Below, piece by piece: positions 1 to 64,000 of a stretch of 64,000 nt of DNA. The DNA comes from Sphingobacteriaceae bacterium. Its GTDB lineage: Bacteria > Bacteroidota > Bacteroidia > Sphingobacteriales > Sphingobacteriaceae. A program made the position numbers and the translations under genes. Position 1 is the stretch's first letter, and each line of letters starts with the position of its first letter. The notes under the pieces are model-generated. The model saw only the letters and a program-made list of their open reading frames with translations, was not told the origin of the DNA and searched no databases. Location: NCBI GenBank assembly GCA_029266635.1, contig JAQSWM010000006.1, positions 1 through 64,000 on the forward strand, read 5' to 3'.

Positions 1-83
1 TTATTTTTTTCAAGCTCCTTCTCTCCTCCCCCTCACCTTTCAACTCCCGGGCAAATCGCTCGCCCTTCCTCCCAAACGGGACG

Positions 84-114
84 CAAAAGTAAGAAGAAAT
101 GGGACAACTGGCAA
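84..114 (-). promoter_or_regulatory. Predicted Bacteroidota-type promoter reading out of the left edge
   Basis: On the minus strand the sequence TACTTTTG (84-91) matches the -7 consensus TAnnTTTG, and TTG (112-114) lies 20 nt upstream as the -33 element. Transcription would run leftwards out of the window, through a G-rich purine stretch at 10-80. The target gene is not visible. The rest of 1-257 holds no convincing gene. Confidence 0.5.
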
Positions 115-222
115 GAAGTTTTTAAATCTTTTTACAATCACCATTCTCGCCCATCATGTTAAAGAATGTTAAATGATTGACACCTATATATAATAAGGTA
201 TACTTTCGACATCTATATTTAA

Positions 223-253
223 TTGTCTGATAAACCCAATTACCTTATCTTTG
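223..253 (+). promoter_or_regulatory. Predicted promoter of bamD, possibly leaderless
   Basis: TTG (223-225), a 20-nt spacer and TATCTTTG (246-253) match the Bacteroidota primary sigma factor promoter. Only four bases separate the -7 element from the bamD ATG, so the transcript would start at or next to the start codon. No Shine-Dalgarno sequence could fit. Confidence 0.6.
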
Positions 254-257
254 CAGA

Positions 258-1157
258 ATGTTTAAAAATAAGCGTGTAAATACGTGGTGCTTATCCATTA
301 TTTTAATCTTCGCGGTTGCAGGTTGCAAAAGCAGGTTTGAAAAGCTATTAGCAAGCAATGACACGGCTAAAAAATACCAGGAAGCCTTACGCCTATACAA
401 TAAAAAAGATTACACAAAAGCCTTAACCCTATTTGATGACCTGATGCAACGCTATCGGGGCAGAGCTGAAGCGGAGGATTTATCTTATTATAGTGCTTAC
501 ACAAATTACTATTTAAAAGATTATACAACGGCTCGCTATCAATTCAAGATTTTCGCCGATACCTATCCCACGAGTGCAAAAGCCGAAGAATGCCGATACA
601 TGGCAGCTTACTGCTACTCTTTGGATTCTCCCAATTATTCCCTTGACCAGGAGAATACTGTAAAAGCAATTGAGGCATTGCAGCTGTTTATAAACTTGTA
701 TCCTCAAAGCGAGCGTGTAGCTGAAGCAAGCAAACTCATCGACAACTTAAGAGATAAGCTTGAGACTAAATCTTATGCTAATGCGAAACTATATTTGACA
801 ATAGGCGCATCAGATCCTCAAAACTATCGTTCAGCAGTAATTGCTTTCAGAAATTCGCTAAGAGATTATCCTGACTCTAAGTATGCCGAGGAAATGGAAT
901 TCCTGACGATTAAGGCTCAATACTTATACGCGAGGAACAGTATAGAAACCCGTCAGGAAGAAAGGTTCACAGAAGCAATTAGCATGTATAATGCTTTTGC
1001 TGAAAAATATCCAAGCAGCCAGTACTTAAAAGACGCTGAGGATATCAAAAAAGACGCTGAACGCGGAATTGAGGCGGTTAAAAAATTTTTAGCTATTCAG
1101 CAGGCAGAATTAAAGCTTCGCGAAAGCAAACAAGACACAGTTAAAAACAACAATTGA
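258..1157 (+). CDS. bamD: Outer membrane protein assembly factor BamD (lipoprotein)
   Basis: BamD is the essential lipoprotein of the BAM complex, which inserts beta-barrel proteins into the outer membrane. The 299-residue protein begins with a signal sequence ending in a lipobox (AVAGC, lipidated Cys at residue 23). TPR-like helical repeats follow from about residue 38 onward (for example YQEALRLYNKKDYTKALTLF), as in the YfiO/BamD family. It is first in a tightly packed run with rpoZ (one base apart), coaBC and a PorD-like gene. The start is fixed by the signal peptide and by the promoter directly upstream. Family assignment is strong; its partner BamA is not in this window. Confidence 0.9.
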   Translation: MFKNKRVNTWCLSIILIFAVAGCKSRFEKLLASNDTAKKYQEALRLYNKKDYTKALTLFDDLMQRYRGRAEAEDLSYYSAYTNYYLKDYTTARYQFKIFADTYPTSAKAEECRYMAAYCYSLDSPNYSLDQENTVKAIEALQLFINLYPQSERVAEASKLIDNLRDKLETKSYANAKLYLTIGASDPQNYRSAVIAFRNSLRDYPDSKYAEEMEFLTIKAQYLYARNSIETRQEERFTEAISMYNAFAEKYPSSQYLKDAEDIKKDAERGIEAVKKFLAIQQAELKLRESKQDTVKNNN

Positions 1158-1158
1158 T

Positions 1159-1485
1159 ATGAATAATCCTAAAAATACTACCCCGACATCTACAATAACC
1201 CGTGATGTACGCCAACTGGATGTAGAAACTGATAATATCTATGAATCATTGGTAATCATTTCAAAACGTGCTAACCAGATTGCAAACAACTTGAAAGAAG
1301 AATTGCACGGCAAGCTGTCTGAATTTGCATCAGCAAATGACAATCTTGAAGAAGTATTTGAAAACCGCGAACAGATCGAGATATCTAAGCATTACGAACG
1401 GATGCCGAAACCTACTCTGGTAGCTGTTGACGAATTTTTAAGCGGTAAAGTGTATTACCGAAATCCGTCTAAAGAACAGAATTAG
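1159..1485 (+). CDS. rpoZ: DNA-directed RNA polymerase omega subunit (Bacteroidota type)
   Basis: The small omega subunit helps fold and assemble the beta-prime subunit of RNA polymerase. The 108-residue product has the RPB6/omega-like segment around residues 25-50 (NIYESLVIISKRANQIANN), with the R-A-N-Q-I-A motif typical of omega. A long divergent C-terminus is usual in Bacteroidota. It starts one base after the bamD stop, so the two are co-transcribed. The position between bamD and coaBC is a common arrangement in this phylum and supports the call, since sequence similarity to E. coli omega is low. Confidence 0.82.
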   Translation: MNNPKNTTPTSTITRDVRQLDVETDNIYESLVIISKRANQIANNLKEELHGKLSEFASANDNLEEVFENREQIEISKHYERMPKPTLVAVDEFLSGKVYYRNPSKEQN

Positions 1486-1506
1486 TGTAAGTTTGAGCAT
1501 ATTATT

Positions 1507-2712
1507 ATGCTTAACGGTAAAAACATCTTACTTGGCGTTTGTGGCAGTATAGCCAGTTACAAATCTGCTTCACTGATTCGTATATTGGTAAAAGCTGGCG
1601 CAAACGTCAAAGTAGTTATGACCCGGGATGCGTCCCACTTTATAACTCCTCTCACCCTCTCTACCCTTTCTAAAAACCCAATTCTTATTGAGTATTTCAA
1701 AGCTGAAACCGGCGAATGGAATAACCATGTGGATTTAGCATTGTGGGCGGATATCCTTCTAATAGCACCGGCGAGCGCCAATACAATCGCTAAGTTCGCC
1801 CACGGCTTATGCGATAATCTCCTCACCGCCGCCTACCTTTCTGCCAAATGCCCGGTGTACTTTGCTCCTGCCATGGATCTGGACATGTGGAAACATCCGG
1901 CAACGCAAAACAACATTCAAAAACTGAAGGAGTATGGCAACATCCTAATCAGCCCAGGTTACGGCGAATTGGCAAGCGGGCTCATCGGCGAAGGGAGAAT
2001 GGCCGAGCCTCAGGAAATAGCAGATTTTCTTGATCTGGAACTTAAAAAAAAACTCCCTTTAACAGGTAAGAAGGCGCTAGTAACCGCCGGTCCGACATAC
2101 GAAGCAATAGATCCTGTGCGTTTTATCGGGAACCATTCATCGGGAAAAATGGGATATGCGGTGGCTAATGAGCTATCAAAGCTAGGTGCAGCTGTCACGG
2201 TTGTAAGCGGGCCGACTGCTCTGAAAACTCTAAATAAGTCGATAACAAAGGTAGAGATTGTCTCCGCTGAGGAGATGTTTCAAGCAGTTTCAACGCATTT
2301 TGCCGGTAGTGATATTATAGTGATGAGTGCCGCGGTGGCAGACTACAAACCCAAGAAAGTTGCTGACCAGAAAATTAAGAAAGCTGATTCGGAGTTTAGT
2401 ATAGATCTGATGAAGACTACTGACATACTTGCTACTCTGGGAGTGGAGAAAAGGACAACGCAAGTGCTGGTTGGCTTTGCGCTTGAAACTGAGAACGAAG
2501 AAGAAAACGCTATTAAAAAAATCCAGAAAAAGAATCTGGATTTCATCGTTCTAAACTCATTACAAGACGAGGGTGCTGGTTTTAAGAGCGATCTAAATAA
2601 AATCACAATCATCGATAAAGAAATGCGAAAAGAGGTTTTTGCTTTAAAGCTGAAAGAAGAAGTGGCTGCAGACATTTGCAAAAGAATAATAAGCCTGGTG
2701 AATCATGATTAA
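1507..2712 (+). CDS. coaBC: Bifunctional phosphopantothenoylcysteine decarboxylase / phosphopantothenate-cysteine ligase
   Basis: CoaBC makes 4'-phosphopantetheine from phosphopantothenate and cysteine, two steps of coenzyme A synthesis. The N-terminal flavoprotein half (about 1-180) has GSIASYKS, an active-site His near 74 (NNHVD) and PAMDLDMW (121-128). The C-terminal ligase half begins near 185 (ALVTAGPTYEAIDPVR, then NHSSGKMGYA). Two decarboxylase residues differ from E. coli: Asp stands where PxMNxxMW has Asn, and Ser157 (ELASGLIGEGRM) stands where the catalytic Cys lies. This may be a lineage trait. The length (401) is normal. It overlaps the next gene by 8 bp. Confidence 0.93.
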   Translation: MLNGKNILLGVCGSIASYKSASLIRILVKAGANVKVVMTRDASHFITPLTLSTLSKNPILIEYFKAETGEWNNHVDLALWADILLIAPASANTIAKFAHGLCDNLLTAAYLSAKCPVYFAPAMDLDMWKHPATQNNIQKLKEYGNILISPGYGELASGLIGEGRMAEPQEIADFLDLELKKKLPLTGKKALVTAGPTYEAIDPVRFIGNHSSGKMGYAVANELSKLGAAVTVVSGPTALKTLNKSITKVEIVSAEEMFQAVSTHFAGSDIIVMSAAVADYKPKKVADQKIKKADSEFSIDLMKTTDILATLGVEKRTTQVLVGFALETENEEENAIKKIQKKNLDFIVLNSLQDEGAGFKSDLNKITIIDKEMRKEVFALKLKEEVAADICKRIISLVNHD

Positions 2713-3607
2713 AAAACTTGTCCTTCTTGGCTTTTTCATTGCCGCTGCTGTATTTTCTAAAGCACAAGACCTGAATGCACGAGTACAGGTGTTAGCACCA
2801 CAACTTCAGAATAACAATAAACGTGCTTTGGATGCGCTTGAAACCACAATCCGGGACTTCCTGAACGGGAGAAAATGGAGCACCAATAATTTCCAATCGC
2901 AGGAAAGAATTGACTGCAACTTTGTACTGAACATCACCGACTGGGATGGTTCAGCCAATTTCAAATGTGAAGCACAGATACAATCCAGCCGCCCGATCTA
3001 CGGCACAACCTACAACAGCACTTTACTCAATTTAAGCGATAAAGATTTCAACTTTAACTACACGGAAGGGCAACCGCTTGATTACTCAGACCAAAATTTC
3101 ATCAATAACCTAAGCTCCTTGCTTGCTTATTATGCATATATCGTGGTAGGCATGGATTACGACAGTTTTTCAAAATTCGGCGGTACTCCGTATTTTACGA
3201 AAGCTCAGGCTGTAGTAAACAATGCTCAGAATTCAACCTTTGCGGGATGGAAAGCTTTTGAAAATCTTCGTAACCGTTACTGGCTAGTAGAAAATCTAAC
3301 GAATAAAGATTACAATCCAATACGCGAAACTATATACGAATACCATCGAAATGGCCTGGACATAATGGCTGATAACCGTAACAAGGGCAGGAAAGAAATA
3401 CTTGCGATGCTTCCCCAGCTACAGAAGGTGGATAAACAAAAGCAGGGGTCGATGCTCAGCCAGGTTTTTTTTACCGCAAAAGCTGATGAGTTGGTTAATA
3501 TAATTGGCTCTGCCGATCCGCAGGAAAGAGTGAAAGCTTATAATCTTCTAACCTCGCTCGATCCGCCAAACATCGCCAAATATGAGCTGCTGAAAAAAGC
3601 AAAATAG
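2705..3607 (+). CDS. porD: DUF4835 family protein (PorD-like, type IX secretion associated)
   Basis: A 300-residue secreted protein with a cleavable signal peptide (MIKKLVLLGFFIAAAVFSKA, then QDLNARV). It matches my memory of the DUF4835 family, which annotators link to type IX secretion as PorD. Conserved-looking parts are the early strand region (DCNFVLNITDWDG, FKCEAQIQSSRPIYGTTYNS) and the middle segment (LSSLLAYYAYIVVGMDYDSFS). The exact biochemical role is not known to me. Its start overlaps coaBC by 8 bp, so translation is probably coupled. The coaBC-DUF4835-recN order is recurrent in Bacteroidota. Confidence 0.75.
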   Translation: MIKKLVLLGFFIAAAVFSKAQDLNARVQVLAPQLQNNNKRALDALETTIRDFLNGRKWSTNNFQSQERIDCNFVLNITDWDGSANFKCEAQIQSSRPIYGTTYNSTLLNLSDKDFNFNYTEGQPLDYSDQNFINNLSSLLAYYAYIVVGMDYDSFSKFGGTPYFTKAQAVVNNAQNSTFAGWKAFENLRNRYWLVENLTNKDYNPIRETIYEYHRNGLDIMADNRNKGRKEILAMLPQLQKVDKQKQGSMLSQVFFTAKADELVNIIGSADPQERVKAYNLLTSLDPPNIAKYELLKKAK

Positions 3608-3618
3608 TTTCATTTTGC

Positions 3619-3650
3619 TTGTCGCACAAAATCCGAAAGCAGTATTTTAG
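3619..3650 (+). promoter_or_regulatory. Possible promoter of recN
   Basis: TTG (3619-3621), 21 nt and TATTTTAG (3643-3650) form a near-consensus Bacteroidota promoter with one mismatch in the -7 element. Five bases separate it from the recN ATG, again giving a nearly leaderless transcript. Confidence 0.35.
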
Positions 3651-3655
3651 CGCAA

Positions 3656-5317
3656 ATGCTCAACCGCCTGTCCATCCGCAACTACACCTTAATTGATAAT
3701 CTGGATATTTCATTTTCTAAAGAATTGAATATTCTGACCGGCGAAACCGGAGCGGGCAAGTCAATCATTCTCGGAGCCTTGTCGCTAATCCTCGGACAAC
3801 GAACAGAAAGCCGGCATTTTTTCAATCAGCAGAAGAAATGCATTATCGAAGGTTTTTTTAAAATTGCCAACTATCAGCTTGGTGACTTTTTTTCTGAGAA
3901 TGATTTAGATTATGAGGATGAAACCGTTTTACGCAGGGAAATATCAGCCGATGGAAAATCAAGGGCTTTCATTAACGACACGCCTGTAAACCTTTCAACG
4001 CTCAAGCAACTGGGCGAGCAACTGATCGACATCCATTCTCAGCACGCTACATTGGAAATTAATGAAGAAAGTTTCCAGTTGCTGGTGGTAGACACACTAG
4101 CCGGTCATCAGCCGCTGCTCATTAAATACCAGGAAACATACCGGAAGTTTAGGCAGCTCAAGGCGAAGCTCAATGCCCTCATCGCCGAAAGCGAACAAGC
4201 AAAACAAGACGCCGACTATTATCAATTTCAATTTGATGAACTTGAAAAAGCTAACTTGTTTGTGGGCGAGCAAGAGCAGTTGGAAGTTGAACTGGATGTT
4301 TTGGTACATGCCGAAGAGATAAAGCGCAATCTTGTAAACGCCACGTTTTTATTGAACGACAACGAGCAGGCGGTGATAGCCAGATTGAAAGAATGCCTGA
4401 ATTATCTTCAGCAAACAGAAAAATACAACCCTGAACTAAGCCCGTTGGCTGAACGATTGCAAATCGCATTTATCGAGGTAAAGGATATAAGTTCCGAAAT
4501 TGAGCGCATAGAACAGCAAACCCAAACAAACGAGGAACGATCGGCCGAAATAAATGACAGGCTCAATTTGTTGTTTGGCCTGCAAAAGAAACACAGAACC
4601 ACAAACATCCAGGAGCTGGTAGATTTACACAGAAGCATTCACGAAAAACTAAACTCGATGCTACTGGTGGATGAAGAAATTGATACCGTGAAGGCTGAAG
4701 TGGACAGGTTATATTCAGAGCTGACTGTGCTTTCTGATACCATTTCTGCCAGCCGGAATGAAGTTATTCCGCAGGTTGAAGAAAAAGTCAGGGCGACTCT
4801 GACCGAAGTCGGGATGCCAAATGCCGCTCTGAAAATTGAAAACGAGCTTTTGTCCGAAGGAGATTTTACGCCTATGGGCCGCAATAAGATCCGCTTCCTG
4901 TTTTCTGCAAACAAAGGCCAGCAGCCGGCACCTATGAATAAGGTTGCTTCGGGAGGAGAGCTCTCCCGCCTCATGTTGAGCATCAAGTCGCTCATATCGC
5001 GGCACACCGCCCTTCCAACCATTATCTTCGATGAGATTGATACAGGTATTTCCGGCGAAGTGGCTTTAAAAGTGGGCTCAATCATGGAGAAACTCGCCGA
5101 AAGCATGCAAGTCATCGCCATCACACACCTGCCTCAAATCGCCAGCAAAGGTCAGGCACATTATAGAGTGTATAAGCAAGAAGAGTCCGATCGCACATTA
5201 ACAAATATCGAGTTACTCAACAAAAATGACCGAATTACAGAGGTAGCGAAAATGTTGAGTGGCGAAAATCCGGGCGAATTCGCTATCCAGCACGCACAGC
5301 AACTACTAAATTATTGA
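3656..5317 (+). CDS. recN: DNA repair protein RecN
   Basis: RecN is an SMC-like ATPase acting early in double-strand break repair by recombination. The 553-residue product has Walker A GETGAGKS at 29-36, a central coiled coil from about 150 to 370, the ABC signature region ASGGELSRLMLSIK near 433-446 and Walker B (PTIIFDEIDTGISG) near 457, followed by VIAITHLPQIA. Length and domain order are standard. It is separated from the upstream porD-like gene by 48 bp and may have its own promoter. No terminator is obvious before fabI. Confidence 0.95.
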   Translation: MLNRLSIRNYTLIDNLDISFSKELNILTGETGAGKSIILGALSLILGQRTESRHFFNQQKKCIIEGFFKIANYQLGDFFSENDLDYEDETVLRREISADGKSRAFINDTPVNLSTLKQLGEQLIDIHSQHATLEINEESFQLLVVDTLAGHQPLLIKYQETYRKFRQLKAKLNALIAESEQAKQDADYYQFQFDELEKANLFVGEQEQLEVELDVLVHAEEIKRNLVNATFLLNDNEQAVIARLKECLNYLQQTEKYNPELSPLAERLQIAFIEVKDISSEIERIEQQTQTNEERSAEINDRLNLLFGLQKKHRTTNIQELVDLHRSIHEKLNSMLLVDEEIDTVKAEVDRLYSELTVLSDTISASRNEVIPQVEEKVRATLTEVGMPNAALKIENELLSEGDFTPMGRNKIRFLFSANKGQQPAPMNKVASGGELSRLMLSIKSLISRHTALPTIIFDEIDTGISGEVALKVGSIMEKLAESMQVIAITHLPQIASKGQAHYRVYKQEESDRTLTNIELLNKNDRITEVAKMLSGENPGEFAIQHAQQLLNY

Positions 5318-5389
5318 CCTGCGCCACGATTCACCATTATTTTGTTTTTATAACTTTACGCCATATTGCATTAACAAACCCCAACTCAT

Positions 5390-6199
5390 ATGTATAACCT
5401 ATTGAAAGGTAAAAAAGGCATTATTTTCGGAGCTCTTGATGAGAAATCTATCGCCTGGAAAACTGCGAAGCGCTGTGTAGAAGAAGGCGCTGAAATTGTG
5501 CTGACTAATGCTCCTATCGCTTTGCGCATGGGCGAAATAAATAAGCTTGCTGAAGAATGCAAAGCTCCTATCATTCCTGCTGATGTAACCAGCACAGACG
5601 ACTTGAATAACCTTTTCACCAAGACAAAAGAGCATTTTGGTGGTGGTGTTGACTTCATTTTACATTCTATCGGGATGAGCATCAATGTGCGCAAAGGCAT
5701 CAGATATCCTGAAAACAACTATGAGTTTACTCACAAAGGACTTGATATCTCGGCTATTAGCCTGCACCGCGTTTTGCAATTAGCCATGAAGCATGACATC
5801 ATCAATGAGTGGGGTTCAGTTGTTGCATTGAGTTATATCGCAGCACAACGGGTGTTTCCTGATTATAATGATATGGCCGATGGAAAAGCTATGCTGGAGA
5901 GCATCGCTAGAAATTTTGGCTACTACTATGGAGTAGAAAAAAAGGTTCGGGTCAATACAATTAGCCAGTCGCCAACGCGTACAACAGCAGGTTCGGGCGT
6001 GAAGGGTTTTGACGGATTTGTGAGCTATGCCGAAAAGATGTCGCCACTAGGTAACGCGTCAGCCGACCAATGCGCCGATTATACAGTTACACTATTTTCA
6101 GATCTTACCAGGATGGTGACGATGCAGAACTTATTCCATGATGGAGGGTTTTCGTTTACCGGAGTCTCCCAGGCGGTGATCGACCAAATGGAAAAATAA
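5390..6199 (+). CDS. fabI: Enoyl-[acyl-carrier-protein] reductase (NADH), FabI type
   Basis: FabI carries out the last reduction of each fatty acid elongation cycle and is the target of triclosan-type inhibitors. The 269-residue short-chain dehydrogenase fold starts with KGKKGIIFGALDEKSIAW, the FabI version of the nucleotide loop. It carries the catalytic Tyr-x6-Lys within PDYNDMADGKAML, and the first Tyr in ALSYIAAQR. The gene has its own 72-bp upstream gap and is closed by a strong terminator at 6206-6235, so it is probably monocistronic. Confidence 0.94.
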   Translation: MYNLLKGKKGIIFGALDEKSIAWKTAKRCVEEGAEIVLTNAPIALRMGEINKLAEECKAPIIPADVTSTDDLNNLFTKTKEHFGGGVDFILHSIGMSINVRKGIRYPENNYEFTHKGLDISAISLHRVLQLAMKHDIINEWGSVVALSYIAAQRVFPDYNDMADGKAMLESIARNFGYYYGVEKKVRVNTISQSPTRTTAGSGVKGFDGFVSYAEKMSPLGNASADQCADYTVTLFSDLTRMVTMQNLFHDGGFSFTGVSQAVIDQMEK

Positions 6200-6205
6200 A
6201 CCACT

Positions 6206-6235
6206 AGCCGGTTCCAAAAGAACCGGCTTTTTTAT
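6206..6235 (+). terminator. Rho-independent terminator after fabI
   Basis: A perfect 9-bp stem AGCCGGTTC/GAACCGGCT (6206-6214 and 6220-6228) with loop CAAAA is followed by a T-rich tract. It lies seven bases after the fabI stop codon. Confidence 0.9.
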
Positions 6236-6289
6236 TTCTTACATCGCCTCGATTTCCATTTCACGCCGGAACCCGGTGCGACGACTATG

Positions 6290-6676
6290 CTATTTCGATT
6301 CTAGCAAAACCACTTTAATAGTAACATTGCCCGGGGGACTTATAACTGTTTTCCCGTCTGAGCTCTGGATTTCAATAACTATTTGCCCGGGCTTATGAGA
6401 GAAGCTGTATGAAACTCCGTCATACACTTCAGGAATTTGTTCATAAACATGGTTGCCGAACGAGGCGTAGACCAGCACGGCGCCATAATCATTGAAATAA
6501 CTGTCAATCTCCGGCACATCTATAGCTGCTAAATAATTCCGTCCGCCGGCACTGCTAATCCAGTTGCCCGCACCAAGAGTGACTAAGATGGTTCGGTTAG
6601 GGACGATGTATTCGTTTTTTTCGCATGATGAAAGCGTAAGCAGTATCGGCAAAATAAGAAGGATGAACTTTTTCAT
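6290..6676 (-). CDS. Small putative lipoprotein, unknown function
   Basis: I do not recognise this 128-residue protein. The chosen start is the ATG at 6674-6676, because it opens a clean lipoprotein signal (MKKFILLILPILLTLSSC, Cys at 18). A longer reading from 6715 would put 13 unrelated residues before it and would run into the clpC terminator hairpin. The mature part looks beta-rich (GAGNWISSAGG, YLAAIDVPEIDSYF, SYSFSHKPGQIVIEIQSSDG), like a small surface or periplasmic lipoprotein. It lies downstream of clpC on the same strand but is separated from it by that terminator. Confidence 0.7.
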   Translation of the reverse strand: MKKFILLILPILLTLSSCEKNEYIVPNRTILVTLGAGNWISSAGGRNYLAAIDVPEIDSYFNDYGAVLVYASFGNHVYEQIPEVYDGVSYSFSHKPGQIVIEIQSSDGKTVISPPGNVTIKVVLLESK

Positions 6677-6701
6677 ATCTGAACTTTTCAATATTGACGA
6701 A

Positions 6702-6732
6702 AATAAAAAGGCCACGGTTGCAACCGCGGCCT
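6702..6732 (-). terminator. Rho-independent terminator after clpC
   Basis: Read on the minus strand, a 12-bp near-perfect inverted repeat (AGGCCGCGGTTG/CAACCGTGGCCT, 6709-6732) is followed by a T-rich run. It lies 23 bp past the clpC stop codon and just before the 6290-6676 gene. Confidence 0.85.
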
Positions 6733-6754
6733 AATAATTCTATGTGTGAGAAAA

Positions 6755-9286
6755 TTACTCCTCCTTTTTCTCTTCTTTCTTCTTCTTGCCTTTTTCCTTA
6801 CCTGAAACCTTGATTTCGTCAGCTTCCTTATCGTAATCAACGAGCATTACATCGCCTTCCACAAGTTCGCCTTTCAGGATTTCTTCGGCAATAGGATCTT
6901 CCAGATACTTCTGAATTGCCCGCTTCAATGGCCTTGCACCAAAGTTAGCGTCATACCCTTTGTCGGCAATAAACTCCTTAGCTGCATCGGTAAGAGAAAT
7001 GTCGTACCCTAAGCTGTGTACGCGTTCAAACAAGGCTTTCAGTTCAATATCAATGATGCTGAAGATTTCTTCTTTTCCAAGAGAGTTGAAGACAATTACA
7101 TCATCAATACGGTTCAAAAACTCCGGAGCAAACGCACGTTTCAAAGCATTTTCGATGACGCCTCTTGAATGTGTTTCAGATTGCAAAGCCTTTGCATTAG
7201 TGGTGAAGCCCACGCCCTGACCGAAGTCTTTCAACTGCCTTGCCCCAATATTTGATGTCATGATCACAATAGTGTTCCTGAAATCGACCTTGCGCCCAAG
7301 GCTGTCGGTGAGCTGACCTTCATCAAGCACTTGCAACAAAATGTTGAATACATCCGGGTGAGCTTTCTCAATCTCATCAAGCAGCACAACTGAATATGGC
7401 TTCCTGCGAACTTTCTCTGTTAGCTGCCCACCTTCTTCGTAGCCCACGTATCCGGGAGGCGCACCTACCAGACGCGAAACCGCAAATTTCTCCATGTACT
7501 CGCTCATGTCGATTTGAATCAGCGAATCCTCGCTATCAAACATAAAACGGGCAAGTTCTTTTGCCAACTCTGTTTTACCTACACCGGTTGGGCCAAGGAA
7601 GATGAACGAGCCGATCGGCTTTTTAGGATCCTTCAAGCCGGCACGTGTACGCTGGATTGCACGGGTAAGCTTTTTAATTGCATCGGCTTGCCCGATGATT
7701 TTGTTGCCGATGGTATCGCCCATAGCCAACAACTTCATGCTGTCGGTTTGACCAACCCGTTGTACCGGAATGCCAGTCATCATAGATACCACCTCCGCAA
7801 CATTATCCTCAGTTACAGTATAGCGCTTAGTTTTAGTTTCCGCTTCCCACTCGCCTTTTGCTTTTTCAAGCTCTTCAAGCAAGTTCTTTTCTGTATCACG
7901 AAGTTTTGCAGCTTCTTCATATTTCTGACTGCGAACTACACGGTTTTTCTCAACCTTAATCTCTTCGATCTTAGCCTCGATATCTATGATGTTCTGCGGA
8001 ACGTGGATATTAGTGAGATGGACCCGTGAACCCGACTCATCCAGAGCATCGATAGCTTTATCCGGTAAAAAACGATCCGTGATATATCGTGATGTCAAAG
8101 TTACGCAGGCATTGATAGCCTCATCTGTAAACGTAACACCATGATGCTCTTCGTACTTTTCTTTAATGCGGTTCAGAATTTCAACAGTTTCATCTGGAGT
8201 GGCAGGTTCTACCATTACCTTTTGGAAACGACGATCTAACGCTCCGTCTTTTTCTATAAACTGACGATATTCATCTAACGTTGTTGCTCCAATGCACTGG
8301 ATCTCGCCTCTGGCCAAAGCCGGCTTAAACATGTTCGATGCATCCAATGACCCCGATGCGCCGCCTGCTCCAACAATAGTGTGAATCTCGTCGATGAACA
8401 AAATCACATCGGGAGACTTCTCCAACTCATTCATCACCGCCTTCATCCGCTCCTCAAACTGTCCGCGGTATTTTGTACCTGCAACCAGCGAGGCGAGATC
8501 AAGAGTAACTACTCGTTTGTTAAATAAAACTCGGGAAACCTTACGTTGAACGATACGGAGCGCAAGACCTTCCGCGATAGCAGATTTACCCACGCCCGGC
8601 TCACCGATCAAAATCGGGTTGTTCTTTTTACGACGGGATAAAATTTGCGATACACGCTCAATTTCTTTTTCCCGTCCTACTATCGGGTCTAACCTTCCCT
8701 CTTCGGCAGCCTTTGTTAAATCGCGGCCGAAATTATCGAGTACAGGGGTTTTTGATTTGATGTCTGAAACTTTTTTGGGCTGGCTGAATGATTCCTCTTC
8801 GCGGAAATCATCATCCCCGGCTGCAGAGCCTGGTGCTTCATCTCTGAAGCCTTCTTTGTTTTGTTCCACTTCAGCTTTGAATATGTCGTAGTTAACGTTA
8901 AACTGCAATAATATCTGTGAGGCTATGTTGTCATCATCGCGAAGAATGGATAACAACAAATGCTCGGTACCAATCACTTCGCTCTTAAATATTTTTGCTT
9001 CCAGATAAGTGATTTTCAACACCTTTTCTGCCTGTTTTGTTAACGGGATATTACCCAAATTAACTGTAATGCTTGAAGTGCCCTTCACGGCATCTTCAAC
9101 AGACCGGCGCAGGCGGGCGGTGTCAACGCCAAGCCCCTTTAATATTTTGATGGCCATACCATCGCCTTCGCGGATAAGGCCAAGCAGCAAATGTTCGGTT
9201 CCAATATAGTCATGCCCTAATCTTAAAGCCTCCTCCCTGCTGTATGAAATCACGTCTTTTACACGTGGTGAAAATTTAGCTTCCAT
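6755..9286 (-). CDS. clpC: ATP-dependent Clp protease ATP-binding subunit ClpC
   Basis: ClpC is a AAA+ unfoldase that feeds proteins to ClpP. The 843-residue protein has two Clp N repeats (about 5-75 and 80-145), a first AAA module with Walker [10 protein letters not shown] at 228-236, a UVR-like segment near 440-475 ([19 protein letters not shown]) and a second AAA module ([14 protein letters not shown]). The tripeptide VGF after GQG probably serves as the ClpP-binding loop. The tail is rich in Lys and Glu. The upstream region contains an unusual inverted repeat at 9312-9350. It is not a CIRCE element. Confidence 0.95.
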
Positions 9287-9311
9287 TTATAAACCTTTCT
9301 ATCGTCTTGAA

Positions 9312-9350
9312 CGCCCTAAACTATTAATTTGTTTCATCAAATCAAGGGCG
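9312..9350. promoter_or_regulatory. Inverted repeat upstream of clpC
   Basis: CGCCCT (9312-9317) pairs with AGGGCG (9345-9350), and an inner TTAATTTG/CAAATCAA pair (9325-9332 and 9337-9344) continues the hairpin. It sits 26-64 bp upstream of the clpC ATG. It could be an operator or a leader hairpin. It does not match CIRCE. Function is inference. Confidence 0.4.
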
Positions 9351-9475
9351 CTATCTTTTTCAGTTATCAACAACTACGCCATTTGAGTGGAAAAGGTTCC
9401 GCGGCTGCGGAAGATTATTATCATTACCGCTATTTGGCTTAAATCGCGATATTTGCCACTCACTCGCAAGCAACA

Positions 9476-11158
9476 ATGGCAGACGAAAAAATCATATTCT
9501 CAATGGCCGGCGTAAACAAGATTTACCCGCCGCAAAAGCAAGTTTTAAAGAACATCTATCTCTCATTTTTTTACGGGGCGAAAATTGGTGTCATCGGGCT
9601 CAATGGCTCCGGGAAATCATCGGTGCTAAAAATTATTGCCGGGCTTGATAAGTCATACCAGGGCGAAGTGGTCTTTTCTCCCGGATATACAGTGGGGTAT
9701 TTGGCGCAGGAGCCGGAACTTGACCCTAATAAAACAGTAAAAGAAATTGTTGAAGAGGGAGTTTCTGAGACAACCGCTCTTCTGAAGGAGTATGAGGACA
9801 TAAACGAAAAGTTCGGTTTGCCCGAAGTTTATGAAAACGCGGATGAGATGGATAAGCTCCTTGCCAGACAGGGCGAGCTTCAGGATAAAATTGATGCTAC
9901 AAATGCGTGGGAACTTGATTCTAAGTTAGAACGTGCAATGGATGCTTTACGCTGCCCGGAGCCGGATACTAAAATTGCCACTTTGTCAGGAGGAGAGCGG
10001 AGGCGGGTTGCATTGTGCAGGCTTTTGCTGAAGGAACCGGATGTTTTGCTTTTGGATGAGCCAACCAACCACTTAGACGCGGAAAGTATCGACTGGCTTG
10101 AGCAACACCTTAAGCAATACAAAGGGACCGTTATCGCGGTAACGCACGACCGATATTTCCTGGATAACGTAGCCGGATGGATACTGGAACTTGACCGTGG
10201 CGAAGGCATCCCGTGGAAAGGGAATTATTCTTCATGGCTGGATCAAAAATCAAAGCGTTTAGCACAGGAAGAAAAAACTGAAAGCAAGCGTCAGAAAACG
10301 TTGGAGCGTGAGTTGGAGTGGGCAAGAATGGCTCCGAAAGCCCGTCACGCGAAGTCAAAGGCTCGTTTAGCTAACTACGAAAAGCTAGCGTCAGAAGAGA
10401 CGAAGGAAAGAGAAGAAAGGCTGGAGCTCTTCATCCCGCCTGGACCGCGGCTCGGCAACATCGTTATCGAAGCCAATGGTGTAACAAAAGCTTACGGCGA
10501 TAAAGTGCTGTTCGAAAACTTAAGCTTCTCTTTACCTCCTGCCGGAATCGTTGGGATTATTGGCCCGAACGGCGCCGGTAAAACCACTTTGTTCCGCTTG
10601 ATCACCGGTCAGGATAAGCCTGATGCCGGAACATTCCGCGTGGGCGAAACAGTTGCGCTGGGTTATGTTGACCAGTTGCATGACGACCTTGATCCAAATA
10701 AATCCGTTTGGGAAAATATTACAGACGGACAGGAAACCATTTTACTCGGGAACCGCCCGGTAAACTCAAGAGCCTATGTTTCCAAGTTTAACTTTAACGG
10801 TGCAGATCAGCAAAAGAAGGTTTCGGTGCTTTCGGGCGGAGAACGGAACCGGGTCCACTTGTCAATAACATTGAAAAAGAGTTCAAATGTGTTGCTGCTT
10901 GATGAGCCTACCAATGATATTGACGTAAATACTTTACGTGCGCTGGAAGAAGGTCTTGAAAGTTTTGGCGGCTGCGCTGTAATCATTTCCCACGACCGTT
11001 GGTTTCTCGACAGGATTTGTACGCACATCCTTGCTTTTGAAGGAAATTCGCAGGTTTACTTCTTTGAAGGAAACTATTCAGAATATGAAGAGAATCGAAA
11101 GAAACGTACCGGCGATGTGACGCCACACAGAATCAGGTATAAGAAGCTGGTTGGGTAA
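9476..11158 (+). CDS. ettA: Energy-dependent translational throttle protein EttA (ABC-F ATPase)
   Basis: EttA is a soluble ABC-F protein that binds the ribosomal E site and gates entry into elongation according to ATP/ADP levels. The 560-residue protein has two ATPase domains: Walker A GLNGSGKS at 41-48 and GPNGAGKTT near 362, signatures LSGGERRRVALCRLL and LSGGERNRVHLSI, and Walker B LLLDEPTNHLDAES and LLLDEPTNDIDV. The charged linker between them lies around 250-310. Length and motifs fit EttA rather than Uup or the antibiotic-resistance ABC-F groups. It is divergent from clpC and closed by a terminator. Confidence 0.92.
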   Translation: MADEKIIFSMAGVNKIYPPQKQVLKNIYLSFFYGAKIGVIGLNGSGKSSVLKIIAGLDKSYQGEVVFSPGYTVGYLAQEPELDPNKTVKEIVEEGVSETTALLKEYEDINEKFGLPEVYENADEMDKLLARQGELQDKIDATNAWELDSKLERAMDALRCPEPDTKIATLSGGERRRVALCRLLLKEPDVLLLDEPTNHLDAESIDWLEQHLKQYKGTVIAVTHDRYFLDNVAGWILELDRGEGIPWKGNYSSWLDQKSKRLAQEEKTESKRQKTLERELEWARMAPKARHAKSKARLANYEKLASEETKEREERLELFIPPGPRLGNIVIEANGVTKAYGDKVLFENLSFSLPPAGIVGIIGPNGAGKTTLFRLITGQDKPDAGTFRVGETVALGYVDQLHDDLDPNKSVWENITDGQETILLGNRPVNSRAYVSKFNFNGADQQKKVSVLSGGERNRVHLSITLKKSSNVLLLDEPTNDIDVNTLRALEEGLESFGGCAVIISHDRWFLDRICTHILAFEGNSQVYFFEGNYSEYEENRKKRTGDVTPHRIRYKKLVG

Positions 11159-11162
11159 GAAA

Positions 11163-11191
11163 AAGCCTCAGAGATACTGAGGCTTTTTTTT
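11163..11191 (+). terminator. Rho-independent terminator after ettA
   Basis: Stem AAGCCTCAG/CTGAGGCTT (11163-11171 and 11177-11185) with loop AGATA is followed by a run of T. It starts five bases after the ettA stop. Confidence 0.9.
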
Positions 11192-11246
11192 ATCGTTCTC
11201 GTCATTTCTTACACAGTGAGAAATCTCCTTGTTCTTATGACTATTA

Positions 11247-12800
11247 TTATTTCGCGTATGAAACAGACCTTGTCTCTCTGATAACCGTTACTTTAATCTG
11301 TCCCGGGTAAGTCATCTCAGTTTGAATACGATTTGAAATATCCGCAGCTAAAATCTCAGATTGTGCATCAGTTATACGTTCGCTTTCAACCACCACACGC
11401 AGTTCTCTGCCAGCCTGAATCGCGAAGGTTTTCTCAACTCCCGGATAAGATAACGCCAGTGACTCCAGTTCCTTCAAACGTTTGATATAGCTTTCCACAA
11501 CCTCGCGGCGAGCACCCGGCCGTGCACCTGAAATGGCATCGCACGCCTGGATAATAGGCGAAATCATAGAAGTCATCTCAATTTCGTCGTGGTGAGCGCC
11601 AATGGCGTTGCACACTTCAGGATGTTCTTTATACTTTTCTGCAAGCTGCATCCCTAAGATTGCGTGTGGCAATTCCGGGTTATCATCTGGAACTTTCCCG
11701 ATATCATGCAATAGTCCGGCACGCTTAGCCATTTTCACGTTCAAGCCGAGTTCAGCAGCCATGGTTGCACAGAAATTAGCCACCTCACGCGAGTGTTGAA
11801 GCAAGTTTTGTCCATAAGATGAACGGTAGCGCATGCGGCCCACCATCCGGATAAGCTCGGGGTGCAAGCCGTGGATGCCTAGGTCGATTACAGTACGCTC
11901 GCCTATCTCCACGATCTCTTCTTCGATTTGCTTTTTAGTTTTTGCAACTACCTCTTCGATACGGGCCGGGTGGATACGGCCGTCAGTCACGAGGCGGTGT
12001 AGGGCGAGACGGGCGATCTCCCGGCGGACGGGATCAAATCCCGAAAGGATAATTGCTTCAGGAGTATCATCCACAATAATCTCGATACCAGTGGCGGCTT
12101 CGAGCGCCCGGATGTTTCTGCCCTCGCGGCCAATTACACGACCTTTTATTTCATCACTTTCGATGTTGAAAATTGATACTGTATTTTCAATGGCAGCTTC
12201 AGTGGCTGTGCGCTGGATAGTTTGAATAACAACTTTCTTAGCCTCTTTAGTGGCAGTAAGTTTCGCCTCATCCACAATGTCCTTGATCTGCATCATGGCT
12301 TTTGTACGGGCTTCTTCACGTAAGGCATCCACCAATTGATTTTTTGCTTCCTCGGCAGACAATCCAGCGATAGTTTCTAGTTGCTGTACATGTTGATTCT
12401 TTAGTTGTTCAACTTCTTCCTGTTTCTTCTGCGCAATTTCAATTTGCTTCTCCAGGTTCTTTTTAGTGTTATCAAGCTCCTGCTCCTTGCGATTCATGTT
12501 TTCGAGCTTCTGATTAACAGATTGCTCCTTTTGCTTGATACTGTTTTCGCGTTGGTTGATGTTGTTGTTCTTGCTATTGATCTCTTGCTCATGTTCTGCC
12601 TTCATTTGCAGAAACTTCTCTTTTGCTTCCAGCAGCTTGTCCTTTTTGAGGATTTCGGCATTAGTTTCTGCCTCTTTCAGCAACTTCTTAACCTTATTCT
12701 GGGCGGCAAGTTCCTGATTCCTGAATAACTTAATAAGGATGAATCTTCCGATTACAACCCCTACTGCTATTCCTAATAAAATGTAAAGTACTATCTCCAT
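11247..12800 (-). CDS. rny: Ribonuclease Y
   Basis: RNase Y is a membrane-anchored endoribonuclease that starts mRNA decay. The 517-residue protein has one N-terminal membrane segment ([20 protein letters not shown]), a long coiled coil (about 25-200), a KH domain ([19 protein letters not shown], near 220-240) and an HD domain with the metal motif [10 protein letters not shown] near residue 365. Length and order match the family. Its start codon lies only 12 bp past the 3' end of the predicted 6S-like RNA, so it may be expressed by read-through from the zapA side or from an unseen promoter. Confidence 0.95.
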
Positions 12801-12811
12801 AAAATTTTTAA

Positions 12812-12988
12812 ATAAAAAAACCGCAACTAAATCTTAAGCATCATGTATTCTAAAGCTTCAATCAGAAAGGTTTAGAGTTTTGATCCTAACAAACAACCCA
12901 AAGGCTGAAGTTTACATCTGTTGCAACTCTGCTGATACTGAAGCGTTAAGCTTTAAATAGTGAAACTTAAAAATTTAACTGCGGTTAA
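12812..12988 (-). ncRNA. ssrS: Predicted 6S-like regulatory RNA
   Basis: The 213-bp gap between zapA and rny folds on the minus strand into one long rod. The closing stem pairs AACCGCA (12980-12986) with TGCGGTT (12819-12825) and continues through imperfect TAAAT and TTAAG pairs. Inside it TAAAGCTT (12948-12955) pairs with AAGCTTTA (12851-12858), then CTTCAGTATCAG with CTGATTGAAG, then AGAGTT with AACTCT, then a small CAGCC/GGGTTG apical hairpin. A T tract (12814-12820) ends it. 6S RNA is such an interrupted rod of about 180 nt and also neighbours zapA in E. coli. The fold was done by eye. Confidence 0.72.
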
Positions 12989-13013
12989 ATCTTGCTCTAT
13001 TTTATAAAGAACG

Positions 13014-13307
13014 TTATTGCTTTGAGAAAAAGCCGTTTAACAGCTCATCTAACTGATAAACCTTCTCTGCCACTTGCGTGTCTTCGTTCATCACCTTTTT
13101 TTCGGTTTTTAACGTAGCTGTTGCGTAGTGCAACACACACATTGATAACAAGTCCTGCTTATCACGTACTGCATAATTTTCCTGAAATTCCTTTATGCGG
13201 TCGTTGATTAGTTTAGCTGCTCTCCGTATAATTTCCTCTTCCTCCATGTTCACCTTTAAAGGGTAAACTCTGTCGGCAATATTTATTTTTATTGAGATTT
13301 CTCCCAT
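13014..13307 (-). CDS. zapA: Cell division protein ZapA
   Basis: ZapA stabilises FtsZ filaments at the division site. The 97-residue product has the N-terminal beta-hairpin region typical of ZapA (ISIKINIADRVYPLKVNMEEEEIIRRAAKLINDR) and a C-terminal coiled coil (residues about 60-90) used for dimerisation. The short length and the residue pattern VYPL...EEE...IRRAAKLIN fit the family. It lies 22 bp downstream of a small coiled-coil gene and pheT, probably in one transcript, and directly upstream of the 6S-like RNA. Confidence 0.88.
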   Translation of the reverse strand: MGEISIKINIADRVYPLKVNMEEEEIIRRAAKLINDRIKEFQENYAVRDKQDLLSMCVLHYATATLKTEKKVMNEDTQVAEKVYQLDELLNGFFSKQ

Positions 13308-13329
13308 TTGAGCTTGGTTCCACTACGTG

Positions 13330-13635
13330 CTATTTCTTCAATAGCACAATACACTTATCTATTTCGCGTACAAATTCGCTAATTTTTTGCTTTATGTCAA
13401 GCGTTTTTTCATTCGCAGGGCTCTCGGCACCAGCCATGCTTTCTAAAGATCGAGCTAGTTTCAATGCCCTCAGCTTTTCTTCTAAATCCAAAACCTTGGT
13501 TTTGCTTGCTTCAACCGCTACTTTCAACGATTGATTTTCCAGATTCAGCAAATCGTTCTCTTCCTGCAAGGCAGCACAAAGGTCAATAAGCCTCTGCGTT
13601 TTTTCTACAACTTTATTTAACTGTTCTGCTACCAT
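13330..13635 (-). CDS. Small coiled-coil protein next to zapA, unknown function
   Basis: The 101-residue product has no signal peptide or membrane segment. It is dominated by a leucine-heptad coiled coil (LIDLCAALQEENDLLNLENQ, about residues 16-65) followed by a helical C-terminus (KTLDIKQKISEFVREIDKC). It lies between pheT (19 bp) and zapA (22 bp) on the same strand, a placement I recall from other Bacteroidota. A ZapB-like partner of ZapA is conceivable, from the size and coiled-coil nature, but this is inference only. Confidence 0.75.
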   Translation of the reverse strand: MVAEQLNKVVEKTQRLIDLCAALQEENDLLNLENQSLKVAVEASKTKVLDLEEKLRALKLARSLESMAGAESPANEKTLDIKQKISEFVREIDKCIVLLKK

Positions 13636-13654
13636 TGCTAAAGTGATCCCGTAT

Positions 13655-16051
13655 CTACTTCCTGATCTCTGCCCCAGCTTCCTTTTCGAAACTAGTGATT
13701 AATTTCTGCATAATAGCATCTATTTGCTTATCATTCAGCGTCTTTTCTTCATCCTGAAGCACGAAGCTCAAAGCATATGATTTCTTGCCGGAAGCTAATT
13801 TGTCGCCTTCGTAAACATCAAAAACGTTCACCTCTTTCAACAAGTTGCGTTCAGCCTTTTGTGCGATTTGCTTCAAAGTCTCAAAAGTTACCGATTTATC
13901 GAGCAACATCGAAAGATCCCGGCGCACCGACGGGAATTTCGTAACTTCTTTATAGGTGATCTTATTATTCCGGATAGCCTTCAGCACCAAATCCCAATCG
14001 AAATCAGCATAGAAAGCATCTTTATCTATATCTGCTTTCTTAAGCGCTTTTCGCGAAACCAAGCCAAATTCAACTAAGGCCTTTTCTCCTTTTCTGTAGC
14101 TCAGGCCATACGCAAAATCCGATCCCGCCTCAGCTGTTATAAGACCCTTGATATTTAATCGGAAAATCACTGCATCAACCGCTGCTTTCAGGTTAAAGAA
14201 GCTCACCGATTCGCCCGGATGATTCCATTGTTCAGAGCTTTTTGCACCCGTAAGAAATAAAGAGAGCCGCTGATTTTCTTTGAAGCCATCGCCGCTGGTT
14301 CTGTAAATCTTCCCGAACTCATACAGTTTCAAATCTGCATTTCGGCGGTTCTGATTATACGCAACTACTTCCAGTCCTGTGTACAACAAAGATTGCCTCA
14401 TCACATCTAGGTCACTGCTCAAGGGATTCAGAATACGAACCGCACTCGTTTCATCATCAGAATAAGCCGACTTCGTTAGCGAGTTGGTCAGAATTTCATA
14501 AAAGCCGTTCGCGGTAAGCATATCAGCCACCTGGTTCTGCACAACTTCTTTATCGGGCTTCGGTGCATAATTCAGGGAAGCCTTGATTTGCGTTGGGATC
14601 TCAATGTTGTTATAGCCATAGATGCGAAGGATTTCTTCAATCACATCTACATCCCGGGTCACGTCAACTTTGTAAGTCGGCACTTTTAGTTGAAGCCCGT
14701 CTTCCATTTCAGCAACAATCTCGATGTTGAGCGATGTCAGAATAGCTTTAATTTCTTCATGTGGGATAGCTTTCCCGATCAGCCGGTCTACGGTTTCATA
14801 AGCAAGCGCTACATTGAACGGAGTACCTTGAGTCGGATAAAAATCTGCTACTTCGGACGATATTTCCCCGCCTGCCAACTCTTTGATCAACTTTGCGGCA
14901 TGCTTCAGGGCAATCACTGTCATCTCCGGATCGGTGCCACGTTCAAAACGGAATGAAGCATCGGTTTTAAGCCCGTGACGTTTGGATGTTTTCCTTACCG
15001 ACACAGCATTGAACCAGGCACTTTCCAGAAACACGTTTTTAGTTGCTTCCGTGATTCCCGACTTCGCTCCACCAAAAACCCCGGCTATGCACATGGGCTC
15101 TTCTGCATTGCAGATCATCAAATCTTCAGATGAAAGCGTACGCACCACGCCATCAAGGGTTGTAAACACCGTTCCATCAGCACAGTTTTTCACCACAACC
15201 TTACCGCCGACAATTGCGTCTGCATCGAACGCGTGCATCGGCTGGCCAAAGCCGTGGAGGATGTAGTTTGTTACATCAACAATGTTATTTATCGGCCGGA
15301 TGCCAATAACACTTAATTTATCTTTCAGCCAGGTGGGCGATTCTTTAACCTCTACGCCCGTAATAGTTATGGATGAATATCGCGGACACGCCTGTTCATT
15401 CTCCACAACAACGGGAATCTGGAAGTTATGATTATCTGTGATAAAAGCCTCTGCCGGCGGCATGATCACCGATGTGCGAAGGTAAGCGGCCAAATCGCGG
15501 GCAACGCCCAAATGAGAAGCAGCATCTGCCCGGTTAGGCGTTAAGCCAATCTCAAAAAGGTAATCATCATCGATATTGAAGTAGTCTTTCACGCGTGTGC
15601 CAACCACAGCATCGGCATTCAGCACCTTAATTCCATCGTGCGATTTTCCAAGCCCCACTTCGTCTTCTGCACAAAGCATTCCCTCAGAAACTTCGCCGCG
15701 TATTTTAGATTTGTTGATTTTGAAGGGCTCGCCCGTGCCGGGATGAACAGTAGTTCCAACAGTAGCAACAATCACTTTTTGTCCTGCAGCAACATTCGGT
15801 GCTCCGCACACAATCTGCAAGTCCTCTCCCGTCCCGGCATCAACCTTCGTTACACGCAGCCGATCAGCATTCGGATGCTGCCAGCATTCCTTCACATATC
15901 CCACTACCAATCCTTCCAACCCGCCGGGAATAGTTTGAACCTTCTCAAGGCTCTCAACCTCCAATCCAATATCGGTAAGGATGCCGGAAATCTCTTGTGC
16001 GGTTTTATCAGTACGTATGAATTCTTTGAGCCAGTTGTAGGAAATCTTCAT
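13655..16051 (-). CDS. pheT: Phenylalanine-tRNA ligase beta subunit
   Basis: PheT forms, with PheS, the alpha2-beta2 enzyme that charges tRNA-Phe. The 798-residue protein has the N-terminal tRNA-binding/EMAP-like domain (about 40-150, with VVGYVKECWQHPNADRLRVT), the B3/B4 editing region (210-400), the B5 domain (405-475), the catalytic-like core and a C-terminal FDX-ACB anticodon-binding domain (about 700-798, FPSVRRDLSMLLD). Length is normal. pheS is not adjacent, so the two subunits are encoded apart. It heads a likely run with the coiled-coil gene and zapA. Confidence 0.96.
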   Translation of the reverse strand: MKISYNWLKEFIRTDKTAQEISGILTDIGLEVESLEKVQTIPGGLEGLVVGYVKECWQHPNADRLRVTKVDAGTGEDLQIVCGAPNVAAGQKVIVATVGTTVHPGTGEPFKINKSKIRGEVSEGMLCAEDEVGLGKSHDGIKVLNADAVVGTRVKDYFNIDDDYLFEIGLTPNRADAASHLGVARDLAAYLRTSVIMPPAEAFITDNHNFQIPVVVENEQACPRYSSITITGVEVKESPTWLKDKLSVIGIRPINNIVDVTNYILHGFGQPMHAFDADAIVGGKVVVKNCADGTVFTTLDGVVRTLSSEDLMICNAEEPMCIAGVFGGAKSGITEATKNVFLESAWFNAVSVRKTSKRHGLKTDASFRFERGTDPEMTVIALKHAAKLIKELAGGEISSEVADFYPTQGTPFNVALAYETVDRLIGKAIPHEEIKAILTSLNIEIVAEMEDGLQLKVPTYKVDVTRDVDVIEEILRIYGYNNIEIPTQIKASLNYAPKPDKEVVQNQVADMLTANGFYEILTNSLTKSAYSDDETSAVRILNPLSSDLDVMRQSLLYTGLEVVAYNQNRRNADLKLYEFGKIYRTSGDGFKENQRLSLFLTGAKSSEQWNHPGESVSFFNLKAAVDAVIFRLNIKGLITAEAGSDFAYGLSYRKGEKALVEFGLVSRKALKKADIDKDAFYADFDWDLVLKAIRNNKITYKEVTKFPSVRRDLSMLLDKSVTFETLKQIAQKAERNLLKEVNVFDVYEGDKLASGKKSYALSFVLQDEEKTLNDKQIDAIMQKLITSFEKEAGAEIRK

Positions 16052-16120
16052 TTTTTATCAATGAAGGGCAAAGATAGCAGTTCGGCCGGAAATCTTGCCG
16101 TCAATTTAATGAGCCGAGGC

Positions 16121-16819
16121 TTAGATCATGCCTTCATCGGCGAAGCTCATGTAGCGGGTTTGTCCAAAAATCAGATGATCGAGGATGGACATATCAAGCA
16201 AAGAAGCGGCCGAGCAAAGCTTATGTGTAAGGTTGATATCCGCCTGGCTGGGCTTTAGGTTCCCTGAAGGATGATTATGAGCGAGGATGATTGATGGAGC
16301 GTTGCTTTCAAGAGCAATCTTAAAGATGATTTTCGGATCAGCAACTGTGCCGTTTTGCCCACCCCTGCTGATCTGCTGCTTGGCAATTACCTTACTCGCC
16401 CTGTTTAGAAGAACTATCCAGAACTGCTCGTGGTCAAGATCGGCGAAATCGGGATATAATAAGTCGAAGATATCTTTGCTGCTGGTTATTTTAGTGATGG
16501 TTTTCACGCCGGCATCCTTTCGCCTTCTGCCAAGCTCCAGGGCTGCGATGATGGAGATCGCCTTTGCCTCGCCAATACCTTTAAACTTTGAAAGTTCAGC
16601 AACGGAAAGAGTGCCCAGCTTATCTAAGTCATTTTGAAGCGAGTGGAGTATACGCTTGCTAAGCTCAACGGCAGTTTCGGTCCGGCTGCCAGAGCCGATA
16701 AGGATAGCAATAAGTTCGGCATCGCTCAGGGCCCTGCGCCCGCGGACCAGCAACTTCTCACGGGGCCGGTCTTCCTCAGCCCACGACTTGATGGTGATTT
16801 TCTGCTCGTAAATATCCAT
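16121..16819 (-). CDS. radC: RadC family protein (JAB/MPN domain)
   Basis: The 232-residue protein has an N-terminal helix-hairpin-helix region (LDKLGTLSVAELSKFKGIGE, about 75-95) and a C-terminal JAMM metal site HNHPSGNLKPSQAD, the hallmark of RadC. RadC was once linked to DNA repair, but its activity is unresolved. I chose the ATG at 16817-16819 (MDIYEQKITIKSWAEEDRPR), since this is where RadC proteins usually start. The in-frame ATG at 16844-16846 would add nine hydrophobic residues and overlap the rpsT terminator. Confidence 0.9.
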   Translation of the reverse strand: MDIYEQKITIKSWAEEDRPREKLLVRGRRALSDAELIAILIGSGSRTETAVELSKRILHSLQNDLDKLGTLSVAELSKFKGIGEAKAISIIAALELGRRRKDAGVKTITKITSSKDIFDLLYPDFADLDHEQFWIVLLNRASKVIAKQQISRGGQNGTVADPKIIFKIALESNAPSIILAHNHPSGNLKPSQADINLTHKLCSAASLLDMSILDHLIFGQTRYMSFADEGMI

Positions 16820-16843
16820 AGTTAAAGCTATGGAAATCAGCAA

Positions 16844-16877
16844 CAAAAAACAAAACCCCCGACCGGAAGGACGAGGG
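16844..16877 (-). terminator. Rho-independent terminator after rpsT
   Basis: On the minus strand CCCTCGTCC (16869-16877) pairs with GGTCGGGGG (16856-16864), with one U-U mismatch and loop TTCC. A T-rich tract follows. It lies 25 bp past the rpsT stop and ends just before radC. Confidence 0.82.
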
Positions 16878-16901
16878 CTCGTAATATTTAAGGAGATTAG
16901 C

Positions 16902-17156
16902 TTACGCTAATTTGTTAACGAATTTTGTAAGCTTGGACTTGTTGTTAGACGCCTTGTTCTTGTGAATAACATTTTTCTTAGCTAAACGATCAAGCATAGA
17001 AATAACCTTAACTAAAAGCGGAGTTGCGTCTGCTTTCGCAGTGGTGTTGCGCAATTTCTTAATTGCATTCCGGGTAGTTTTAGCCTGGTAACGGTTACGC
17101 AAACGTTTAGTAGCGTTAGCCCTGATTCTTTTTATGGATGATTTATGATTTGCCAT
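16902..17156 (-). CDS. rpsT: 30S ribosomal protein S20
   Basis: S20 binds 16S rRNA early in assembly of the small subunit. The 84-residue basic protein begins [20 protein letters not shown], the conserved S20 N-terminus, and ends in Lys/Arg-rich helices ([20 protein letters not shown]). Length is normal. It has a consensus promoter upstream (17191-17221) and a terminator downstream, so it is an independent transcription unit with a leader of about 30 nt. Confidence 0.97.
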
Positions 17157-17190
17157 TTCTTAGCTTTTATCGTCTTTATTTTAAGGACTG

Positions 17191-17221
17191 CAAATATAGA
17201 GCTATAAATTATAACATACAA
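17191..17221 (-). promoter_or_regulatory. Predicted promoter of rpsT
   Basis: On the minus strand TTG (17219-17221), a 20-nt spacer and TATATTTG (17191-17198) match the Bacteroidota primary promoter exactly. The ATG follows 34 bp downstream of the -7 element. This is one of the best promoter matches in the window. Confidence 0.72.
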
Positions 17222-17306
17222 GTATTAAAATAAAATTACCGGAGCATCTAAACTGTTCAGCAATACAACATTATACAACCATTTATATTTTCTTGTAAAT
17301 TAGAAC

Positions 17307-18269
17307 ATGCGTGGTAAGCGGTTGTTCATTTTCTCTCTCCTAGCCGTTCTGATAATTTGCTCTTCCTGGGGATTCTTTGCCCATAAGCGCATTAACCGTT
17401 TGGCGGTTTTCACTTTGCCTCCCGGGATGGTGAAGTTCTATAAAAGCAACATTGAATATATAAACGAACATGCCGTTGATCCTGATAAGCGCCGCTACAC
17501 AGATTCGGCGGAAGCGCCCAGGCACTATTTAGATGCCGACCATTATGGCTCCGCTCCGTTCGATAGCATCCCCAAAAAATGGGATGATGCAGTAAAGAAA
17601 TTAAGTGAAGATACGTTAACTGCCTACGGAATTGTTCCCTGGCAAATCCAGCGCTCCTACTATGCGCTGGTGAAAGCCTTTCAGGAACAAGATTCAGCCC
17701 GTATCCTGAAAGTATCATCTGATCTTGGCCACTACGTAGCCGATGCGCACGTGCCACTTCACACCACCGAAAACTACAATGGGCAGATGACCGGACAAGT
17801 GGGAATTCATGGCTTTTGGGAGAGCCGTTTGCCCGAGCTTTTTGCCGATAAATACGACTACTTTGTTGGGAGGGCAGTTTATATTGAAAATCCGCTTAAC
17901 GAAGCATGGAAAATTGTTGAACATACCTACACCTACAAGGACTCCGTGCTCATGATCGAGGCTCGCCTGAGCAAGTCCTTCCCTTCAGATCAGAAGTACA
18001 CCTTCGCCCAGCGCAATGGGAAAGTGGATAAGCAGTACTCGGAAGGATATTCGAAAGCGTATCACGACGCTCTTCATGGGATGGTAGAGCGGCAAATGCG
18101 ATCCTCTATCCTGGCCGTGGGCAGCTTTTGGTATTCGGCGTGGGTGGATGCGGGGCAGCCAGATCTAAACAAACTAACGAAGAGCGATCTAACATCCGAA
18201 GAAAAAAAGGAAATTGCTCGTGAGGAACAACTATACAAACAAGGAAGAATAATCGGAAGAGAACAATAA
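17307..18269 (+). CDS. Secreted zinc-dependent phospholipase C / S1-P1 nuclease-fold protein
   Basis: This 320-residue protein has a signal peptide that would be cut just before Trp21 (CSSWGFFAHKRIN). An N-terminal Trp is a zinc ligand in this fold. Other ligand-like residues are His and Asp in PRHYLDADHY, the cluster GHYVADAHVPLHTTEN (about 146-161) and HGFWES. These fit the trinuclear zinc site of phospholipase C and S1/P1 nucleases. Substrate (lipid or nucleic acid) cannot be told from sequence. It is followed with no gap by the TMEM175-type channel gene, so the two form an operon. Confidence 0.82.
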   Translation: MRGKRLFIFSLLAVLIICSSWGFFAHKRINRLAVFTLPPGMVKFYKSNIEYINEHAVDPDKRRYTDSAEAPRHYLDADHYGSAPFDSIPKKWDDAVKKLSEDTLTAYGIVPWQIQRSYYALVKAFQEQDSARILKVSSDLGHYVADAHVPLHTTENYNGQMTGQVGIHGFWESRLPELFADKYDYFVGRAVYIENPLNEAWKIVEHTYTYKDSVLMIEARLSKSFPSDQKYTFAQRNGKVDKQYSEGYSKAYHDALHGMVERQMRSSILAVGSFWYSAWVDAGQPDLNKLTKSDLTSEEKKEIAREEQLYKQGRIIGREQ

Positions 18270-18965
18270 ATGGTTAGAAAATCAAAATCAGCTTCACATT
18301 ACAAGATCAGCTATAGAAGCCATGAACCAACCAGGCTGGAAACTTTCAGTGATGCAGTTTTTGCATTCGCCGTTACGCTGATCATCGTATCCTTAGAAGT
18401 GCCAAAATCGTATGACGAATTGCACGAGCTGATGACCGGCTTTGGCAGCTTCGCGATATGTTTTGCGATGCTCTTCCAGATTTGGAATATCCAAAATATA
18501 TTCTTCAGGCGATACGGTCTAAAAGACGATTATACGCTTGTGTTAAACGCCACACTGCTTTTCGTGGTGCTGTTCCTGGTGTATCCGCTCAAGTTCCTCT
18601 TTAACTTGGTTTTTGGAATCGGACATACGGAAATAAGCCGTGACCAAGTGCCTTCCCTGATGATGATCTACTGTACTGCTTATACAATAGTATTCCTTCT
18701 TTTCTTTCTGATGTATCAGAATGCCTTGCGACAAAAAGAACTTGTAGGGTTAACGGAGAAGGAAGTTTATCTGACAAAGACAACCGGCTACAGTTATCTG
18801 TTGAATGCATTCATCGGAATTTTTGCTGGGCTCGTAGCATTTCTCCTTCCGGCAAAAGCCGCGGGACTATCAGGAATGTCTTTCTTTTTAATTGGGCCCG
18901 TAATTACGCTATGGTACAGTTACAGAACACGCAAGGTGAAAAAACTGTACCCAAGTATCGCGTGA
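18270..18965 (+). CDS. TMEM175 family (DUF1211) predicted potassium channel
   Basis: The 231-residue protein has about six membrane segments and the family motif near residue 20, RLETFSDAVFAFAVTLIIV, which carries the R-x3-FSDAVFA signature of the TMEM175 channel family. Bacterial members are tetrameric potassium channels with one such repeat. The ATG follows directly after the stop codon of the phospholipase-like gene. The stop codon abuts that of the opposing dedA gene, leaving no space for a terminator. Confidence 0.85.
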   Translation: MVRKSKSASHYKISYRSHEPTRLETFSDAVFAFAVTLIIVSLEVPKSYDELHELMTGFGSFAICFAMLFQIWNIQNIFFRRYGLKDDYTLVLNATLLFVVLFLVYPLKFLFNLVFGIGHTEISRDQVPSLMMIYCTAYTIVFLLFFLMYQNALRQKELVGLTEKEVYLTKTTGYSYLLNAFIGIFAGLVAFLLPAKAAGLSGMSFFLIGPVITLWYSYRTRKVKKLYPSIA

Positions 18966-19607
18966 TTACTTTTTGAATCTGCTCGCAATGGTTGCGTACA
19001 CGGCTGGCAAAACGGATAGAATGATTATCCCGAAGACTACAATAGTGAAGTTTTCTTTCACTATTGGGAGGTTGCCAAATAAATACCCCAGCACCAGAAA
19101 ACTAATCACCCAGCTTAAGCCTCCAACCACATTGTAAACTGTGTATTTGCCCAAAGGCATTTTTCCAATCCCGGCTACAAAAGGGGCAATCGTACGGATT
19201 ATTGGCAAGAAGCGGCTGAAGATCACCGCCTTACCTCCATGCTTGGTGAAAAAATCCTGCGTTTTAAGGTAATAATCTATTTTAAGAATCCTATTCTCAG
19301 GCTTAAACACCTTCACTCCCAGGTAACTTCCAAGAAAGTAGTTAACTGTATTCCCTAATATCGCGGCTACGCACAAGAGAATAGCCATTAAATAAATATC
19401 AAGACCAGTGTTGCCCTTGGCGATGAGTGCTCCAGCCGCAAACAGCAATGAATCTCCGGGCAGGAATGGCGTCACTACAAAACCGGTCTCGGCAAAAATG
19501 ATAATAAAAAGTATCAGGTATGTCCAGGTTTGATATTGGCTAACAATGTCAACGAGGTGCTTGTCTATGTGTAAGACAAAGTCTATCAGGGCACGAATGA
19601 GTTCCAA
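18966..19607 (-). CDS. DedA family membrane protein
   Basis: DedA proteins are polytopic inner membrane proteins of the SNARE-associated/VTT family, implicated in lipid carrier recycling, membrane potential and envelope stress. The 213-residue product has the family signature ETGFVVTPFLPGDSLLFAAGA (about 41-61) and the later motif FSRFLPIIRTIAPFVAGIGKM, with conserved Arg residues. Several membrane segments are visible. It lies downstream of the DUF4397 gene on the same strand, but a terminator separates them. Confidence 0.92.
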   Translation of the reverse strand: MELIRALIDFVLHIDKHLVDIVSQYQTWTYLILFIIIFAETGFVVTPFLPGDSLLFAAGALIAKGNTGLDIYLMAILLCVAAILGNTVNYFLGSYLGVKVFKPENRILKIDYYLKTQDFFTKHGGKAVIFSRFLPIIRTIAPFVAGIGKMPLGKYTVYNVVGGLSWVISFLVLGYLFGNLPIVKENFTIVVFGIIILSVLPAVYATIASRFKK

Positions 19608-19663
19608 ATGCGATTATTGAACCACAAAAGTATAAGATTTACTGTTGAGCCCAGCATAAAATA

Positions 19664-19696
19664 AAAAAGCCACCAGTTGAAAACTGATGGCTTTTA
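19664..19696 (-). terminator. Terminator after the DUF4397 gene
   Basis: AAAAGCCACCAGTT and AACTGATGGCTTTT pair with one G-U and loop GAA. The minus-strand side is followed by a T-rich tract. The stem is nearly symmetrical, so it could also work in the other direction. Confidence 0.85.
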
Positions 19697-19708
19697 GAAA
19701 TGGAATTC

Positions 19709-20398
19709 TTAATTATTTACAATTACGTTGTAAGAAATGTTGGCAGTTGAAGAACCAGTCACGTAAACTGTATATATTTTGCCAGCTTGCAAACCAAGGC
19801 TATTAAGCGTTAAGCTTGATGTTGCTGATCCGGCAGTAAACACCTGGAAGCTGGTCGCCGGAGCAACGGTGTAATAAGCAGAAGCTGTTTTGTAAGCTAA
19901 ACCTGTAGCCAATTTAGATGCTCCCGTTACGCCAATGTCAATGGCTGAAGCTGCTGCAGAGCTTAGGTGCACGAACCTTACCTTAGCCATTCCAGCTGCC
20001 GGTGCCGATAGATCGTCTTCAGTAGTTAAGGTCGAGCTTGACGAGGTTGTGCCTGTGTAGTAAACTGTATAGTATTTTCCTGCCTGTAAATTCACGTTAG
20101 AGGTTGAGTTTACAGATGCGGAGCCTGAGGTTTTGAAGTCGGCTTTGTGATTTCCGGCGGCAACATCAAAATAACCATTTGTTTGCTTGTAAGCAACAGC
20201 CTGGCTGTTCACTTTCGCATCATCTAAGTAAAAGTCCTGAGAGGAGGAACCTTCTACGGAGTTTACAATCATTACATGGGCGGTTCCGCTCGCCGTTCCA
20301 TCATTATCGTCCTTGCTGCATGAGGACGCAAAACCTAACATTGAAAATAGTACAACGGTAAGTAATGGTTTATTAAACCATATTGAATTTGCTTTCAT
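19709..20398 (-). CDS. DUF4397 domain lipoprotein
   Basis: The 229-residue protein begins with a lipoprotein signal (FSMLGFASSCSKDDND, Cys near 27). It contains two copies of a DUF4397-like unit: an N-terminal one (HVMIVNSVEGSSSQDFYLDD, then GKYYTVYYTG) and a second one (AKVRFVHLSSAAASAIDIGV, then GKIYTVYVTGSS). The domain is common in surface lipoproteins of Bacteroidota; its function is unknown. Ser, Thr and Ala are abundant, as in exported surface proteins. It has its own terminator. Confidence 0.85.
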   Translation of the reverse strand: MKANSIWFNKPLLTVVLFSMLGFASSCSKDDNDGTASGTAHVMIVNSVEGSSSQDFYLDDAKVNSQAVAYKQTNGYFDVAAGNHKADFKTSGSASVNSTSNVNLQAGKYYTVYYTGTTSSSSTLTTEDDLSAPAAGMAKVRFVHLSSAAASAIDIGVTGASKLATGLAYKTASAYYTVAPATSFQVFTAGSATSSLTLNSLGLQAGKIYTVYVTGSSTANISYNVIVNN

Positions 20399-20449
20399 AA
20401 TTTTCTATTTAAATAATTCTATCATCATCTGCCGCAGAAAACGGCATTC

Positions 20450-20476
20450 AAAACAAAGCCCGGCAAAAGCCGGGCC
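20450..20476 (-). terminator. Rho-independent terminator after dnaN
   Basis: GCCCGGC (20458-20464) and GCCGGGC (20469-20475) form a perfect GC-rich stem with a 4-nt loop. On the minus strand it is followed by a T-rich tract. It lies 55 bp past the dnaN stop and before the DUF4397 gene. Confidence 0.88.
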
Positions 20477-20530
20477 AAAATAAAAATTCAAGCAAAGGGC
20501 TGCGTTTCCAGCTGCCGGATGTATATTTTT

Positions 20531-21655
20531 TTATGCGTAGTTGTTCAACATTACAGGCATAACCAGCATTAATACATCTTCTTTATCATCATTTGTTTGT
20601 GGGATAAGAAGCCCTGCCCGATTCGGTGTGCTCATTTCAAGTGTTACTTCTTCGCCGCTCAGATTGCCTAACATTTCAATTAGGAACCTTGCATTGAAAC
20701 CGATTTCCATATCGTCGCCTTCATACTGGCAACTTAGACGTTCGTGCGCTTCATTGGCGAAATCTATATCTTCAGACGAGATATTCAGCTCGCTACCTGT
20801 GATTTTCAGCCTTACCTGATGTGTGGTTTTATTAGCAAAAATCACTACGCGGCGCAGTGAGTTCAGGAATGAAGCCCGATCTAAAGTAAGTTTGTTGGGA
20901 TTGTTCTGTGGGATAACTGCTTCGTAATCGGGATAGCGCTCATCAATCAAGCGGCAAATCAGGTTGATGTTCCCAAAGCGGAAGAACGCACTGGTGGTGT
21001 TGTATTCAACTGAAACATTCACATCCTCTGATGGAAGCGACGACTTTAGCAGGGTAAGAGCCTTTTTTGGCAGGATAAACGATGCCGAGCTATCGGACTT
21101 CGCGTCGGCTCTTCTATAGCGAACCAGTTTGTGCGCATCTGTTGAAACAAACGTGATATTTTGTGTGCTCAACTGGCAAAACACACCAGTCATCGCCGGG
21201 CGAAGTTCATCGCTGCTCACAGCAAAAAGCGTTTTGTTTATTGCTTCCGAAAGAACAGACGCTGTCAGGTTTACTGAAGATGCGTTATCTACGCTCGGGA
21301 TTTTTGGAAAATCCTCCCCGTTCTCTCCACTTAACTTGTATTTACCATCACCGGCGCTAATTTCTATCGCGAATGTCTTGTCATCAATAGAAAAGGAAAT
21401 AGGCTGATCGGGCAGGGTCTTTAATGTTTCCAGCAGTATTTTGGCAGGTACAGCTACTTTCCCATCCTCCTTCGATTCTACTGTCAGCGAGGTGGTCATG
21501 CTGGTCTGCAAATCGGTTGCAGAAATTGTAAGGTTGCCGTCTTTTATCTCGAATAAAAAATTCTCTAAAATCGGCAAAACCGTGCTGCTGCTTGATGCAC
21601 CATTAACCGCCTGCAATTGCTTTAATAATGTCGACGTAGAAACAATAAATCTCAT
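20531..21655 (-). CDS. dnaN: DNA polymerase III beta subunit (sliding clamp)
   Basis: DnaN is the ring clamp that tethers DNA polymerase III and other DNA enzymes. The protein is 374 residues from the ATG at 21653-21655 (MRFIVSTSTLLKQLQAVNG), the usual DnaN start. A longer reading from 21685 only adds ten atypical residues. Three clamp domains are expected at about 1-120, 125-245 and 250-374; the C-terminus ends MLVMPVMLNNYA, as in the family. It is not next to dnaA, which is common in Bacteroidota. A perfect DnaA box and a heptad repeat array lie just upstream. Confidence 0.95.
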   Translation of the reverse strand: MRFIVSTSTLLKQLQAVNGASSSSTVLPILENFLFEIKDGNLTISATDLQTSMTTSLTVESKEDGKVAVPAKILLETLKTLPDQPISFSIDDKTFAIEISAGDGKYKLSGENGEDFPKIPSVDNASSVNLTASVLSEAINKTLFAVSSDELRPAMTGVFCQLSTQNITFVSTDAHKLVRYRRADAKSDSSASFILPKKALTLLKSSLPSEDVNVSVEYNTTSAFFRFGNINLICRLIDERYPDYEAVIPQNNPNKLTLDRASFLNSLRRVVIFANKTTHQVRLKITGSELNISSEDIDFANEAHERLSCQYEGDDMEIGFNARFLIEMLGNLSGEEVTLEMSTPNRAGLLIPQTNDDKEDVLMLVMPVMLNNYA

Positions 21656-21709
21656 ACAAATATTCTTATTGGCAATAATAGACAAAGGTTTTTATTATCA
21701 CAAAAACTG

Positions 21710-21718
21710 TTATCCACA
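21710..21718 (+). other. DnaA box consensus upstream of dnaN
   Basis: TTATCCACA is an exact match to the classical DnaA box. It lies 54 bp upstream of the dnaN start. Only one copy is seen, so it is not an origin. It could be a regulatory site or chance. Confidence 0.4.
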
Positions 21719-21725
21719 TGAAGCT

Positions 21726-21760
21726 AAAGGAGAAAGGGTCAAAGAAGAAAGGACAAAAGA
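21726..21760. repeat. Single array of five imperfect 7-bp repeats
   Basis: Five consecutive heptads, AAAGGAG, AAAGGGT, CAAAGAA, GAAAGGA and CAAAAGA, fill this stretch between dnaN and gldG. No inverted partner arm is visible. The 7-bp period is the same as in the larger two-armed elements at 35.2, 45.7, 48.2, 52.1 and 54.4 kb, but the sequence is different. Confidence 0.55.
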
Positions 21761-21783
21761 AACCACGATAATCTATGATGCTG

Positions 21784-23478
21784 CTACATCACGTACTTTC
21801 GTTTACGATAGAAATGCTGCACAAAGCCGAAGATCACCAGCAGCAGAATGGGCAAGCCAATATTAAGCACTTGCCAGAACAGCTTTTCATCGCGGGCACG
21901 TGCCTTGTCCAGCAACCTCAATTTTACTTCTTTGTTGCGAAGTTCGATAATGCCGGAGTCATCGGTTAGATAATCTACGATATTTAACAAGAGGTTTTTG
22001 TTGCCATATTGCTGTTGTGTGTAGCGGTCGAAGCCGAGCGGGAAAGGCGAATTATCCTTGCTGCTGATCTGATTCTTCAGAATGTCGCCATCCCCAATTA
22101 CAACCATTTTGGCAAACTGGCTTTTTGCTGGCAGCTTTACGCTTTCGCGGATGCCGTCCGGCACAGCCCGATTGTTAAACACAGATGGGAAATTGCCCTC
22201 CAGCAACACTCCCACCGGCATGGGCACTCCCTTGAACGCAGCCGGGTCTAAATTCCGCTCAACCATTTGCAAAGAAATCATTCCCGGCGCCTGCATCTTT
22301 TGGCTGTATGGCGAGGAAGAAAGGATTACCTGTTTGCTGATCCCCGGAACAGCGATAGTATCTACCGTACTTGCAAACTCACTGCGTATTGGATTTAAAT
22401 TCCTCACCAGTGGATGAGTCGAGATTGGCATGAAAATGGGATAAAAAACCCAAGGAACCATCTGTATTTGCGCTTGTCCGCCAACATTACCCACACTGAT
22501 CGGGATTTGCGCACAATTCATATCGGCGATTAGATTGTAGTTAACCCGAACGCCGTACCTGAACAGCATATCGTCAAGGTTGAGGTTCTTAACAAACGTC
22601 ATCTGCTGCCCGCCATGCCCTTGCAAGCTGTCCAGCTCTGCGTTTACGTTATCTATCGCCCACAGAATCCGGCCACCACGCATTACAAAATAATCGATCT
22701 TGTATTTTTCCGCTTCGGTAAAAGCTTTGTCTGGCTTTGGGATGATGAGCAGGTTTAACTTATCCAAGCCAGCAAAAGTCACTTTGCTTAAGTCCATTCG
22801 TCCAGCTTCGTAGCCATCAGCCAAAGATTGCATAGCATCATAAAGTTGCAGATCCGTGAGTTCATTATGCCCTTCTGTAAAGCCAACCCGCGGCTTGCCC
22901 TCTTCTGCCGCTTTCTTGATGGCGCTCGTGAAAGCATACTCCAGGTCCTGCACAGAGTTGTTCAATATTTCTTCTGCCTCCCCGGGCGTGGCGCCGACTC
23001 TCGACTGAAACAGCTTCACCGGCATTTGCCTGCCATTGTATGTAACGAGAGCGGCAGGAAAAATTAATTTTTGTGTTAGCCCGGATTCCGTTTTGACGTT
23101 CAGGTTCGTAGGTTCAATCCCGAGGTTTACCAGCTCCTCGTAAACCTTTTGCTGCTGCTCCTCGCTTCCCCGCCCAGGATTTACAAAATCGAAATGGAGC
23201 TTGCCATTTGAATATGCTTTCAAATCAGTTAGCATATCGCGGGTTGACGATTGTAGCCGCTTAAATCCGCCGGGCAAATCACCGTCAAGGTAAACTGTTA
23301 TTTGCAGTTCGCCTTTAAGACGGGCTAAAACATCTTTCGTTATCGGCGAAAGCGTAAACCGCTTCTCTTTGGTAAAATCAAGTCTGGTAAAAAAGAAAGA
23401 AGAAAACAGGTTGATGGCTACAACAACCACAATAAATATCAGTAGATATTTAAGGTCTTCCTTGCGGCGATTTACCAT
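21784..23478 (-). CDS. gldG: Gliding motility-associated ABC transporter substrate-binding protein GldG
   Basis: GldG works with GldA and GldF in an ABC transporter linked to gliding motility in some Bacteroidota. The 564-residue protein has an N-terminal membrane segment (YLLIFIVVVVAINLFSSFFF), a large extracytoplasmic domain of the ABC_transp_aux type (about 40-530, with KPRVGFTEGHNELTD and LNLLIIPKPDKAFTEAEKYK) and a C-terminal membrane helix (LNIGLPILLLVIFGFVQHFY). It overlaps gldF by 7 bp, so translation is coupled. Confidence 0.92.
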   Translation of the reverse strand: MVNRRKEDLKYLLIFIVVVVAINLFSSFFFTRLDFTKEKRFTLSPITKDVLARLKGELQITVYLDGDLPGGFKRLQSSTRDMLTDLKAYSNGKLHFDFVNPGRGSEEQQQKVYEELVNLGIEPTNLNVKTESGLTQKLIFPAALVTYNGRQMPVKLFQSRVGATPGEAEEILNNSVQDLEYAFTSAIKKAAEEGKPRVGFTEGHNELTDLQLYDAMQSLADGYEAGRMDLSKVTFAGLDKLNLLIIPKPDKAFTEAEKYKIDYFVMRGGRILWAIDNVNAELDSLQGHGGQQMTFVKNLNLDDMLFRYGVRVNYNLIADMNCAQIPISVGNVGGQAQIQMVPWVFYPIFMPISTHPLVRNLNPIRSEFASTVDTIAVPGISKQVILSSSPYSQKMQAPGMISLQMVERNLDPAAFKGVPMPVGVLLEGNFPSVFNNRAVPDGIRESVKLPAKSQFAKMVVIGDGDILKNQISSKDNSPFPLGFDRYTQQQYGNKNLLLNIVDYLTDDSGIIELRNKEVKLRLLDKARARDEKLFWQVLNIGLPILLLVIFGFVQHFYRKRKYVM

Positions 23479-24200
23479 TTCCTCCCTCCCAAAATCGTTT
23501 TGGTAAGAACCAGGAACACGGCGATGAAGCTCAGGAAATATATGAGGTCGCGGGTATCAAGCACGCCCCGACTGATGGACTGGTAATGTTCATTGATGCC
23601 GGCTGCTGTCACATACGTGTCTACACTTTGCAAGGAGAGCAAACGGCTGATCGAATCAAACCCGCTGAAGGCGAAAAAAGAAAGAAAAACAGCAATAGTG
23701 AACGCTATGATCTGGTTCTTAGTTAGAGAAGAAGAAAAAATGCCAATAGCTGCATATGCCGCTCCCAGCAGAAACAGTCCGATGTAAGAACCGATAACGG
23801 CACCCGTATCAATGTTCCCCGGAATTGCGCCAAGTTGGTAAACCGTGATGTAGTAAATGATGGTTGGGATGAGCGCCAGCAGCACAATGGCTAAACTGCC
23901 CGCATACTTGCCCAACACAATCTGCCAATCCGTTAACGGACTGGTAGCGAGGATTTCGAATGTGCCTTCCCGGCGTTCTTCAGCCAATGAGCGCATGGTG
24001 ATAGCCGGAATCAGGAACATGAACAAATAAGGCACAATGCTGAAAAGGCTGTCTAGACCTGCGTATCCATACTCCAGAATACTTGTGTCGGGGAACACCC
24101 AAAGGAACAAGCCCGTGGCCAAAAGGAAAACTCCAATAGTGATGTACGCCACCAGGGAGCTGAAAAAAGAAGAAATTTCTTTCTGAAAGATGGTGAGCAT
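23472..24200 (-). CDS. gldF: Gliding motility-associated ABC transporter permease GldF
   Basis: The 242-residue protein has about six membrane helices of the ABC-2 permease type. The central motif SLAEERREGTFEILATSPLT (about 70-89) is typical of the NosY/GldF group. It is the membrane partner of ATPase GldA and of GldG. It overlaps gldG by 7 bp and lies 12 bp after an intervening beta-barrel gene, which separates it from gldA. Family membership is clear; the transported substrate is unknown. Confidence 0.92.
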   Translation of the reverse strand: MLTIFQKEISSFFSSLVAYITIGVFLLATGLFLWVFPDTSILEYGYAGLDSLFSIVPYLFMFLIPAITMRSLAEERREGTFEILATSPLTDWQIVLGKYAGSLAIVLLALIPTIIYYITVYQLGAIPGNIDTGAVIGSYIGLFLLGAAYAAIGIFSSSLTKNQIIAFTIAVFLSFFAFSGFDSISRLLSLQSVDTYVTAAGINEHYQSISRGVLDTRDLIYFLSFIAVFLVLTKTILGGRKW

Positions 24201-24212
24201 TATTCAGCGAAA

Positions 24213-24737
24213 TTAAAACTTAAACGCAACTCTTAACCCCGTTTGGCTGATGTTGCCGCCATCTCTGGCCCAGTTTTCATAGCGCAAGCCTGCGTCGATG
24301 TAGCTGTCTTTTGCGATCGGCAAAGAAATCCCGCCGCCGCCGGACCACACAAATGCGGTCCCGGCACCTTTGTTTGTTCCAACGCTTGCGCCAAGTTCGG
24401 CTTCAGCAAAAAAGAGATGTTTGACATAATATTTGGCTCCCGCTTTCAGAGGAACGTAAGTTTTATTGAAGGTTAGATCCTTGTATTTTTCTTTCAGGAA
24501 GAACTCCATAAATCCGGCGGTAACTGTGCCGTACAAGTCGTCAGTAAATGGCACTTCAAACTTCCCGGAACCACCAAAACCTGTAGAAAAACGCTCTCCA
24601 AAGCCAACGCCCGAGGGGAAGCTTAGCTCGGCTCCTACTCCGAGCCGCGGCTTGGCAATGTATCCTTTCTTCTCCTGCGCCATAGCTCCCAAAGCAACCA
24701 CAAAGATCATTGCACCTAAACAAACTGCTTTTTTCAT
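24213..24737 (-). CDS. Predicted outer membrane beta-barrel protein between gldA and gldF
   Basis: The 174-residue protein has a signal peptide (MKKAVCLGAMIFVVALGAMA, then QEKKG) and a beta-barrel pattern of alternating residues, with Gly- and aromatic-rich strands (GVGAELSFPSGVGFGERFST, YVKHLFFAEAELGASVG) and a typical barrel end (GLRVAFKF). It lies inside the gld gene cluster, one base after gldA and 12 bp before gldF, so it is co-expressed with the transporter. Its function is unknown to me. A role in surface assembly is only suggested by context. Confidence 0.8.
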   Translation of the reverse strand: MKKAVCLGAMIFVVALGAMAQEKKGYIAKPRLGVGAELSFPSGVGFGERFSTGFGGSGKFEVPFTDDLYGTVTAGFMEFFLKEKYKDLTFNKTYVPLKAGAKYYVKHLFFAEAELGASVGTNKGAGTAFVWSGGGGISLPIAKDSYIDAGLRYENWARDGGNISQTGLRVAFKF

Positions 24738-24738
24738 G

Positions 24739-25446
24739 TTAATTGGTCAAGCTAATAAAAATATCTTCAAGGCTTTTGCCACCCTGCTTTTCACGAAGCT
24801 GCTGCAAAGAATCATCCGCAACAATCCTGCCTTTATTAATGATGATCACGTTATTGCAAACCGCCTCAACTTCCTGCATAATGTGTGTGGAGAGCACTAC
24901 TGTTTTATCTTTCCCTAATTCCTGGATCAGCTTTCGGATGTCGATTAACTGATTTGGGTCGAGGCCCGATGTAGGTTCGTCGAGGATGAGCACTTTCGGA
25001 TCGTGCAGGATTGCCTGGGCAAGTCCCACACGCTGACGATAGCCTTTTGAAAGTTGACCGATCTTCTTATGCTGCTCATTCCCCAGTCCCACCAGCCCGA
25101 TCACTTCATTGATACGCCTCTGTTTGTTGTCTATCTTATGAACATCGGCTGTAAAGCCAAGTGATTCTTTGACATATAGATCCTGGTAAAGCGGATTGTT
25201 CTCCGGCAAATAGCCGATATTCCGGCGCACCTCAAGTGTTTGGCTGCTGATGTTAAAACCCGATACCGTTGCCTCACCCGATGTTTGCGGGATAAAGCAG
25301 GTGAGCATTTTCATGGTGGTGGATTTCCCCGCACCATTTGGGCCTAAGAAGCCAAGGATCGTCCCCGGCTCCGCACTAAATGAAATTGCATCTACGGCTT
25401 TCTGGCTGCCATATACTTTGGTAAGGTTTGTAACCGAGATGCTCAT
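24739..25446 (-). CDS. gldA: Gliding motility-associated ABC transporter ATP-binding subunit GldA
   Basis: The 235-residue ABC ATPase has Walker A GPNGAGKST (about 35-43), the signature LSKGYRQRVGLAQA (133-146) and Walker B VLILDEPTSGLDPN, then the switch His in STHIMQEVEAVCN. Together with gldF and gldG downstream it forms the complete GldAFG transporter. In isolation it would only be a generic ABC-2 type ATPase; the neighbours support the GldA name. Confidence 0.88.
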   Translation of the reverse strand: MSISVTNLTKVYGSQKAVDAISFSAEPGTILGFLGPNGAGKSTTMKMLTCFIPQTSGEATVSGFNISSQTLEVRRNIGYLPENNPLYQDLYVKESLGFTADVHKIDNKQRRINEVIGLVGLGNEQHKKIGQLSKGYRQRVGLAQAILHDPKVLILDEPTSGLDPNQLIDIRKLIQELGKDKTVVLSTHIMQEVEAVCNNVIIINKGRIVADDSLQQLREKQGGKSLEDIFISLTN

Positions 25447-25470
25447 GCTTCAAAGGTAAATTTTTGTGAG

Positions 25471-25584
25471 AGAGTTAAGAGTTATGACTTAAGAATTATG
25501 AGCTCGGGCGCTGTTCACCCTGATACCTGCTACTCCAGCTTGCTGCCCAAATCGCAATTCCTAAATCGCAAATCGTAATTCCTG
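25471..25584. repeat. Two arrays of imperfect 7-bp repeats upstream of glyS
   Basis: The left array (25471-25500) reads as heptads AGAGTTA, AGAGTTA, TGACTTA, AGAATTA. The right array (25548-25582) reads CAAATCG, CAATTCC, TAAATCG, CAAATCG, TAATTCC. Both have a 7-bp period, but they are not complements of each other, unlike the elements further right. The gap between the divergent gldA and glyS genes is filled mostly by them. Confidence 0.55.
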
Positions 25585-25585
25585 T

Positions 25586-25593
25586 TATCTTTG
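25586..25593 (+). promoter_or_regulatory. Possible -7 element of the glyS promoter
   Basis: TATCTTTG is a full match to the Bacteroidota -7 consensus, eight bases before the glyS ATG. No good -33 TTG is seen at the expected distance, where a heptad repeat array lies instead. Confidence 0.4.
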
Positions 25594-25601
25594 CCACCGT
25601 T

Positions 25602-27083
25602 ATGAGCAAATCCAACGACGAACTTTTCAAAAATGTTATTTCCCACGCCAAAGAATATGGCTTTGTGTTTCCTTCCAGCGAAATTTATGATGGCCTGAGC
25701 GCCGTTTATGATTACGGGCAGTTTGGGGCAGAGCTTAAGAACAACATCAAAACTTATTGGTGGAAGAGCATGGTGCAAATGCATGAAAATATCGTTGGCA
25801 TTGATTCTGCCATATTCATGCATCCAAAGATCTGGAAAGCCAGCGGCCACGTTGATGGATTCAACGATCCGATGATCGATAACAAGGATTCTAAAAAACG
25901 TTACCGTGCAGATCAGTTGCTCGAAGATAAGATCGCGAAGTATGAGAAAGACGGAAAGACTGCGAAGGCGGAAAGCCTGCAGAGTGCGATGGATGAAGCT
26001 CTCAAAAACGAAGATCTTCCAAAATTAAAAGACCTTATTGTTGAACATGAAGTAGTTTGCCCCGTTTCCGGCACACGCAACTGGACCGATGTGCGCCAGT
26101 TCAACCTGATGTTTTCAACTCAGTTTGGTGCAATGGCAGAAGGCTCGGATGAAGTCTATCTACGCCCTGAAACCGCACAAGGCATATTCGTAAACTTCCT
26201 GAATGTTCAGAAAACCGGCAGGATGAAAATTCCTTTCGGGATTGCGCAGATAGGCAAGGCATTCCGTAATGAAGTGATTGCACGCCAGTTCATCCTTCGC
26301 ATGCGGGAATTTGAACAGATGGAAATGCAGTTTTTTGTCCGTCCCGGCGAAGAAATGAAATGGTACGCTTACTGGAAGGAAGCCCGACTAAAATGGCACC
26401 TGGCTTTAGGCACCGCCACTGAAAAATACCGCTACCACGATCACACCAAACTTGCTCATTACGCAAACGCTGCGGTTGATATTGAATTTGAGTTTCCATT
26501 CGGATTTAAAGAAGTTGAGGGCATCCACAGCCGCACGGATTTTGATTTGAGCCAGCATCAGGAATTCTCGGGCAAGAAAATGCAGTATTTTGACCCGGAG
26601 CTGAATGCGGATGGCAAGCCTTACGGAAACTACATTCCATACGTTATTGAAACTTCTATCGGTTTAGACCGGATGTTTTTGCTTACGCTTGTAAACTCGT
26701 TTGAAGAACAGGAATTGAGCGAAGGCGATAAAACCGACAGCCGCACAGTTCTGAGGCTTCACCCTTGCCTTGCTCCTGTGAAAGCGGCCGTGCTTCCGCT
26801 CACCAAGAAAGACGGATTGCCGGAAAAAGCCAAAGAGATTATGGATAGGCTCAAGCTCGACCACAATCTGATTTACGAGGAAAAAGATTCGATTGGAAAG
26901 CGCTATCGCCGTCAGGATGCAATTGGTACACCTTTCTGCATCACGGTAGATCATCAGACACTGGAAGATAACACGGTTACAATCCGCCACCGCGATAGCA
27001 TGGAACAGGAACGTGTGCCGGCAAGCGAGTTGGAAAGAATTATTGGAGATCTGGTTAGCTGGAAGAATCTTTTAGGGTCGTAG
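25602..27083 (+). CDS. glyS: Glycine-tRNA ligase (class II, homodimeric type)
   Basis: The enzyme charges tRNA-Gly. The 493-residue protein has the eukaryote-like, single-chain GlyRS layout. Motif 2 appears in FGIAQIGKAFRNEVIARQFI (about 208-227), motif 3 in ETSIGLDRMFLLTLV, and a C-terminal anticodon-binding domain covers about 385-490 (HPCLAPVKAAVLPLTKKDGL). It is not the two-subunit GlyQS form. Its stop codon abuts the stop codon of the convergent gene at 27084. The official symbol for this form varies (glyS or glyQS). Confidence 0.95.
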   Translation: MSKSNDELFKNVISHAKEYGFVFPSSEIYDGLSAVYDYGQFGAELKNNIKTYWWKSMVQMHENIVGIDSAIFMHPKIWKASGHVDGFNDPMIDNKDSKKRYRADQLLEDKIAKYEKDGKTAKAESLQSAMDEALKNEDLPKLKDLIVEHEVVCPVSGTRNWTDVRQFNLMFSTQFGAMAEGSDEVYLRPETAQGIFVNFLNVQKTGRMKIPFGIAQIGKAFRNEVIARQFILRMREFEQMEMQFFVRPGEEMKWYAYWKEARLKWHLALGTATEKYRYHDHTKLAHYANAAVDIEFEFPFGFKEVEGIHSRTDFDLSQHQEFSGKKMQYFDPELNADGKPYGNYIPYVIETSIGLDRMFLLTLVNSFEEQELSEGDKTDSRTVLRLHPCLAPVKAAVLPLTKKDGLPEKAKEIMDRLKLDHNLIYEEKDSIGKRYRRQDAIGTPFCITVDHQTLEDNTVTIRHRDSMEQERVPASELERIIGDLVSWKNLLGS

Positions 27084-27908
27084 TTAATAAGCAGCCGTTA
27101 CAGTAAAGCCAACGCCGAACGGGCCAGCCTTTTCCCACTTGCTCTGGCTGGTCTCGCGGGCAATAAGCGGGCTGCCGAACAGCGATGCCGAGAACATGAG
27201 CCCGTGCCCGCCTGAGTTTTCAATCCACTCAAGGCTGACAAAAACATCATCTTCGGCTACAATGCCGTAAGGTTCAAGATCGACGGAAATTTTTCCTGCA
27301 TTCGGCTTGGTTTCCACAATGATGTTCTTCTTTAGCAAAATTGTGTCGGGCATTCCATTCTTCACGCTGTAAAAATTCAGCCGCAGCTTGATTGGCTTTT
27401 TCTGCTCTGATGCTACAGAAACATTGAAATCCTTCAAATACGTTGGCGATTTTTTGATCTTAATGATGATGCCGATTTCATGCCCGAGTTTGTTGGAGGT
27501 GAAGCCGGCAGTTGTGCTTTTCGACTCAGTTTTATTGCCAAGCACTTTCTCGGTTAGCCTTCTGTTCGATACTCTTACCTCCTTTAGATCGTACACGGCT
27601 TCGGTAAGCTGAATCTCGCTGTTAGCCGACGCCAGCTTCTTAAACTCCGAAACCCGATAGACTTTGGGCTGAAAGCCGACCATCGAAATACGCAAGGTGT
27701 CATTGTCAAAATCAGAAGGGATGCGCAAAGAAAAACCTCCGTTTGCATCAGAAACCGTCCCAACGTTTTTGCCAACAACTCCCACGTTCACATATGAAAG
27801 GGGCTGCCGAGTTTTGCTATCCTTTAAAATGCCTTTATAAATATCCTGTGCATTCACGTTTGTACCTGTGATGATCGCAAATGCTGTAAAAAGAAGAAGT
27901 GCTCTCAT
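27084..27908 (-). CDS. Carboxypeptidase-like regulatory domain protein, secreted
   Basis: The 274-residue product has a signal peptide (MRALLLFTAFAIITGTNVNA) and a CarboxypepD_reg-like domain at about 22-105 (YKGILKDSKTRQPLSYVNVG, then GTVSDANGGFSLRIP). Here the domain is not attached to a TonB-dependent receptor. The remainder is a beta-rich region with no family I can name. It is probably periplasmic or surface located. It ends exactly against glyS and stands alone on its strand. Confidence 0.8.
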   Translation of the reverse strand: MRALLLFTAFAIITGTNVNAQDIYKGILKDSKTRQPLSYVNVGVVGKNVGTVSDANGGFSLRIPSDFDNDTLRISMVGFQPKVYRVSEFKKLASANSEIQLTEAVYDLKEVRVSNRRLTEKVLGNKTESKSTTAGFTSNKLGHEIGIIIKIKKSPTYLKDFNVSVASEQKKPIKLRLNFYSVKNGMPDTILLKKNIIVETKPNAGKISVDLEPYGIVAEDDVFVSLEWIENSGGHGLMFSASLFGSPLIARETSQSKWEKAGPFGVGFTVTAAY

Positions 27909-27998
27909 GAAAATATATACTGTTGCCTGTTAGACGGCAAGAGGAGGAATTTGTTAATGGGGATGCGTGAAAAGCCTGTGAACAGACTTAGCCTGTGA

Positions 27999-28124
27999 CT
28001 AGAAAAAGTAAACAATAGCAGCGCAGATAGCTACTGTAAGCACGATTAAAAGCCAGAACCTCTTCTGTTCGTTGCCGGGATTAACACCCTTAAAATGGTA
28101 GTTGCGTGGTTTAAAGCCTTCCAT
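27999..28124 (-). CDS. Small membrane protein of 41 residues
   Basis: An ORF from the ATG at 28122-28124 encodes a 41-residue peptide: a basic N-terminal part (MEGFKPRNYHFKGVNPG) then one membrane helix (RFWLLIVLTVAICAAIVYFF) ending at the stop. It lies 18 bp after the rlmH stop on the same strand, as a follower gene in that unit. The charge and hydrophobicity pattern looks like a real N-in single-pass protein. Function is unknown to me. Confidence 0.65.
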   Translation of the reverse strand: MEGFKPRNYHFKGVNPGNEQKRFWLLIVLTVAICAAIVYFF

Positions 28125-28142
28125 ATTCTAAGTAACGAAATT

Positions 28143-28616
28143 TTACTGATGATGGTACGGTTCACCTTTCAGAATTGTGAATGCCCGATAAACCTGCTCA
28201 ACAAAAAACAAGCGCACCATCTGATGTGAGAACGTCATCCGCGAAAGCGATATTTTTTCAAATGCACGTTTTTGAATGCTTTCGTCAAAACCATAAGACC
28301 CGCCAACCACAAACACCAGATTCTGGATGCTTGCGAGCATTTTTTTATTCAGGTAATCAGAAAAACCTACCGACGTGAATTCCTTCCCATTTTCATCCAA
28401 TAACACCAATTGATCGTTCGGGCTCAATTGTTTTAAAATCAGCTCAGCCTCTTTTGCCTTTTGCTGATCCAGAGTGAGGCTCCTGGTATTTTTCAGCTCC
28501 GGGAGTTCGACGATCTTTAAAGAAACATAATGTTTTATCCTGCCCAGGTACTTTTCAATGCCTTCTGAAAGGTATTTCTCCTCGGTTTTTCCAATAACAA
28601 TAAAGGTGATCTTCAT
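28143..28616 (-). CDS. rlmH: 23S rRNA pseudouridine(1915) N3-methyltransferase RlmH
   Basis: RlmH methylates pseudouridine 1915 in helix 69 of 23S rRNA. The SPOUT enzyme is 157 residues from the ATG at 28614-28616 (MKITFIVIGKTEEKYLSEGI), the usual RlmH start and length. The longer reading from 28694 adds 26 odd residues and would translate the promoter. Conserved features are LDENGKEFTSVGFSDYL, the SAM-binding knot (LVFVVGGSYGFDESI) and the C-terminal QVYRAFTILKGEPYHHQ. A consensus promoter lies six bases upstream. Confidence 0.95.
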   Translation of the reverse strand: MKITFIVIGKTEEKYLSEGIEKYLGRIKHYVSLKIVELPELKNTRSLTLDQQKAKEAELILKQLSPNDQLVLLDENGKEFTSVGFSDYLNKKMLASIQNLVFVVGGSYGFDESIQKRAFEKISLSRMTFSHQMVRLFFVEQVYRAFTILKGEPYHHQ

Positions 28617-28622
28617 CCATCC

Positions 28623-28652
28623 CAAAAGTAGTAAAAGACATAGCTCACACAA
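28623..28652 (-). promoter_or_regulatory. Predicted promoter of rlmH, nearly leaderless
   Basis: On the minus strand TTG (28650-28652), 19 nt and TACTTTTG (28623-28630) match the Bacteroidota promoter. Only six bases separate the -7 element from the rlmH ATG, so transcription should begin about at the start codon. Confidence 0.6.
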
Positions 28653-28723
28653 TCTGAATACTTTTTGTGTTGTATGGAAACCTAAGCCTTGCATGATTGA
28701 AGTCTTATTAAAAATCTACGATC

Positions 28724-30193
28724 ATGAAAAAATATCTTCTATTGGCTGCTCTCACATCATCAATGTTGATGATAGACTCTTGTGCAACCAATCCCGTTAC
28801 CGGGAAAAAGCAAATTGTGCTCATGTCTGAAGCACAGGAAATTGAAACGGGCAAAGAAGCCGATCCGCAGGTTATTGCTCAATATGGGCTTTACGAGGAT
28901 ACGGCACTACAAAATTTTATTAACGAAGAAGGCAAGAAACTTGCGGCGGTATCACACCGCCCCAATCTTGAATACCACTACAGAATCGTGGATTCAGAAG
29001 TAGTAAATGCCTTCGCCATTCCTGGCGGATATGTTTATTTTACTCGTGGAATTATGGCCTACTTCAACAATGAAGCCGAGTTTGCGGGCGTACTTGGGCA
29101 CGAAACCGGGCACATCACCGCCAGGCATTCGGTTGTGCAGCAGCGAAACCAAATACTAGGGCAAATCGGGCTGATTGCAGGCATGGTGCTTTCGCCAACG
29201 CTGGCGCAGTTTGGTGAGCAGGCATCGCAGGGACTGGGATTGCTATTCCTGAAATTCAGCCGCGATGATGAGCGTCAGGCGGATGAATTGGGCGTGGAAT
29301 ATTCATCCAAAATCGGCTTTGATGCCCACCAGATGGCGGAGTTCTTTACAACCTTGGAAAGGCAATCTGCCGCGAGCGGAGAAGAGCTTCCGGACTTTCT
29401 ATCTACCCACCCAAACCCAGGCTCACGTCATACAACTGTTGACCAGTTGGCTACAGAGTGGCAGCAGAAGTTAAATCTTACTAATCCGGTTGTAAACCGC
29501 AACAGCTATCTAAAACGGATTGATGGAATTATCTATGGCGAAGATCCGAAACAGGGTTTCCTCGAGAATAACGTGTTCTATCATCCGGTTTTGAAGTTCC
29601 AGTTCAGCACGCCTGCAAACTGGTCATATCAGAATTCTCCGCAAGCAGTACAACTGGCAGCTAAAAATGGGAAAGCATTGATGATGATGACTTTAGCGCC
29701 CGGAAAAACTTTGCAGGAGGCTGCGAGCGCAACCATGCAGAAATATAGCCTTCAGCCATTACAAACCCGCAACATTACGGTGAACGGTTTACAAGCTTTA
29801 TCAGTAGTTGCCGACCAGGTTCAACAAGACCAACAGGGCCAACAGCAGCAGCAGCAGCAGGCCGGTGTGCGGACGCTTTCGTATTTCATTCAGTACGGCG
29901 ATATGATCTATCACCTCATTGGAGTTTCAAGCGTGAATGATTTCAACAGCTATACCAATACGTTTACAAACTCTTTCGAGAGTTTTCGGGAACTTCGGGA
30001 TACGGAGAAATTAACCCGCAAGCCCGATCGCGTACGGATTAAGACCATCAACCAAAACATTACCCTTGAACAGGCTTTGCGCAACTACAAAATCACTGAC
30101 AAGAAAAAGTTGGATGAATACGCCATTTTAAATGGGATGAAGCTGAATGATAAACTCACTCCGGGCATAATGATCAAGGTTGTTGAGAGGTAG
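28724..30193 (+). CDS. M48 family metalloprotease lipoprotein
   Basis: The 489-residue protein has a lipoprotein signal (LTSSMLMIDSCATNPVTGKK, Cys near 20) and the zinc protease motif HETGH (about 126-130), with the third ligand Glu in RQADELGVEY, as in BepA/LoiP-like M48 proteases that handle outer membrane proteins. A Gln-rich linker near 366-380 is coded by a CAG repeat. The C-terminus (about 445-489, LEQALRNYKITDKKKLDEYA) resembles a LysM-like module. It ends directly against the convergent type B sorting gene. Confidence 0.9.
   Translation: MKKYLLLAALTSSMLMIDSCATNPVTGKKQIVLMSEAQEIETGKEADPQVIAQYGLYEDTALQNFINEEGKKLAAVSHRPNLEYHYRIVDSEVVNAFAIPGGYVYFTRGIMAYFNNEAEFAGVLGHETGHITARHSVVQQRNQILGQIGLIAGMVLSPTLAQFGEQASQGLGLLFLKFSRDDERQADELGVEYSSKIGFDAHQMAEFFTTLERQSAASGEELPDFLSTHPNPGSRHTTVDQLATEWQQKLNLTNPVVNRNSYLKRIDGIIYGEDPKQGFLENNVFYHPVLKFQFSTPANWSYQNSPQAVQLAAKNGKALMMMTLAPGKTLQEAASATMQKYSLQPLQTRNITVNGLQALSVVADQVQQDQQGQQQQQQQAGVRTLSYFIQYGDMIYHLIGVSSVNDFNSYTNTFTNSFESFRELRDTEKLTRKPDRVRIKTINQNITLEQALRNYKITDKKKLDEYAILNGMKLNDKLTPGIMIKVVER
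29843..29860 (+). repeat. CAG trinucleotide repeat (six units) in the M48 protease gene
   Basis: Six CAG codons in a row, within a wider CAA/CAG tract, code a poly-Gln linker between the protease domain and the C-terminal part. Length changes in units of three would alter only the linker. Confidence 0.8.
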
Positions 30194-32194
30194 CTAACGG
30201 ATGATAGTGACAGAGCCCGAGCGCTTGACAGGATTGCGCTTGATATCGATCGCGTTGATGAGGTAATAATAGGTGCCGACCGGAAGCGGTGAGCCATTGT
30301 ACAGCCCGTTCCAGTTGTCGAATATCGAATTGGCTTCAAAAAGCTGCTCGCCCCAGCGATTGAATATTTTAATGTGATAGCTGCGAAGGTTGATCATGCT
30401 TACTACAAATTCGTCGTTGGTGCCGTCGCCGTTTGGTGTAAAGGTGTTCGGGATGAAGATTGTGCCTTCTGCACGGATCACAATTTTGCCGTGTACCACT
30501 GTAGCCTCGCACACGTTGCTTTTGAAAGCAGTTAGCGTGACGTCGTAATCGCCAATTTTGGTGTACTCGTGGTTTGGGCTCACTTCCGTGGATGTTGTGC
30601 CATCGCCAAAATCCCACAAGTAAGTGTCAGCATCTGTAGATTCGTTGAAGAATTCGATTGTAACCGGATAAGAAAGCTTAGCAGGGATAATCGGGTCAGC
30701 GCTAAAAGCCGCAGTAGGGTTTTTCAATACCGGCGGAATATTGATAGTAACCACATCGCTGCTGCAACCACCAATAGTGATGGTAAGCGAGTATGTTCCT
30801 GATACCCCGAAGCCCGTAACAGGGATATTTGGCTCCCGTTCTGAGGAGCTGTAATTGTTGGGGCCGAGCCACTGGTAAGCAGCGTTGGCGACTTCGGGTG
30901 TGCTGAGTTTGATGGTATCTTTTATGCAGAAATCCGGTTTGTTGGATGTAATAGTGGGGGGTAGGGGCTTCAATCCGACCAGGAAAGTCTCTTCTTCCAC
31001 CACAGAACATCCTTTTTCATTTTTCACCTGTAGAATTACTGTTTTCAGCCCGGGAGTTGAATAAGTAATGTTAAATGGACCGGTTGTATTTGCCGTGGAG
31101 ATGCTTGCGCCCTCGCCAAAATACCAGTTCAGTTCGCTGTAGCCGCTGGCGGTGCTGCTGAATGTATAAGACTGCTGAGGCGTACACTCGTTTTGCTTGA
31201 CCAAGTTCATCTTGGCGACAGGACCAACAAACTGACCGGTCCCGCCCTTGCCATTCCTGTCGGTAAACTTCAATTTGAATCCGTTATTCCCACCCGAAAA
31301 ATTGTCGATTATCAAAGCATACACATGCCCTTGAATCATATCAACAAATTTCACTACTCCATTCTGCCCTTGCCCGCATCCGCTTTGCTCGCTCACATCA
31401 GTTTCATTAAAGTCCAAACCTGTCTTAGTGTAAATAGGTTCTCCCGGGCAACCCTTATTATCTATCCCGTGCCCGGCTGCACACCTGATAACTGTGGCTC
31501 CGGATGGCAAGGCAGCTCCTTCAGATTCTGAACCCAAATCATATAAAACCCAGTCAATATCATCAAAGTTTGATGGTGTTATGGTGAACACAAGAGTTCC
31601 GCTGTTAGCTGCCGTCCACCGATATTGCGCAGAGTTGGACTCTGTACCAAGGCAACTGCCTGCGGTTTCATGATTGTTGGCTCCTGCACCTGTAACGTTG
31701 ACCGCCATAACACTGTCAGCTGCGCTGCAAAGTAATGATGCACTTGAAAAATCCTGCCCGGGCTGAATGGCAGGGTTATAATTATCCGTACACATCTTGA
31801 ACGCTCCGGTATTGTCGCTCAAACCGCTCACAGATATAAAATAAGCACTTCCTGGAGTGAGCCCACCTTTCTTAAAAACAGTTGACTTTGAATCTCTTGA
31901 TGTTGAGCCAATCAGCCCGGTTCCATTGCAATCTGTATATAACTTAATATCGGGCGACTGAAGAGCACCGGTTACTGTAACGCTCACTTCAAAGTTCCTG
32001 GCAACAAAGCTGAACCAAACATCTTTCCCGTTCCCGGTAAATTGTTCAGTGGCTCCCACATTGCTGAAATCGCCGCAAAAGCCACGGGCATCTATGATCT
32101 TGATCGCATTATTACAATCGTCATTCGATGGTGCCTGGGCGTAGCCGCAAAACCAACCAATCAGAAGAAAAAAGAAAACGTAAAAAGCTTTCAA
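30194..32194 (-). CDS. Surface/secreted protein with PKD domains and type IX (type B) sorting C-terminus
   Basis: The 666-residue protein has a signal peptide (MKAFYVFFFLLIGWFCGYA), an N-terminal beta-sandwich region typical of these adhesin-like proteins, PKD-like domains (about 330-405; and about 490-575 with FFNESTDADTYLWDFGDGTT), and a C-terminal gliding-motility/CHU_C type domain (from about 580, FIPNTFTPNGDGTNDEF, then YHIKIFNRWGEQLFE). That C-terminus is the type B signal for secretion through the type IX system. The ligand is unknown. Confidence 0.9.
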   Translation of the reverse strand: MKAFYVFFFLLIGWFCGYAQAPSNDDCNNAIKIIDARGFCGDFSNVGATEQFTGNGKDVWFSFVARNFEVSVTVTGALQSPDIKLYTDCNGTGLIGSTSRDSKSTVFKKGGLTPGSAYFISVSGLSDNTGAFKMCTDNYNPAIQPGQDFSSASLLCSAADSVMAVNVTGAGANNHETAGSCLGTESNSAQYRWTAANSGTLVFTITPSNFDDIDWVLYDLGSESEGAALPSGATVIRCAAGHGIDNKGCPGEPIYTKTGLDFNETDVSEQSGCGQGQNGVVKFVDMIQGHVYALIIDNFSGGNNGFKLKFTDRNGKGGTGQFVGPVAKMNLVKQNECTPQQSYTFSSTASGYSELNWYFGEGASISTANTTGPFNITYSTPGLKTVILQVKNEKGCSVVEEETFLVGLKPLPPTITSNKPDFCIKDTIKLSTPEVANAAYQWLGPNNYSSSEREPNIPVTGFGVSGTYSLTITIGGCSSDVVTINIPPVLKNPTAAFSADPIIPAKLSYPVTIEFFNESTDADTYLWDFGDGTTSTEVSPNHEYTKIGDYDVTLTAFKSNVCEATVVHGKIVIRAEGTIFIPNTFTPNGDGTNDEFVVSMINLRSYHIKIFNRWGEQLFEANSIFDNWNGLYNGSPLPVGTYYYLINAIDIKRNPVKRSGSVTIIR

Positions 32195-32205
32195 CCAGTT
32201 CTAAA

Positions 32206-32237
32206 CAAAAAACCCCGACCGTATTAACGGACGGGGC
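32206..32237 (-). terminator. Rho-independent terminator after aconitase
   Basis: CCCCGTCCGT and ACGGTCGGGG (minus strand, 32227-32236 and 32213-32222) pair with one mismatch and loop TAAT, followed by a T tract. It lies 21 bp past the aconitase stop and separates it from the type B sorting gene. Confidence 0.9.
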
Positions 32238-32257
32238 TAAGATAAATTTTATATCGC

Positions 32258-34528
32258 TTAATGCTGTTCCTGCTTCATGCGGATGATATTGAGCGCAGCA
32301 CCGGCTTTGAACCACTCAATTTGCTGCTCGTTATAGGTATGGTTAACCTGGAACGAATCATGAGAACCATCTTTGTGATTTAACACAACAGTAAGCTGTT
32401 TGCCCGGAGCAAAATCAGTTAAGCCATTTACATCAATGGTATCATCCTCCTGAACTTTATCGTAATCATTAGGATCAGCGAAGGTAACGCCCAGCATTCC
32501 CTGCTTTTTTAGGTTGGTTTCGTGGATACGTGCGAAAGATTTCACAAGTATTACCCGAACTCCCAGGTGCCTTGGCTCCATGGCTGCGTGTTCACGTGAA
32601 GAGCCTTCGCCATAGTTTTCGTCGCCTACCACTACAGAACCAACTCCTGCCGCTTTATAAGCACGCTGAGTTTCCGGAACCGGTCCGTATTCGCCTGTAA
32701 GCTGACTTTTGACTTTATCTGGTGTATCATTAAAGTAATTGATTGCACCGATCAGCATGTTATTAGAGATATTGTCCAGGTGTCCACGGAATTTCAACCA
32801 TGGGCCAGCCATAGAAATATGGTCGGTTGTACATTTTCCCTTTGCTTTGATCAGCAATTTCAAACCTTTTAAGTCAGTTCCTTCCCATGCCGGGAATGGA
32901 TCAAGAAGTTGGAGTCGGCTTGAAGTTGCGCTAACTAAAACGTCCACACCGCTGCCGTCAATTGCGGGTGCAAGATATCCTGCATCCTCCACCGCGTAAC
33001 CCTTAACAGGCATTTCCAAACCTCTTGGCTCATCCAACCTCACCTGCTGACCTTCATCGTTGGTCAAAGTGTCTGTAAGCGGATTGAAAAGCAAGCTTCC
33101 AGCGATAGCCAAAGCTGTTGTAATTTCTGGCGATGCTACGAAGGCATGTGTATTTGGGTTTCCATCGTTCCGTTTTGCGAAGTTCCGGTTGAAGGAAGTT
33201 ACGATAGAATTTTTCTTGTCAGGATCATCTGTGTGGCGAGCCCACTGACCAATGCACGGGCCACAAGCGTTGGCAAGCACAACGCCGCCGATCTTTTCAA
33301 ACGTATCCAGATAGCCATCCCGCTCTACGGTATAACGTACCAATTCAGAGCCAGGGGTAACGGTGTATTCTGATTTTACGGTAAGTTTTTTGTCAATTGC
33401 CTGTTGGGCGAGAGATGCTGCCCGGGTGATATCCTCGTAAGATGAGTTTGTGCATGAGCCGATAAGCCCAACTTCCAGCTTCGCTGGCCAATTATGTTCT
33501 TGTACCGCAGCCGCGAATTTCGATATCGGCCAAGCCAGATCCGGAGTGAACGGGCCGTTAACGTGTGGTTCCAGTTCATCCAGGTTTATCTCGATAACCT
33601 GATCAAAATATGCCTCAGGATTGTTGTAAACTTCGTCGTCACCGGTAAGGTGTTGCTTTACATTATTGGCAAGGTCAGCGATATCTTCCCGCTTAGTGCC
33701 ACGCAAATAGGTTTCTGATTTTTCGTCGTAACCAAAGATTGAGGTAGTGGCACCAATTTCTGCACCCATGTTGCAGATTGTAGCTTTTCCAGTTGCAGAA
33801 AGTGAGCGTGCACCTTCGCCGAAATATTCCACGATAGCACCTGTTCCGCCTTTTACGGTTAAAACACCGGCAACTTTCAGGATCACGTCTTTGGCTGCAG
33901 TCCAGCCAGACATTTTACCTGTCAGTTTAACACCGATCAGTTTCGGAAACTTCAACTCCCATGCAAAACCTGCCATCACATCACAAGCGTCAGCACCACC
34001 AACACCTATCGCGATCATTCCCAGCCCGCCAGCGTTTGGCGTGTGTGAGTCGGTACCGATCATCATCCCGCCAGGAAATGCATAATTTTCTAAAACAACC
34101 TGGTGGATAATGCCTGCTCCTGGCTTCCAGAAACCTAAACCATATTTATTAGAGACAGACGAAAGGAAGTCATAAACCTCTTTGTTGGTTATGTTTGCAG
34201 TTTCAAGATCCTGCTCAGCACCAACTTTCGCCTGGATCAGGTGATCGCAATGCACGGTTGATGGAACCGCAACTTTCGGGCGGCCAGCCTGCATAAACTG
34301 AAGCAAAGCCATTTGAGCGGTTGCATCCTGCATCGCTACGCGGTCTGGTGCAAAATCTACATATGAAATGCCACGCTGGTAAGCTTCTGCAGCTTCGCCA
34401 GACCACAAGTGGCCGTATAATATTTTCTCGGTAAGAGTGAGAGGTTTGCCAACAACTTTGCGGGCTGCCTCAATGCGAGAGCCCAGGTTGTCGTAAACTT
34501 TCCTGATCATGTCTAAATCAAACGCCAT
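32258..34528 (-). CDS. acn: Aconitate hydratase
   Basis: Aconitase interconverts citrate and isocitrate in the TCA cycle using a 4Fe-4S cluster. The 756-residue protein has the mitochondrial-type layout. Cluster ligands appear in [13 protein letters not shown] (about 354-366) and [10 protein letters not shown] (about 419-428). The C-terminal swivel domain carries [20 protein letters not shown] and [17 protein letters not shown], with the catalytic Ser/Arg region. Length is normal. A terminator downstream and a free upstream region suggest a single-gene unit. Confidence 0.95.
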
Positions 34529-34644
34529 GGTATTTTGATTTTTTTGTTGCCTTTTATAACTGCGGGCGAAGTTACAAAAAAAGTGCTATTAGGATAAGTG
34601 AGCCTTGTCTATTTTGTTTCAGGAGTTTTGAAACACGTGCTCAC

Positions 34645-34668
34645 AAAAAAGCCCCGCTTTTGCGAGGC
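34645..34668 (-). terminator. Rho-independent terminator after the DUF5606 gene
   Basis: On the minus strand GCCTCGC and GCGGGGC (34662-34668 and 34651-34657) pair with one G-U and a 4-nt loop, followed by a six-base T run. It lies 11 bp past the stop codon. Confidence 0.88.
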
Positions 34669-34679
34669 TTTGAATCTTT

Positions 34680-35198
34680 TTAGCTTGCTTTTCTCGGCAA
34701 CCTGGTAGAACCTTTTCCGGTAGCTTTAGAAACCGGCTTAGCCCGTTCTTCCACAGCCGCCTGCTCGTGCCGTTTGGCGTTCTCAGCCTGTGTGGCCGCA
34801 TCCAGTGGCTCAGGAGCTTCTTCGGTAAACAACGGAAGTTCTTTAATGATATTGAACCAGTTGATAATCTTCTTCATGTCCGAAGCATAAACCCGCTCTT
34901 CATCGTGCCCGGGCGCAACCTCTCTGAAGAAATCCCGCAGCTTTTTTCCGTCTTCTTTGGCATCCGGAATAGACGGAGCATTTTTCATGTTCTCGAAAAT
35001 GTCCATCAAACGCAAGTCTTCGTCATCGCCAAAAACCGTAATGTCTTCCAACGACGCCAACTTCGCTGTCGACATGTTCACAACGAGTTTCAGCTTCTGA
35101 GCATCCAGGCTCTCAAGCACAAAGCCCGATTTATTCTGCGCCAGTAGCTTGTAAAGCCCCGGTTTGCCTGATACAGATACAAGTCCTCTTAAATTCAT
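34680..35198 (-). CDS. DUF5606 domain-containing protein
   Basis: The 172-residue cytoplasmic protein starts MNLRGLVSVSGKPGLYKLLA, the N-terminus of the DUF5606 family that I recall as Bacteroidota specific. The conserved domain covers about 1-135 (GFVLESLDAQKLKLVVNMST, then VYASDMKKIINWFNIIKELP). The C-terminal 35 residues are charged and low in complexity. Function is unknown. It follows the cyclophilin gene on the same strand; the gap between them is a two-armed heptad repeat element. Confidence 0.85.
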   Translation of the reverse strand: MNLRGLVSVSGKPGLYKLLAQNKSGFVLESLDAQKLKLVVNMSTAKLASLEDITVFGDDEDLRLMDIFENMKNAPSIPDAKEDGKKLRDFFREVAPGHDEERVYASDMKKIINWFNIIKELPLFTEEAPEPLDAATQAENAKRHEQAAVEERAKPVSKATGKGSTRLPRKAS

Positions 35199-35206
35199 AT
35201 ATTTTA

Positions 35207-35338
35207 GATTTGGGTAGTGGGTATTGGGTTAGAAGCTTATTCGCTGTGTTATGTTTCACACGCTTATCAACACTCGACCTGGTTGGATTTCAGTATCGGG
35301 CGTGCGTCTCAATACTCTGTACTCAATACTCTATACTA
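35207..35338. repeat. Two-armed inverted heptad repeat element (cyclophilin to DUF5606 gap)
   Basis: Left array, plus-strand reading: GATTTGG, GTAGTGG, GTATTGG, GTTAGAA (35207-35234). Right array: CTCAATA, CTCTGTA, CTCAATA, CTCTATA (35308-35335). The two arrays are approximate inverted complements around a spacer of about 70 nt. In the direction of the genes, one arm overlaps the cyclophilin stop codon and the other ends eight bases before the DUF5606 ATG. Confidence 0.75.
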
Positions 35339-35773
35339 ATCTTCTACTACCTCTATACTCAAAATTTTATCGCCCTGACGGATATCATCCACAACATCTA
35401 CGTTCTCGACTACTTTACCAAAGCAGGTGTGGTTGCGATCCAGATGCGCTGTGTTGTTGCGGCTATGGCAGATAAAAAACTGTGAGCTTCCGGTGTTACG
35501 TCCCGCATGCGCCATAGAAAGTACGCCGCGGTCGTGGTACTGGTTGCCGCCTGTAAGCTCGCAATCAATGCGTGTTCCTGAGCCGCCTGCACCTGTGCCG
35601 GTTGGGTCGCCGCCCTGAACCACAAAATCAGGAATTACACGATGAAAAGTTACTCCGTTGTAAAAACCTTCTTTAGCCAGTTTCAGGAAGTTAGCCACTG
35701 TGTTAGGCGCATCCGCATCGTAAAACTGCACGGTCATATCGCCCTTTTCTGTTTTTATAATTGCTTTGCTCAT
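35336..35773 (-). CDS. Peptidyl-prolyl cis-trans isomerase (cyclophilin type)
   Basis: Cyclophilins speed up proline isomerisation during folding. The 145-residue single-domain protein has the conserved F-H-R-x-I motif in YNGVTFHRVIPDFVVQGGDP (about 38-57), then GVLSMAHAGRNTGSSQFFIC (about 83-102), which holds most active-site residues. No signal peptide is seen, so it is cytoplasmic. It is co-directional with DUF5606 and its stop codon lies inside the heptad repeat element. A TAACTTTG -7 like sequence lies upstream. Confidence 0.93.
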   Translation of the reverse strand: MSKAIIKTEKGDMTVQFYDADAPNTVANFLKLAKEGFYNGVTFHRVIPDFVVQGGDPTGTGAGGSGTRIDCELTGGNQYHDRGVLSMAHAGRNTGSSQFFICHSRNNTAHLDRNHTCFGKVVENVDVVDDIRQGDKILSIEVVED

Positions 35774-35831
35774 AATCTTTCTAAAGAGGCAAAGTTAATT
35801 ATTTACCACTAACAGCATAAGCTTTATAAAA

Positions 35832-35861
35832 TTTGTAAATGGCAATAACTTCATACCTTTA
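35832..35861 (+). promoter_or_regulatory. Possible promoter of the 35880 gene
   Basis: TTTG (35832-35835), 18 nt and TACCTTTA (35854-35861) are a near match to the Bacteroidota promoter, with one mismatch in the -7 element. Confidence 0.35.
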
Positions 35862-35879
35862 ATCGCAGAACACCGTTAA

Positions 35880-37142
35880 ATGTCCATGTTAAAATTCCGG
35901 CTTCTTTTTTTGTTGTTGTTTATATCGCTTTGCGGAAGGGCAGCCTCCATCCTGATACCCATGGATGAGGAACAAAAAAACCATTTGAAAGCCTATGGGA
36001 TTACTTACTGGGTGTTGAAAAATGGTTTAGAAGCAGACTGGCTGCTCAATTACCGCGGCGGAAGTTTCATGATGAAATACTCTCAGTCGATTGAAAACGA
36101 ATGCAAAATACGCGGGGTTTCATTTGAAGTAATCGCTGATGCAAAAGTTACTTCCATTCTGAATATCATCACCGACCCGCAGGTGAATATGGACATTGTG
36201 AAACTGGAAAAGGCACCCAAAATTGCGGTTTATACACCTAAAAGCAAGTTACCTTGGGATGATGCCGTAACGCTCGTCCTCAGTTATGCTGAAATTCCTT
36301 ACGACAGGATTTATGATGAAGAAGTGCTGAAGGGCGATCTCCCCAAATACGATTGGCTGCACCTTCATCATGAGGATTTTACGGGCCAGTTCGGGCGATT
36401 TTGGGCTTCCTTCCGCACAGCGGGGTGGTATATTGAGGATGTGAGATCGCAGGAGGCGATGGCAAAGAAGCTGGGTTACAAAAAGGTTTCGGAAATGAAG
36501 CTGGCAGTGGCAAAAGGCATCCGCGATTTTACGGCGGGGGGCGGATTTCTGTTTGCGATGTGCTCGGGCACCGACAGCTTTGACATTGCCTTAGCGGCGG
36601 ATGGCGTGGATATTTGCGAAAGCATGTTCGATGGCGATGGCGCTGATCCGAATGCCCAGTCTAAGCTTGATTTCAGCAAGACATTTGCTTTCAAGGATTT
36701 CAAGCTGAACACCAATCCCTACGAATACGAATTCTCGAACATCGACGTGACGCCAACCAGAATCGTTGACCGCAGCAATGATTTCTTTACCTGTTTTGAT
36801 TTTTCTGCCAAGTGGGATGTGGTGCCTACCATGCTCACCCAAGACCACGATAAGGTGATCAGAGGTTTTATGGGACAGACGACAGCTTTCCGGAAAGACT
36901 TGTTGAAACCTGATGTACTGGTTCTCGGCGAAACAAAGACTGCCAACGAAGTCCGTTACATTCATGGCGATTTCGGCAAAGGCCAATGGACTTTTTATGG
37001 CGGCCATGACCCTGAAGATTACCAGCACGCCGTAGGTGATCCGCCCACAGATTTGAACCTGCACCCAAACTCTCCGGGCTACAGGCTGATTTTGAACAAT
37101 ATTTTGTTTCCGGCTGCTAAGAAGAAAAAGCAGAAGACATAG
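35880..37142 (+). CDS. Secreted protein often labelled asparagine synthetase B; amidotransferase-like
   Basis: The 420-residue protein has a signal peptide (LFLLLFISLCGRAA) and so is exported. From memory, similar Bacteroidota proteins carry the label asparagine synthetase B, but I see no N-terminal Cys2 or ATP pyrophosphatase motif (SGGxDS) to support it. It does have an elbow-like motif FAMCSGTDS with Cys near 228, as in class I glutamine amidotransferase or ThuA-like folds, and YGGHDPEDYQHAVGD near 380. It may be a lipid- or sugar-linked hydrolase; the role is unknown. Confidence 0.7.
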   Translation: MSMLKFRLLFLLLFISLCGRAASILIPMDEEQKNHLKAYGITYWVLKNGLEADWLLNYRGGSFMMKYSQSIENECKIRGVSFEVIADAKVTSILNIITDPQVNMDIVKLEKAPKIAVYTPKSKLPWDDAVTLVLSYAEIPYDRIYDEEVLKGDLPKYDWLHLHHEDFTGQFGRFWASFRTAGWYIEDVRSQEAMAKKLGYKKVSEMKLAVAKGIRDFTAGGGFLFAMCSGTDSFDIALAADGVDICESMFDGDGADPNAQSKLDFSKTFAFKDFKLNTNPYEYEFSNIDVTPTRIVDRSNDFFTCFDFSAKWDVVPTMLTQDHDKVIRGFMGQTTAFRKDLLKPDVLVLGETKTANEVRYIHGDFGKGQWTFYGGHDPEDYQHAVGDPPTDLNLHPNSPGYRLILNNILFPAAKKKKQKT

Positions 37143-37246
37143 GGACTGCGACCATCTAATCCGTTGTAATTTTGGTCTTGTCAGAAAAATAAAGGCTATC
37201 TTTATCTAGACGTATTATTGGTCTGCTTTAATCAAGGTTACTAGAT

Positions 37247-37954
37247 ATGAGAAAGCCACTGGTCATTATCCTAGCTTTAATTTCACCCTGCGTCTTAACT
37301 CTTGTTTCCTGTTCAAAAGAAAAAAATTATCCTAATCCTCATGGAGTCGAAACTACTATAAAAGGTCATGTTTCAGACCCGATTAGAGGGTTAAATATCA
37401 GCGGATACAAGATTGTTTTAGTAAAAAGCGCTCCCTTTTGTGCGAATTTTATGTGTGGAACCAGAAGTGAGGAAGTAGCCTCAACACTTACTGACAGCAA
37501 CGGAGATTATATTATAAAATTCGATTATAATTTAAATCAAGGGGAATCCTATGGTATATCAGAACAATACTATGGAAATCCTTACTATCCTGAATATCCC
37601 GCTGGAAAATCGGAAATCAAAGCGGGCAACATAAACGTGCTAAACATTGACGCTTGGGAACCTATAAGATTGACATTGAACATTGATGTTCTAAATAATA
37701 ACCACCCCTCTCTAAATGTAAGAGCCGAGTTTGGTACCAATAAAATACTGGATGCGACGGAGTTTATTTATGAGCAGAATACAAAAAAAGTATATTCTTT
37801 ACGGTCGAAGCCAAATAGCAATATCAATATAATTTTTTGGTATTATACCGGGACCAATGCCTCCCCAGTCCTTCATCAAAAAACGATACCTTTCCGCACA
37901 ACTTTAGCCCCCGTAACGCCTTTAAACTTCACAATCGATTGTTCAACATTTTGA
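37247..37954 (+). CDS. Putative lipoprotein, AT-rich, unknown function
   Basis: The 235-residue product has a lipoprotein signal (LALISPCVLTLVSCSKEKNY, Cys near 22). The first part resembles a carboxypeptidase-regulatory-like beta-sandwich (TTIKGHVSDPIRGLNISGYK, then STLTDSNGDYIIKFDYN). The rest has no recognised family. The gene is visibly richer in A and T than its neighbours, which suggests later acquisition or weak selection. It stands alone between two other exported protein genes. Confidence 0.7.
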   Translation: MRKPLVIILALISPCVLTLVSCSKEKNYPNPHGVETTIKGHVSDPIRGLNISGYKIVLVKSAPFCANFMCGTRSEEVASTLTDSNGDYIIKFDYNLNQGESYGISEQYYGNPYYPEYPAGKSEIKAGNINVLNIDAWEPIRLTLNIDVLNNNHPSLNVRAEFGTNKILDATEFIYEQNTKKVYSLRSKPNSNINIIFWYYTGTNASPVLHQKTIPFRTTLAPVTPLNFTIDCSTF

Positions 37955-37988
37955 GCAGCATGCTATCCTGAATTATTATCTTCATTGA

Positions 37989-38453
37989 TTACTCTTTCGA
38001 CTTATCTATCACCACATAAATAGTGTCCACCACCCGGCCGTTAACAGGCTCTTCTGAACGTCCGTTGAACACACTCCCAACCGGATTCTTATCCAACACC
38101 TGAACATCCGAAACAAAATGATTCGTCTCGCCTCTGTTGCTGAACCAGTTTTTGCCCACAGTTTCGTGATAAACAAGCTTAACCTTCCATCCAAATTGAG
38201 CTGCACTGTCGATCTTTTTCACCAATTCAGGCCTTTCATTATCGTTATCGATGGAGAAATCGAAAGGCACATTGCTGCTACTGTTCATGCCTGTTTGGGT
38301 AAGGTTCAGATGCCCTTCCCAACTTTTCCAAATTACGCCCGCCCTGGAAAACTGGGTCACCAGGCCGATGCGCTCTCCATTAGCGTAATTCTCAGAACAC
38401 GATTGCACCATTAAAGAAGCTACGAGCAGCGCTGGCAGAATGTATTTTTTCAT
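37989..38453 (-). CDS. Small conserved lipoprotein, unknown function
   Basis: The 154-residue protein has a lipoprotein signal (MKKYILPALLVASLMVQSCS, Cys at 19). The motif ANGERIGLVTQFSRAGVIWK followed by SWEGHLNL (about 24-52) looks like a conserved family I have seen in Bacteroidota without known function. The C-terminus contains VDTIYVVIDKSKE. It lies 23 bp downstream of the putative porin on the same strand, so the two are probably co-expressed in the envelope. Confidence 0.75.
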   Translation of the reverse strand: MKKYILPALLVASLMVQSCSENYANGERIGLVTQFSRAGVIWKSWEGHLNLTQTGMNSSSNVPFDFSIDNDNERPELVKKIDSAAQFGWKVKLVYHETVGKNWFSNRGETNHFVSDVQVLDKNPVGSVFNGRSEEPVNGRVVDTIYVVIDKSKE

Positions 38454-38476
38454 TTAAACCTATCTTTAAATTGTTG

Positions 38477-40501
38477 CTAGTTATAAAAATTCCAGCTCAC
38501 CCCAAACTTAAATGCGCCATCCGGCATTGGGTAGCGGTCAACAGTGTAATAACCTCCTGAGAAAAGCCCCTGATTGATATAGTTGTACTTGAAGAAGATA
38601 TTCGCCCGCCGCAACGATGCCTTTAGCCAGACATCAATAACGGGATACGAAGAAAATTCCTTCGCATTCTGCGTCACATAAAACTGGCTGATGTTAATGG
38701 CATAACCTGGAGCCGTGTACGAGGTATTAAATCGAGAATCTACACCGAACTGTGAATCGATAGCTTTGAACAGGCGAGTTGAGTAGTAAAGGCTGTTATA
38801 AACGTAAAGTTCGGGCAAGCCGAGAATTGTCGCTTCATCGCTTTTTTGATACGCAACAAAGTTATTGAGTGTAAACTTTCCGTAAGAGAATGCCTTTCCT
38901 GCTGTTATCTTCAACACGTTTGCATTTGGCTCCAGTGCGGGATACACCTGCCCTCGCACAGCCGTTTCCCGAAAATACAGGTAATTCGTGGCCAGCGTGT
39001 ATTCCGCCTTAGCGAAGAACCTTAACTTTGGGTTTTCGTAAGCAAAAGACAGATTGCTGATCTTGCTCTTATCGAAATTCAAATCCCACTTCTGATACTG
39101 ATAATTGACGTGCTGAAAAATTTCATCCGGCGATTTATTCTGTACGTACGCCCCCAGCACAATCCTGCCCACGGAGTTGCTCAATAAAATGTTAGAGTTT
39201 GCCTGGTAAAGGAAATCCCCGAAGTTTCTGCCCTGCACTATCTGCTGCAGATCTGCAGTAAGATTGATCCTGTCGCTAAAACGATACCCGGCGATCGCCT
39301 TCAGCGTCAGGTTTTGAAAGTTATCTTTTAGCAAGCCTCTTTCATCATAGCTGTACCAGTCATGTTGTATCCCAACATCCAGCTTTACCTCGTTTTTGAG
39401 GAATTTCACCTGCCTCCCGCGAAGGTAGAAACTGTACATAAACTGATTGCGCAAGTTCTTAACCTCGGTAGAATCGTTGGTTAGAAAAGTTGTGTCGACA
39501 GCCGGAAAAGCTCCGTAGATATCTTTTTCATCCTTAAAATATCTATACCTGTTGGTGTTGTAGCTCAACGTGTGCGATATGCGCTGCGTTGGCAACACAC
39601 TTCCCTCACCCCCTTGCAGCGTATCTATTTTGCCAATGTAGTAGAACTGCTTTAAGAAATAGGTTCGGGTGCGCCAGGTTTGCCGCGATGCATCGGCTGA
39701 GGTTCTGCCGAAAGTTACATCGTTGCCCAGCCGCACTGTTTCCACATCCCTACCGGGAAGATCAGCTTTGGTTGTAAACAGGGTATCGCTCACTACCGAG
39801 CCGTTCTCACCTGCCTTTAGCGTGTTCCAGACAGCATTCGCTAGCAGGCTGTAACGCTTCCCGGGCGACTGATACCAGGTGCTCAGGACAATGTTAGTAT
39901 GATCGCCACGCTGATTTTTGTAGAAACCGTTTGCGCCAATGCGATTATAAATTGCCCCTATATTCCAGTTTGGCTTAATGTTTTGAGAATGCGTTACCCG
40001 GAACAACTGCTCGTGCTGGCCGCCGTTTACATAATACAATTGGGTGTAAGGCGAGCGTGCTCTGTAATATTTAACTGAATCCTGGTTGAAGAGATATAAA
40101 TCAAGCGAATGAAAACCCGCATCGAAGCCGATGGTTTTTCGAGGCGAGAAAAGCATCTCCCGTGAGGGTAAACCAAGATTGCCCAAGTTCATAGTAGGAC
40201 GCCATGGTTGATAGAGCGCACTATAATTTTCAAGGTTGTTTAAAGAAGTGTCAATTGGCAGCGTAACCGTACTATCCTGTAAAAGATCAAGAGTGGTGTA
40301 TCGGATATACTTGGCAGTAAAAACTACAGAATCCTGTCCCTCCTCTTCAAGCCTTCGCAAAGAATCTATTTCTTCACCGGCATCTGGCTTGTCCTTGACC
40401 ACATTGGGAGTGCTGTTGGTCGGCGTTTGTGCCCCCGCGTTTAAGACAATAAACACGCTCAGAAAAACAGTCAGCAGAAGGCCAGAAGCGTGTTTCTTCA
40501 T
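38477..40501 (-). CDS. Putative porin (Bacteroidota family)
   Basis: The 674-residue protein has a signal peptide (LLLTVFLSVFIVLNAGA) and a long beta-barrel body full of amphipathic strands with aromatic residues (YFYIGKIDTL-like, RYSLLANAVWNTLKAGENGS), ending ...FKFGVSWNFYN, a typical outer membrane C-terminus. It matches the Bacteroidota putative porin family. Its start codon overlaps the stop of the purine nucleoside phosphorylase gene (TAATG), so translation is coupled. The substrate is unknown; the neighbour suggests nothing certain. Confidence 0.85.
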   Translation of the reverse strand: MKKHASGLLLTVFLSVFIVLNAGAQTPTNSTPNVVKDKPDAGEEIDSLRRLEEEGQDSVVFTAKYIRYTTLDLLQDSTVTLPIDTSLNNLENYSALYQPWRPTMNLGNLGLPSREMLFSPRKTIGFDAGFHSLDLYLFNQDSVKYYRARSPYTQLYYVNGGQHEQLFRVTHSQNIKPNWNIGAIYNRIGANGFYKNQRGDHTNIVLSTWYQSPGKRYSLLANAVWNTLKAGENGSVVSDTLFTTKADLPGRDVETVRLGNDVTFGRTSADASRQTWRTRTYFLKQFYYIGKIDTLQGGEGSVLPTQRISHTLSYNTNRYRYFKDEKDIYGAFPAVDTTFLTNDSTEVKNLRNQFMYSFYLRGRQVKFLKNEVKLDVGIQHDWYSYDERGLLKDNFQNLTLKAIAGYRFSDRINLTADLQQIVQGRNFGDFLYQANSNILLSNSVGRIVLGAYVQNKSPDEIFQHVNYQYQKWDLNFDKSKISNLSFAYENPKLRFFAKAEYTLATNYLYFRETAVRGQVYPALEPNANVLKITAGKAFSYGKFTLNNFVAYQKSDEATILGLPELYVYNSLYYSTRLFKAIDSQFGVDSRFNTSYTAPGYAINISQFYVTQNAKEFSSYPVIDVWLKASLRRANIFFKYNYINQGLFSGGYYTVDRYPMPDGAFKFGVSWNFYN

Positions 40502-41319
40502 TAGATTTTAGCGAGCAGTTCTTTTATAATGAGGGTAAGCTTGGGCTCAGCTTCGGTTGCAACGTTGATGATGTGTTCTAAAGAAACCGGATGCAGCACT
40601 TCATGCCAGCCTTCATCAGTGAGTACGGAAATTGCAAATACCGGCAAGCCCATGTGTCGGGCTACAATCACCTCGGGCACGGTACTCATGCCAACAGCAT
40701 CGCCGCCTATTATGCGCAAATATCTGTACTCAGCCCGGGTTTCAAGGTTTGGGCCAGTAACGGAAACATAAACTCCCTCACGGCACTTGATGTTGTTCTT
40801 CTCAGCTATTTCCAAACCGAGCCGGACCATCTCGCGGTTGTAAGGCTCGCTCATTTCAGGGAAGCGTGGACCGAGAACTTCGTAGTTCCTGCCGCGAAGA
40901 GGATTATCAAGCTGCAGATTGATGTGATCTGAAATGATCATCAGGTCGCCGGTGCGGAATTCCGGATTGAGGCTTCCGCTGGCATTAGAAACAAATAGCT
41001 TTTCTATGCCGAGCATTTTCATCACTCGCACAGGGAAGGTAATCTGCTTCATGTCATAGCCTTCGTAATAATGCAACCTGCCCTGCATTGCCACCACTTT
41101 CTTCCCCGCAAGGGTGCCGAATATCAGTTTGCCAGAATGGAATTCAAGCGTTGAAATTGGGAAGCCTGGAATATTGGAATACATCAGCCGATGCTCCACT
41201 TCTATATCCTGAACCAATCCGCCCAGCCCGGTGCCGAGTATGATCCCAATCTCCGGCTTAAAGTCGCCGATGCGTTTTTTTATGTACTCGGTAGTATTTT
41301 CAATTTCTGTTAGCAACAT
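40501..41319 (-). CDS. Purine nucleoside phosphorylase (family I, trimeric type)
   Basis: The enzyme splits inosine and guanosine into base and ribose-1-phosphate for salvage. The 272-residue product has GIILGTGLGGLVQDIE (about 25-40), the phosphate-site region with MQGRLHYYEGYDM, and VSNASGSLNPEFRTGDLMII, then SVTGPNLETRAEYRYLRIIG and GGDAVGMSTVPEVIVARHMG, all hallmarks of the PunA/MTAP family. It overlaps lpxK by 20 bp upstream and the porin by one base downstream, forming lpxK-pnp-porin. Confidence 0.93.
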   Translation of the reverse strand: MLLTEIENTTEYIKKRIGDFKPEIGIILGTGLGGLVQDIEVEHRLMYSNIPGFPISTLEFHSGKLIFGTLAGKKVVAMQGRLHYYEGYDMKQITFPVRVMKMLGIEKLFVSNASGSLNPEFRTGDLMIISDHINLQLDNPLRGRNYEVLGPRFPEMSEPYNREMVRLGLEIAEKNNIKCREGVYVSVTGPNLETRAEYRYLRIIGGDAVGMSTVPEVIVARHMGLPVFAISVLTDEGWHEVLHPVSLEHIINVATEAEPKLTLIIKELLAKI

Positions 41320-42355
41320 AATCTCTTATTAGCTGGTTAAATTCATCTTCACCCGGACTGTGGATCCTGGCGCTTACAGGCAGGTAATAAACGGGCAAGC
41401 CTGTCAAAAGTTCTCGCACGCTTTGCGGCTGAAGCCTCTGCGCATCCTTCTCTGTTGTGATGATGATCTTTTTAGTAGATACAATCCCACCGTAAGTGCC
41501 TGCAAGTTTAGCAATATTTTTCCTCGTGAATGGATGATGATCGGGATAACGATGGTGAATGATAGCATCTGTAAACTTCCTTAGCTCATCAATAAGCGGC
41601 TTTGTGTTAGCGATGCCCGTTAGCAACACAACCGAATAGCCATTTGCTAGTTCACTAAGCTCCAGGCTTTCATTTCCGTAAACCGATCTCAGACTATCAT
41701 AGTTCAAAAAGGAATAGAACAGCCTTTGATGAGTGAAAGGCTTGATCGTTTCCGCTATTCGCGATTTTTCTTCTGGAGAGAGCTTAGCTGGCGTTTTAGT
41801 TACCACGATGAGATCTGCCCGTTTACGACCGGACAAAGGTTCGCGAAGATTTCCCGCAGGCAGGAGCATCTGGGTTTTGAAAACACTCGTGTAATCGAAT
41901 AATAAAATGGATAAGCCTGGCGCCACGGCCCGGTGCTGGTAGGCGTCGTCGAGGATCACAACTTCGCTTTGCTTCTGCAGACTCTCAATTCCGGCAACGC
42001 GGCTCTCGCACACAGCAACCTTGACATCGGGGAACTTCGTTTTAAATTGAAGGGGCTCGTCGCCCACCTGCTCAGCCGTAGATTGGAGCCCAACTTCTAG
42101 AAAGCCGCTTGTGCGCCGTCCGTAGCCCCGGCTCAGAATGGCGATTTTGTGTGAATCCTTCAAAAGCCTGACCAGATACTCCGCCATCGGGCTTTTGCCT
42201 GCGCCGCCTACAGCCAGGTTCCCAACCGAAATAACAGGCAGCTCAAATTTCCGGCTTGCGCTATAGCCTTTATCGTACGATAGATTTCGCACCCGAACAG
42301 CCATCCCATAGAACAGCGAAAAAGGGGCAGAGAGCCATCTGAGTACTTTAAACAT
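41300..42355 (-). CDS. lpxK: Tetraacyldisaccharide 4'-kinase LpxK
   Basis: LpxK phosphorylates the lipid A disaccharide at the 4' position, in the inner membrane. The 351-residue protein has an N-terminal hydrophobic segment (LRWLSAPFSLFYGMAVRVRN), the P-loop in SVGNLAVGGAGKSPMAEYLV (about 43-62), the SRGYGRR motif and the DDAYQHR motif (about 136-142) that is conserved in LpxK. Length is normal. It is the first gene of a unit with the phosphorylase and porin genes. Confidence 0.93.
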   Translation of the reverse strand: MFKVLRWLSAPFSLFYGMAVRVRNLSYDKGYSASRKFELPVISVGNLAVGGAGKSPMAEYLVRLLKDSHKIAILSRGYGRRTSGFLEVGLQSTAEQVGDEPLQFKTKFPDVKVAVCESRVAGIESLQKQSEVVILDDAYQHRAVAPGLSILLFDYTSVFKTQMLLPAGNLREPLSGRKRADLIVVTKTPAKLSPEEKSRIAETIKPFTHQRLFYSFLNYDSLRSVYGNESLELSELANGYSVVLLTGIANTKPLIDELRKFTDAIIHHRYPDHHPFTRKNIAKLAGTYGGIVSTKKIIITTEKDAQRLQPQSVRELLTGLPVYYLPVSARIHSPGEDEFNQLIRDYVANRN

Positions 42356-42559
42356 GCGCCGTAAAAATATACAAAGAAAACACCGCTTTTATGGGAAAAT
42401 ATCTGAACATCGGGCAACATTCAGGGATTTCTAACGTTTATATTATATTGATGAGCAAATGGAACTGCGGGGAGTTAAAACAGGTAATTTGGGTAACCTG
42501 ACAGCTTTTCACACAACGCTTCCTGACATTCCAAAGATAAATTAAGAACCAATTATTGG

Positions 42560-42567
42560 TATATTTG
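42560..42567 (+). promoter_or_regulatory. Possible -7 element before the L,D-transpeptidase gene
   Basis: TATATTTG is a full match to the -7 consensus, 61 bp before the ATG at 42629. No TTG is seen at the right distance upstream, so support is partial. The remaining stretch from 42356 to 42628 shows no gene. Confidence 0.35.
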
Positions 42568-42628
42568 TATAACAACTACCAGTAATAAGAATCTACCAAC
42601 ACTTATTATAAAACTTAGAAAAGGGTTT

Positions 42629-43459
42629 ATGAAAAAACATTCGTTTATCGCCAGAAAAAAATATTCATTTTTTGCAGTTGCAGCTTTTTCGTTCGTAATG
42701 GGGGTTACAGCATTAAGTTGGACACCGGCAGAAACTCCGGCAAGCAAAACTACTTCAGTAGCCGTAAGCAGCAAAAATGAAAAGGCTACAGGATCAGCGC
42801 AGGAATTATTTTCTCAATATGTTACTGAGGTTTATCAGGCTGCAGGTTTAAGCAAAGCAGGATTATCAGAAAACGTATTTAAGAAAGCAGTTGTTGGTTA
42901 CTATAACCTGAAGCGCAACAATCAGCTTGCTAAATCACTTATTACCATCGTTGACTTCACCAAATCAAGCACTCAGAAGCGCCTTTGGATAGTTGACCTT
43001 GATAACAAAAAGATATTATTTAACACATTGGTTGCTCACGGGCAGGGAAGCGGCGATGATTTGCCAACTCAGTTCTCAAACACCAACGAATCGCACCAGA
43101 GCAGCCTTGGGTTTTACGTAACCGAACAAACTTACCAGGGAAAGCATGGCTTGTCTTTAAAGCTTAATGGATTAGATGCAGGTTACAACGACAAAGCTTT
43201 GGCAAGAGCAGTTGTGATGCATGCTGCTGATTATGTGAGCGAAGATTTTATCAAAACACACGGACGTTTAGGAAGAAGCTTCGGTTGCCCTGCATTGCCA
43301 CCGGCAGTAACAAAAAGCATTATCGATGCGGTAAAAGGAAAATCACTTTTATACATCAACGGACCGGAAACTTCATATAAATCAAACTATTTAAATCAGG
43401 ATATTGCAGCAGAAGACTTTGCAGCAAATGCAACTTCAGCTATCAAAGCAACTATCTAA
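42629..43459 (+). CDS. Murein L,D-transpeptidase catalytic domain family protein
   Basis: The 276-residue exported protein has an N-terminal hydrophobic signal (YSFFAVAAFSFVMGVTALSW). The C-terminal domain ends with a catalytic-type motif HGRLGRSFGCPALPPAVTKS (about 211-230), with the Cys of the YkuD-like family. The region TRLLWIVDLDN-like (KRLWIVDLDNKKILFNTLVA) precedes it. Such enzymes crosslink or modify peptidoglycan. It has its own strong terminator and probably its own promoter. Confidence 0.88.
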   Translation: MKKHSFIARKKYSFFAVAAFSFVMGVTALSWTPAETPASKTTSVAVSSKNEKATGSAQELFSQYVTEVYQAAGLSKAGLSENVFKKAVVGYYNLKRNNQLAKSLITIVDFTKSSTQKRLWIVDLDNKKILFNTLVAHGQGSGDDLPTQFSNTNESHQSSLGFYVTEQTYQGKHGLSLKLNGLDAGYNDKALARAVVMHAADYVSEDFIKTHGRLGRSFGCPALPPAVTKSIIDAVKGKSLLYINGPETSYKSNYLNQDIAAEDFAANATSAIKATI

Positions 43460-43477
43460 AGCCTTACTATTGAATTG

Positions 43478-43507
43478 AAAGCGCCCTTGATCAAGGGCGC
43501 TTTTTTT
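43478..43507 (+). terminator. Rho-independent terminator after the L,D-transpeptidase gene
   Basis: A perfect 13-bp inverted repeat (43478-43490 and 43491-43503: AAAGCGCCCTTGA/TCAAGGGCGCTTT) runs into a T tract. It ends against the stop codon of the convergent oxidoreductase gene and may serve both. Confidence 0.92.
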
Positions 43508-44582
43508 ATGATCTTTTGTGAGGCTTTGCCCGTTCGTATTGCACCGGCCATTTCAGATCGGCGTTTAATTCGCTGGCTGCGTGTAGCGGGAAATACGGAT
43601 CTCGCAGAAATTCTCTCGCCAGCAAAACCATGTCAGCTTGCCCGTTTTGAACGATCTCGTCGGCTTGCGCTGATTCGGTGATAAACCCTACCGCACCCGT
43701 CAATATTCCAGTCTCCTTTTTTATCTGCTCTGCAAAGCCCACCTGATATCCCGGGCCTGCCTGGATCTTAGCGTAAGGCACCAATCCGCCGGATGAGCAA
43801 TCTATCAGATCAACACCTTTCTCTTTCAGCACCGCCGAAAGCTTCACCGACTGCTGAATATCCCATCCACCCTCTGCCCAATCGGTAGCAGAAATCCGAA
43901 CGAACAGAGGCAGATCTTCTGGCCAAACCTCCTGAACTCCTTCAACTATTTCCAATAAAATACGAGTCCTGTTTTCAAAGCTACCACCATATTCATCGGT
44001 GCGCATATTACTTAGGGGTGAGAGGAACTGGTGAATGAGGTAGCCATGAGCCGCATGAATTTCGATCACTTTGAAGCCCGCTTCCAATGCCCGACTCGCT
44101 GCGCTTTTGAAATCATCCACAACTTTCTTTATTCCAGCGGCATCAAGTGCGATGGGAGTGATCTCGGTTTCCCGGAAAGGCACAGTGGACGGAGCGACTG
44201 TCTGCCAACCGCCATTCGTTTCGGTTAGCTGATCATCTCCTTCCCATGGTGCACTGTGACTCGCTTTTCTCCCGGCGTGCGCAAGTTGAATTCCGGCAAC
44301 CGAGCCTTGGGAATGGATGAAGGAAGTTATCTGCTTTAGCTTTTCAATATGCTCGTCTTTCCAGATGCCCAAGTCGCCGGGGCTGATCCTGCCCTCCGGC
44401 GACACCGATGTCGCTTCAGCAATTACCAAAGCTGCGCCCCCAACTGCACGGCTCCCCAGATGCACCAGGTGCCAGTCGGTAGCAAACCCATCTTCACTGG
44501 AGTATTGGCACATCGGCGACACAACGATCCTGTTCCTGAATTCTATTCCTTTAATTGTTAATTTCTCAAGAAGTGTCGCCAT
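43506..44582 (-). CDS. NADH:flavin oxidoreductase, old yellow enzyme family (YqjM/NamA-like)
   Basis: The 358-residue FMN barrel enzyme reduces activated double bonds with NAD(P)H. It shows IVVSPMCQYSSEDGFATDWH (about 20-39), which has the Cys at the YqjM flavin-contact site, GIQLAHAGRKAS, and the substrate-binding HAAHGYLIHQFLSPLSN motif (about 175-190), and FVRISATDWAEGGWD. The thermophilic-like/YqjM class fits better than the classic class. Physiological substrate is unknown. It stands alone on the minus strand, divergent from the pheA leader. Confidence 0.9.
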   Translation of the reverse strand: MATLLEKLTIKGIEFRNRIVVSPMCQYSSEDGFATDWHLVHLGSRAVGGAALVIAEATSVSPEGRISPGDLGIWKDEHIEKLKQITSFIHSQGSVAGIQLAHAGRKASHSAPWEGDDQLTETNGGWQTVAPSTVPFRETEITPIALDAAGIKKVVDDFKSAASRALEAGFKVIEIHAAHGYLIHQFLSPLSNMRTDEYGGSFENRTRILLEIVEGVQEVWPEDLPLFVRISATDWAEGGWDIQQSVKLSAVLKEKGVDLIDCSSGGLVPYAKIQAGPGYQVGFAEQIKKETGILTGAVGFITESAQADEIVQNGQADMVLLAREFLRDPYFPLHAASELNADLKWPVQYERAKPHKRS

Positions 44583-44680
44583 TGATTATCAGATTTCCTC
44601 TACAACAAAGAAATCAACAACAAGTTCGTCCGACTTTGTTGTCAAAAAGGTGTGGCCTACGTCCTGAAATGAAAAATTAT

Positions 44681-44710
44681 TTTGCCTTTTTAAACTTTTA
44701 TGTACATTTG
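44681..44710 (+). promoter_or_regulatory. Predicted promoter of the pheA leader
   Basis: TTTG (44681-44684), 18 nt and TACATTTG (44703-44710) match the Bacteroidota promoter. Transcription would start near 44715 and give a leader of about 145 nt before pheA. Placed this way, the leader peptide start codon lies about 10 nt from the transcript start. Confidence 0.65.
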
Positions 44711-44726
44711 GCGCAACAACAAAAAA

Positions 44727-44789
44727 ATGAAGTTCACTTACGCATATTTCTACGGTTACTTTTACTACACCAGTGAGAGCCGGGGCTAA
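44727..44789 (+). CDS. Phe/Tyr-rich leader peptide of the aromatic operon
   Basis: A 20-codon ORF encodes a peptide with six Tyr and three Phe (core FTYAYFYGYFYY, residues 3-14). Nine of 20 residues are the products of the pathway whose genes follow. It lies between a good promoter and an intrinsic terminator, just before pheA. This is the pattern of a transcription-attenuation leader: ribosome stalling at Phe/Tyr codons when charged tRNAs run low would alter RNA folding. The peptide is likely not functional itself. Confidence 0.8.
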   Translation: MKFTYAYFYGYFYYTSESRG

Positions 44790-44850
44790 TTTGCGTTAAC
44801 AGATAAAAAATAACGAAAAGTCCCGGCCCAAGAAGCCGGGATTTTTTTTT
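44753..44850 (+). promoter_or_regulatory. Predicted transcription attenuator for the aromatic operon
   Basis: The terminator pairs TCCCGGC (44821-44827) with GCCGGGA (44835-44841), followed by nine T. An alternative antiterminator pairs GCCGGG (44779-44784, last codons of the leader peptide) with CCCGGC (44822-44827), with an inner helper hairpin CGTTA/TAACG (44794-44798 and 44811-44815). CGGTT (44753-44757) may pair with AGCCG (44778-44782) to sequester region 2. A ribosome finishing the peptide covers region 2 and lets the terminator form; a stalled one frees it. Confidence 0.75.
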
Positions 44851-44859
44851 GCCACAGCA

Positions 44860-45690
44860 ATGCAACCAAAACGAATAGCTATTCAGGGAATAAGGGCTTC
44901 CTTTCACGAAGAGGCGGCTTTTAAGTTCTTCGGCGAAGGGATCAAAACTATTGAGTGTAACTCCTTCCGCCAAACCTGTGAGGCTTTGAAGAATAAAGAA
45001 GCTGATTTCGCCGTAATGGCTATCGAAAACTCAATTGCCGGCAGCATTTTACCGAACTATTCGCTGTTGCGAGATTATCATTTCACCATTGTAGGTGAGG
45101 TTTATCTTTCGATCCAATTGCACCTGATGGGGCTGCCTGGGGTGAAGTTCGAGGATGTGAAGGTGGTGGAATCGCATCCTATTGCTATCCGCCAGTGCGT
45201 CGATTTCTTTTACGAATACCCAAACATCCAGGTAAAAGAAAGCACTGATACTGCAGCCTGCGCCAAGAAAATCCGGGATGAGCAGCTTACGGACACTGTT
45301 GCTATCGCAAATATGCTGGCGGCAAAGTTGTATGGGCTCGAAATACTTGAGCGCAGGATAGAATCCAACAAGAAAAATTATACCCGCTTCCTCATCCTCA
45401 CCGAAACAGCAAAAGCGCAGAATATTGAAGCTAACAAAGCTTCCCTGAGCTTCCAGGTGGGAAATGAGGTAGGTTCGCTGGCTAAGATACTGAACATCTT
45501 TGCAGAGCAGCAGGTCAATCTCAGCAAAATACAGTCAATGCCTGTGCTGGGCAAACGCAATGAATACAACTTTTACGTGGATATAGAATGGGCAGACCAG
45601 AAGGCTTATGAAACTGCAATCCGGCAGGTTCTGAAGTATGCTGTGAACTTTACGATTATGGGCGAATACCTGAAGAATGACGATGTGTAG
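44860..45690 (+). CDS. pheA: Prephenate dehydratase
   Basis: PheA turns prephenate into phenylpyruvate, the committed step to phenylalanine. The 276-residue single-function enzyme has the catalytic domain at about 3-180 (RIAIQGIRASFHEEAAFKFF, then FAVMAIENSIAGSILPNYSL) with the T-R-F active-site motif in NYTRFLIL. An ACT domain follows (about 195-270; GSLAKILNIFAEQQVNLSKI). The usual ESRP Phe-binding motif reads QSMP here. There is no fused chorismate mutase; that activity is in the next gene. Control is by the attenuator upstream. Confidence 0.95.
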   Translation: MQPKRIAIQGIRASFHEEAAFKFFGEGIKTIECNSFRQTCEALKNKEADFAVMAIENSIAGSILPNYSLLRDYHFTIVGEVYLSIQLHLMGLPGVKFEDVKVVESHPIAIRQCVDFFYEYPNIQVKESTDTAACAKKIRDEQLTDTVAIANMLAAKLYGLEILERRIESNKKNYTRFLILTETAKAQNIEANKASLSFQVGNEVGSLAKILNIFAEQQVNLSKIQSMPVLGKRNEYNFYVDIEWADQKAYETAIRQVLKYAVNFTIMGEYLKNDDV

Positions 45691-45695
45691 ACAAA

Positions 45696-45791
45696 TGTTC
45701 AGTCGTTATTGGTTCATTAGTTAATGATCCATAGAAGGTACCCCCAACCGATACTAAATACTCACTATTAAATACTAAATACTCGACACTA
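45696..45791. repeat. Two-armed heptad repeat element between pheA and aroG-CM
   Basis: The left array reads as heptads TGTTCAG, TCGTTAT, TGGTTCA, TTAGTTA (45696-45723). The right array reads GATACTA, AATACTC, ACTATTA, AATACTA, AATACTC, GACACTA (45750-45791). The arms are only roughly complementary. It starts five bases after the pheA stop and ends five bases before the next ATG, filling the intercistronic gap. Confidence 0.65.
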
Positions 45792-45796
45792 AAAAT

Positions 45797-46912
45797 ATGA
45801 AACTTGACCTAAAAATACAGCCGCTTTCAACATGGTTGCAGCCTGTAAACCCTAACAAACCTATTGTAATTTCTGGCCCTTGCAGCGCCGAAACTGAAGA
45901 CCAGCTCATATCGACCGCACATTTGCTTGCAAAAACCGGAAAGATCACTGCGCTTCGTGCCGGAATCTGGAAACCCCGCACACGCCCTGGTGAGTTTGAA
46001 GGAATCGGAAGCATTGGCCTCCAGTGGTTGAAAAGAGCCAAAGAAGAAACCGGTTTGCCTACCGCTGTTGAAGTTGCTAACGCGAAACACGTAGAAGAGG
46101 CATTGGCTGCGGGCGTTGATATCCTGTGGGTTGGAGCACGTTCTACCGTAAACCCTTTCACTGTACAGGAAATCGCCGATGCATTGAAAGGTGTTGATAT
46201 TCCTGTGATGGTGAAAAATCCGGTAAATCCTGACCTTTCTTTATGGGTTGGCGCTTTGGAGCGGATCAACAATGCAGGTATTACCAAACTTGCTGCCATT
46301 CACCGCGGATTCAGCTCGTTTGAAAAAAGCGCCTTCCGCAACGAACCAATGTGGGAAATGGCGATCCAGCTTAAAACTCTTTGCCCTGAATTGCCAATCA
46401 TCAACGACCCAAGCCACATCTGCGGAAACCGCGAACTGATCCCATACATCAGCCAAAAAGCTCTGGATATGGACATGCAGGGCCTGATGATCGAATCTCA
46501 CATTGACCCGTCTGTAGCATGGACCGATGCGAAACAACAAGTTACTCCATCTGCGCTTTCGGAATTAATTAATCATTTAACACTGCGCCACACCGAGCCT
46601 CAAAGCCGCGAATTGGTTGACCAGCTGGCTGAGCTTCGTAAGCAAATCGACAAACTGGATGAGCAGATAATTCAAAAAATCGCAGAGCGGATGAAAATTG
46701 CTGAAAAAATTGGTGAGCACAAACGTGATAACGACGTAACTATTCTTCAGGTAAGCCGTTGGGATGAGATCATGCACAAACGCACTTCGTTGGCAAGAGC
46801 TTTGAAACTCGACACAAATTTCACTGCCAAGTTCCTGGAATTGCTTCACGCTGAGTCTATCCGCAAGCAGACCGAGATCATGAACGAAAAACCGGTTTCA
46901 GAAGTAAAATGA
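45797..46912 (+). CDS. Bifunctional 3-deoxy-7-phosphoheptulonate synthase / chorismate mutase type II
   Basis: The protein (371 residues) carries the first enzyme of the shikimate pathway joined to chorismate mutase. The DAHP synthase domain (I-beta type) is at about 10-260, with VISGPCSAETEDQL (about 24-37), AGIWKPRTRPGEFEGIG, and PIINDPSHICGNRELI. The C-terminal chorismate mutase (about 275-365) has LRKQIDKLDEQIIQKIAERM and the KIGEHKRDN motif. The product prephenate would feed PheA. Its last four bases overlap the aroA start (ATGA), so translation is coupled. Confidence 0.93.
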   Translation: MKLDLKIQPLSTWLQPVNPNKPIVISGPCSAETEDQLISTAHLLAKTGKITALRAGIWKPRTRPGEFEGIGSIGLQWLKRAKEETGLPTAVEVANAKHVEEALAAGVDILWVGARSTVNPFTVQEIADALKGVDIPVMVKNPVNPDLSLWVGALERINNAGITKLAAIHRGFSSFEKSAFRNEPMWEMAIQLKTLCPELPIINDPSHICGNRELIPYISQKALDMDMQGLMIESHIDPSVAWTDAKQQVTPSALSELINHLTLRHTEPQSRELVDQLAELRKQIDKLDEQIIQKIAERMKIAEKIGEHKRDNDVTILQVSRWDEIMHKRTSLARALKLDTNFTAKFLELLHAESIRKQTEIMNEKPVSEVK

Positions 46913-48207
46913 GCCTGAAAAGCATCATTCTTTCTAATAAAAAACGGAGCTTCAAAGGCACCATACAGCTTACAGGGTCAAAGAGCGAAAGTAATCGTGC
47001 GCTGATCCTGCAAGCTTTGAGCGGCGGCAATATTGAGGTGAAGAACCTGTCTTCAGCGGCAGATACCGTTACGCTGAATGAAATTCTTCAAAAATTAAGA
47101 GTTCAGAATTCAGAATTAAGAGTTACCGGAGAACACTCTCAACTTTTAACTGACAACTATCAACTCGTAGACATCGGCCCGGCCGGAACTGCCATGCGCT
47201 TCCTGACTGCTTATGCCGCTGTGAAAGATCTCGATGTAACTCTCACCGGCTCTGAACGCATGAAACAGCGCCCCATCGGAATTCTGGTTGATGCCCTGCA
47301 CACGCTGGGCGCACGCATCTGCTACGCCGAGAAGGAAGGGTTTCCTCCCATCAAAATCGAAGGTGGATTTGAGCAACGCACCAAGCGGGTAAAGATTAAA
47401 GGCGATGTAAGTTCACAGTACATCACTGCTCTCCTGCTTGTCGGTCCAACCCTGCCGCGAGGAATTGAGCTGGAGATTGTGGGCAAACTCACCTCCCGAC
47501 CGTACGTGGAGATGACACTGGGACTGATGGAGCAATGCGGGATTCGGTACGAGTGGCTGGACAACAAGATTTACATCGGGCCGCAAGAGTTCTTAAAATC
47601 TCAGCTTACAGTTGAGCCGGACTGGAGCGCTGCTTCGTACTGGTACTCCATAGCGGCACTTGCTGCGGAAGCCGAGATCGAGCTCCCGAACCTACGGAAA
47701 TACAGTCTTCAGGGTGACAGTCGCATCACGGAGATTATGGCAAATTTCGGCATCAGCTCAACATTCACCAACAACTCGGTGATTGTAAAAAAAGAGGGAG
47801 AGACATTCAAGAACAAGCATTTTGATTTGAAGGATTGCCCAGACCTCGCCCAAACCGTTATCGTGTGCTGCGCCGCTTTAGGCTATGAGGCAAACTTTAC
47901 CGGCCTGGAAACACTGAAGATCAAAGAAACCGATCGCGTGTTGGCGCTGCAAAACGAACTCGCTAAGATCGGCGTCAAGCTGATTGAAGACAACTTTAAC
48001 TACACACTGGATTGCAGCGGGCTGCACTTTCCTGAAAAAATAACAATCAAAACCTACGAAGATCATCGCATGGCAATGGCTTTTGCGCCCCTGGCTTTGC
48101 TGATCAACGAAGTTGAAATAGAAGAACCCGAGGTGGTGGCAAAATCATATCCGCATTTCTGGGATGATTTGAAGAAGGCGGGGTTTGAAATAAGTAGTAC
48201 AGAGTAG
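46909..48207 (+). CDS. aroA: 3-phosphoshikimate 1-carboxyvinyltransferase (EPSP synthase) with a repeat-derived insert
   Basis: AroA joins phosphoenolpyruvate to shikimate-3-phosphate. The 432-residue protein has LTGSKSESNRALILQ (about 21-35), GPAGTAMRFLTAY (90-102), GDVSSQYITALLL, KETDRVLALQNELAKIG and DHRMAMAFAPLAL. Residues about 61-86 (QKLRVQNSELRVTG to TDNYQL) are encoded by two inverted arrays of 7-bp repeats, and they sit between a conserved helix (SSAADTVTLNEIL) and the VDIGPAGTAMR core, where I would expect only a short loop. The reading frame is kept, so the enzyme probably works. It overlaps the previous gene by 4 bp. Confidence 0.92.
   Translation: MSLKSIILSNKKRSFKGTIQLTGSKSESNRALILQALSGGNIEVKNLSSAADTVTLNEILQKLRVQNSELRVTGEHSQLLTDNYQLVDIGPAGTAMRFLTAYAAVKDLDVTLTGSERMKQRPIGILVDALHTLGARICYAEKEGFPPIKIEGGFEQRTKRVKIKGDVSSQYITALLLVGPTLPRGIELEIVGKLTSRPYVEMTLGLMEQCGIRYEWLDNKIYIGPQEFLKSQLTVEPDWSAASYWYSIAALAAEAEIELPNLRKYSLQGDSRITEIMANFGISSTFTNNSVIVKKEGETFKNKHFDLKDCPDLAQTVIVCCAALGYEANFTGLETLKIKETDRVLALQNELAKIGVKLIEDNFNYTLDCSGLHFPEKITIKTYEDHRMAMAFAPLALLINEVEIEEPEVVAKSYPHFWDDLKKAGFEISSTE
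47091..47166. repeat. Heptad repeat element inserted in frame in aroA
   Basis: The left array (about 47091-47125) reads AAAATTA, AGAGTTC, AGAATTC, AGAATTA, AGAGTTA. The right array (47137-47164) reads TCTCAAC, TTTTAAC, TGACAAC, TATCAAC. The arms are roughly inverted complements (AGAGTTA versus TAACTCT style) around a spacer of about 11 nt. It has the same layout as the intergenic elements but lies within coding sequence. Confidence 0.72.
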
Positions 48208-48402
48208 TGGGTATTGAGTATTGGGTTAAGAGCTTAGCCCATTCCTGTGCGCAACTGATTATTAACAAATGCTTAGTGGAAATCCATCCCATACCGATAT
48301 GGATATTGATTAGAGCATAGCCCATTCCTGTACACAACTAATTATTAAGAACTGCTTATTGTAAATCCATCCCAATACTCAATACTAAATACCCAATACT
48401 CA
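48203..48402. repeat. Composite element between aroA and aroC: heptad arms flanking a 63-bp direct duplication
   Basis: Left arm 48203-48230: AGTAGTG, GGTATTG, AGTATTG, GGTTAAG. The arm begins within the aroA stop region (TAG at 48205-48207). Right arm 48374-48401: AATACTC, AATACTA, AATACCC, AATACTC, ending two bases before the aroC ATG. Between them two copies of a 63-bp unit (48229-48291 and 48312-48374) differ at about eight positions. No ORF is evident inside. Confidence 0.75.
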
Positions 48403-48403
48403 A

Positions 48404-49489
48404 ATGGCAGGCAACTCATTCGGACAACTATTCCGTATCACAACTTTCGGCGAATCGCATGGCGCAGCTATAGGCGTAATTATTGATGGCTGTCCTCCGA
48501 TGATTGAGGTTGATGAAGCGTTCATCCAGGCTGAGCTTGACAAGCGCAAGCCCGGGCAGTCGCGGATAACCACGCAACGCAAAGAGAGCGACGAGTTTCA
48601 AATCCTTTCGGGAGTTTTTGAAGGAAAAACAACCGGAACGCCTTTGACACTGCTCATCCCTAACGAGGACCAGCGCTCAAAAGATTACGACCATAACAAA
48701 GATTCATTCCGCCCATCGCACGCAGATTACACCTACCAAAGAAAATACGGCATCCGCGATCATCGCGGTGGCGGCCGCTCATCTGCCCGCGAAACTGCTG
48801 CCCGGGTGGCTGCGGGTGCAATAGCCAAACTGTACCTAAAACAACATGGCATAGAGATCTTTGCTCATGTCTCGGGCGTAGGCACCATGGAAGCACCCGA
48901 TCTGCAGATAACAGACTTTGGAACACTTACGGATATCCGCGAAAGCAACCTTGTACGGTGCGCTGATCCGGAACTGGCTGAGCAAATGACAACGTACATT
49001 GACGGTATCCGCAAAGCGGGCGATACTGTCGGCGGACGGGTTGCGTGTATTGTGAAGGGCTGTCCTGTTGGGCTTGGAGAGCCGGTATTTGATAAGCTTC
49101 ACGCAGATTTGGGCAAGGCGATGCTGAGCATAAATGCTGTTCACGGGTTTGAGTATGGTTCAGGCTTTGCGGGATCGGAGATGCGAGGTTCAGAGCATAA
49201 TGATTTGTTCACTGAAGAAGCGGGAGAAGTAAAAACCATTACCAACTTCTCGGGAGGTGTACAGGGCGGGATCTCAAACGGAATGGACATCCACTTCAAA
49301 GTTGCATTCAAGCCCGTGGCTACGATCATGACGAGCCAACCAACAATCGACAAAACAGGAAACAAGACCGAGATTCAGGGCAAAGGCCGCCACGATCCAT
49401 GTGTAGTGCCAAGAGCTGTGGCAATTGTAGAGGCAATGGCCGCGTTGGTGATCGCTGATCATTATTTAAGAAATAAGGTTTACCAATAA
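48404..49489 (+). CDS. aroC: Chorismate synthase
   Basis: AroC makes chorismate from EPSP with reduced FMN. The 361-residue product begins [20 protein letters not shown], the AroC start, and has the signature [20 protein letters not shown] (about 125-144) and [20 protein letters not shown] (about 284-303). Length is normal. Together with the upstream genes it supplies chorismate for the mutase and PheA. It is separated from aroA by the 200-bp repeat element. Confidence 0.96.
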
Positions 49490-49547
49490 ATCTCATCCTG
49501 TTAGTCGGCAGCTTCACCGCTACAGTAGCTTAGCGGAAAAAAGTTGA

Positions 49548-49555
49548 TAGCTTTG
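49548..49555 (+). promoter_or_regulatory. Possible -7 element of the ATP synthase operon promoter
   Basis: TAGCTTTG matches the -7 consensus five bases before the atpZ ATG, again a nearly leaderless placement. No clear TTG lies at the -33 distance, so support is partial. Confidence 0.4.
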
Positions 49556-49560
49556 CGCCA

Positions 49561-49809
49561 ATGCACGAAGACGACAACAAACCCGAAGACCGCTTTTCTA
49601 AACAGAAAAAGCCGCTCGACAGCTACATCCGGTACAGCGGTGTTGGCTTTCAAATGATTGCCATCATTGGTATTTGTACATTCATCGGCTACAAAATCGA
49701 TCAGTATCGTGGTTCTGAGCAGCTTATTTTCAGTGCTGTGTTTGGCTTGATCGGAGTTTGCGTATCGCTTTATGTCGTCATCAAAAGCTTAAATAATAAC
49801 GAACCTTGA
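49561..49809 (+). CDS. AtpZ/AtpI family protein
   Basis: The 82-residue protein has a charged N-terminus (MHEDDNKPEDRFSKQKKPLD) and two membrane helices (GFQMIAIIGICTFIGYKIDQ; LIFSAVFGLIGVCVSLYVVI) with the Gly-rich pattern of AtpZ-like proteins that assist assembly of the F-ATPase or ion uptake. It is first in the ATP synthase run. Its stop codon overlaps the start of the next gene (TTGA, 49806-49809). Confidence 0.8.
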   Translation: MHEDDNKPEDRFSKQKKPLDSYIRYSGVGFQMIAIIGICTFIGYKIDQYRGSEQLIFSAVFGLIGVCVSLYVVIKSLNNNEP

Positions 49810-50186
49810 AATTATCTAAATTCCTGATAGTATATGCCGTGTTCACATTCTTAGTGGGAATGGCAGCGTACATTATTCAAATAACTTCTGCTCAGGATGT
49901 GCTGATTCCCTGGTTTTGGGGAGTATTTGCCTTGATGGCCGGGACAACCCTGATCGCCTATCTTTCATCATGGTTTGGCATAAAAAAAGGAGGAGAAGCG
50001 TCTATCCTTTCGCTTATGGCCGTAATGGGCATAAAGATCTTCATTTGCATGGGATTAGCCATCGTTTACCTGATGAATTTCAAAGTAAAATCAGCGCCTT
50101 TTCTGATCGAATTCTTTTCCTTATATTTTTTGTTTACGGCTTTTGAAGTTTACTTTTTGTTGCGTAATTTGCGCCACCCAAAATAA
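49806..50186 (+). CDS. AtpI-like small membrane protein with TTG start
   Basis: The 126-residue protein has four predicted membrane helices (LIVYAVFTFLVGMAAYIIQI; FWGVFALMAGTTLIAYLSSW; LMAVMGIKIFICMGLAIVYL; FFSLYFLFTAFEVYFLLRNL), a layout like ATP synthase I proteins. I infer a role in assembly of the F-ATPase from position. The start must be TTG at 49806-49808, since no ATG or GTG gives a complete first helix. That TTG overlaps the atpZ stop, so translation is coupled. Confidence 0.75.
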   Translation: MKLSKFLIVYAVFTFLVGMAAYIIQITSAQDVLIPWFWGVFALMAGTTLIAYLSSWFGIKKGGEASILSLMAVMGIKIFICMGLAIVYLMNFKVKSAPFLIEFFSLYFLFTAFEVYFLLRNLRHPK

Positions 50187-50206
50187 AAGCAGAAATCTTT
50201 ATATAA

Positions 50207-51289
50207 ATGCAATTTAAGCAGATTTTAAACTTCAAAAAAAATACCTCAAGCTTAATTTTAGGCGTTTTTTTGCTGCTCACAGCAGTTGCCGGGCATGCTC
50301 AGGAAGCTATTGGCGAGGCTGAAACAGCAGAGGTAGCTCATCAGGAAGAGGCTTTTAATCCTGCCGACGCAATCATAGAACACATTTCCGACTCGCATAG
50401 CTGGCACTTGTGGGGCCACACTTCCCTCGCACTTCCGGTTATACTTTATACAGACAAGGGATTGGAAACTTTCTCGTCCGGCAAGTTCGGACATGGCGAA
50501 GAAGCGTACACAGGCAAATACTACACCTATAAGTTAGAGAAAAACAAGGTTAAAGTTGTTGATGAAGGAGGCAACGTGAACGAAGAAGCGAGCAAAAAGC
50601 TTTTAGACTTTTCATTTACGAAAAACGTGGCTTCGCTTTGGCTGTCGATAATCATCATTTTGGTAATTTTCCTTTCCGTTGCCTCCTCATACAAAAAACG
50701 CGTTGGCAAAGCACCGAAGGGATTACAATCATTTATAGAGCCGATTATTGTTTTCATCCGTGATGAAATCGCAAAACCAAATATTGGTTATAAGTACCAG
50801 CGTTACATGCCTTTGCTGCTTACTTTCTTCTTTTTCATCCTGATCAATAACCTCTTGGGGCTTGTGCCTCTTTTCCCTGGAGGCGCAAACGTAACCGGAA
50901 ATATCGCTGTAACCTTTGTACTTGCCACCATAACATTACTAGTTACCAACTTCAGCGCAAACAGATATTATTGGAAGCACATTTTCCTTCCAGGCACACC
51001 GAAATGGCTCTATCCTATTATGTGGCCTGTTGAGATCATCGGTATCTTTTCCAAGCCGATTGCCCTGATGATACGTTTGTTTGCCAACATCACAGCCGGG
51101 CACATTATCGTGCTTGCCCTTATTTCAATAATTTTCGTTTTCAAATCTGTTGCAGTGGCTCCCGCACCAGTTCTTTTCGTGGTGTTTATGGATGTTATTG
51201 AACTGTTGGTTGCTCTGCTTCAGGCATACATTTTTACTCTTCTAAGCGCCCTGTTTATCGGCTCTGCCATAGAGGAACATCATCATTAA
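50207..51289 (+). CDS. atpB: F0F1 ATP synthase subunit a
   Basis: Subunit a forms the proton half-channels next to the c-ring. The 360-residue protein is long for the family: it starts with a signal-like segment (LILGVFLLLTAVAGHA) and a periplasmic extension to about residue 140, a known Bacteroidota trait. The five- to six-helix core carries the essential Arg in ALMIRLFANITAGHII (about 284-299). The C-terminus is AIEEHHH. It is followed by atpE. Confidence 0.95.
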   Translation: MQFKQILNFKKNTSSLILGVFLLLTAVAGHAQEAIGEAETAEVAHQEEAFNPADAIIEHISDSHSWHLWGHTSLALPVILYTDKGLETFSSGKFGHGEEAYTGKYYTYKLEKNKVKVVDEGGNVNEEASKKLLDFSFTKNVASLWLSIIIILVIFLSVASSYKKRVGKAPKGLQSFIEPIIVFIRDEIAKPNIGYKYQRYMPLLLTFFFFILINNLLGLVPLFPGGANVTGNIAVTFVLATITLLVTNFSANRYYWKHIFLPGTPKWLYPIMWPVEIIGIFSKPIALMIRLFANITAGHIIVLALISIIFVFKSVAVAPAPVLFVVFMDVIELLVALLQAYIFTLLSALFIGSAIEEHHH

Positions 51290-51314
51290 TCTTTAATAAA
51301 CTATATAATAATAA

Positions 51315-51539
<225 letters not shown>

Positions 51540-51617
51540 GATATTCATCCAAACTATACTGCAGGCGGTTGGCATGCAGTATAGTTTTAAACTGATTTAG
51601 ATTATACCCAACATATT

Positions 51618-52112
51618 ATGGAATTAGTTACGCCCGATTTAGGATTTGTTGTCTGGACCACCGTTGCTTTTGTTATCCTGCTTGTCATTCTGCGGATATT
51701 TGCCTGGAAGCCGATTTTAGGTGCTATAGCAGAGCGTGAGCGGTCTATTGAGGATGCGCTTTCTAAAGCAGAATTGGCCAAAGAAGAAATGGCTAAGCTT
51801 ACAAGCGAAAACGAACAACTTTTAAAGCAAGCCCGCAACGAACGCGATCAGATACTGAAAGAAGCTAAGGCTTTGAAAGATCAGATTGTGAGCGAGGCTA
51901 AAGTGAGTGCCCAAACAGAAGGTAACAAGTTGATTGAAAAGGCTAAGCTTGAAATCAACAGCCAGAAAGTTGCTGCTTTAGATGATATCAAAAATCAGGT
52001 ATCGGCGCTGTCGCTTGAAATTGCAGAAAAAATCCTGCGCAAGCAGTTTGAAGATCCTGCAAAGCAACAGGCTTTGGTGAACGACTTGTTAAATGAAGTG
52101 AAGTTAAACTAG
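51618..52112 (+). CDS. atpF: F0F1 ATP synthase subunit b
   Basis: Subunit b is the peripheral stalk. The 164-residue protein has one N-terminal membrane helix (LGFVVWTTVAFVILLVILRI) and a long amphipathic helix (about 35-150) with a typical run of Glu, Lys and Ala (IEDALSKAELAKEEMAKLTS). The stop codon (52110-52112) is directly followed by a heptad repeat element that fills the gap to atpH. Confidence 0.95.
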   Translation: MELVTPDLGFVVWTTVAFVILLVILRIFAWKPILGAIAERERSIEDALSKAELAKEEMAKLTSENEQLLKQARNERDQILKEAKALKDQIVSEAKVSAQTEGNKLIEKAKLEINSQKVAALDDIKNQVSALSLEIAEKILRKQFEDPAKQQALVNDLLNEVKLN

Positions 52113-52205
52113 TATAGGGTACAGCGTATTGAGTAATGGGTTAAGTTCCGATACTCAATACCGACTACTCAATACTCAATACTTTACCCACTACTCACTA
52201 CTAAA
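52113..52205. repeat. Two-armed heptad repeat element between atpF and atpH
   Basis: Left array 52113-52145: TATAGGG, TACAGCG, TATTGAG, TAATGGG, TTAAG. Right array 52150-52205: GATACTC, AATACCG, ACTACTC, AATACTC, AATACTT, TACCCAC, TACTCAC, TACTAAA. The arms are roughly complementary around a 4-nt spacer. It starts directly after the atpF stop and ends four bases before the atpH ATG. Confidence 0.78.
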
Positions 52206-52209
52206 AGAA

Positions 52210-52758
52210 ATGTCCGAAATACAAGTTGCATCGCGATATGCAAAATCTCTGATAGACCTGGCCCAGGAGGAAATCGCTCTTGAGCCAATTAAATCAGATA
52301 TTGAAACGTTTATTGCGGTTTGTAAGGAGAATTCGCAACTGGTTGCGGTTCTGAAAAACCCGATCATAAGCCCGGCAAAAAAGGTTGCTATTTTGGATAG
52401 CCTTTTTGGCAAAAGCATGCATAAAACAGTTCTGTCCTTTTTCAGGATAGTAACAACAAAGATGCGTTCAGAGATTCTATTCGCTACCGCGAAGGAATTC
52501 GTAAACGAATACAACAGGCGCAAGGGTATCGTGAATGCTACTGTCACATCGGCGGCAGCTTTAAGCGAACAAAACAAACAAGAGTTAACCGCCCGCATCA
52601 AAGAGGCAATTAATAAGGATGTAGTGCTTCAAACAAAGGTTAATCCTGATCTGATAGCTGGTTTTGTGCTAAACGTAGGCGATAAACAGTACGATGCGAG
52701 TGTTGCCAGCAAGCTGAGCAAGCTTAAAAAGGAGTTTAGCCAAAAGGTTATTGCATAA
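52210..52758 (+). CDS. atpH: F0F1 ATP synthase subunit delta
   Basis: Delta joins the F1 head to the peripheral stalk. The 182-residue protein starts at the ATG at 52210 (MSEIQVASRYAKSLIDLAQE), the usual N-terminus of the OSCP/delta family. An in-frame start at 52129 would translate the repeat element into 27 residues with no similarity, so I reject it. The conserved C-terminal region is FVLNVGDKQYDASVASKLSK. Confidence 0.94.
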   Translation: MSEIQVASRYAKSLIDLAQEEIALEPIKSDIETFIAVCKENSQLVAVLKNPIISPAKKVAILDSLFGKSMHKTVLSFFRIVTTKMRSEILFATAKEFVNEYNRRKGIVNATVTSAAALSEQNKQELTARIKEAINKDVVLQTKVNPDLIAGFVLNVGDKQYDASVASKLSKLKKEFSQKVIA

Positions 52759-52783
52759 CCCTTCGACTACGCTCATGGTGACA
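52759..52783. repeat. Dispersed-type short motif after atpH
   Basis: A 25-bp sequence beginning CCCTTCGACTACGCTCA follows the atpH stop immediately. I recall close variants of this word (CTTCGACTACGCTCAGG) scattered in many bacterial genomes, including Bacteroidota. Only one copy is present in the window, so its status as a repeat rests on memory. Confidence 0.35.
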
Positions 52784-52825
52784 ATAAGAAAAAAAGAATA
52801 ATAACAAATACTCATAAATAAAACT

Positions 52826-54400
52826 ATGGTAGAAGTAAGACCAGATGAGGTTTCGGCAATTTTAAGACAACAATTGTCGGGCTTCAAATCAGAGGCCGAA
52901 CTGGAAGAAGTTGGAACAGTGCTTCAGGTGGGCGATGGTATTGCCCGTGTTTATGGCTTAACCAAAGTACAGTCGGGCGAGCTGGTTGAATTTGAAAACG
53001 GCTTACAAGGCATCGTACTGAATCTTGAAGAAGATAACGTAGGTGTTGTATTGTTAGGCGCTTTCGATGAGATCAAAGAAGGTGATACAGTAAAACGTAC
53101 AAACAAAATCGCATCTATTAAAGTAGGTGACGGCATGCTTGGCCGCGTAGTAAATACATTAGGCCAGCCTGTTGACGGCAAAGGCCCGATCGTTGGCGAT
53201 ACTTATGAAATGCCATTAGAGCGTAAAGCTCCTGGTGTAATTTATCGTCAGCCAGTGAATGAGCCACTCCAAACTGGTATCAAAGCGATTGACGCAATGA
53301 TCCCGATCGGCCGTGGCCAGCGTGAGCTTGTAATTGGCGACCGCCAGACAGGTAAAACCGCTGTTTGTATTGATACAATCATCAACCAAAAAGAATTTTA
53401 CGAAGCCGGACAACCGGTTTATTGTATATATGTTGCCGTTGGGCAGAAAAACTCTACAGTGGCACAGATCCTGCGCACACTGGAAGAGAACGGTGCGATG
53501 CCATACACTACCATCGTAGTGGCGTCTGCATCTGACCCTGCTCCAATGCAGTTCTTTGCTCCTTTCGCAGGTGCTGCAATTGGCGAGTTCTTCCGCGACA
53601 CCGGACGCCCTGCATTGATCGTTTATGATGATCTTTCTAAGCAGGCTGTGGCTTACCGCGAAGTTTCTCTGTTGCTACGCCGCCCACCGGGCCGTGAGGC
53701 TTACCCCGGCGACGTATTTTATCTGCACAGCCGTTTATTGGAGCGGGCTGCAAAGATCAATGCATCTGATGAGATTGCACAAGCAATGAACGATCTACCT
53801 GACTCTATCAAAGGAATCGTGAAAGGTGGCGGTTCGTTAACTGCATTGCCGATCATCGAAACACAAGCTGGCGACGTTTCTGCATACATCCCAACGAACG
53901 TAATTTCAATTACTGACGGACAGATATTCCTGGAATCGAATCTCTTTAACGCAGGTGTGCGCCCGGCCATTAACGTAGGTATTTCGGTATCGCGTGTGGG
54001 TGGTAACGCTCAGATCAAGTCCATGAAGAAAGTTGCTGGTACCTTGAAACTTGATCAGGCTCAGTACCGCGAGCTAGAGGCTTTCTCTAAGTTCGGTTCA
54101 GATCTTGATGCTGCAACAAAATCTGTACTTGATAAAGGTGCCCGCAACGTGGAGATCCTGAAGCAAGGACAATTCTCTCCGGTACCAGTAGAAAAGCAGG
54201 TTGCGATCATTTACATCGGCACAAAAGGTTTGTTGAGAAACGTTCCTGTTAATAAAGTAAGAGAATTCGAAGCAGAATATACTCAGCAGTTAGAAGTTCG
54301 TCATCCTGAAGTTTTGCAGGCTTTGAAAGCTGGGAAACTTGATGACAGCATCACCAACGTACTGGAAACAGTAGCAAAAGAACTGGCAGGAAGGTATTAA
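52826..54400 (+). CDS. atpA: F0F1 ATP synthase subunit alpha
   Basis: Alpha is the regulatory nucleotide-binding subunit of the F1 head. The 524-residue product has the N-terminal barrel (1-95), Walker A GDRQTGKT near 170-177, and the conserved [20 protein letters not shown] (about 375-394). Length is slightly above average. The gap from atpH contains a short dispersed-type motif; the gap to atpG is a heptad repeat element. Confidence 0.97.
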
Positions 54401-54402
54401 TT

Positions 54403-54478
54403 AGTATTGGGTATTGGGATGTGAGTATTGGGTTAAGCTCCCAATCTCTGTACTCAATACTCACTACTCACTACTAAA
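54403..54478. repeat. Two-armed heptad repeat element between atpA and atpG
   Basis: Left array 54403-54437: AGTATTG, GGTATTG, GGATGTG, AGTATTG, GGTTAAG. Right array 54451-54478: TACTCAA, TACTCAC, TACTCAC, TACTAAA. The complement of the right array aligns well with the left array, so a hairpin with a spacer of 13 nt is expected. It begins two bases after the atpA stop and ends two bases before the atpG ATG. Confidence 0.8.
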
Positions 54479-54480
54479 AA

Positions 54481-55365
54481 ATGGCTAATTTAAAAGAAGT
54501 AAGAAACCGGATTGCATCGGTAACGTCCACACAGCAGATCACCAAGGCTATGAAAATGGTTTCGGCGGCTAAGTTAAAGCGGGCAACTAACGCAATTGTG
54601 CAGTTGCGGCCTTATGCTAATAAGCTGAAGGACATTCTGGCCAACTTGTCGGCGAGCCTGGAAGATTCCAATTCGCCTTTCATACAGCAACGCGACCCGA
54701 ACAAGGTTTTGATTGTAGCTGTTTCGTCAAACCGCGGATTGGCTGGTGCGTTCAACATGAACGTGATCAAAACTGTAAACCTGCTTATTTCTGAGAAGTA
54801 CCAGGAACAATATCGCAAGGGCAATGTGCATATTGTTGCCATCGGGAAAAAAACCCAGGATTATTACGAAAAGCGCAAGTACAACGTAATAGGCAATAAT
54901 AACGAACTGTTCACCGAGCTTACTTTTGAAAACGCTTCAAAAATTACTGAAGCTATTATGGCGGGATTTGCCAATGGCGATTTCGACCGCGTAGAGGTAG
55001 TTTATAACCAGTTTAAAAATGCCGCAGTACAAATTTTGATGACCGAGCAGTTGTTACCTGTGCCTCGTTCTGAAAGAGCGGCAGATGCAGCGGTAAGTAA
55101 AGTTGATTACATCTTAGAGCCTTCACAGGACGAAATTGTTCAGCAGCTTATCCCAAAATCAATTAAGACTCAGTTGTACAAAGCCATTCTCGATTCGCAT
55201 GCATCAGAACACGGCGCACGTATGACGGCGATGGACAAAGCCACAGAAAACGCCGGCGACTTGTTGAAAGCTCTTAAACTTTCGTACAACCAGGCACGCC
55301 AGGCAGCCATCACAACCGAACTTACAGAGATTGTGAGCGGTGCGGCGGCTCTATCAAACGGATAG
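54481..55365 (+). CDS. atpG: F0F1 ATP synthase subunit gamma
   Basis: Gamma is the central rotor shaft. The 294-residue protein begins MANLKEVRNRIASVTSTQQI and has the N-terminal helix motif TKAMKMVSAAKLKRA (about 20-34) and the C-terminal NAGDLLKALKLSYNQARQAA (about 257-276), both typical. It ends the operon: beta (atpD) and epsilon (atpC) are absent here and must lie elsewhere, as usual in Bacteroidota. A terminator follows. Confidence 0.96.
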   Translation: MANLKEVRNRIASVTSTQQITKAMKMVSAAKLKRATNAIVQLRPYANKLKDILANLSASLEDSNSPFIQQRDPNKVLIVAVSSNRGLAGAFNMNVIKTVNLLISEKYQEQYRKGNVHIVAIGKKTQDYYEKRKYNVIGNNNELFTELTFENASKITEAIMAGFANGDFDRVEVVYNQFKNAAVQILMTEQLLPVPRSERAADAAVSKVDYILEPSQDEIVQQLIPKSIKTQLYKAILDSHASEHGARMTAMDKATENAGDLLKALKLSYNQARQAAITTELTEIVSGAAALSNG

Positions 55366-55388
55366 GAGCAAAGCACATATTTATTGAG

Positions 55389-55417
55389 AGCCTCTTCAGG
55401 AACCTGAAGGGGCTTTT
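55389..55417 (+). terminator. Rho-independent terminator after atpG
   Basis: AGCCTCTTCAGG (55389-55400) pairs with CCTGAAGGGGCT (55403-55414), with one G-U, a 2-nt tight loop and a T run. It closes the ATP synthase operon 23 bp past the atpG stop. Confidence 0.88.
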
Positions 55418-55508
55418 TGCTTTTAAGGCTTTTCTATAACATCTTCTTTACACAGGTTACCTTCCTGCTAAAAACACGATTAATTACAAACCAATTAATC
55501 CTAAGCAA

Positions 55509-56372
55509 ATGAAAACTAACCTGATTTACACCTTCGCCCTTGCTGGCGCTCTCTTCACGGCCTGCAACTCCAGCAAAAATGAAAATGAATCTGCTCTCCC
55601 ACTCAGCCAGGAAGCAACTGACAGCATCGCGGCAACGCCTCTGCTCGTCAAGACTGCCGATATTAAGTTCAAAGTAAAAGACGCAGCCAAATGCGGGCAG
55701 GAAATCTCGGCTTTGGCGGAAGGCATGCACGGCATGGTGACGCATCATCAGCTTGCATCTACAGTGCATGACAGCAATTCACTGCCAATTTCAGAAGATT
55801 CAGTGTTGCTGGTCACCTCCTACTCCACTCAAGCCGACATCACCGTGAAGGTTCCTTCTGAGCATATGGAAACTTTCATGAATAAAGTAGCGGACATGGC
55901 TGTGTTGGTAGAAAACCGGAACATGGATATTGAAGACAAAAGTCTCGATTATCTATCCAACATTTTGAAAGCGGAGAACCGCGACGATGTCATCACACAA
56001 CAGGAGAAACCGGGAACTTTGAAGGCGAAAGAAGCTGAGCAACTACTGAGCATTAAGGACGACAAGGTAGATCGTACTATATCAAACTACCGAACCAAAT
56101 CTGATGTTGAATATAGCACCGTGAGCCTGAGCTTTTATCAGAACAACTTTATAAGCAAAGAAAAAGTAGCCAATCCAGACCTGACTGTCTATCGTGTTCC
56201 ATTCACCACCAACTTGAAGAATGGATTGGAAAGCGGCTGGCACGCCTTCGAGGCTTTGCTCATCGCGATTGCGCACCTTTGGGCTTTTATATTGTTAGCT
56301 ATAATGCTGTGGATAGGTTGGAAAACCTACAAAGCCAAACAAATCGCTTTCGTAAGCAAGCCTCAGGTGTAA
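55509..56372 (+). CDS. DUF4349 domain lipoprotein
   Basis: The 287-residue protein has a lipoprotein signal (FALAGALFTACNSSKNE, Cys near 20), a DUF4349-like region (about 45-250, with TADIKFKVKDAAKCGQEISA, then TVKVPSEHMETFMNKVADMA and EYSTVSLSFYQNN) and a C-terminal membrane helix (FEALLIAIAHLWAFILLAIM). Function of the family is unknown. It stands after the ATP synthase terminator and before a small membrane protein gene. Confidence 0.85.
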   Translation: MKTNLIYTFALAGALFTACNSSKNENESALPLSQEATDSIAATPLLVKTADIKFKVKDAAKCGQEISALAEGMHGMVTHHQLASTVHDSNSLPISEDSVLLVTSYSTQADITVKVPSEHMETFMNKVADMAVLVENRNMDIEDKSLDYLSNILKAENRDDVITQQEKPGTLKAKEAEQLLSIKDDKVDRTISNYRTKSDVEYSTVSLSFYQNNFISKEKVANPDLTVYRVPFTTNLKNGLESGWHAFEALLIAIAHLWAFILLAIMLWIGWKTYKAKQIAFVSKPQV

Positions 56373-56431
56373 AATTTGGCGACGATTTTAAAAAATGATT
56401 TGTAATTTAGCGCACCAATAACGCAGAAGAA

Positions 56432-56650
56432 ATGTCAGAAATAAGAGAAGTTTACGAAAGAAGCAATCATACAGAGAACGCAAATTCAACCAGCCATTAC
56501 GTGCTGATCACCATTGCGGTTGTAATTGGCCTGGCGGGAGTTTTTCTCCGTTTCGCTGGTACTTGGGCGTTTATCGATCTTATTGCCAACATCCTCCTCA
56601 TCATTGGGGTAATAATAGCGCTGAAAGCGGTGTTTAATATTTTGAAGTAG
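56432..56650 (+). CDS. Small two-helix membrane protein, unknown
   Basis: The 72-residue protein has a polar N-terminus and two membrane helices (YVLITIAVVIGLAGVFLRFA; FIDLIANILLIIGVIIALKA). No family is recognised. A near-consensus TAATTTAG element lies upstream (with TTTG nearby), and a terminator follows at 56669, so it may be a single-gene unit. Confidence 0.7.
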   Translation: MSEIREVYERSNHTENANSTSHYVLITIAVVIGLAGVFLRFAGTWAFIDLIANILLIIGVIIALKAVFNILK

Positions 56651-56668
56651 GAATAACCAATCATATTG

Positions 56669-56697
56669 AAGCCATTTGCAACAGCAAATGGCTTTTT
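56669..56697 (+). terminator. Terminator between the small membrane protein and patatin genes
   Basis: AAGCCATTTGC (56669-56679) and GCAAATGGCTT (56684-56694) form a perfect 11-bp stem with loop AACA, followed by a T run. The stem is symmetrical and could also stop the convergent patatin transcript. Confidence 0.88.
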
Positions 56698-56700
56698 CGT

Positions 56701-57489
56701 TTACGCCGGACGCTGTTTTGCCGCCTGAACTATAGCCGCCAACTTTTCATTTGTTTTCAGTGCTTTAAGGGCAGCCTCATGGCCCAGCCAATACATCTCC
56801 TCGGTTTTATCTACATCAAAAAGGCTTGTTGCTCCCATTCCTTCAGGCTCTATCAGCACATCACAAAAACCTTTCTTCATTTTAAAATCAGCGTTGATCG
56901 ACATGATTGAAGCACGTTCTATCAACCGCCTGAAATTTGTCACTTCGGTTACAACCGGCAAATGATTACATGAAGAACCGATTATAAAATCGCATCTTTT
57001 CTTCAAAGGCTCAACCGGGAAGTTGTCGAGGATACCGCCATCGAGATACATCTCTCCATCTATCATAATCGGCTTGAAAAAACCCGGAACAGCGCTCGAC
57101 GCCTGAATTGCAGGAATCAGCTCGCCCGACTTGAAATTTCTCAGCACGCCCCGCGAAAAGTTGGTTGCAGTAACACTTAGGGGCGTCTTTAAACCTTCGA
57201 AAGTGTTATGGGGAATGTACTCCAAAAAAAGGTCCCGCGTGGGCGCCAGCGAGAGCAGCCCGCTTGCAGCCGGAAGGCTTCGCAACAAGCGCTTTAGGCT
57301 TGTCCTTTTGAACTCTTGTAAAATCACTTCAGGATCATGCCCTTCCGCAAAAAGTGCCCCAACTATTGAACCTGCGCTCGTGCCACTGATGTGGCAGAAC
57401 TGAATTCCCGCATCAGCGAAAGCCTTCAAAACACCTAAATGTGCAATCCCACGTATGCCACCTCCGGAGAGAACTATCCCAATCTTCAT
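56701..57489 (-). CDS. Patatin-like phospholipase family protein
   Basis: The 262-residue protein has the patatin oxyanion motif GGGIRGIAHLGVLKAFADAG (about 9-28), the nucleophile elbow GTSAGS (Ser near 40) and the catalytic Asp in YLDGGILDNFPVEPL (about 148-162). It resembles the RssA-type bacterial patatins. No signal peptide is seen, so it is cytoplasmic or membrane-associated. It overlaps gldB by 4 bp, so the two are translated together. Substrate unknown. Confidence 0.9.
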   Translation of the reverse strand: MKIGIVLSGGGIRGIAHLGVLKAFADAGIQFCHISGTSAGSIVGALFAEGHDPEVILQEFKRTSLKRLLRSLPAASGLLSLAPTRDLFLEYIPHNTFEGLKTPLSVTATNFSRGVLRNFKSGELIPAIQASSAVPGFFKPIMIDGEMYLDGGILDNFPVEPLKKRCDFIIGSSCNHLPVVTEVTNFRRLIERASIMSINADFKMKKGFCDVLIEPEGMGATSLFDVDKTEEMYWLGHEAALKALKTNEKLAAIVQAAKQRPA

Positions 57490-58517
57490 TTAGGCTTGTA
57501 TTTAGATTTGTTAAGTATCATCTGATAATCGGATTCATTCATCAGTTGTTGCAAGGTAACAGAAGGATTGTTATCCATATAATGTTTTACGATCTGCCAG
57601 CCAGCCCACACGCCCAATTTGGGCGCAGATTCATTCCTCTCTCCTATTCCCGGCGTGAAAGGAGCATCAGTGAGGTACATCTGAATTTTCATGTAATCTG
57701 TCTCGTAGAGCAGATTTTGCTCGAGGAAATATCCCCAGATGCCCGCCTCGAAGTCGCGGCTCCACTGATTCTGCTGGGTGGTGTAGCCAATTTTGAGCGA
57801 GTCGGCCACATCAGGTATCACTGCATCCATCATGTACATGATTTTCCCATTGTAGATCATTTTCGACAGTAGCGAGCTGTTGCCCTCGGGCTCGGGGAAC
57901 ATGTCCTCCCGAATGTAAGCCTCCATGACACGAGGCATGATATTTTCGGGAGTGAAACGGCGTGTGATATAGCCCGGCAGCGTGGCCCTGAGCGAAGGAT
58001 AAAACTTAGAGTTCGCACCTAAAAACATGTCCAGCCCAATACCGATGTAATCGTTCCCGATCGGCGTTTGCACGGCGAAGCCCGAGAAAAAGGATATAAG
58101 CTTTGGAATGCGCTGTTTGGGATAGTAGTAAAGCACGTGTTTGAACGCATCCTCTAACTGGCTTTGCTGAGGTTCCAGATTAGGGAAAGTTTCCTCTACC
58201 GATGTCTTTAATTCTTTGTAGCCCTTGTTCGCTAGTACAACCCGCAGGTTAGCGAAATAACCTGTGTCGGCAGTGCTTCCAACGTTTATCATCTTATCCA
58301 TGAAATCGTCGTAAAATGCTCCGTATCTTTTTTTCAGGATTGGTGCCTGGGTAGGCAGATTAGCCGGGGTGAGGCTGCTAAGATCCTGATCAAAGCGCTC
58401 AATTTTCAGGTCCAGCTTTATGTCGCTAACATCAACACGGTTTTTAGTGTTACATGCTACAGCAGTTAAGCTAAATAAAAAAAACAGGTAAATTTGCTTG
58501 CTTTTCTTGCTGATCAT
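57486..58517 (-). CDS. gldB: Gliding motility lipoprotein GldB
   Basis: GldB is a lipoprotein needed for gliding in Flavobacterium; here it is called by family likeness and context. The 343-residue protein starts at the ATG at 58515-58517 (MISKKSKQIYLFFLFSLTAV, lipobox Cys near 21). The longer reading from 58712 is rejected because it overlaps the divergent gene and has no signal at its start. Conserved-looking parts are IERFDQDLSSL, GNDYIGIGLDMFLGANSKFY and MPRVMEAYIREDMFPE. The proximity to nadE also matches Flavobacterium. Confidence 0.87.
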   Translation of the reverse strand: MISKKSKQIYLFFLFSLTAVACNTKNRVDVSDIKLDLKIERFDQDLSSLTPANLPTQAPILKKRYGAFYDDFMDKMINVGSTADTGYFANLRVVLANKGYKELKTSVEETFPNLEPQQSQLEDAFKHVLYYYPKQRIPKLISFFSGFAVQTPIGNDYIGIGLDMFLGANSKFYPSLRATLPGYITRRFTPENIMPRVMEAYIREDMFPEPEGNSSLLSKMIYNGKIMYMMDAVIPDVADSLKIGYTTQQNQWSRDFEAGIWGYFLEQNLLYETDYMKIQMYLTDAPFTPGIGERNESAPKLGVWAGWQIVKHYMDNNPSVTLQQLMNESDYQMILNKSKYKPK

Positions 58518-58578
58518 ACGCGAATTTATGTCGAATGTAAGAATTTCCGGCTTCGGCCTATAGTTTAAAAATAATCTG

Positions 58579-59190
58579 ATGAAACAACGATTCTTCCTCT
58601 TCTGTCTTTTCTCCATTCCTCTATTTTCCTTCGCCCAGGTTCCCGACGGGAAAAACTTTCGGCTCGCATTTACGGTATCCCCAACATTTGGCTGGATGGA
58701 ATTCCCGACCAATGCTCCTGGCTACGAAAACGTAAAATACAAAACTCAATCTTCTTACGGCGTGATCGGCGATTTCGGCTTTGCCAAAAACTACTTCTTC
58801 TCGTCGGGCCTGACACTTACCACCGTAGGTTCAACATTGGACGTGACTTTAAACGGAAACCAGAAGATCGATTACAAGATCCAGTACATAGAAATCCCAC
58901 TAACGCTGAAATTAAAAAGCAACGAGGCTCCTGTGCGCTATTACGGCCAGTTCGGGCTTGATGCGGGAATAACAACTTCCACTAAACATTCCATTACGCA
59001 ACTTAGCATTCCAAACCACGCAAACACCCTGCGCATGGGCTTACTGATTGGAGGCGGCACAGAATGGCATTTAACACAAAACATGAATGTGCTTACCGGT
59101 GTTTCGTACAACAAGGGCTTCACGAAAGTATTCGACAGCCCCGAGACAAAAAATTCATTTGTTACGCTCAATCTGGGGGTATTCTTCTAA
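58579..59190 (+). CDS. Outer membrane beta-barrel protein (PorT-like family)
   Basis: The 203-residue protein has a signal peptide (FFLFCLFSIPLFSFA, then QVPDGKNF) and a beta-barrel body (TVSPTFGWMEFPTNAPGYEN, SSYGVIGDFGFAKNYFFSSG, TEWHLTQNMNVLTGVSYNKG) ending LNLGVFF. Many similar proteins are labelled porin family or PorT family. It is divergent from gldB and 30 bp before nadE. A role with the type IX system is possible but not shown. Confidence 0.82.
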   Translation: MKQRFFLFCLFSIPLFSFAQVPDGKNFRLAFTVSPTFGWMEFPTNAPGYENVKYKTQSSYGVIGDFGFAKNYFFSSGLTLTTVGSTLDVTLNGNQKIDYKIQYIEIPLTLKLKSNEAPVRYYGQFGLDAGITTSTKHSITQLSIPNHANTLRMGLLIGGGTEWHLTQNMNVLTGVSYNKGFTKVFDSPETKNSFVTLNLGVFF

Positions 59191-59220
59191 GATCGGGGTA
59201 CCGGTATAAAACAGATTCTG

Positions 59221-60861
59221 ATGAAAATTGCACTTGCGCAACTTAATTACCACGTAGGAAATTTCGAATCAAACACCGCCAAGATCATCGAGGCAATCAA
59301 GAAAGCGAAAGGCATGGGCGCCGAGCTCGTGGTCTTTGCGGAGTTGTGCGTGTGTGGATATCCTCCACGGGATTTTCTGGAGTTCGCGGAGTTTATAGAG
59401 CATTGCGATGATTCGGCTAAACAGATCGCGGCCGCTTGCCAGGATGTTGCTTGTATTATCGGCTTGCCCACAGTCAATCCCGGAAAGGAAGGCAAAGACC
59501 TGCACAACTCTGCTCTCTTCATCGAAAATGGGGAGGTGAAAGCCAAGGTGATCAAAGCCTTGTTGCCCACCTACGACGTTTTCGACGAGTACCGCTACTT
59601 TGAGCCCGGCACTAGTTTCAAGTGTATTGAGTTCAAAGGCCATAAAATCGCACTTACCGTCTGCGAAGATTTGTGGAACATCAAAGACAATCCTCTTTAT
59701 GTTTCCAGCCCGATGGATATCCTCATCAATGAGAATCCTGAGCTGATGATCAATATTGCCGCCTCGCCGTTTTCTTATCAACATGATGAAGAGCGGATCA
59801 AAGTTTTAGGCGACAACTGCCGCGATTATAAGCTGCCGATGCTGTATGTGAATATGGTAGGCTCGCAAACAGAAATCATTTTTGATGGTGGTTCCCTTGC
59901 GTTCAGCGAGACAGGAGAGCTGCTTGATGAAATGGAGTATTTCAAAGAAGACCTTCGCGTTTACGAGTTCAGCGAAGGGAAATTGCAGGGATTAACTCCA
60001 AAGCAGCACGACCCGCAGAACGATATTGAGCAAATCCACGGAGCTTTGGTGCTGGGCATCCGCGATTATTTTCAGAAATCAGGCTTCAGCAAAGCGGTGC
60101 TTGGACTGTCGGGAGGAATAGACTCGGCGCTTGTTTGTGCACTTGCGTGCGAAGCTCTCGGTCCGGAAAATGTAACAGGTGTGTTGATGCCATCGAAATT
60201 TTCTACCGGGCATTCTGTTGATGATGCGTTAAAGCTGGTAGAAAATCTTGGCTGCAAGCATCACATAGTTGCCATTAAAGAAGCTGCAGATGCTTTCGAC
60301 GGTATGCTGAAGCCTATTTTCAAAGATATGCCCTTTAGTGTTGCCGAAGAGAATATTCAGGCACGTTGTCGGGCTATTGTGGTGATGGCGCTTTCGAATA
60401 AATTCGGGTACATTCTGCTCAATACTTCCAACAAAAGCGAATGTGCTGTAGGTTATGGAACGCTCTACGGCGATATGGCAGGCGCAATTGCCGTGCTTGG
60501 GGATGTGTACAAAACCCAGGTCTTCAGCCTCTGCCATTACCTGAACAGAAACGGGGAAGTGATTCCTGAAAATACCATCAGCAAACCGCCCTCTGCGGAG
60601 CTCCGGCCTGATCAAAAAGATTCAGACTCGCTGCCAGATTACGATACTTTGGATAAAATCCTATACCAGCATATTGAAATGCGCAAAAGCTCACGCGAGA
60701 TCATCTCCCAGGGTTTCGACGAAGCGCTGGTTAAAAAAGTGTTGAAGATGCTGAATGTTGCTGAGTTTAAGCGTTATCAAACTCCTCCTATTTTAAGGGT
60801 GTCGCCAAAGGCATTTGGCATGGGTAGAAGAATGCCGATTGTTGGAAAGTACCTTACCTGA
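59221..60861 (+). CDS. nadE: NAD+ synthase (glutamine-hydrolysing)
   Basis: The enzyme makes NAD from deamido-NAD with glutamine as nitrogen source. The 546-residue protein has a nitrilase-type glutaminase domain (about 1-250, with the Cys in ALTVCEDLWNIKD) and a C-terminal synthetase domain with the P-loop in LGLSGGIDSALVCALACEAL (about 292-311). Length fits the two-domain form. It follows the beta-barrel gene by 30 bp and probably shares its transcript. Confidence 0.95.
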   Translation: MKIALAQLNYHVGNFESNTAKIIEAIKKAKGMGAELVVFAELCVCGYPPRDFLEFAEFIEHCDDSAKQIAAACQDVACIIGLPTVNPGKEGKDLHNSALFIENGEVKAKVIKALLPTYDVFDEYRYFEPGTSFKCIEFKGHKIALTVCEDLWNIKDNPLYVSSPMDILINENPELMINIAASPFSYQHDEERIKVLGDNCRDYKLPMLYVNMVGSQTEIIFDGGSLAFSETGELLDEMEYFKEDLRVYEFSEGKLQGLTPKQHDPQNDIEQIHGALVLGIRDYFQKSGFSKAVLGLSGGIDSALVCALACEALGPENVTGVLMPSKFSTGHSVDDALKLVENLGCKHHIVAIKEAADAFDGMLKPIFKDMPFSVAEENIQARCRAIVVMALSNKFGYILLNTSNKSECAVGYGTLYGDMAGAIAVLGDVYKTQVFSLCHYLNRNGEVIPENTISKPPSAELRPDQKDSDSLPDYDTLDKILYQHIEMRKSSREIISQGFDEALVKKVLKMLNVAEFKRYQTPPILRVSPKAFGMGRRMPIVGKYLT

Positions 60862-60921
60862 GAACACAAAAAAGCAACTGAATTTTTACGTCATCCGCAG
60901 TGTAGAAACTTGCAAGTTTGT

Positions 60922-60929
60922 TACGTTTG
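60922..60929 (+). promoter_or_regulatory. Possible -7 element before the PAS protein gene
   Basis: TACGTTTG matches the -7 consensus, eleven bases before the ATG at 60941. No TTG is found at the usual distance upstream, so the assignment is weak. Confidence 0.35.
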
Positions 60930-60940
60930 CAACAATTACC

Positions 60941-61327
60941 ATGGAAAAACGGGACCTATTGGAATTGCTCCACAGACAGATGATCACAGAAATACAGGAT
61001 TACGCCATTATCCTCCTTGATACTGACGGCACTATTCTGTCGTGGAATGCCGGAGCCGAGAAAATTAAGGGCTATAAGGAAGAAGAGATTCTTGGACAAA
61101 ACTTCAGAATTTTCTACATGCCGCAAGATCGTCAGGCTGGCCTTCCGGAACAACTAATCGAACAGGCAAAAAAAGAAGGCCGGGCAAGGCACATCGGAAG
61201 AAGAGTAAAAAAAGGCGGAATGATTTTCTGGGGCAGTATTTTAATAACAGCCCTCCACGACGACAACGGAGAAGTTATCGGGTTTACCAAGCTGACCAAA
61301 GAACTTTCTGATAACGAAATGATGTAG
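60941..61327 (+). CDS. PAS domain-containing protein, single domain
   Basis: The 128-residue protein consists of a short helix and one PAS domain (about 15-125): YAIILLDTDGTILSWNAGAE, then IKGYKEEEILGQNFRIFYMP and GFTKLTKELSDNEMM. No kinase or output domain follows, so it may act as a stand-alone sensor or partner of another protein. The start at 60941 is preferred; the open frame from 60815 overlaps the nadE end and adds 42 unrelated residues. Confidence 0.85.
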   Translation: MEKRDLLELLHRQMITEIQDYAIILLDTDGTILSWNAGAEKIKGYKEEEILGQNFRIFYMPQDRQAGLPEQLIEQAKKEGRARHIGRRVKKGGMIFWGSILITALHDDNGEVIGFTKLTKELSDNEMM

Positions 61328-61338
61328 CAGGATTGCTG

Positions 61339-61959
61339 TTAATGATTTTGCAATAACATCTTTCCCAACAGGAACAAGGCTATCAGGAATAACACCACGG
61401 CGATTGAATGGTTAATGATTTTGCTGCTGAATGCAAATTTCTCGTGCAAGTAGTTGCTAAACCTGGCGAAGCAGAACAGACATAAAAAAGCGCCCATAGC
61501 CGATCCAAGGCTGAAAACAGCCAAAGCTCCATTCCCACTGTCAATTAAATCGTGCGATAGCAGGTAAGTGCCCCAAACCATCCAGAATGGAACCTGCACC
61601 GGGTTTACAAACCCCAGAATGATCCCATACTTCACGCTATCCTTTTTAGAATAATCCGCCTGCTTCTCTTTGCTCTCGTTGCGCCATGCGAGAACCGACA
61701 TCACAAACAAGATCAGTATAATCAGCCAGTCCAGCCAGTAAAGCAGCCTTTCGTGCCCTGCAAACCAATCGGCGAAATACATGATTGCATACGTGAAGAA
61801 AAACTCCACAATCGAGAAAGAAACAATGAAATACATGGCCTGCTTTAAGCCACGGTTGATGGTGAGCTGTACTACTGTTAGATTGATATTCCCGAAAGGG
61901 ACATAGCCGGTAAAGTTAACTACCAGCCCTACCAGGAAATTCAGGAAAAGCATCACCAA
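61339..61959 (-). CDS. LysE family transporter
   Basis: The 206-residue inner membrane protein has about six helices, with the N-terminal Gly/Pro/Asn motif of the LysE superfamily (FTGYVPFGNINLTVVQLTIN, about 16-35) and the middle GFVNPVQVPFWMVWGTYLLS. Such proteins export amino acids or related compounds. Substrate cannot be told. It starts 25 bp after the TauE-like exporter gene on the same strand and the two are probably co-transcribed. Confidence 0.85.
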   Translation of the reverse strand: MVMLFLNFLVGLVVNFTGYVPFGNINLTVVQLTINRGLKQAMYFIVSFSIVEFFFTYAIMYFADWFAGHERLLYWLDWLIILILFVMSVLAWRNESKEKQADYSKKDSVKYGIILGFVNPVQVPFWMVWGTYLLSHDLIDSGNGALAVFSLGSAMGAFLCLFCFARFSNYLHEKFAFSSKIINHSIAVVLFLIALFLLGKMLLQNH

Positions 61960-61984
61960 AAATAAAACTTAATTCCTGACAGGC

Positions 61985-62947
61985 TCAAAAAAAGATGCCC
62001 GTGAGCACCTTGATAATACTGCGGATGCTGACCAGCATAACAATGATGCTCACAGCTATCATAATGCTCTTTACGGATATCCTGTTCGACACCCGAGCGG
62101 CTATCGGCGAGGCTACAGCGCTGCCAATTATCAGTCCGGCTACAGCGTCCCAATGAATATCGTGGAGCATCACAATGAAAGTTAATGAACTAAGCATGGC
62201 GATGAAAAACCGTGTTGCTTTAACCGTCCCGAGAGAAGTTCGTGGATTTCTTGCTCCCGCAATAAGCGATGAAAGTACGATAGAGCCCCAGCCACCGCCG
62301 CCAACCGCATCAATAAATCCGCCGCCGAAGCCGAGCACACGGATGTTCTTAATTTTCTTATCGCCTTTGGATTTAGGTTTTAGACTGATGGCTTTGTTAA
62401 GGATAACCCAACCTAATATCAGCGTGTATAAAGAGACAAGCGGTTTTGTGTAGTCACTGTAGTGTTCTAATGAAGATAACAAAAATGCGCCGACCACGGC
62501 TCCAGCAATGCCTGGGATAAGCAAAAGCCAGAATAGCTTTTTATTGATATTCCCCATTTTGTTGTGGATGTAGCCGGCAATTCCGCAGCTCAGGATTTCC
62601 GACAAGTGCACAGCCGTGCTGGCGGAGGCGGGTGGCACTCCCATGGCAAGCGCAAAGGAGGTAGATGTCACTCCGTACGACATCCCGATTGCTCCATCAA
62701 TCATCGCGAAGACGAATCCCGCCGCTAAAAAATAGTAGAATGTTGGGCTGAGCCGTTCAACAAAACCTTTAAAAGATGGATGATAGTTCCATAAAACCAC
62801 CAATGCAATTACCGCAACCACAAACGCCGAAGTCCACAAAGTGACCTTAAGCTTGCTATACGTATGCTTTTTTGACAGCTTTTCGTTCTCAGCTACGTGA
62901 ATGGCTTTGGGTACTTTACTTATTGCTATTGCTTCTGCTTCGGGCAT
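61985..62947 (-). CDS. Sulfite exporter TauE/SafE family protein
   Basis: The 320-residue membrane protein has about eight helices and two repeats of the family (FVFAMIDGAIGMSYGVTSTS and LGFGGGFIDAVGGGGWGSIV, both rich in Gly). An N-terminal cytoplasmic tail precedes the first helix. I chose the ATG at 62945-62947 (MPEAEAIAISKVPKAIHVAE). The open frame to 63064 overlaps the next gene's upstream region and adds 39 unlike residues. It may export sulfur-containing organic anions; the substrate is inference. Confidence 0.87.
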   Translation of the reverse strand: MPEAEAIAISKVPKAIHVAENEKLSKKHTYSKLKVTLWTSAFVVAVIALVVLWNYHPSFKGFVERLSPTFYYFLAAGFVFAMIDGAIGMSYGVTSTSFALAMGVPPASASTAVHLSEILSCGIAGYIHNKMGNINKKLFWLLLIPGIAGAVVGAFLLSSLEHYSDYTKPLVSLYTLILGWVILNKAISLKPKSKGDKKIKNIRVLGFGGGFIDAVGGGGWGSIVLSSLIAGARNPRTSLGTVKATRFFIAMLSSLTFIVMLHDIHWDAVAGLIIGSAVASPIAARVSNRISVKSIMIAVSIIVMLVSIRSIIKVLTGIFF

Positions 62948-63079
62948 ATGAAAAACAAACGACTGCAAATATAGGCAATCTATATATTTAGTAGAATATG
63001 ATCTCGGGTTCTGCAATGACATTTTTTCTGCACCGAACCATTCCGCTTTTTTATGGTTATACACACTAAACAGCCAACC

Positions 63080-63379
63080 ATGAACGAAACATTATCTACC
63101 TTTTCTGCACAACAACATAACTCTACAGAACCGCTGCTCTTTAAATATTACCAGGATCTGCCAGAAGGCAGCATTGTTGAAGTAGGCACTAAAACGGGCG
63201 ATCTTGAGGAATATAAGAACAATGACTGCTACGAATTTGAAGTTGACTGCTTCGGCGAGATCAAGAAGCTGTACCTCGAGAATAAGAAATATTTGGGTGT
63301 CAGCCAGGAAGACGGGCTACGGATGTTTGAATTTCTTCTAAGAGGAATAGAGGATATTAGCCGCGAGGAATATCGCTAG
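63080..63379 (+). CDS. Hypothetical protein of 99 residues
   Basis: I do not recognise this small acidic protein. Starting at the ATG at 63080, it has a polar N-terminus then a compact segment (YYQDLPEGSIVEVGTKTGDL, then CYEFEVDCFGEIKKLYLENK) with no signal peptide or membrane helix. It is divergent from the TauE-like gene and its 3' end overlaps the hybrid kinase gene by 23 bp on the opposite strand. Confidence 0.6.
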   Translation: MNETLSTFSAQQHNSTEPLLFKYYQDLPEGSIVEVGTKTGDLEEYKNNDCYEFEVDCFGEIKKLYLENKKYLGVSQEDGLRMFEFLLRGIEDISREEYR

Positions 63380-64000
63380 TTTGTTGTTTGTAGATTTTCT
63401 CGATCTTGGCTTTTAGCGTATCCGGATTAAAGGGTTTGTGTACGTAATCATCCATTCCGATGTCTTTGATGTTGGAGAACGTATTCCGGGACACGGACGC
63501 AGTCAGAGCAATAATAGGAATTGCAGCCTTTTTGGGATCTGCCATAGATCGGATAATTGTCGTCGCCTGATAGCCATCCATTACTGGCATGTGGAGGTCC
63601 ATGAGCACCAGATCATAACTGCCTTCCTTAACCATTTCCAGGGCGATTTTCCCATTCTCAGCAATTTCCGGCTCAAGATCCCACCATTTGGCAAAAAGCT
63701 TTTTGACCAAAAGAATGTTCATGGCATTATCTTCTACCAAAAGGATCCTAAATCCGGACAGGGCCACTGGTGCCGGGCTCTCTATCAACACATCCGGATG
63801 AATAGTTTCATCCACATCAAATTGAATATTAAAGCTAAACTCAGTTCCTACGCCAGGCTGGCTCTTCATGGTGATCTCACCTCCCGAAAGCTCAACCAAA
63901 TGCTTCACAATAGAAAGCCCCAAACCTGTACCTCCAAATTCTCGTGTGGTTTCTCTAGACGCCTGAGCGAAAGGTTCAAAAACTATCTTCTGTTTTTCAG
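63357..64000 (-). CDS. Hybrid histidine kinase, 3' part only (cut by window edge)
   Basis: The frame is open through the window edge, so the start and sensor part are missing. From the edge inward are the end of a HATPase domain (VFEPFAQAS, then the G2 box GGTGLGLSIVKHLVELSGG) and a C-terminal receiver domain (FRILLVEDNAMNILLVKKL, then phospho-acceptor Asp in DLVLMDLHMPVMDGYQ, then ALTAS and the conserved Lys in YVHKPFN). This order is that of hybrid sensor kinases. The TTG at 63921-63923 is not the real start. Confidence 0.9.
   Translation of the reverse strand, partial: EKQKIVFEPFAQASRETTREFGGTGLGLSIVKHLVELSGGEITMKSQPGVGTEFSFNIQFDVDETIHPDVLIESPAPVALSGFRILLVEDNAMNILLVKKLFAKWWDLEPEIAENGKIALEMVKEGSYDLVLMDLHMPVMDGYQATTIIRSMADPKKAAIPIIALTASVSRNTFSNIKDIGMDDYVHKPFNPDTLKAKIEKIYKQQTSDIPRG

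Follow-up and report, generated by a model that had tools for sequence, protein, structure and literature searches.

Attenuation ahead of pheA is in principle already known from Escherichia coli pheL-pheA (Rfam RF01859), where an aromatic leader peptide precedes a terminator upstream of pheA and the antiterminator strand is spaced 11 nt from the beginning of the last aromatic codon (13 nt at the locus described here). Leader-peptide attenuation has long been described mainly in Proteobacteria and Actinobacteria, and a 2010 survey knew of none elsewhere before its own Firmicutes case (PMC2965389). The aroR leader before aroF of Corynebacterium glutamicum resembles the present locus in carrying Phe and Tyr codons and in controlling a DAHP synthase, but it belongs to an unrelated phylum, contains only Phe-Tyr-Phe, and responds to Phe and not to Tyr (PMC11802643). 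For Bacteroidetes, the Bacteroid-trp RNA (RF01692) was presented in another 2010 survey as a probable cis-regulatory RNA (PMC2864571). In Flavobacterium psychrophilum, which shares the phylum and the gene pheA with our locus, structured, transcript-mapped elements without an Rfam match were found 5' of pheA and hisG, together with strong clues for leader-peptide attenuation before amino acid operons (PMC9723704); the main text of that report gives the pheA element without a leader sequence or switch anatomy and states conservation for the Flavobacteriaceae only. The literature searched, with partial coverage, yielded no description of the switch anatomy, the class-wide spread, or the missing protector hairpin described below.

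We analyzed a stretch of 64,000 nucleotides from a Sphingobacteriaceae bacterium, here called the window. The region of interest is bordered on one side by a divergently oriented gene for a flavin oxidoreductase and on the other by pheA, and the nearest named relatives of its PheA come from Hufsiella arboris and Pedobacter sp. BS3 (83 to 84% identity). The original prediction had placed here a promoter, a 20-codon ORF, a GCCGGG/CCCGGC pairing, and a terminator with nine T residues, and a check against the sequence found all of the coordinates correct. The features are as follows.

44681 to 44710, plus strand: Bacteroidota-type promoter, TTTG at 44681 to 44684 and TACATTTG at 44703 to 44710 (sequence; recurrence of the -7 motif)
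44727 to 44789, plus strand: leader peptide ORF, MKFTYAYFYGYFYYTSESRG followed by a stop codon, 20 codons with 6 Tyr and 3 Phe (sequence; conservation)
44733 to 44768, plus strand: run containing all nine aromatic control codons, the last Tyr codon at 44766 to 44768 (sequence)
44759 to 44779, plus strand: hairpin P1, CTTTTACT at 44759 to 44766 with AGTGAGAG at 44772 to 44779, inside the end of the leader (pairing in relatives)
44779 to 44786, plus strand: S1, antiterminator strand GCCGGGGC, overlapping the final leader codons and including GCCGGG at 44779 to 44784 (pairing with S2; joint change of S1, S2, and S4)
44794 to 44815, plus strand: inner helix of the antiterminator, CGTTA at 44794 to 44798 with TAACG at 44811 to 44815 (sequence; predicted nascent-RNA fold)
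44820 to 44827, plus strand: S2, switch strand GTCCCGGC, common to antiterminator and terminator and including CCCGGC at 44822 to 44827 (pairing)
44835 to 44842, plus strand: S4, 3' arm of the intrinsic terminator (pairing with S2)
44842 to 44850, plus strand: T9 tract of the terminator (sequence; T run retained in relatives)
44860 to 45690, plus strand: pheA, prephenate dehydratase with ACT domain (Pfam PF00800, PF01842)
45797 to 46912, plus strand: DAHP synthase/chorismate mutase fusion (Pfam PF00793, PF01817)
46909 to 48207, plus strand: aroA, EPSP synthase (Pfam PF00275)
48404 to 49489, plus strand: aroC, chorismate synthase (Pfam PF01264)

These features combine an ORF rich in aromatic codons, an intrinsic terminator before the first gene, and an exclusive antiterminator set by ribosome position, and the leader is very probably a ribosome-mediated transcription attenuator that senses the charging of Phe/Tyr tRNAs. 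Transcription would start shortly 5' of the leader ATG, with the ribosome following RNA polymerase. When charged Phe or Tyr tRNA is short, the ribosome would stall in the aromatic codons with its front edge at or before approximately position 44779, leaving S1 free to pair with S2; this antiterminator would block the S2:S4 terminator, so that pheA, the DAHP synthase/chorismate mutase gene, aroA, and aroC would be transcribed. With plentiful charged tRNA, a ribosome at the stop codon would cover S1, S2 would pair with S4, and transcription would end near 44850. Sensing of Tyr as well as Phe is plausible from codon content, as Tyr codons, sometimes with Trp, are conserved in the leaders. Whereas pheL uses Phe codons only and precedes pheA alone, the window leader is Tyr-heavy and stands before a four-gene chorismate/prephenate operon.

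The promoter's -7 motif recurred just 5' of the leader in 51 of 82 relatives, versus 18 of 221 control stretches. The site at 44681 to 44710 escaped a simple sigma-70 scanner, as expected for a promoter of the Bacteroidota -33/-7 type. The leader RNA fold was 3.6 standard deviations below those of dinucleotide shuffles, none of which (0/200) was equally good. Inner helices resembling CGTTA/TAACG were seen by eye in relatives. A conserved TATG 3' of S1, which also pairs in the inner helix, was considered as a candidate RNA polymerase pause site.

Of 80 named relatives, 75 have the gene order pheA, DAHP synthase/chorismate mutase, aroA, and aroC, and the others have the first three genes. Promoter-like and terminator-like sites between the operon genes did not exceed chance numbers. 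Given the conserved order and the chance level of intergenic signals, cotranscription and joint control of the four genes are likely. The intergenic regions also contain repeats: two direct 63-nt copies (87% identical) between aroA and aroC (48229 to 48374), flanked by inverted repeats at 48204 to 48225 and 48371 to 48392, and two head-to-tail 21-nt repeats (ATACTAAATACTC...) directly 5' of the DAHP synthase gene (45751 to 45792), with a similar motif also 5' of aroC.

Within the Sphingobacteriaceae, the leader was present before pheA in all 82 parsed distinct sequences, with the same strand order and a terminator after it. Three further upstream regions were left out by the parser only for their GTG or TTG start, and the leader is visible in all three. 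Leaders were 16 to 23 codons long with 7 to 9 Phe, Tyr, or Trp codons, and 29 of the 82 had a Trp codon. Codons that differed by a single base did so most often through synonymous third-position changes (1,319 of 3,401 pairwise differences); second-position differences, Phe/Tyr exchanges among them, were also numerous (1,133 of 3,401). Relatives bore out the expectation of changing codons with preserved aromatic content and of stems that change together. When at least six aromatic residues in 12 codons plus a terminator were required, 72 of 76 pheA upstream regions of named relatives qualified, compared with 3 of 390 shuffled upstream regions and 1 of 538 upstream regions of other long ORFs in the relatives. 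The record of locus L035, which has a Daejeonella-type pheA and leader, is titled as a Legionellaceae MAG; a mislabeled title or a mixed bin is the probable cause.

The family data bear on another reading, in which the hairpin would be no more than a constitutive terminator or a 5' untranslated region structure, with an ORF that is fortuitous or codes for a functional small protein. Leader and S1 overlap in sequence, and conservation of a peptide could preserve S1 without any RNA role. However, S1 remains GCCGGGAC-like both in leaders that translate it as Ser-Arg-Asp/Gly and in those that place it behind an earlier stop codon, and its retention 3' of the stop shows that the constraint on S1 is on the RNA. 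Moreover, the peptide outside the aromatic run varies freely, S1, S2, and S4 covary across families, and neither shuffles nor the upstream regions of other genes yield a leader with a terminator at comparable rates. We consider this reading highly improbable and the Phe/Tyr attenuator before pheA, as originally predicted, to be supported by conservation, pairing, and shuffles.

Pairing statistics were computed from 42 representative family sequences and 500 shuffles. The antiterminator helix S1:S2 was paired in 97.6% of cells and the terminator S2:S4 in 98.5%; sliding the partner by 1 to 3 columns reduced paired cells to 19 to 55% for either helix. Both helices beat all 500 shuffles in covariation score and in the share of cells paired. 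In the home family, pairs changed on both sides were no more numerous than in shuffles for either helix (41 to 43 of 500) because the family stems are so conserved that few sequences carry covariation. In Daejeonella-type leaders, one position changed from C to G in S1, from G to U in S2, and from C to A in S4, with both pairings intact. In other families across the class, the three strands are far more diverged yet still match one another (e.g., TTAGGATTGT/ACAATCCTGA and ACGGGAGG/CCTCCCGT). P1 was paired in 97% of cells in the 42 relatives and persists in two reading frames; its compensatory changes are few, and its conservation holds at the family level only.

A ligand-binding riboswitch or a protein-bound leader could instead sense Phe or Tyr directly, with the ORF incidental, but no conserved structured domain was seen beyond the short hairpins, and the features best preserved across the class were the aromatic codons and the spacing between them and S1. 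No Rfam family covered the leader in scans of this region and of 12 loci. The only related matches, all below threshold, were to leader-peptide families, RF01859 (Phe_leader) scoring 22.9 against a gathering score of 55; RF01692 gave no match at an E value of ≤1 in the region and none at the gathering score in relatives' leaders. We regard direct sensing as extremely improbable.

With the established E. coli footprint, S1 would start about where a ribosome stalled at the last aromatic codon has its leading edge. Distances to S1 were measured from the first base of the last aromatic codon, which also accommodates leaders with an ORF extending beyond S1. The distance was 13 nt in the window (last Tyr codon), 10 to 14 nt in the 70 family leaders scored, and 10 to 16 nt in 29 of 35 (83%) leaders from other families, versus 11% of shuffles; the equivalent distance in pheL is 11 nt.

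We then folded nascent RNAs ending after S2 with ribosome masks, at equilibrium, ignoring kinetics and proteins and using the E. coli value for the ribosome footprint. For the window, a mask at the last Tyr codon gave an antiterminator probability of 1.00, and a mask at the stop codon gave 0.00. Among family leaders, the mask at the last aromatic codon left the antiterminator in 70 of 70, and the mask at the stop left it in 0 of 70, with the terminator in all 70. In approximately 7 of 32 leaders from other families, the stop codon lies well past S1, so that a ribosome at the stop would leave S1 uncovered and the passing ribosome must do the work there.

The original prediction had equated the logic with that of proteobacterial attenuators. 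This was true of the stalled and stop-codon ribosomes, for which E. coli pheL, our positive control, gave the same two answers as the window; it did not hold for the protector pairing, which is absent here in the same calculation. Without a ribosome, the predicted antiterminator probability was 1.00 in the window but 0.00 in pheL, where the antiterminator strand is predicted to be hidden, and it exceeded 0.5 in 69 of 70 family leaders and 26 of 32 others. If the protector hairpin is indeed missing, read-through would be the default state of a leader that is not translated, and since the antiterminator is predicted to form in untranslated nascent RNA, an operon whose leader translation is lost should be opened rather than shut. 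For the complete, ribosome-free RNA, the terminator is predicted to be more stable, so this default-on behavior depends on the antiterminator forming first. The contrary view on this detail, an E. coli-like attenuator in which a protector hairpin causes superattenuation of the untranslated leader, may draw on P1, a family-conserved structure that sits where the coding region ends and looks like a pause or protector hairpin. P1 and S1, however, have only one base in common and coexist in the predicted nascent fold, and together with the untranslated probabilities this makes such an arrangement rather unlikely. P1 is a possible but unproven pause hairpin.

Beyond the family, we surveyed pheA upstream regions of the class Bacteroidia, requiring at least six aromatic residues in 12 codons (five were accepted for family f16 only). 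A leader with a terminator was found in 59 of 78 upstream regions: 24 of 27 from Sphingobacteriaceae and 35 of 51 from elsewhere, the latter representing 15 of 22 sampled families. Shuffles matched in 1 to 3% of trials overall (11 of 390 at five or more aromatic residues in 12). A recognizable leader was absent from three divergent Sphingobacteriaceae members in this survey and from 16 of the 51 other upstream regions, including all seven from family f12 (L117, L120 to L123, L165, and L175), in which the attenuator has probably been lost or replaced. Judged by these sequence comparisons, the leader before pheA is a real attenuator element that is widely conserved in Bacteroidia. A locus that carries Flavo-1 RNAs (L137) has the leader, which makes the F. 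psychrophilum pheA element, as described in the main text of PMC9723704, probably one of the same kind. A candidate second unit at L137 was rejected as spurious, its hairpin being weak.

By the stricter count, 19 of 60 genomes from two other families (f49 and f63; loci L180, L182, L224 to L226, and L246 to L271) have two Phe/Tyr leader-plus-terminator units in series before pheA; the window has a single leader. The spacing from the last aromatic codon to S1 was 10 to 17 nt in 79% of first units and in 76% of those that came last or stood alone, compared with 15% of shuffles. For f63, a promoter motif was present 5' of the first unit in 11 of 13 cases and 5' of the second in 0 of 13, and the tandem units apparently lie behind one promoter. 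Salmonella mgtCBR likewise has two leader-ORF attenuators in series, but these respond to two signals, ATP and proline, whereas both tandem pheA units carry Phe/Tyr codons (PMC3641672).

Two other probable amino acid leaders were noted in the window's genome. A probable His leader peptide (MPLVFTHHMHFDHHPCGDR and a stop codon) lies 126 to 66 bases 5' of hisG (L170), and a probable Trp leader with a GTG start lies 159 to 90 bases 5' of trpE (L171, minus strand), reading NNTTHTQNWWWQLKALRGNVC after the start and followed by the hairpin CCCGGTGCATAAATGCATCGGG and a T run. A nonexhaustive search by gene family recognized no Ile/Leu/Val leader near ilv genes.

New here are the class-wide anatomy, the apparently missing protector, and the arrangement of two Phe/Tyr attenuators in tandem ahead of pheA in two further families. 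Whether Bacteroidia have a default-on layout of their own before pheA across much of the class, with two stacked same-signal attenuators behind one promoter in some families, is in our judgment evenly balanced. If they do, stacked units would multiply the response. The default-on prediction would set this layout apart from the textbook attenuator by a single start-codon mutation. A well-supported pheA attenuator that spans the class offers a concrete test bed for transcription-translation coupling in Bacteroidia, the ribosomes of which have been reported to fail to recognize Shine-Dalgarno sequences (PMC9976891).
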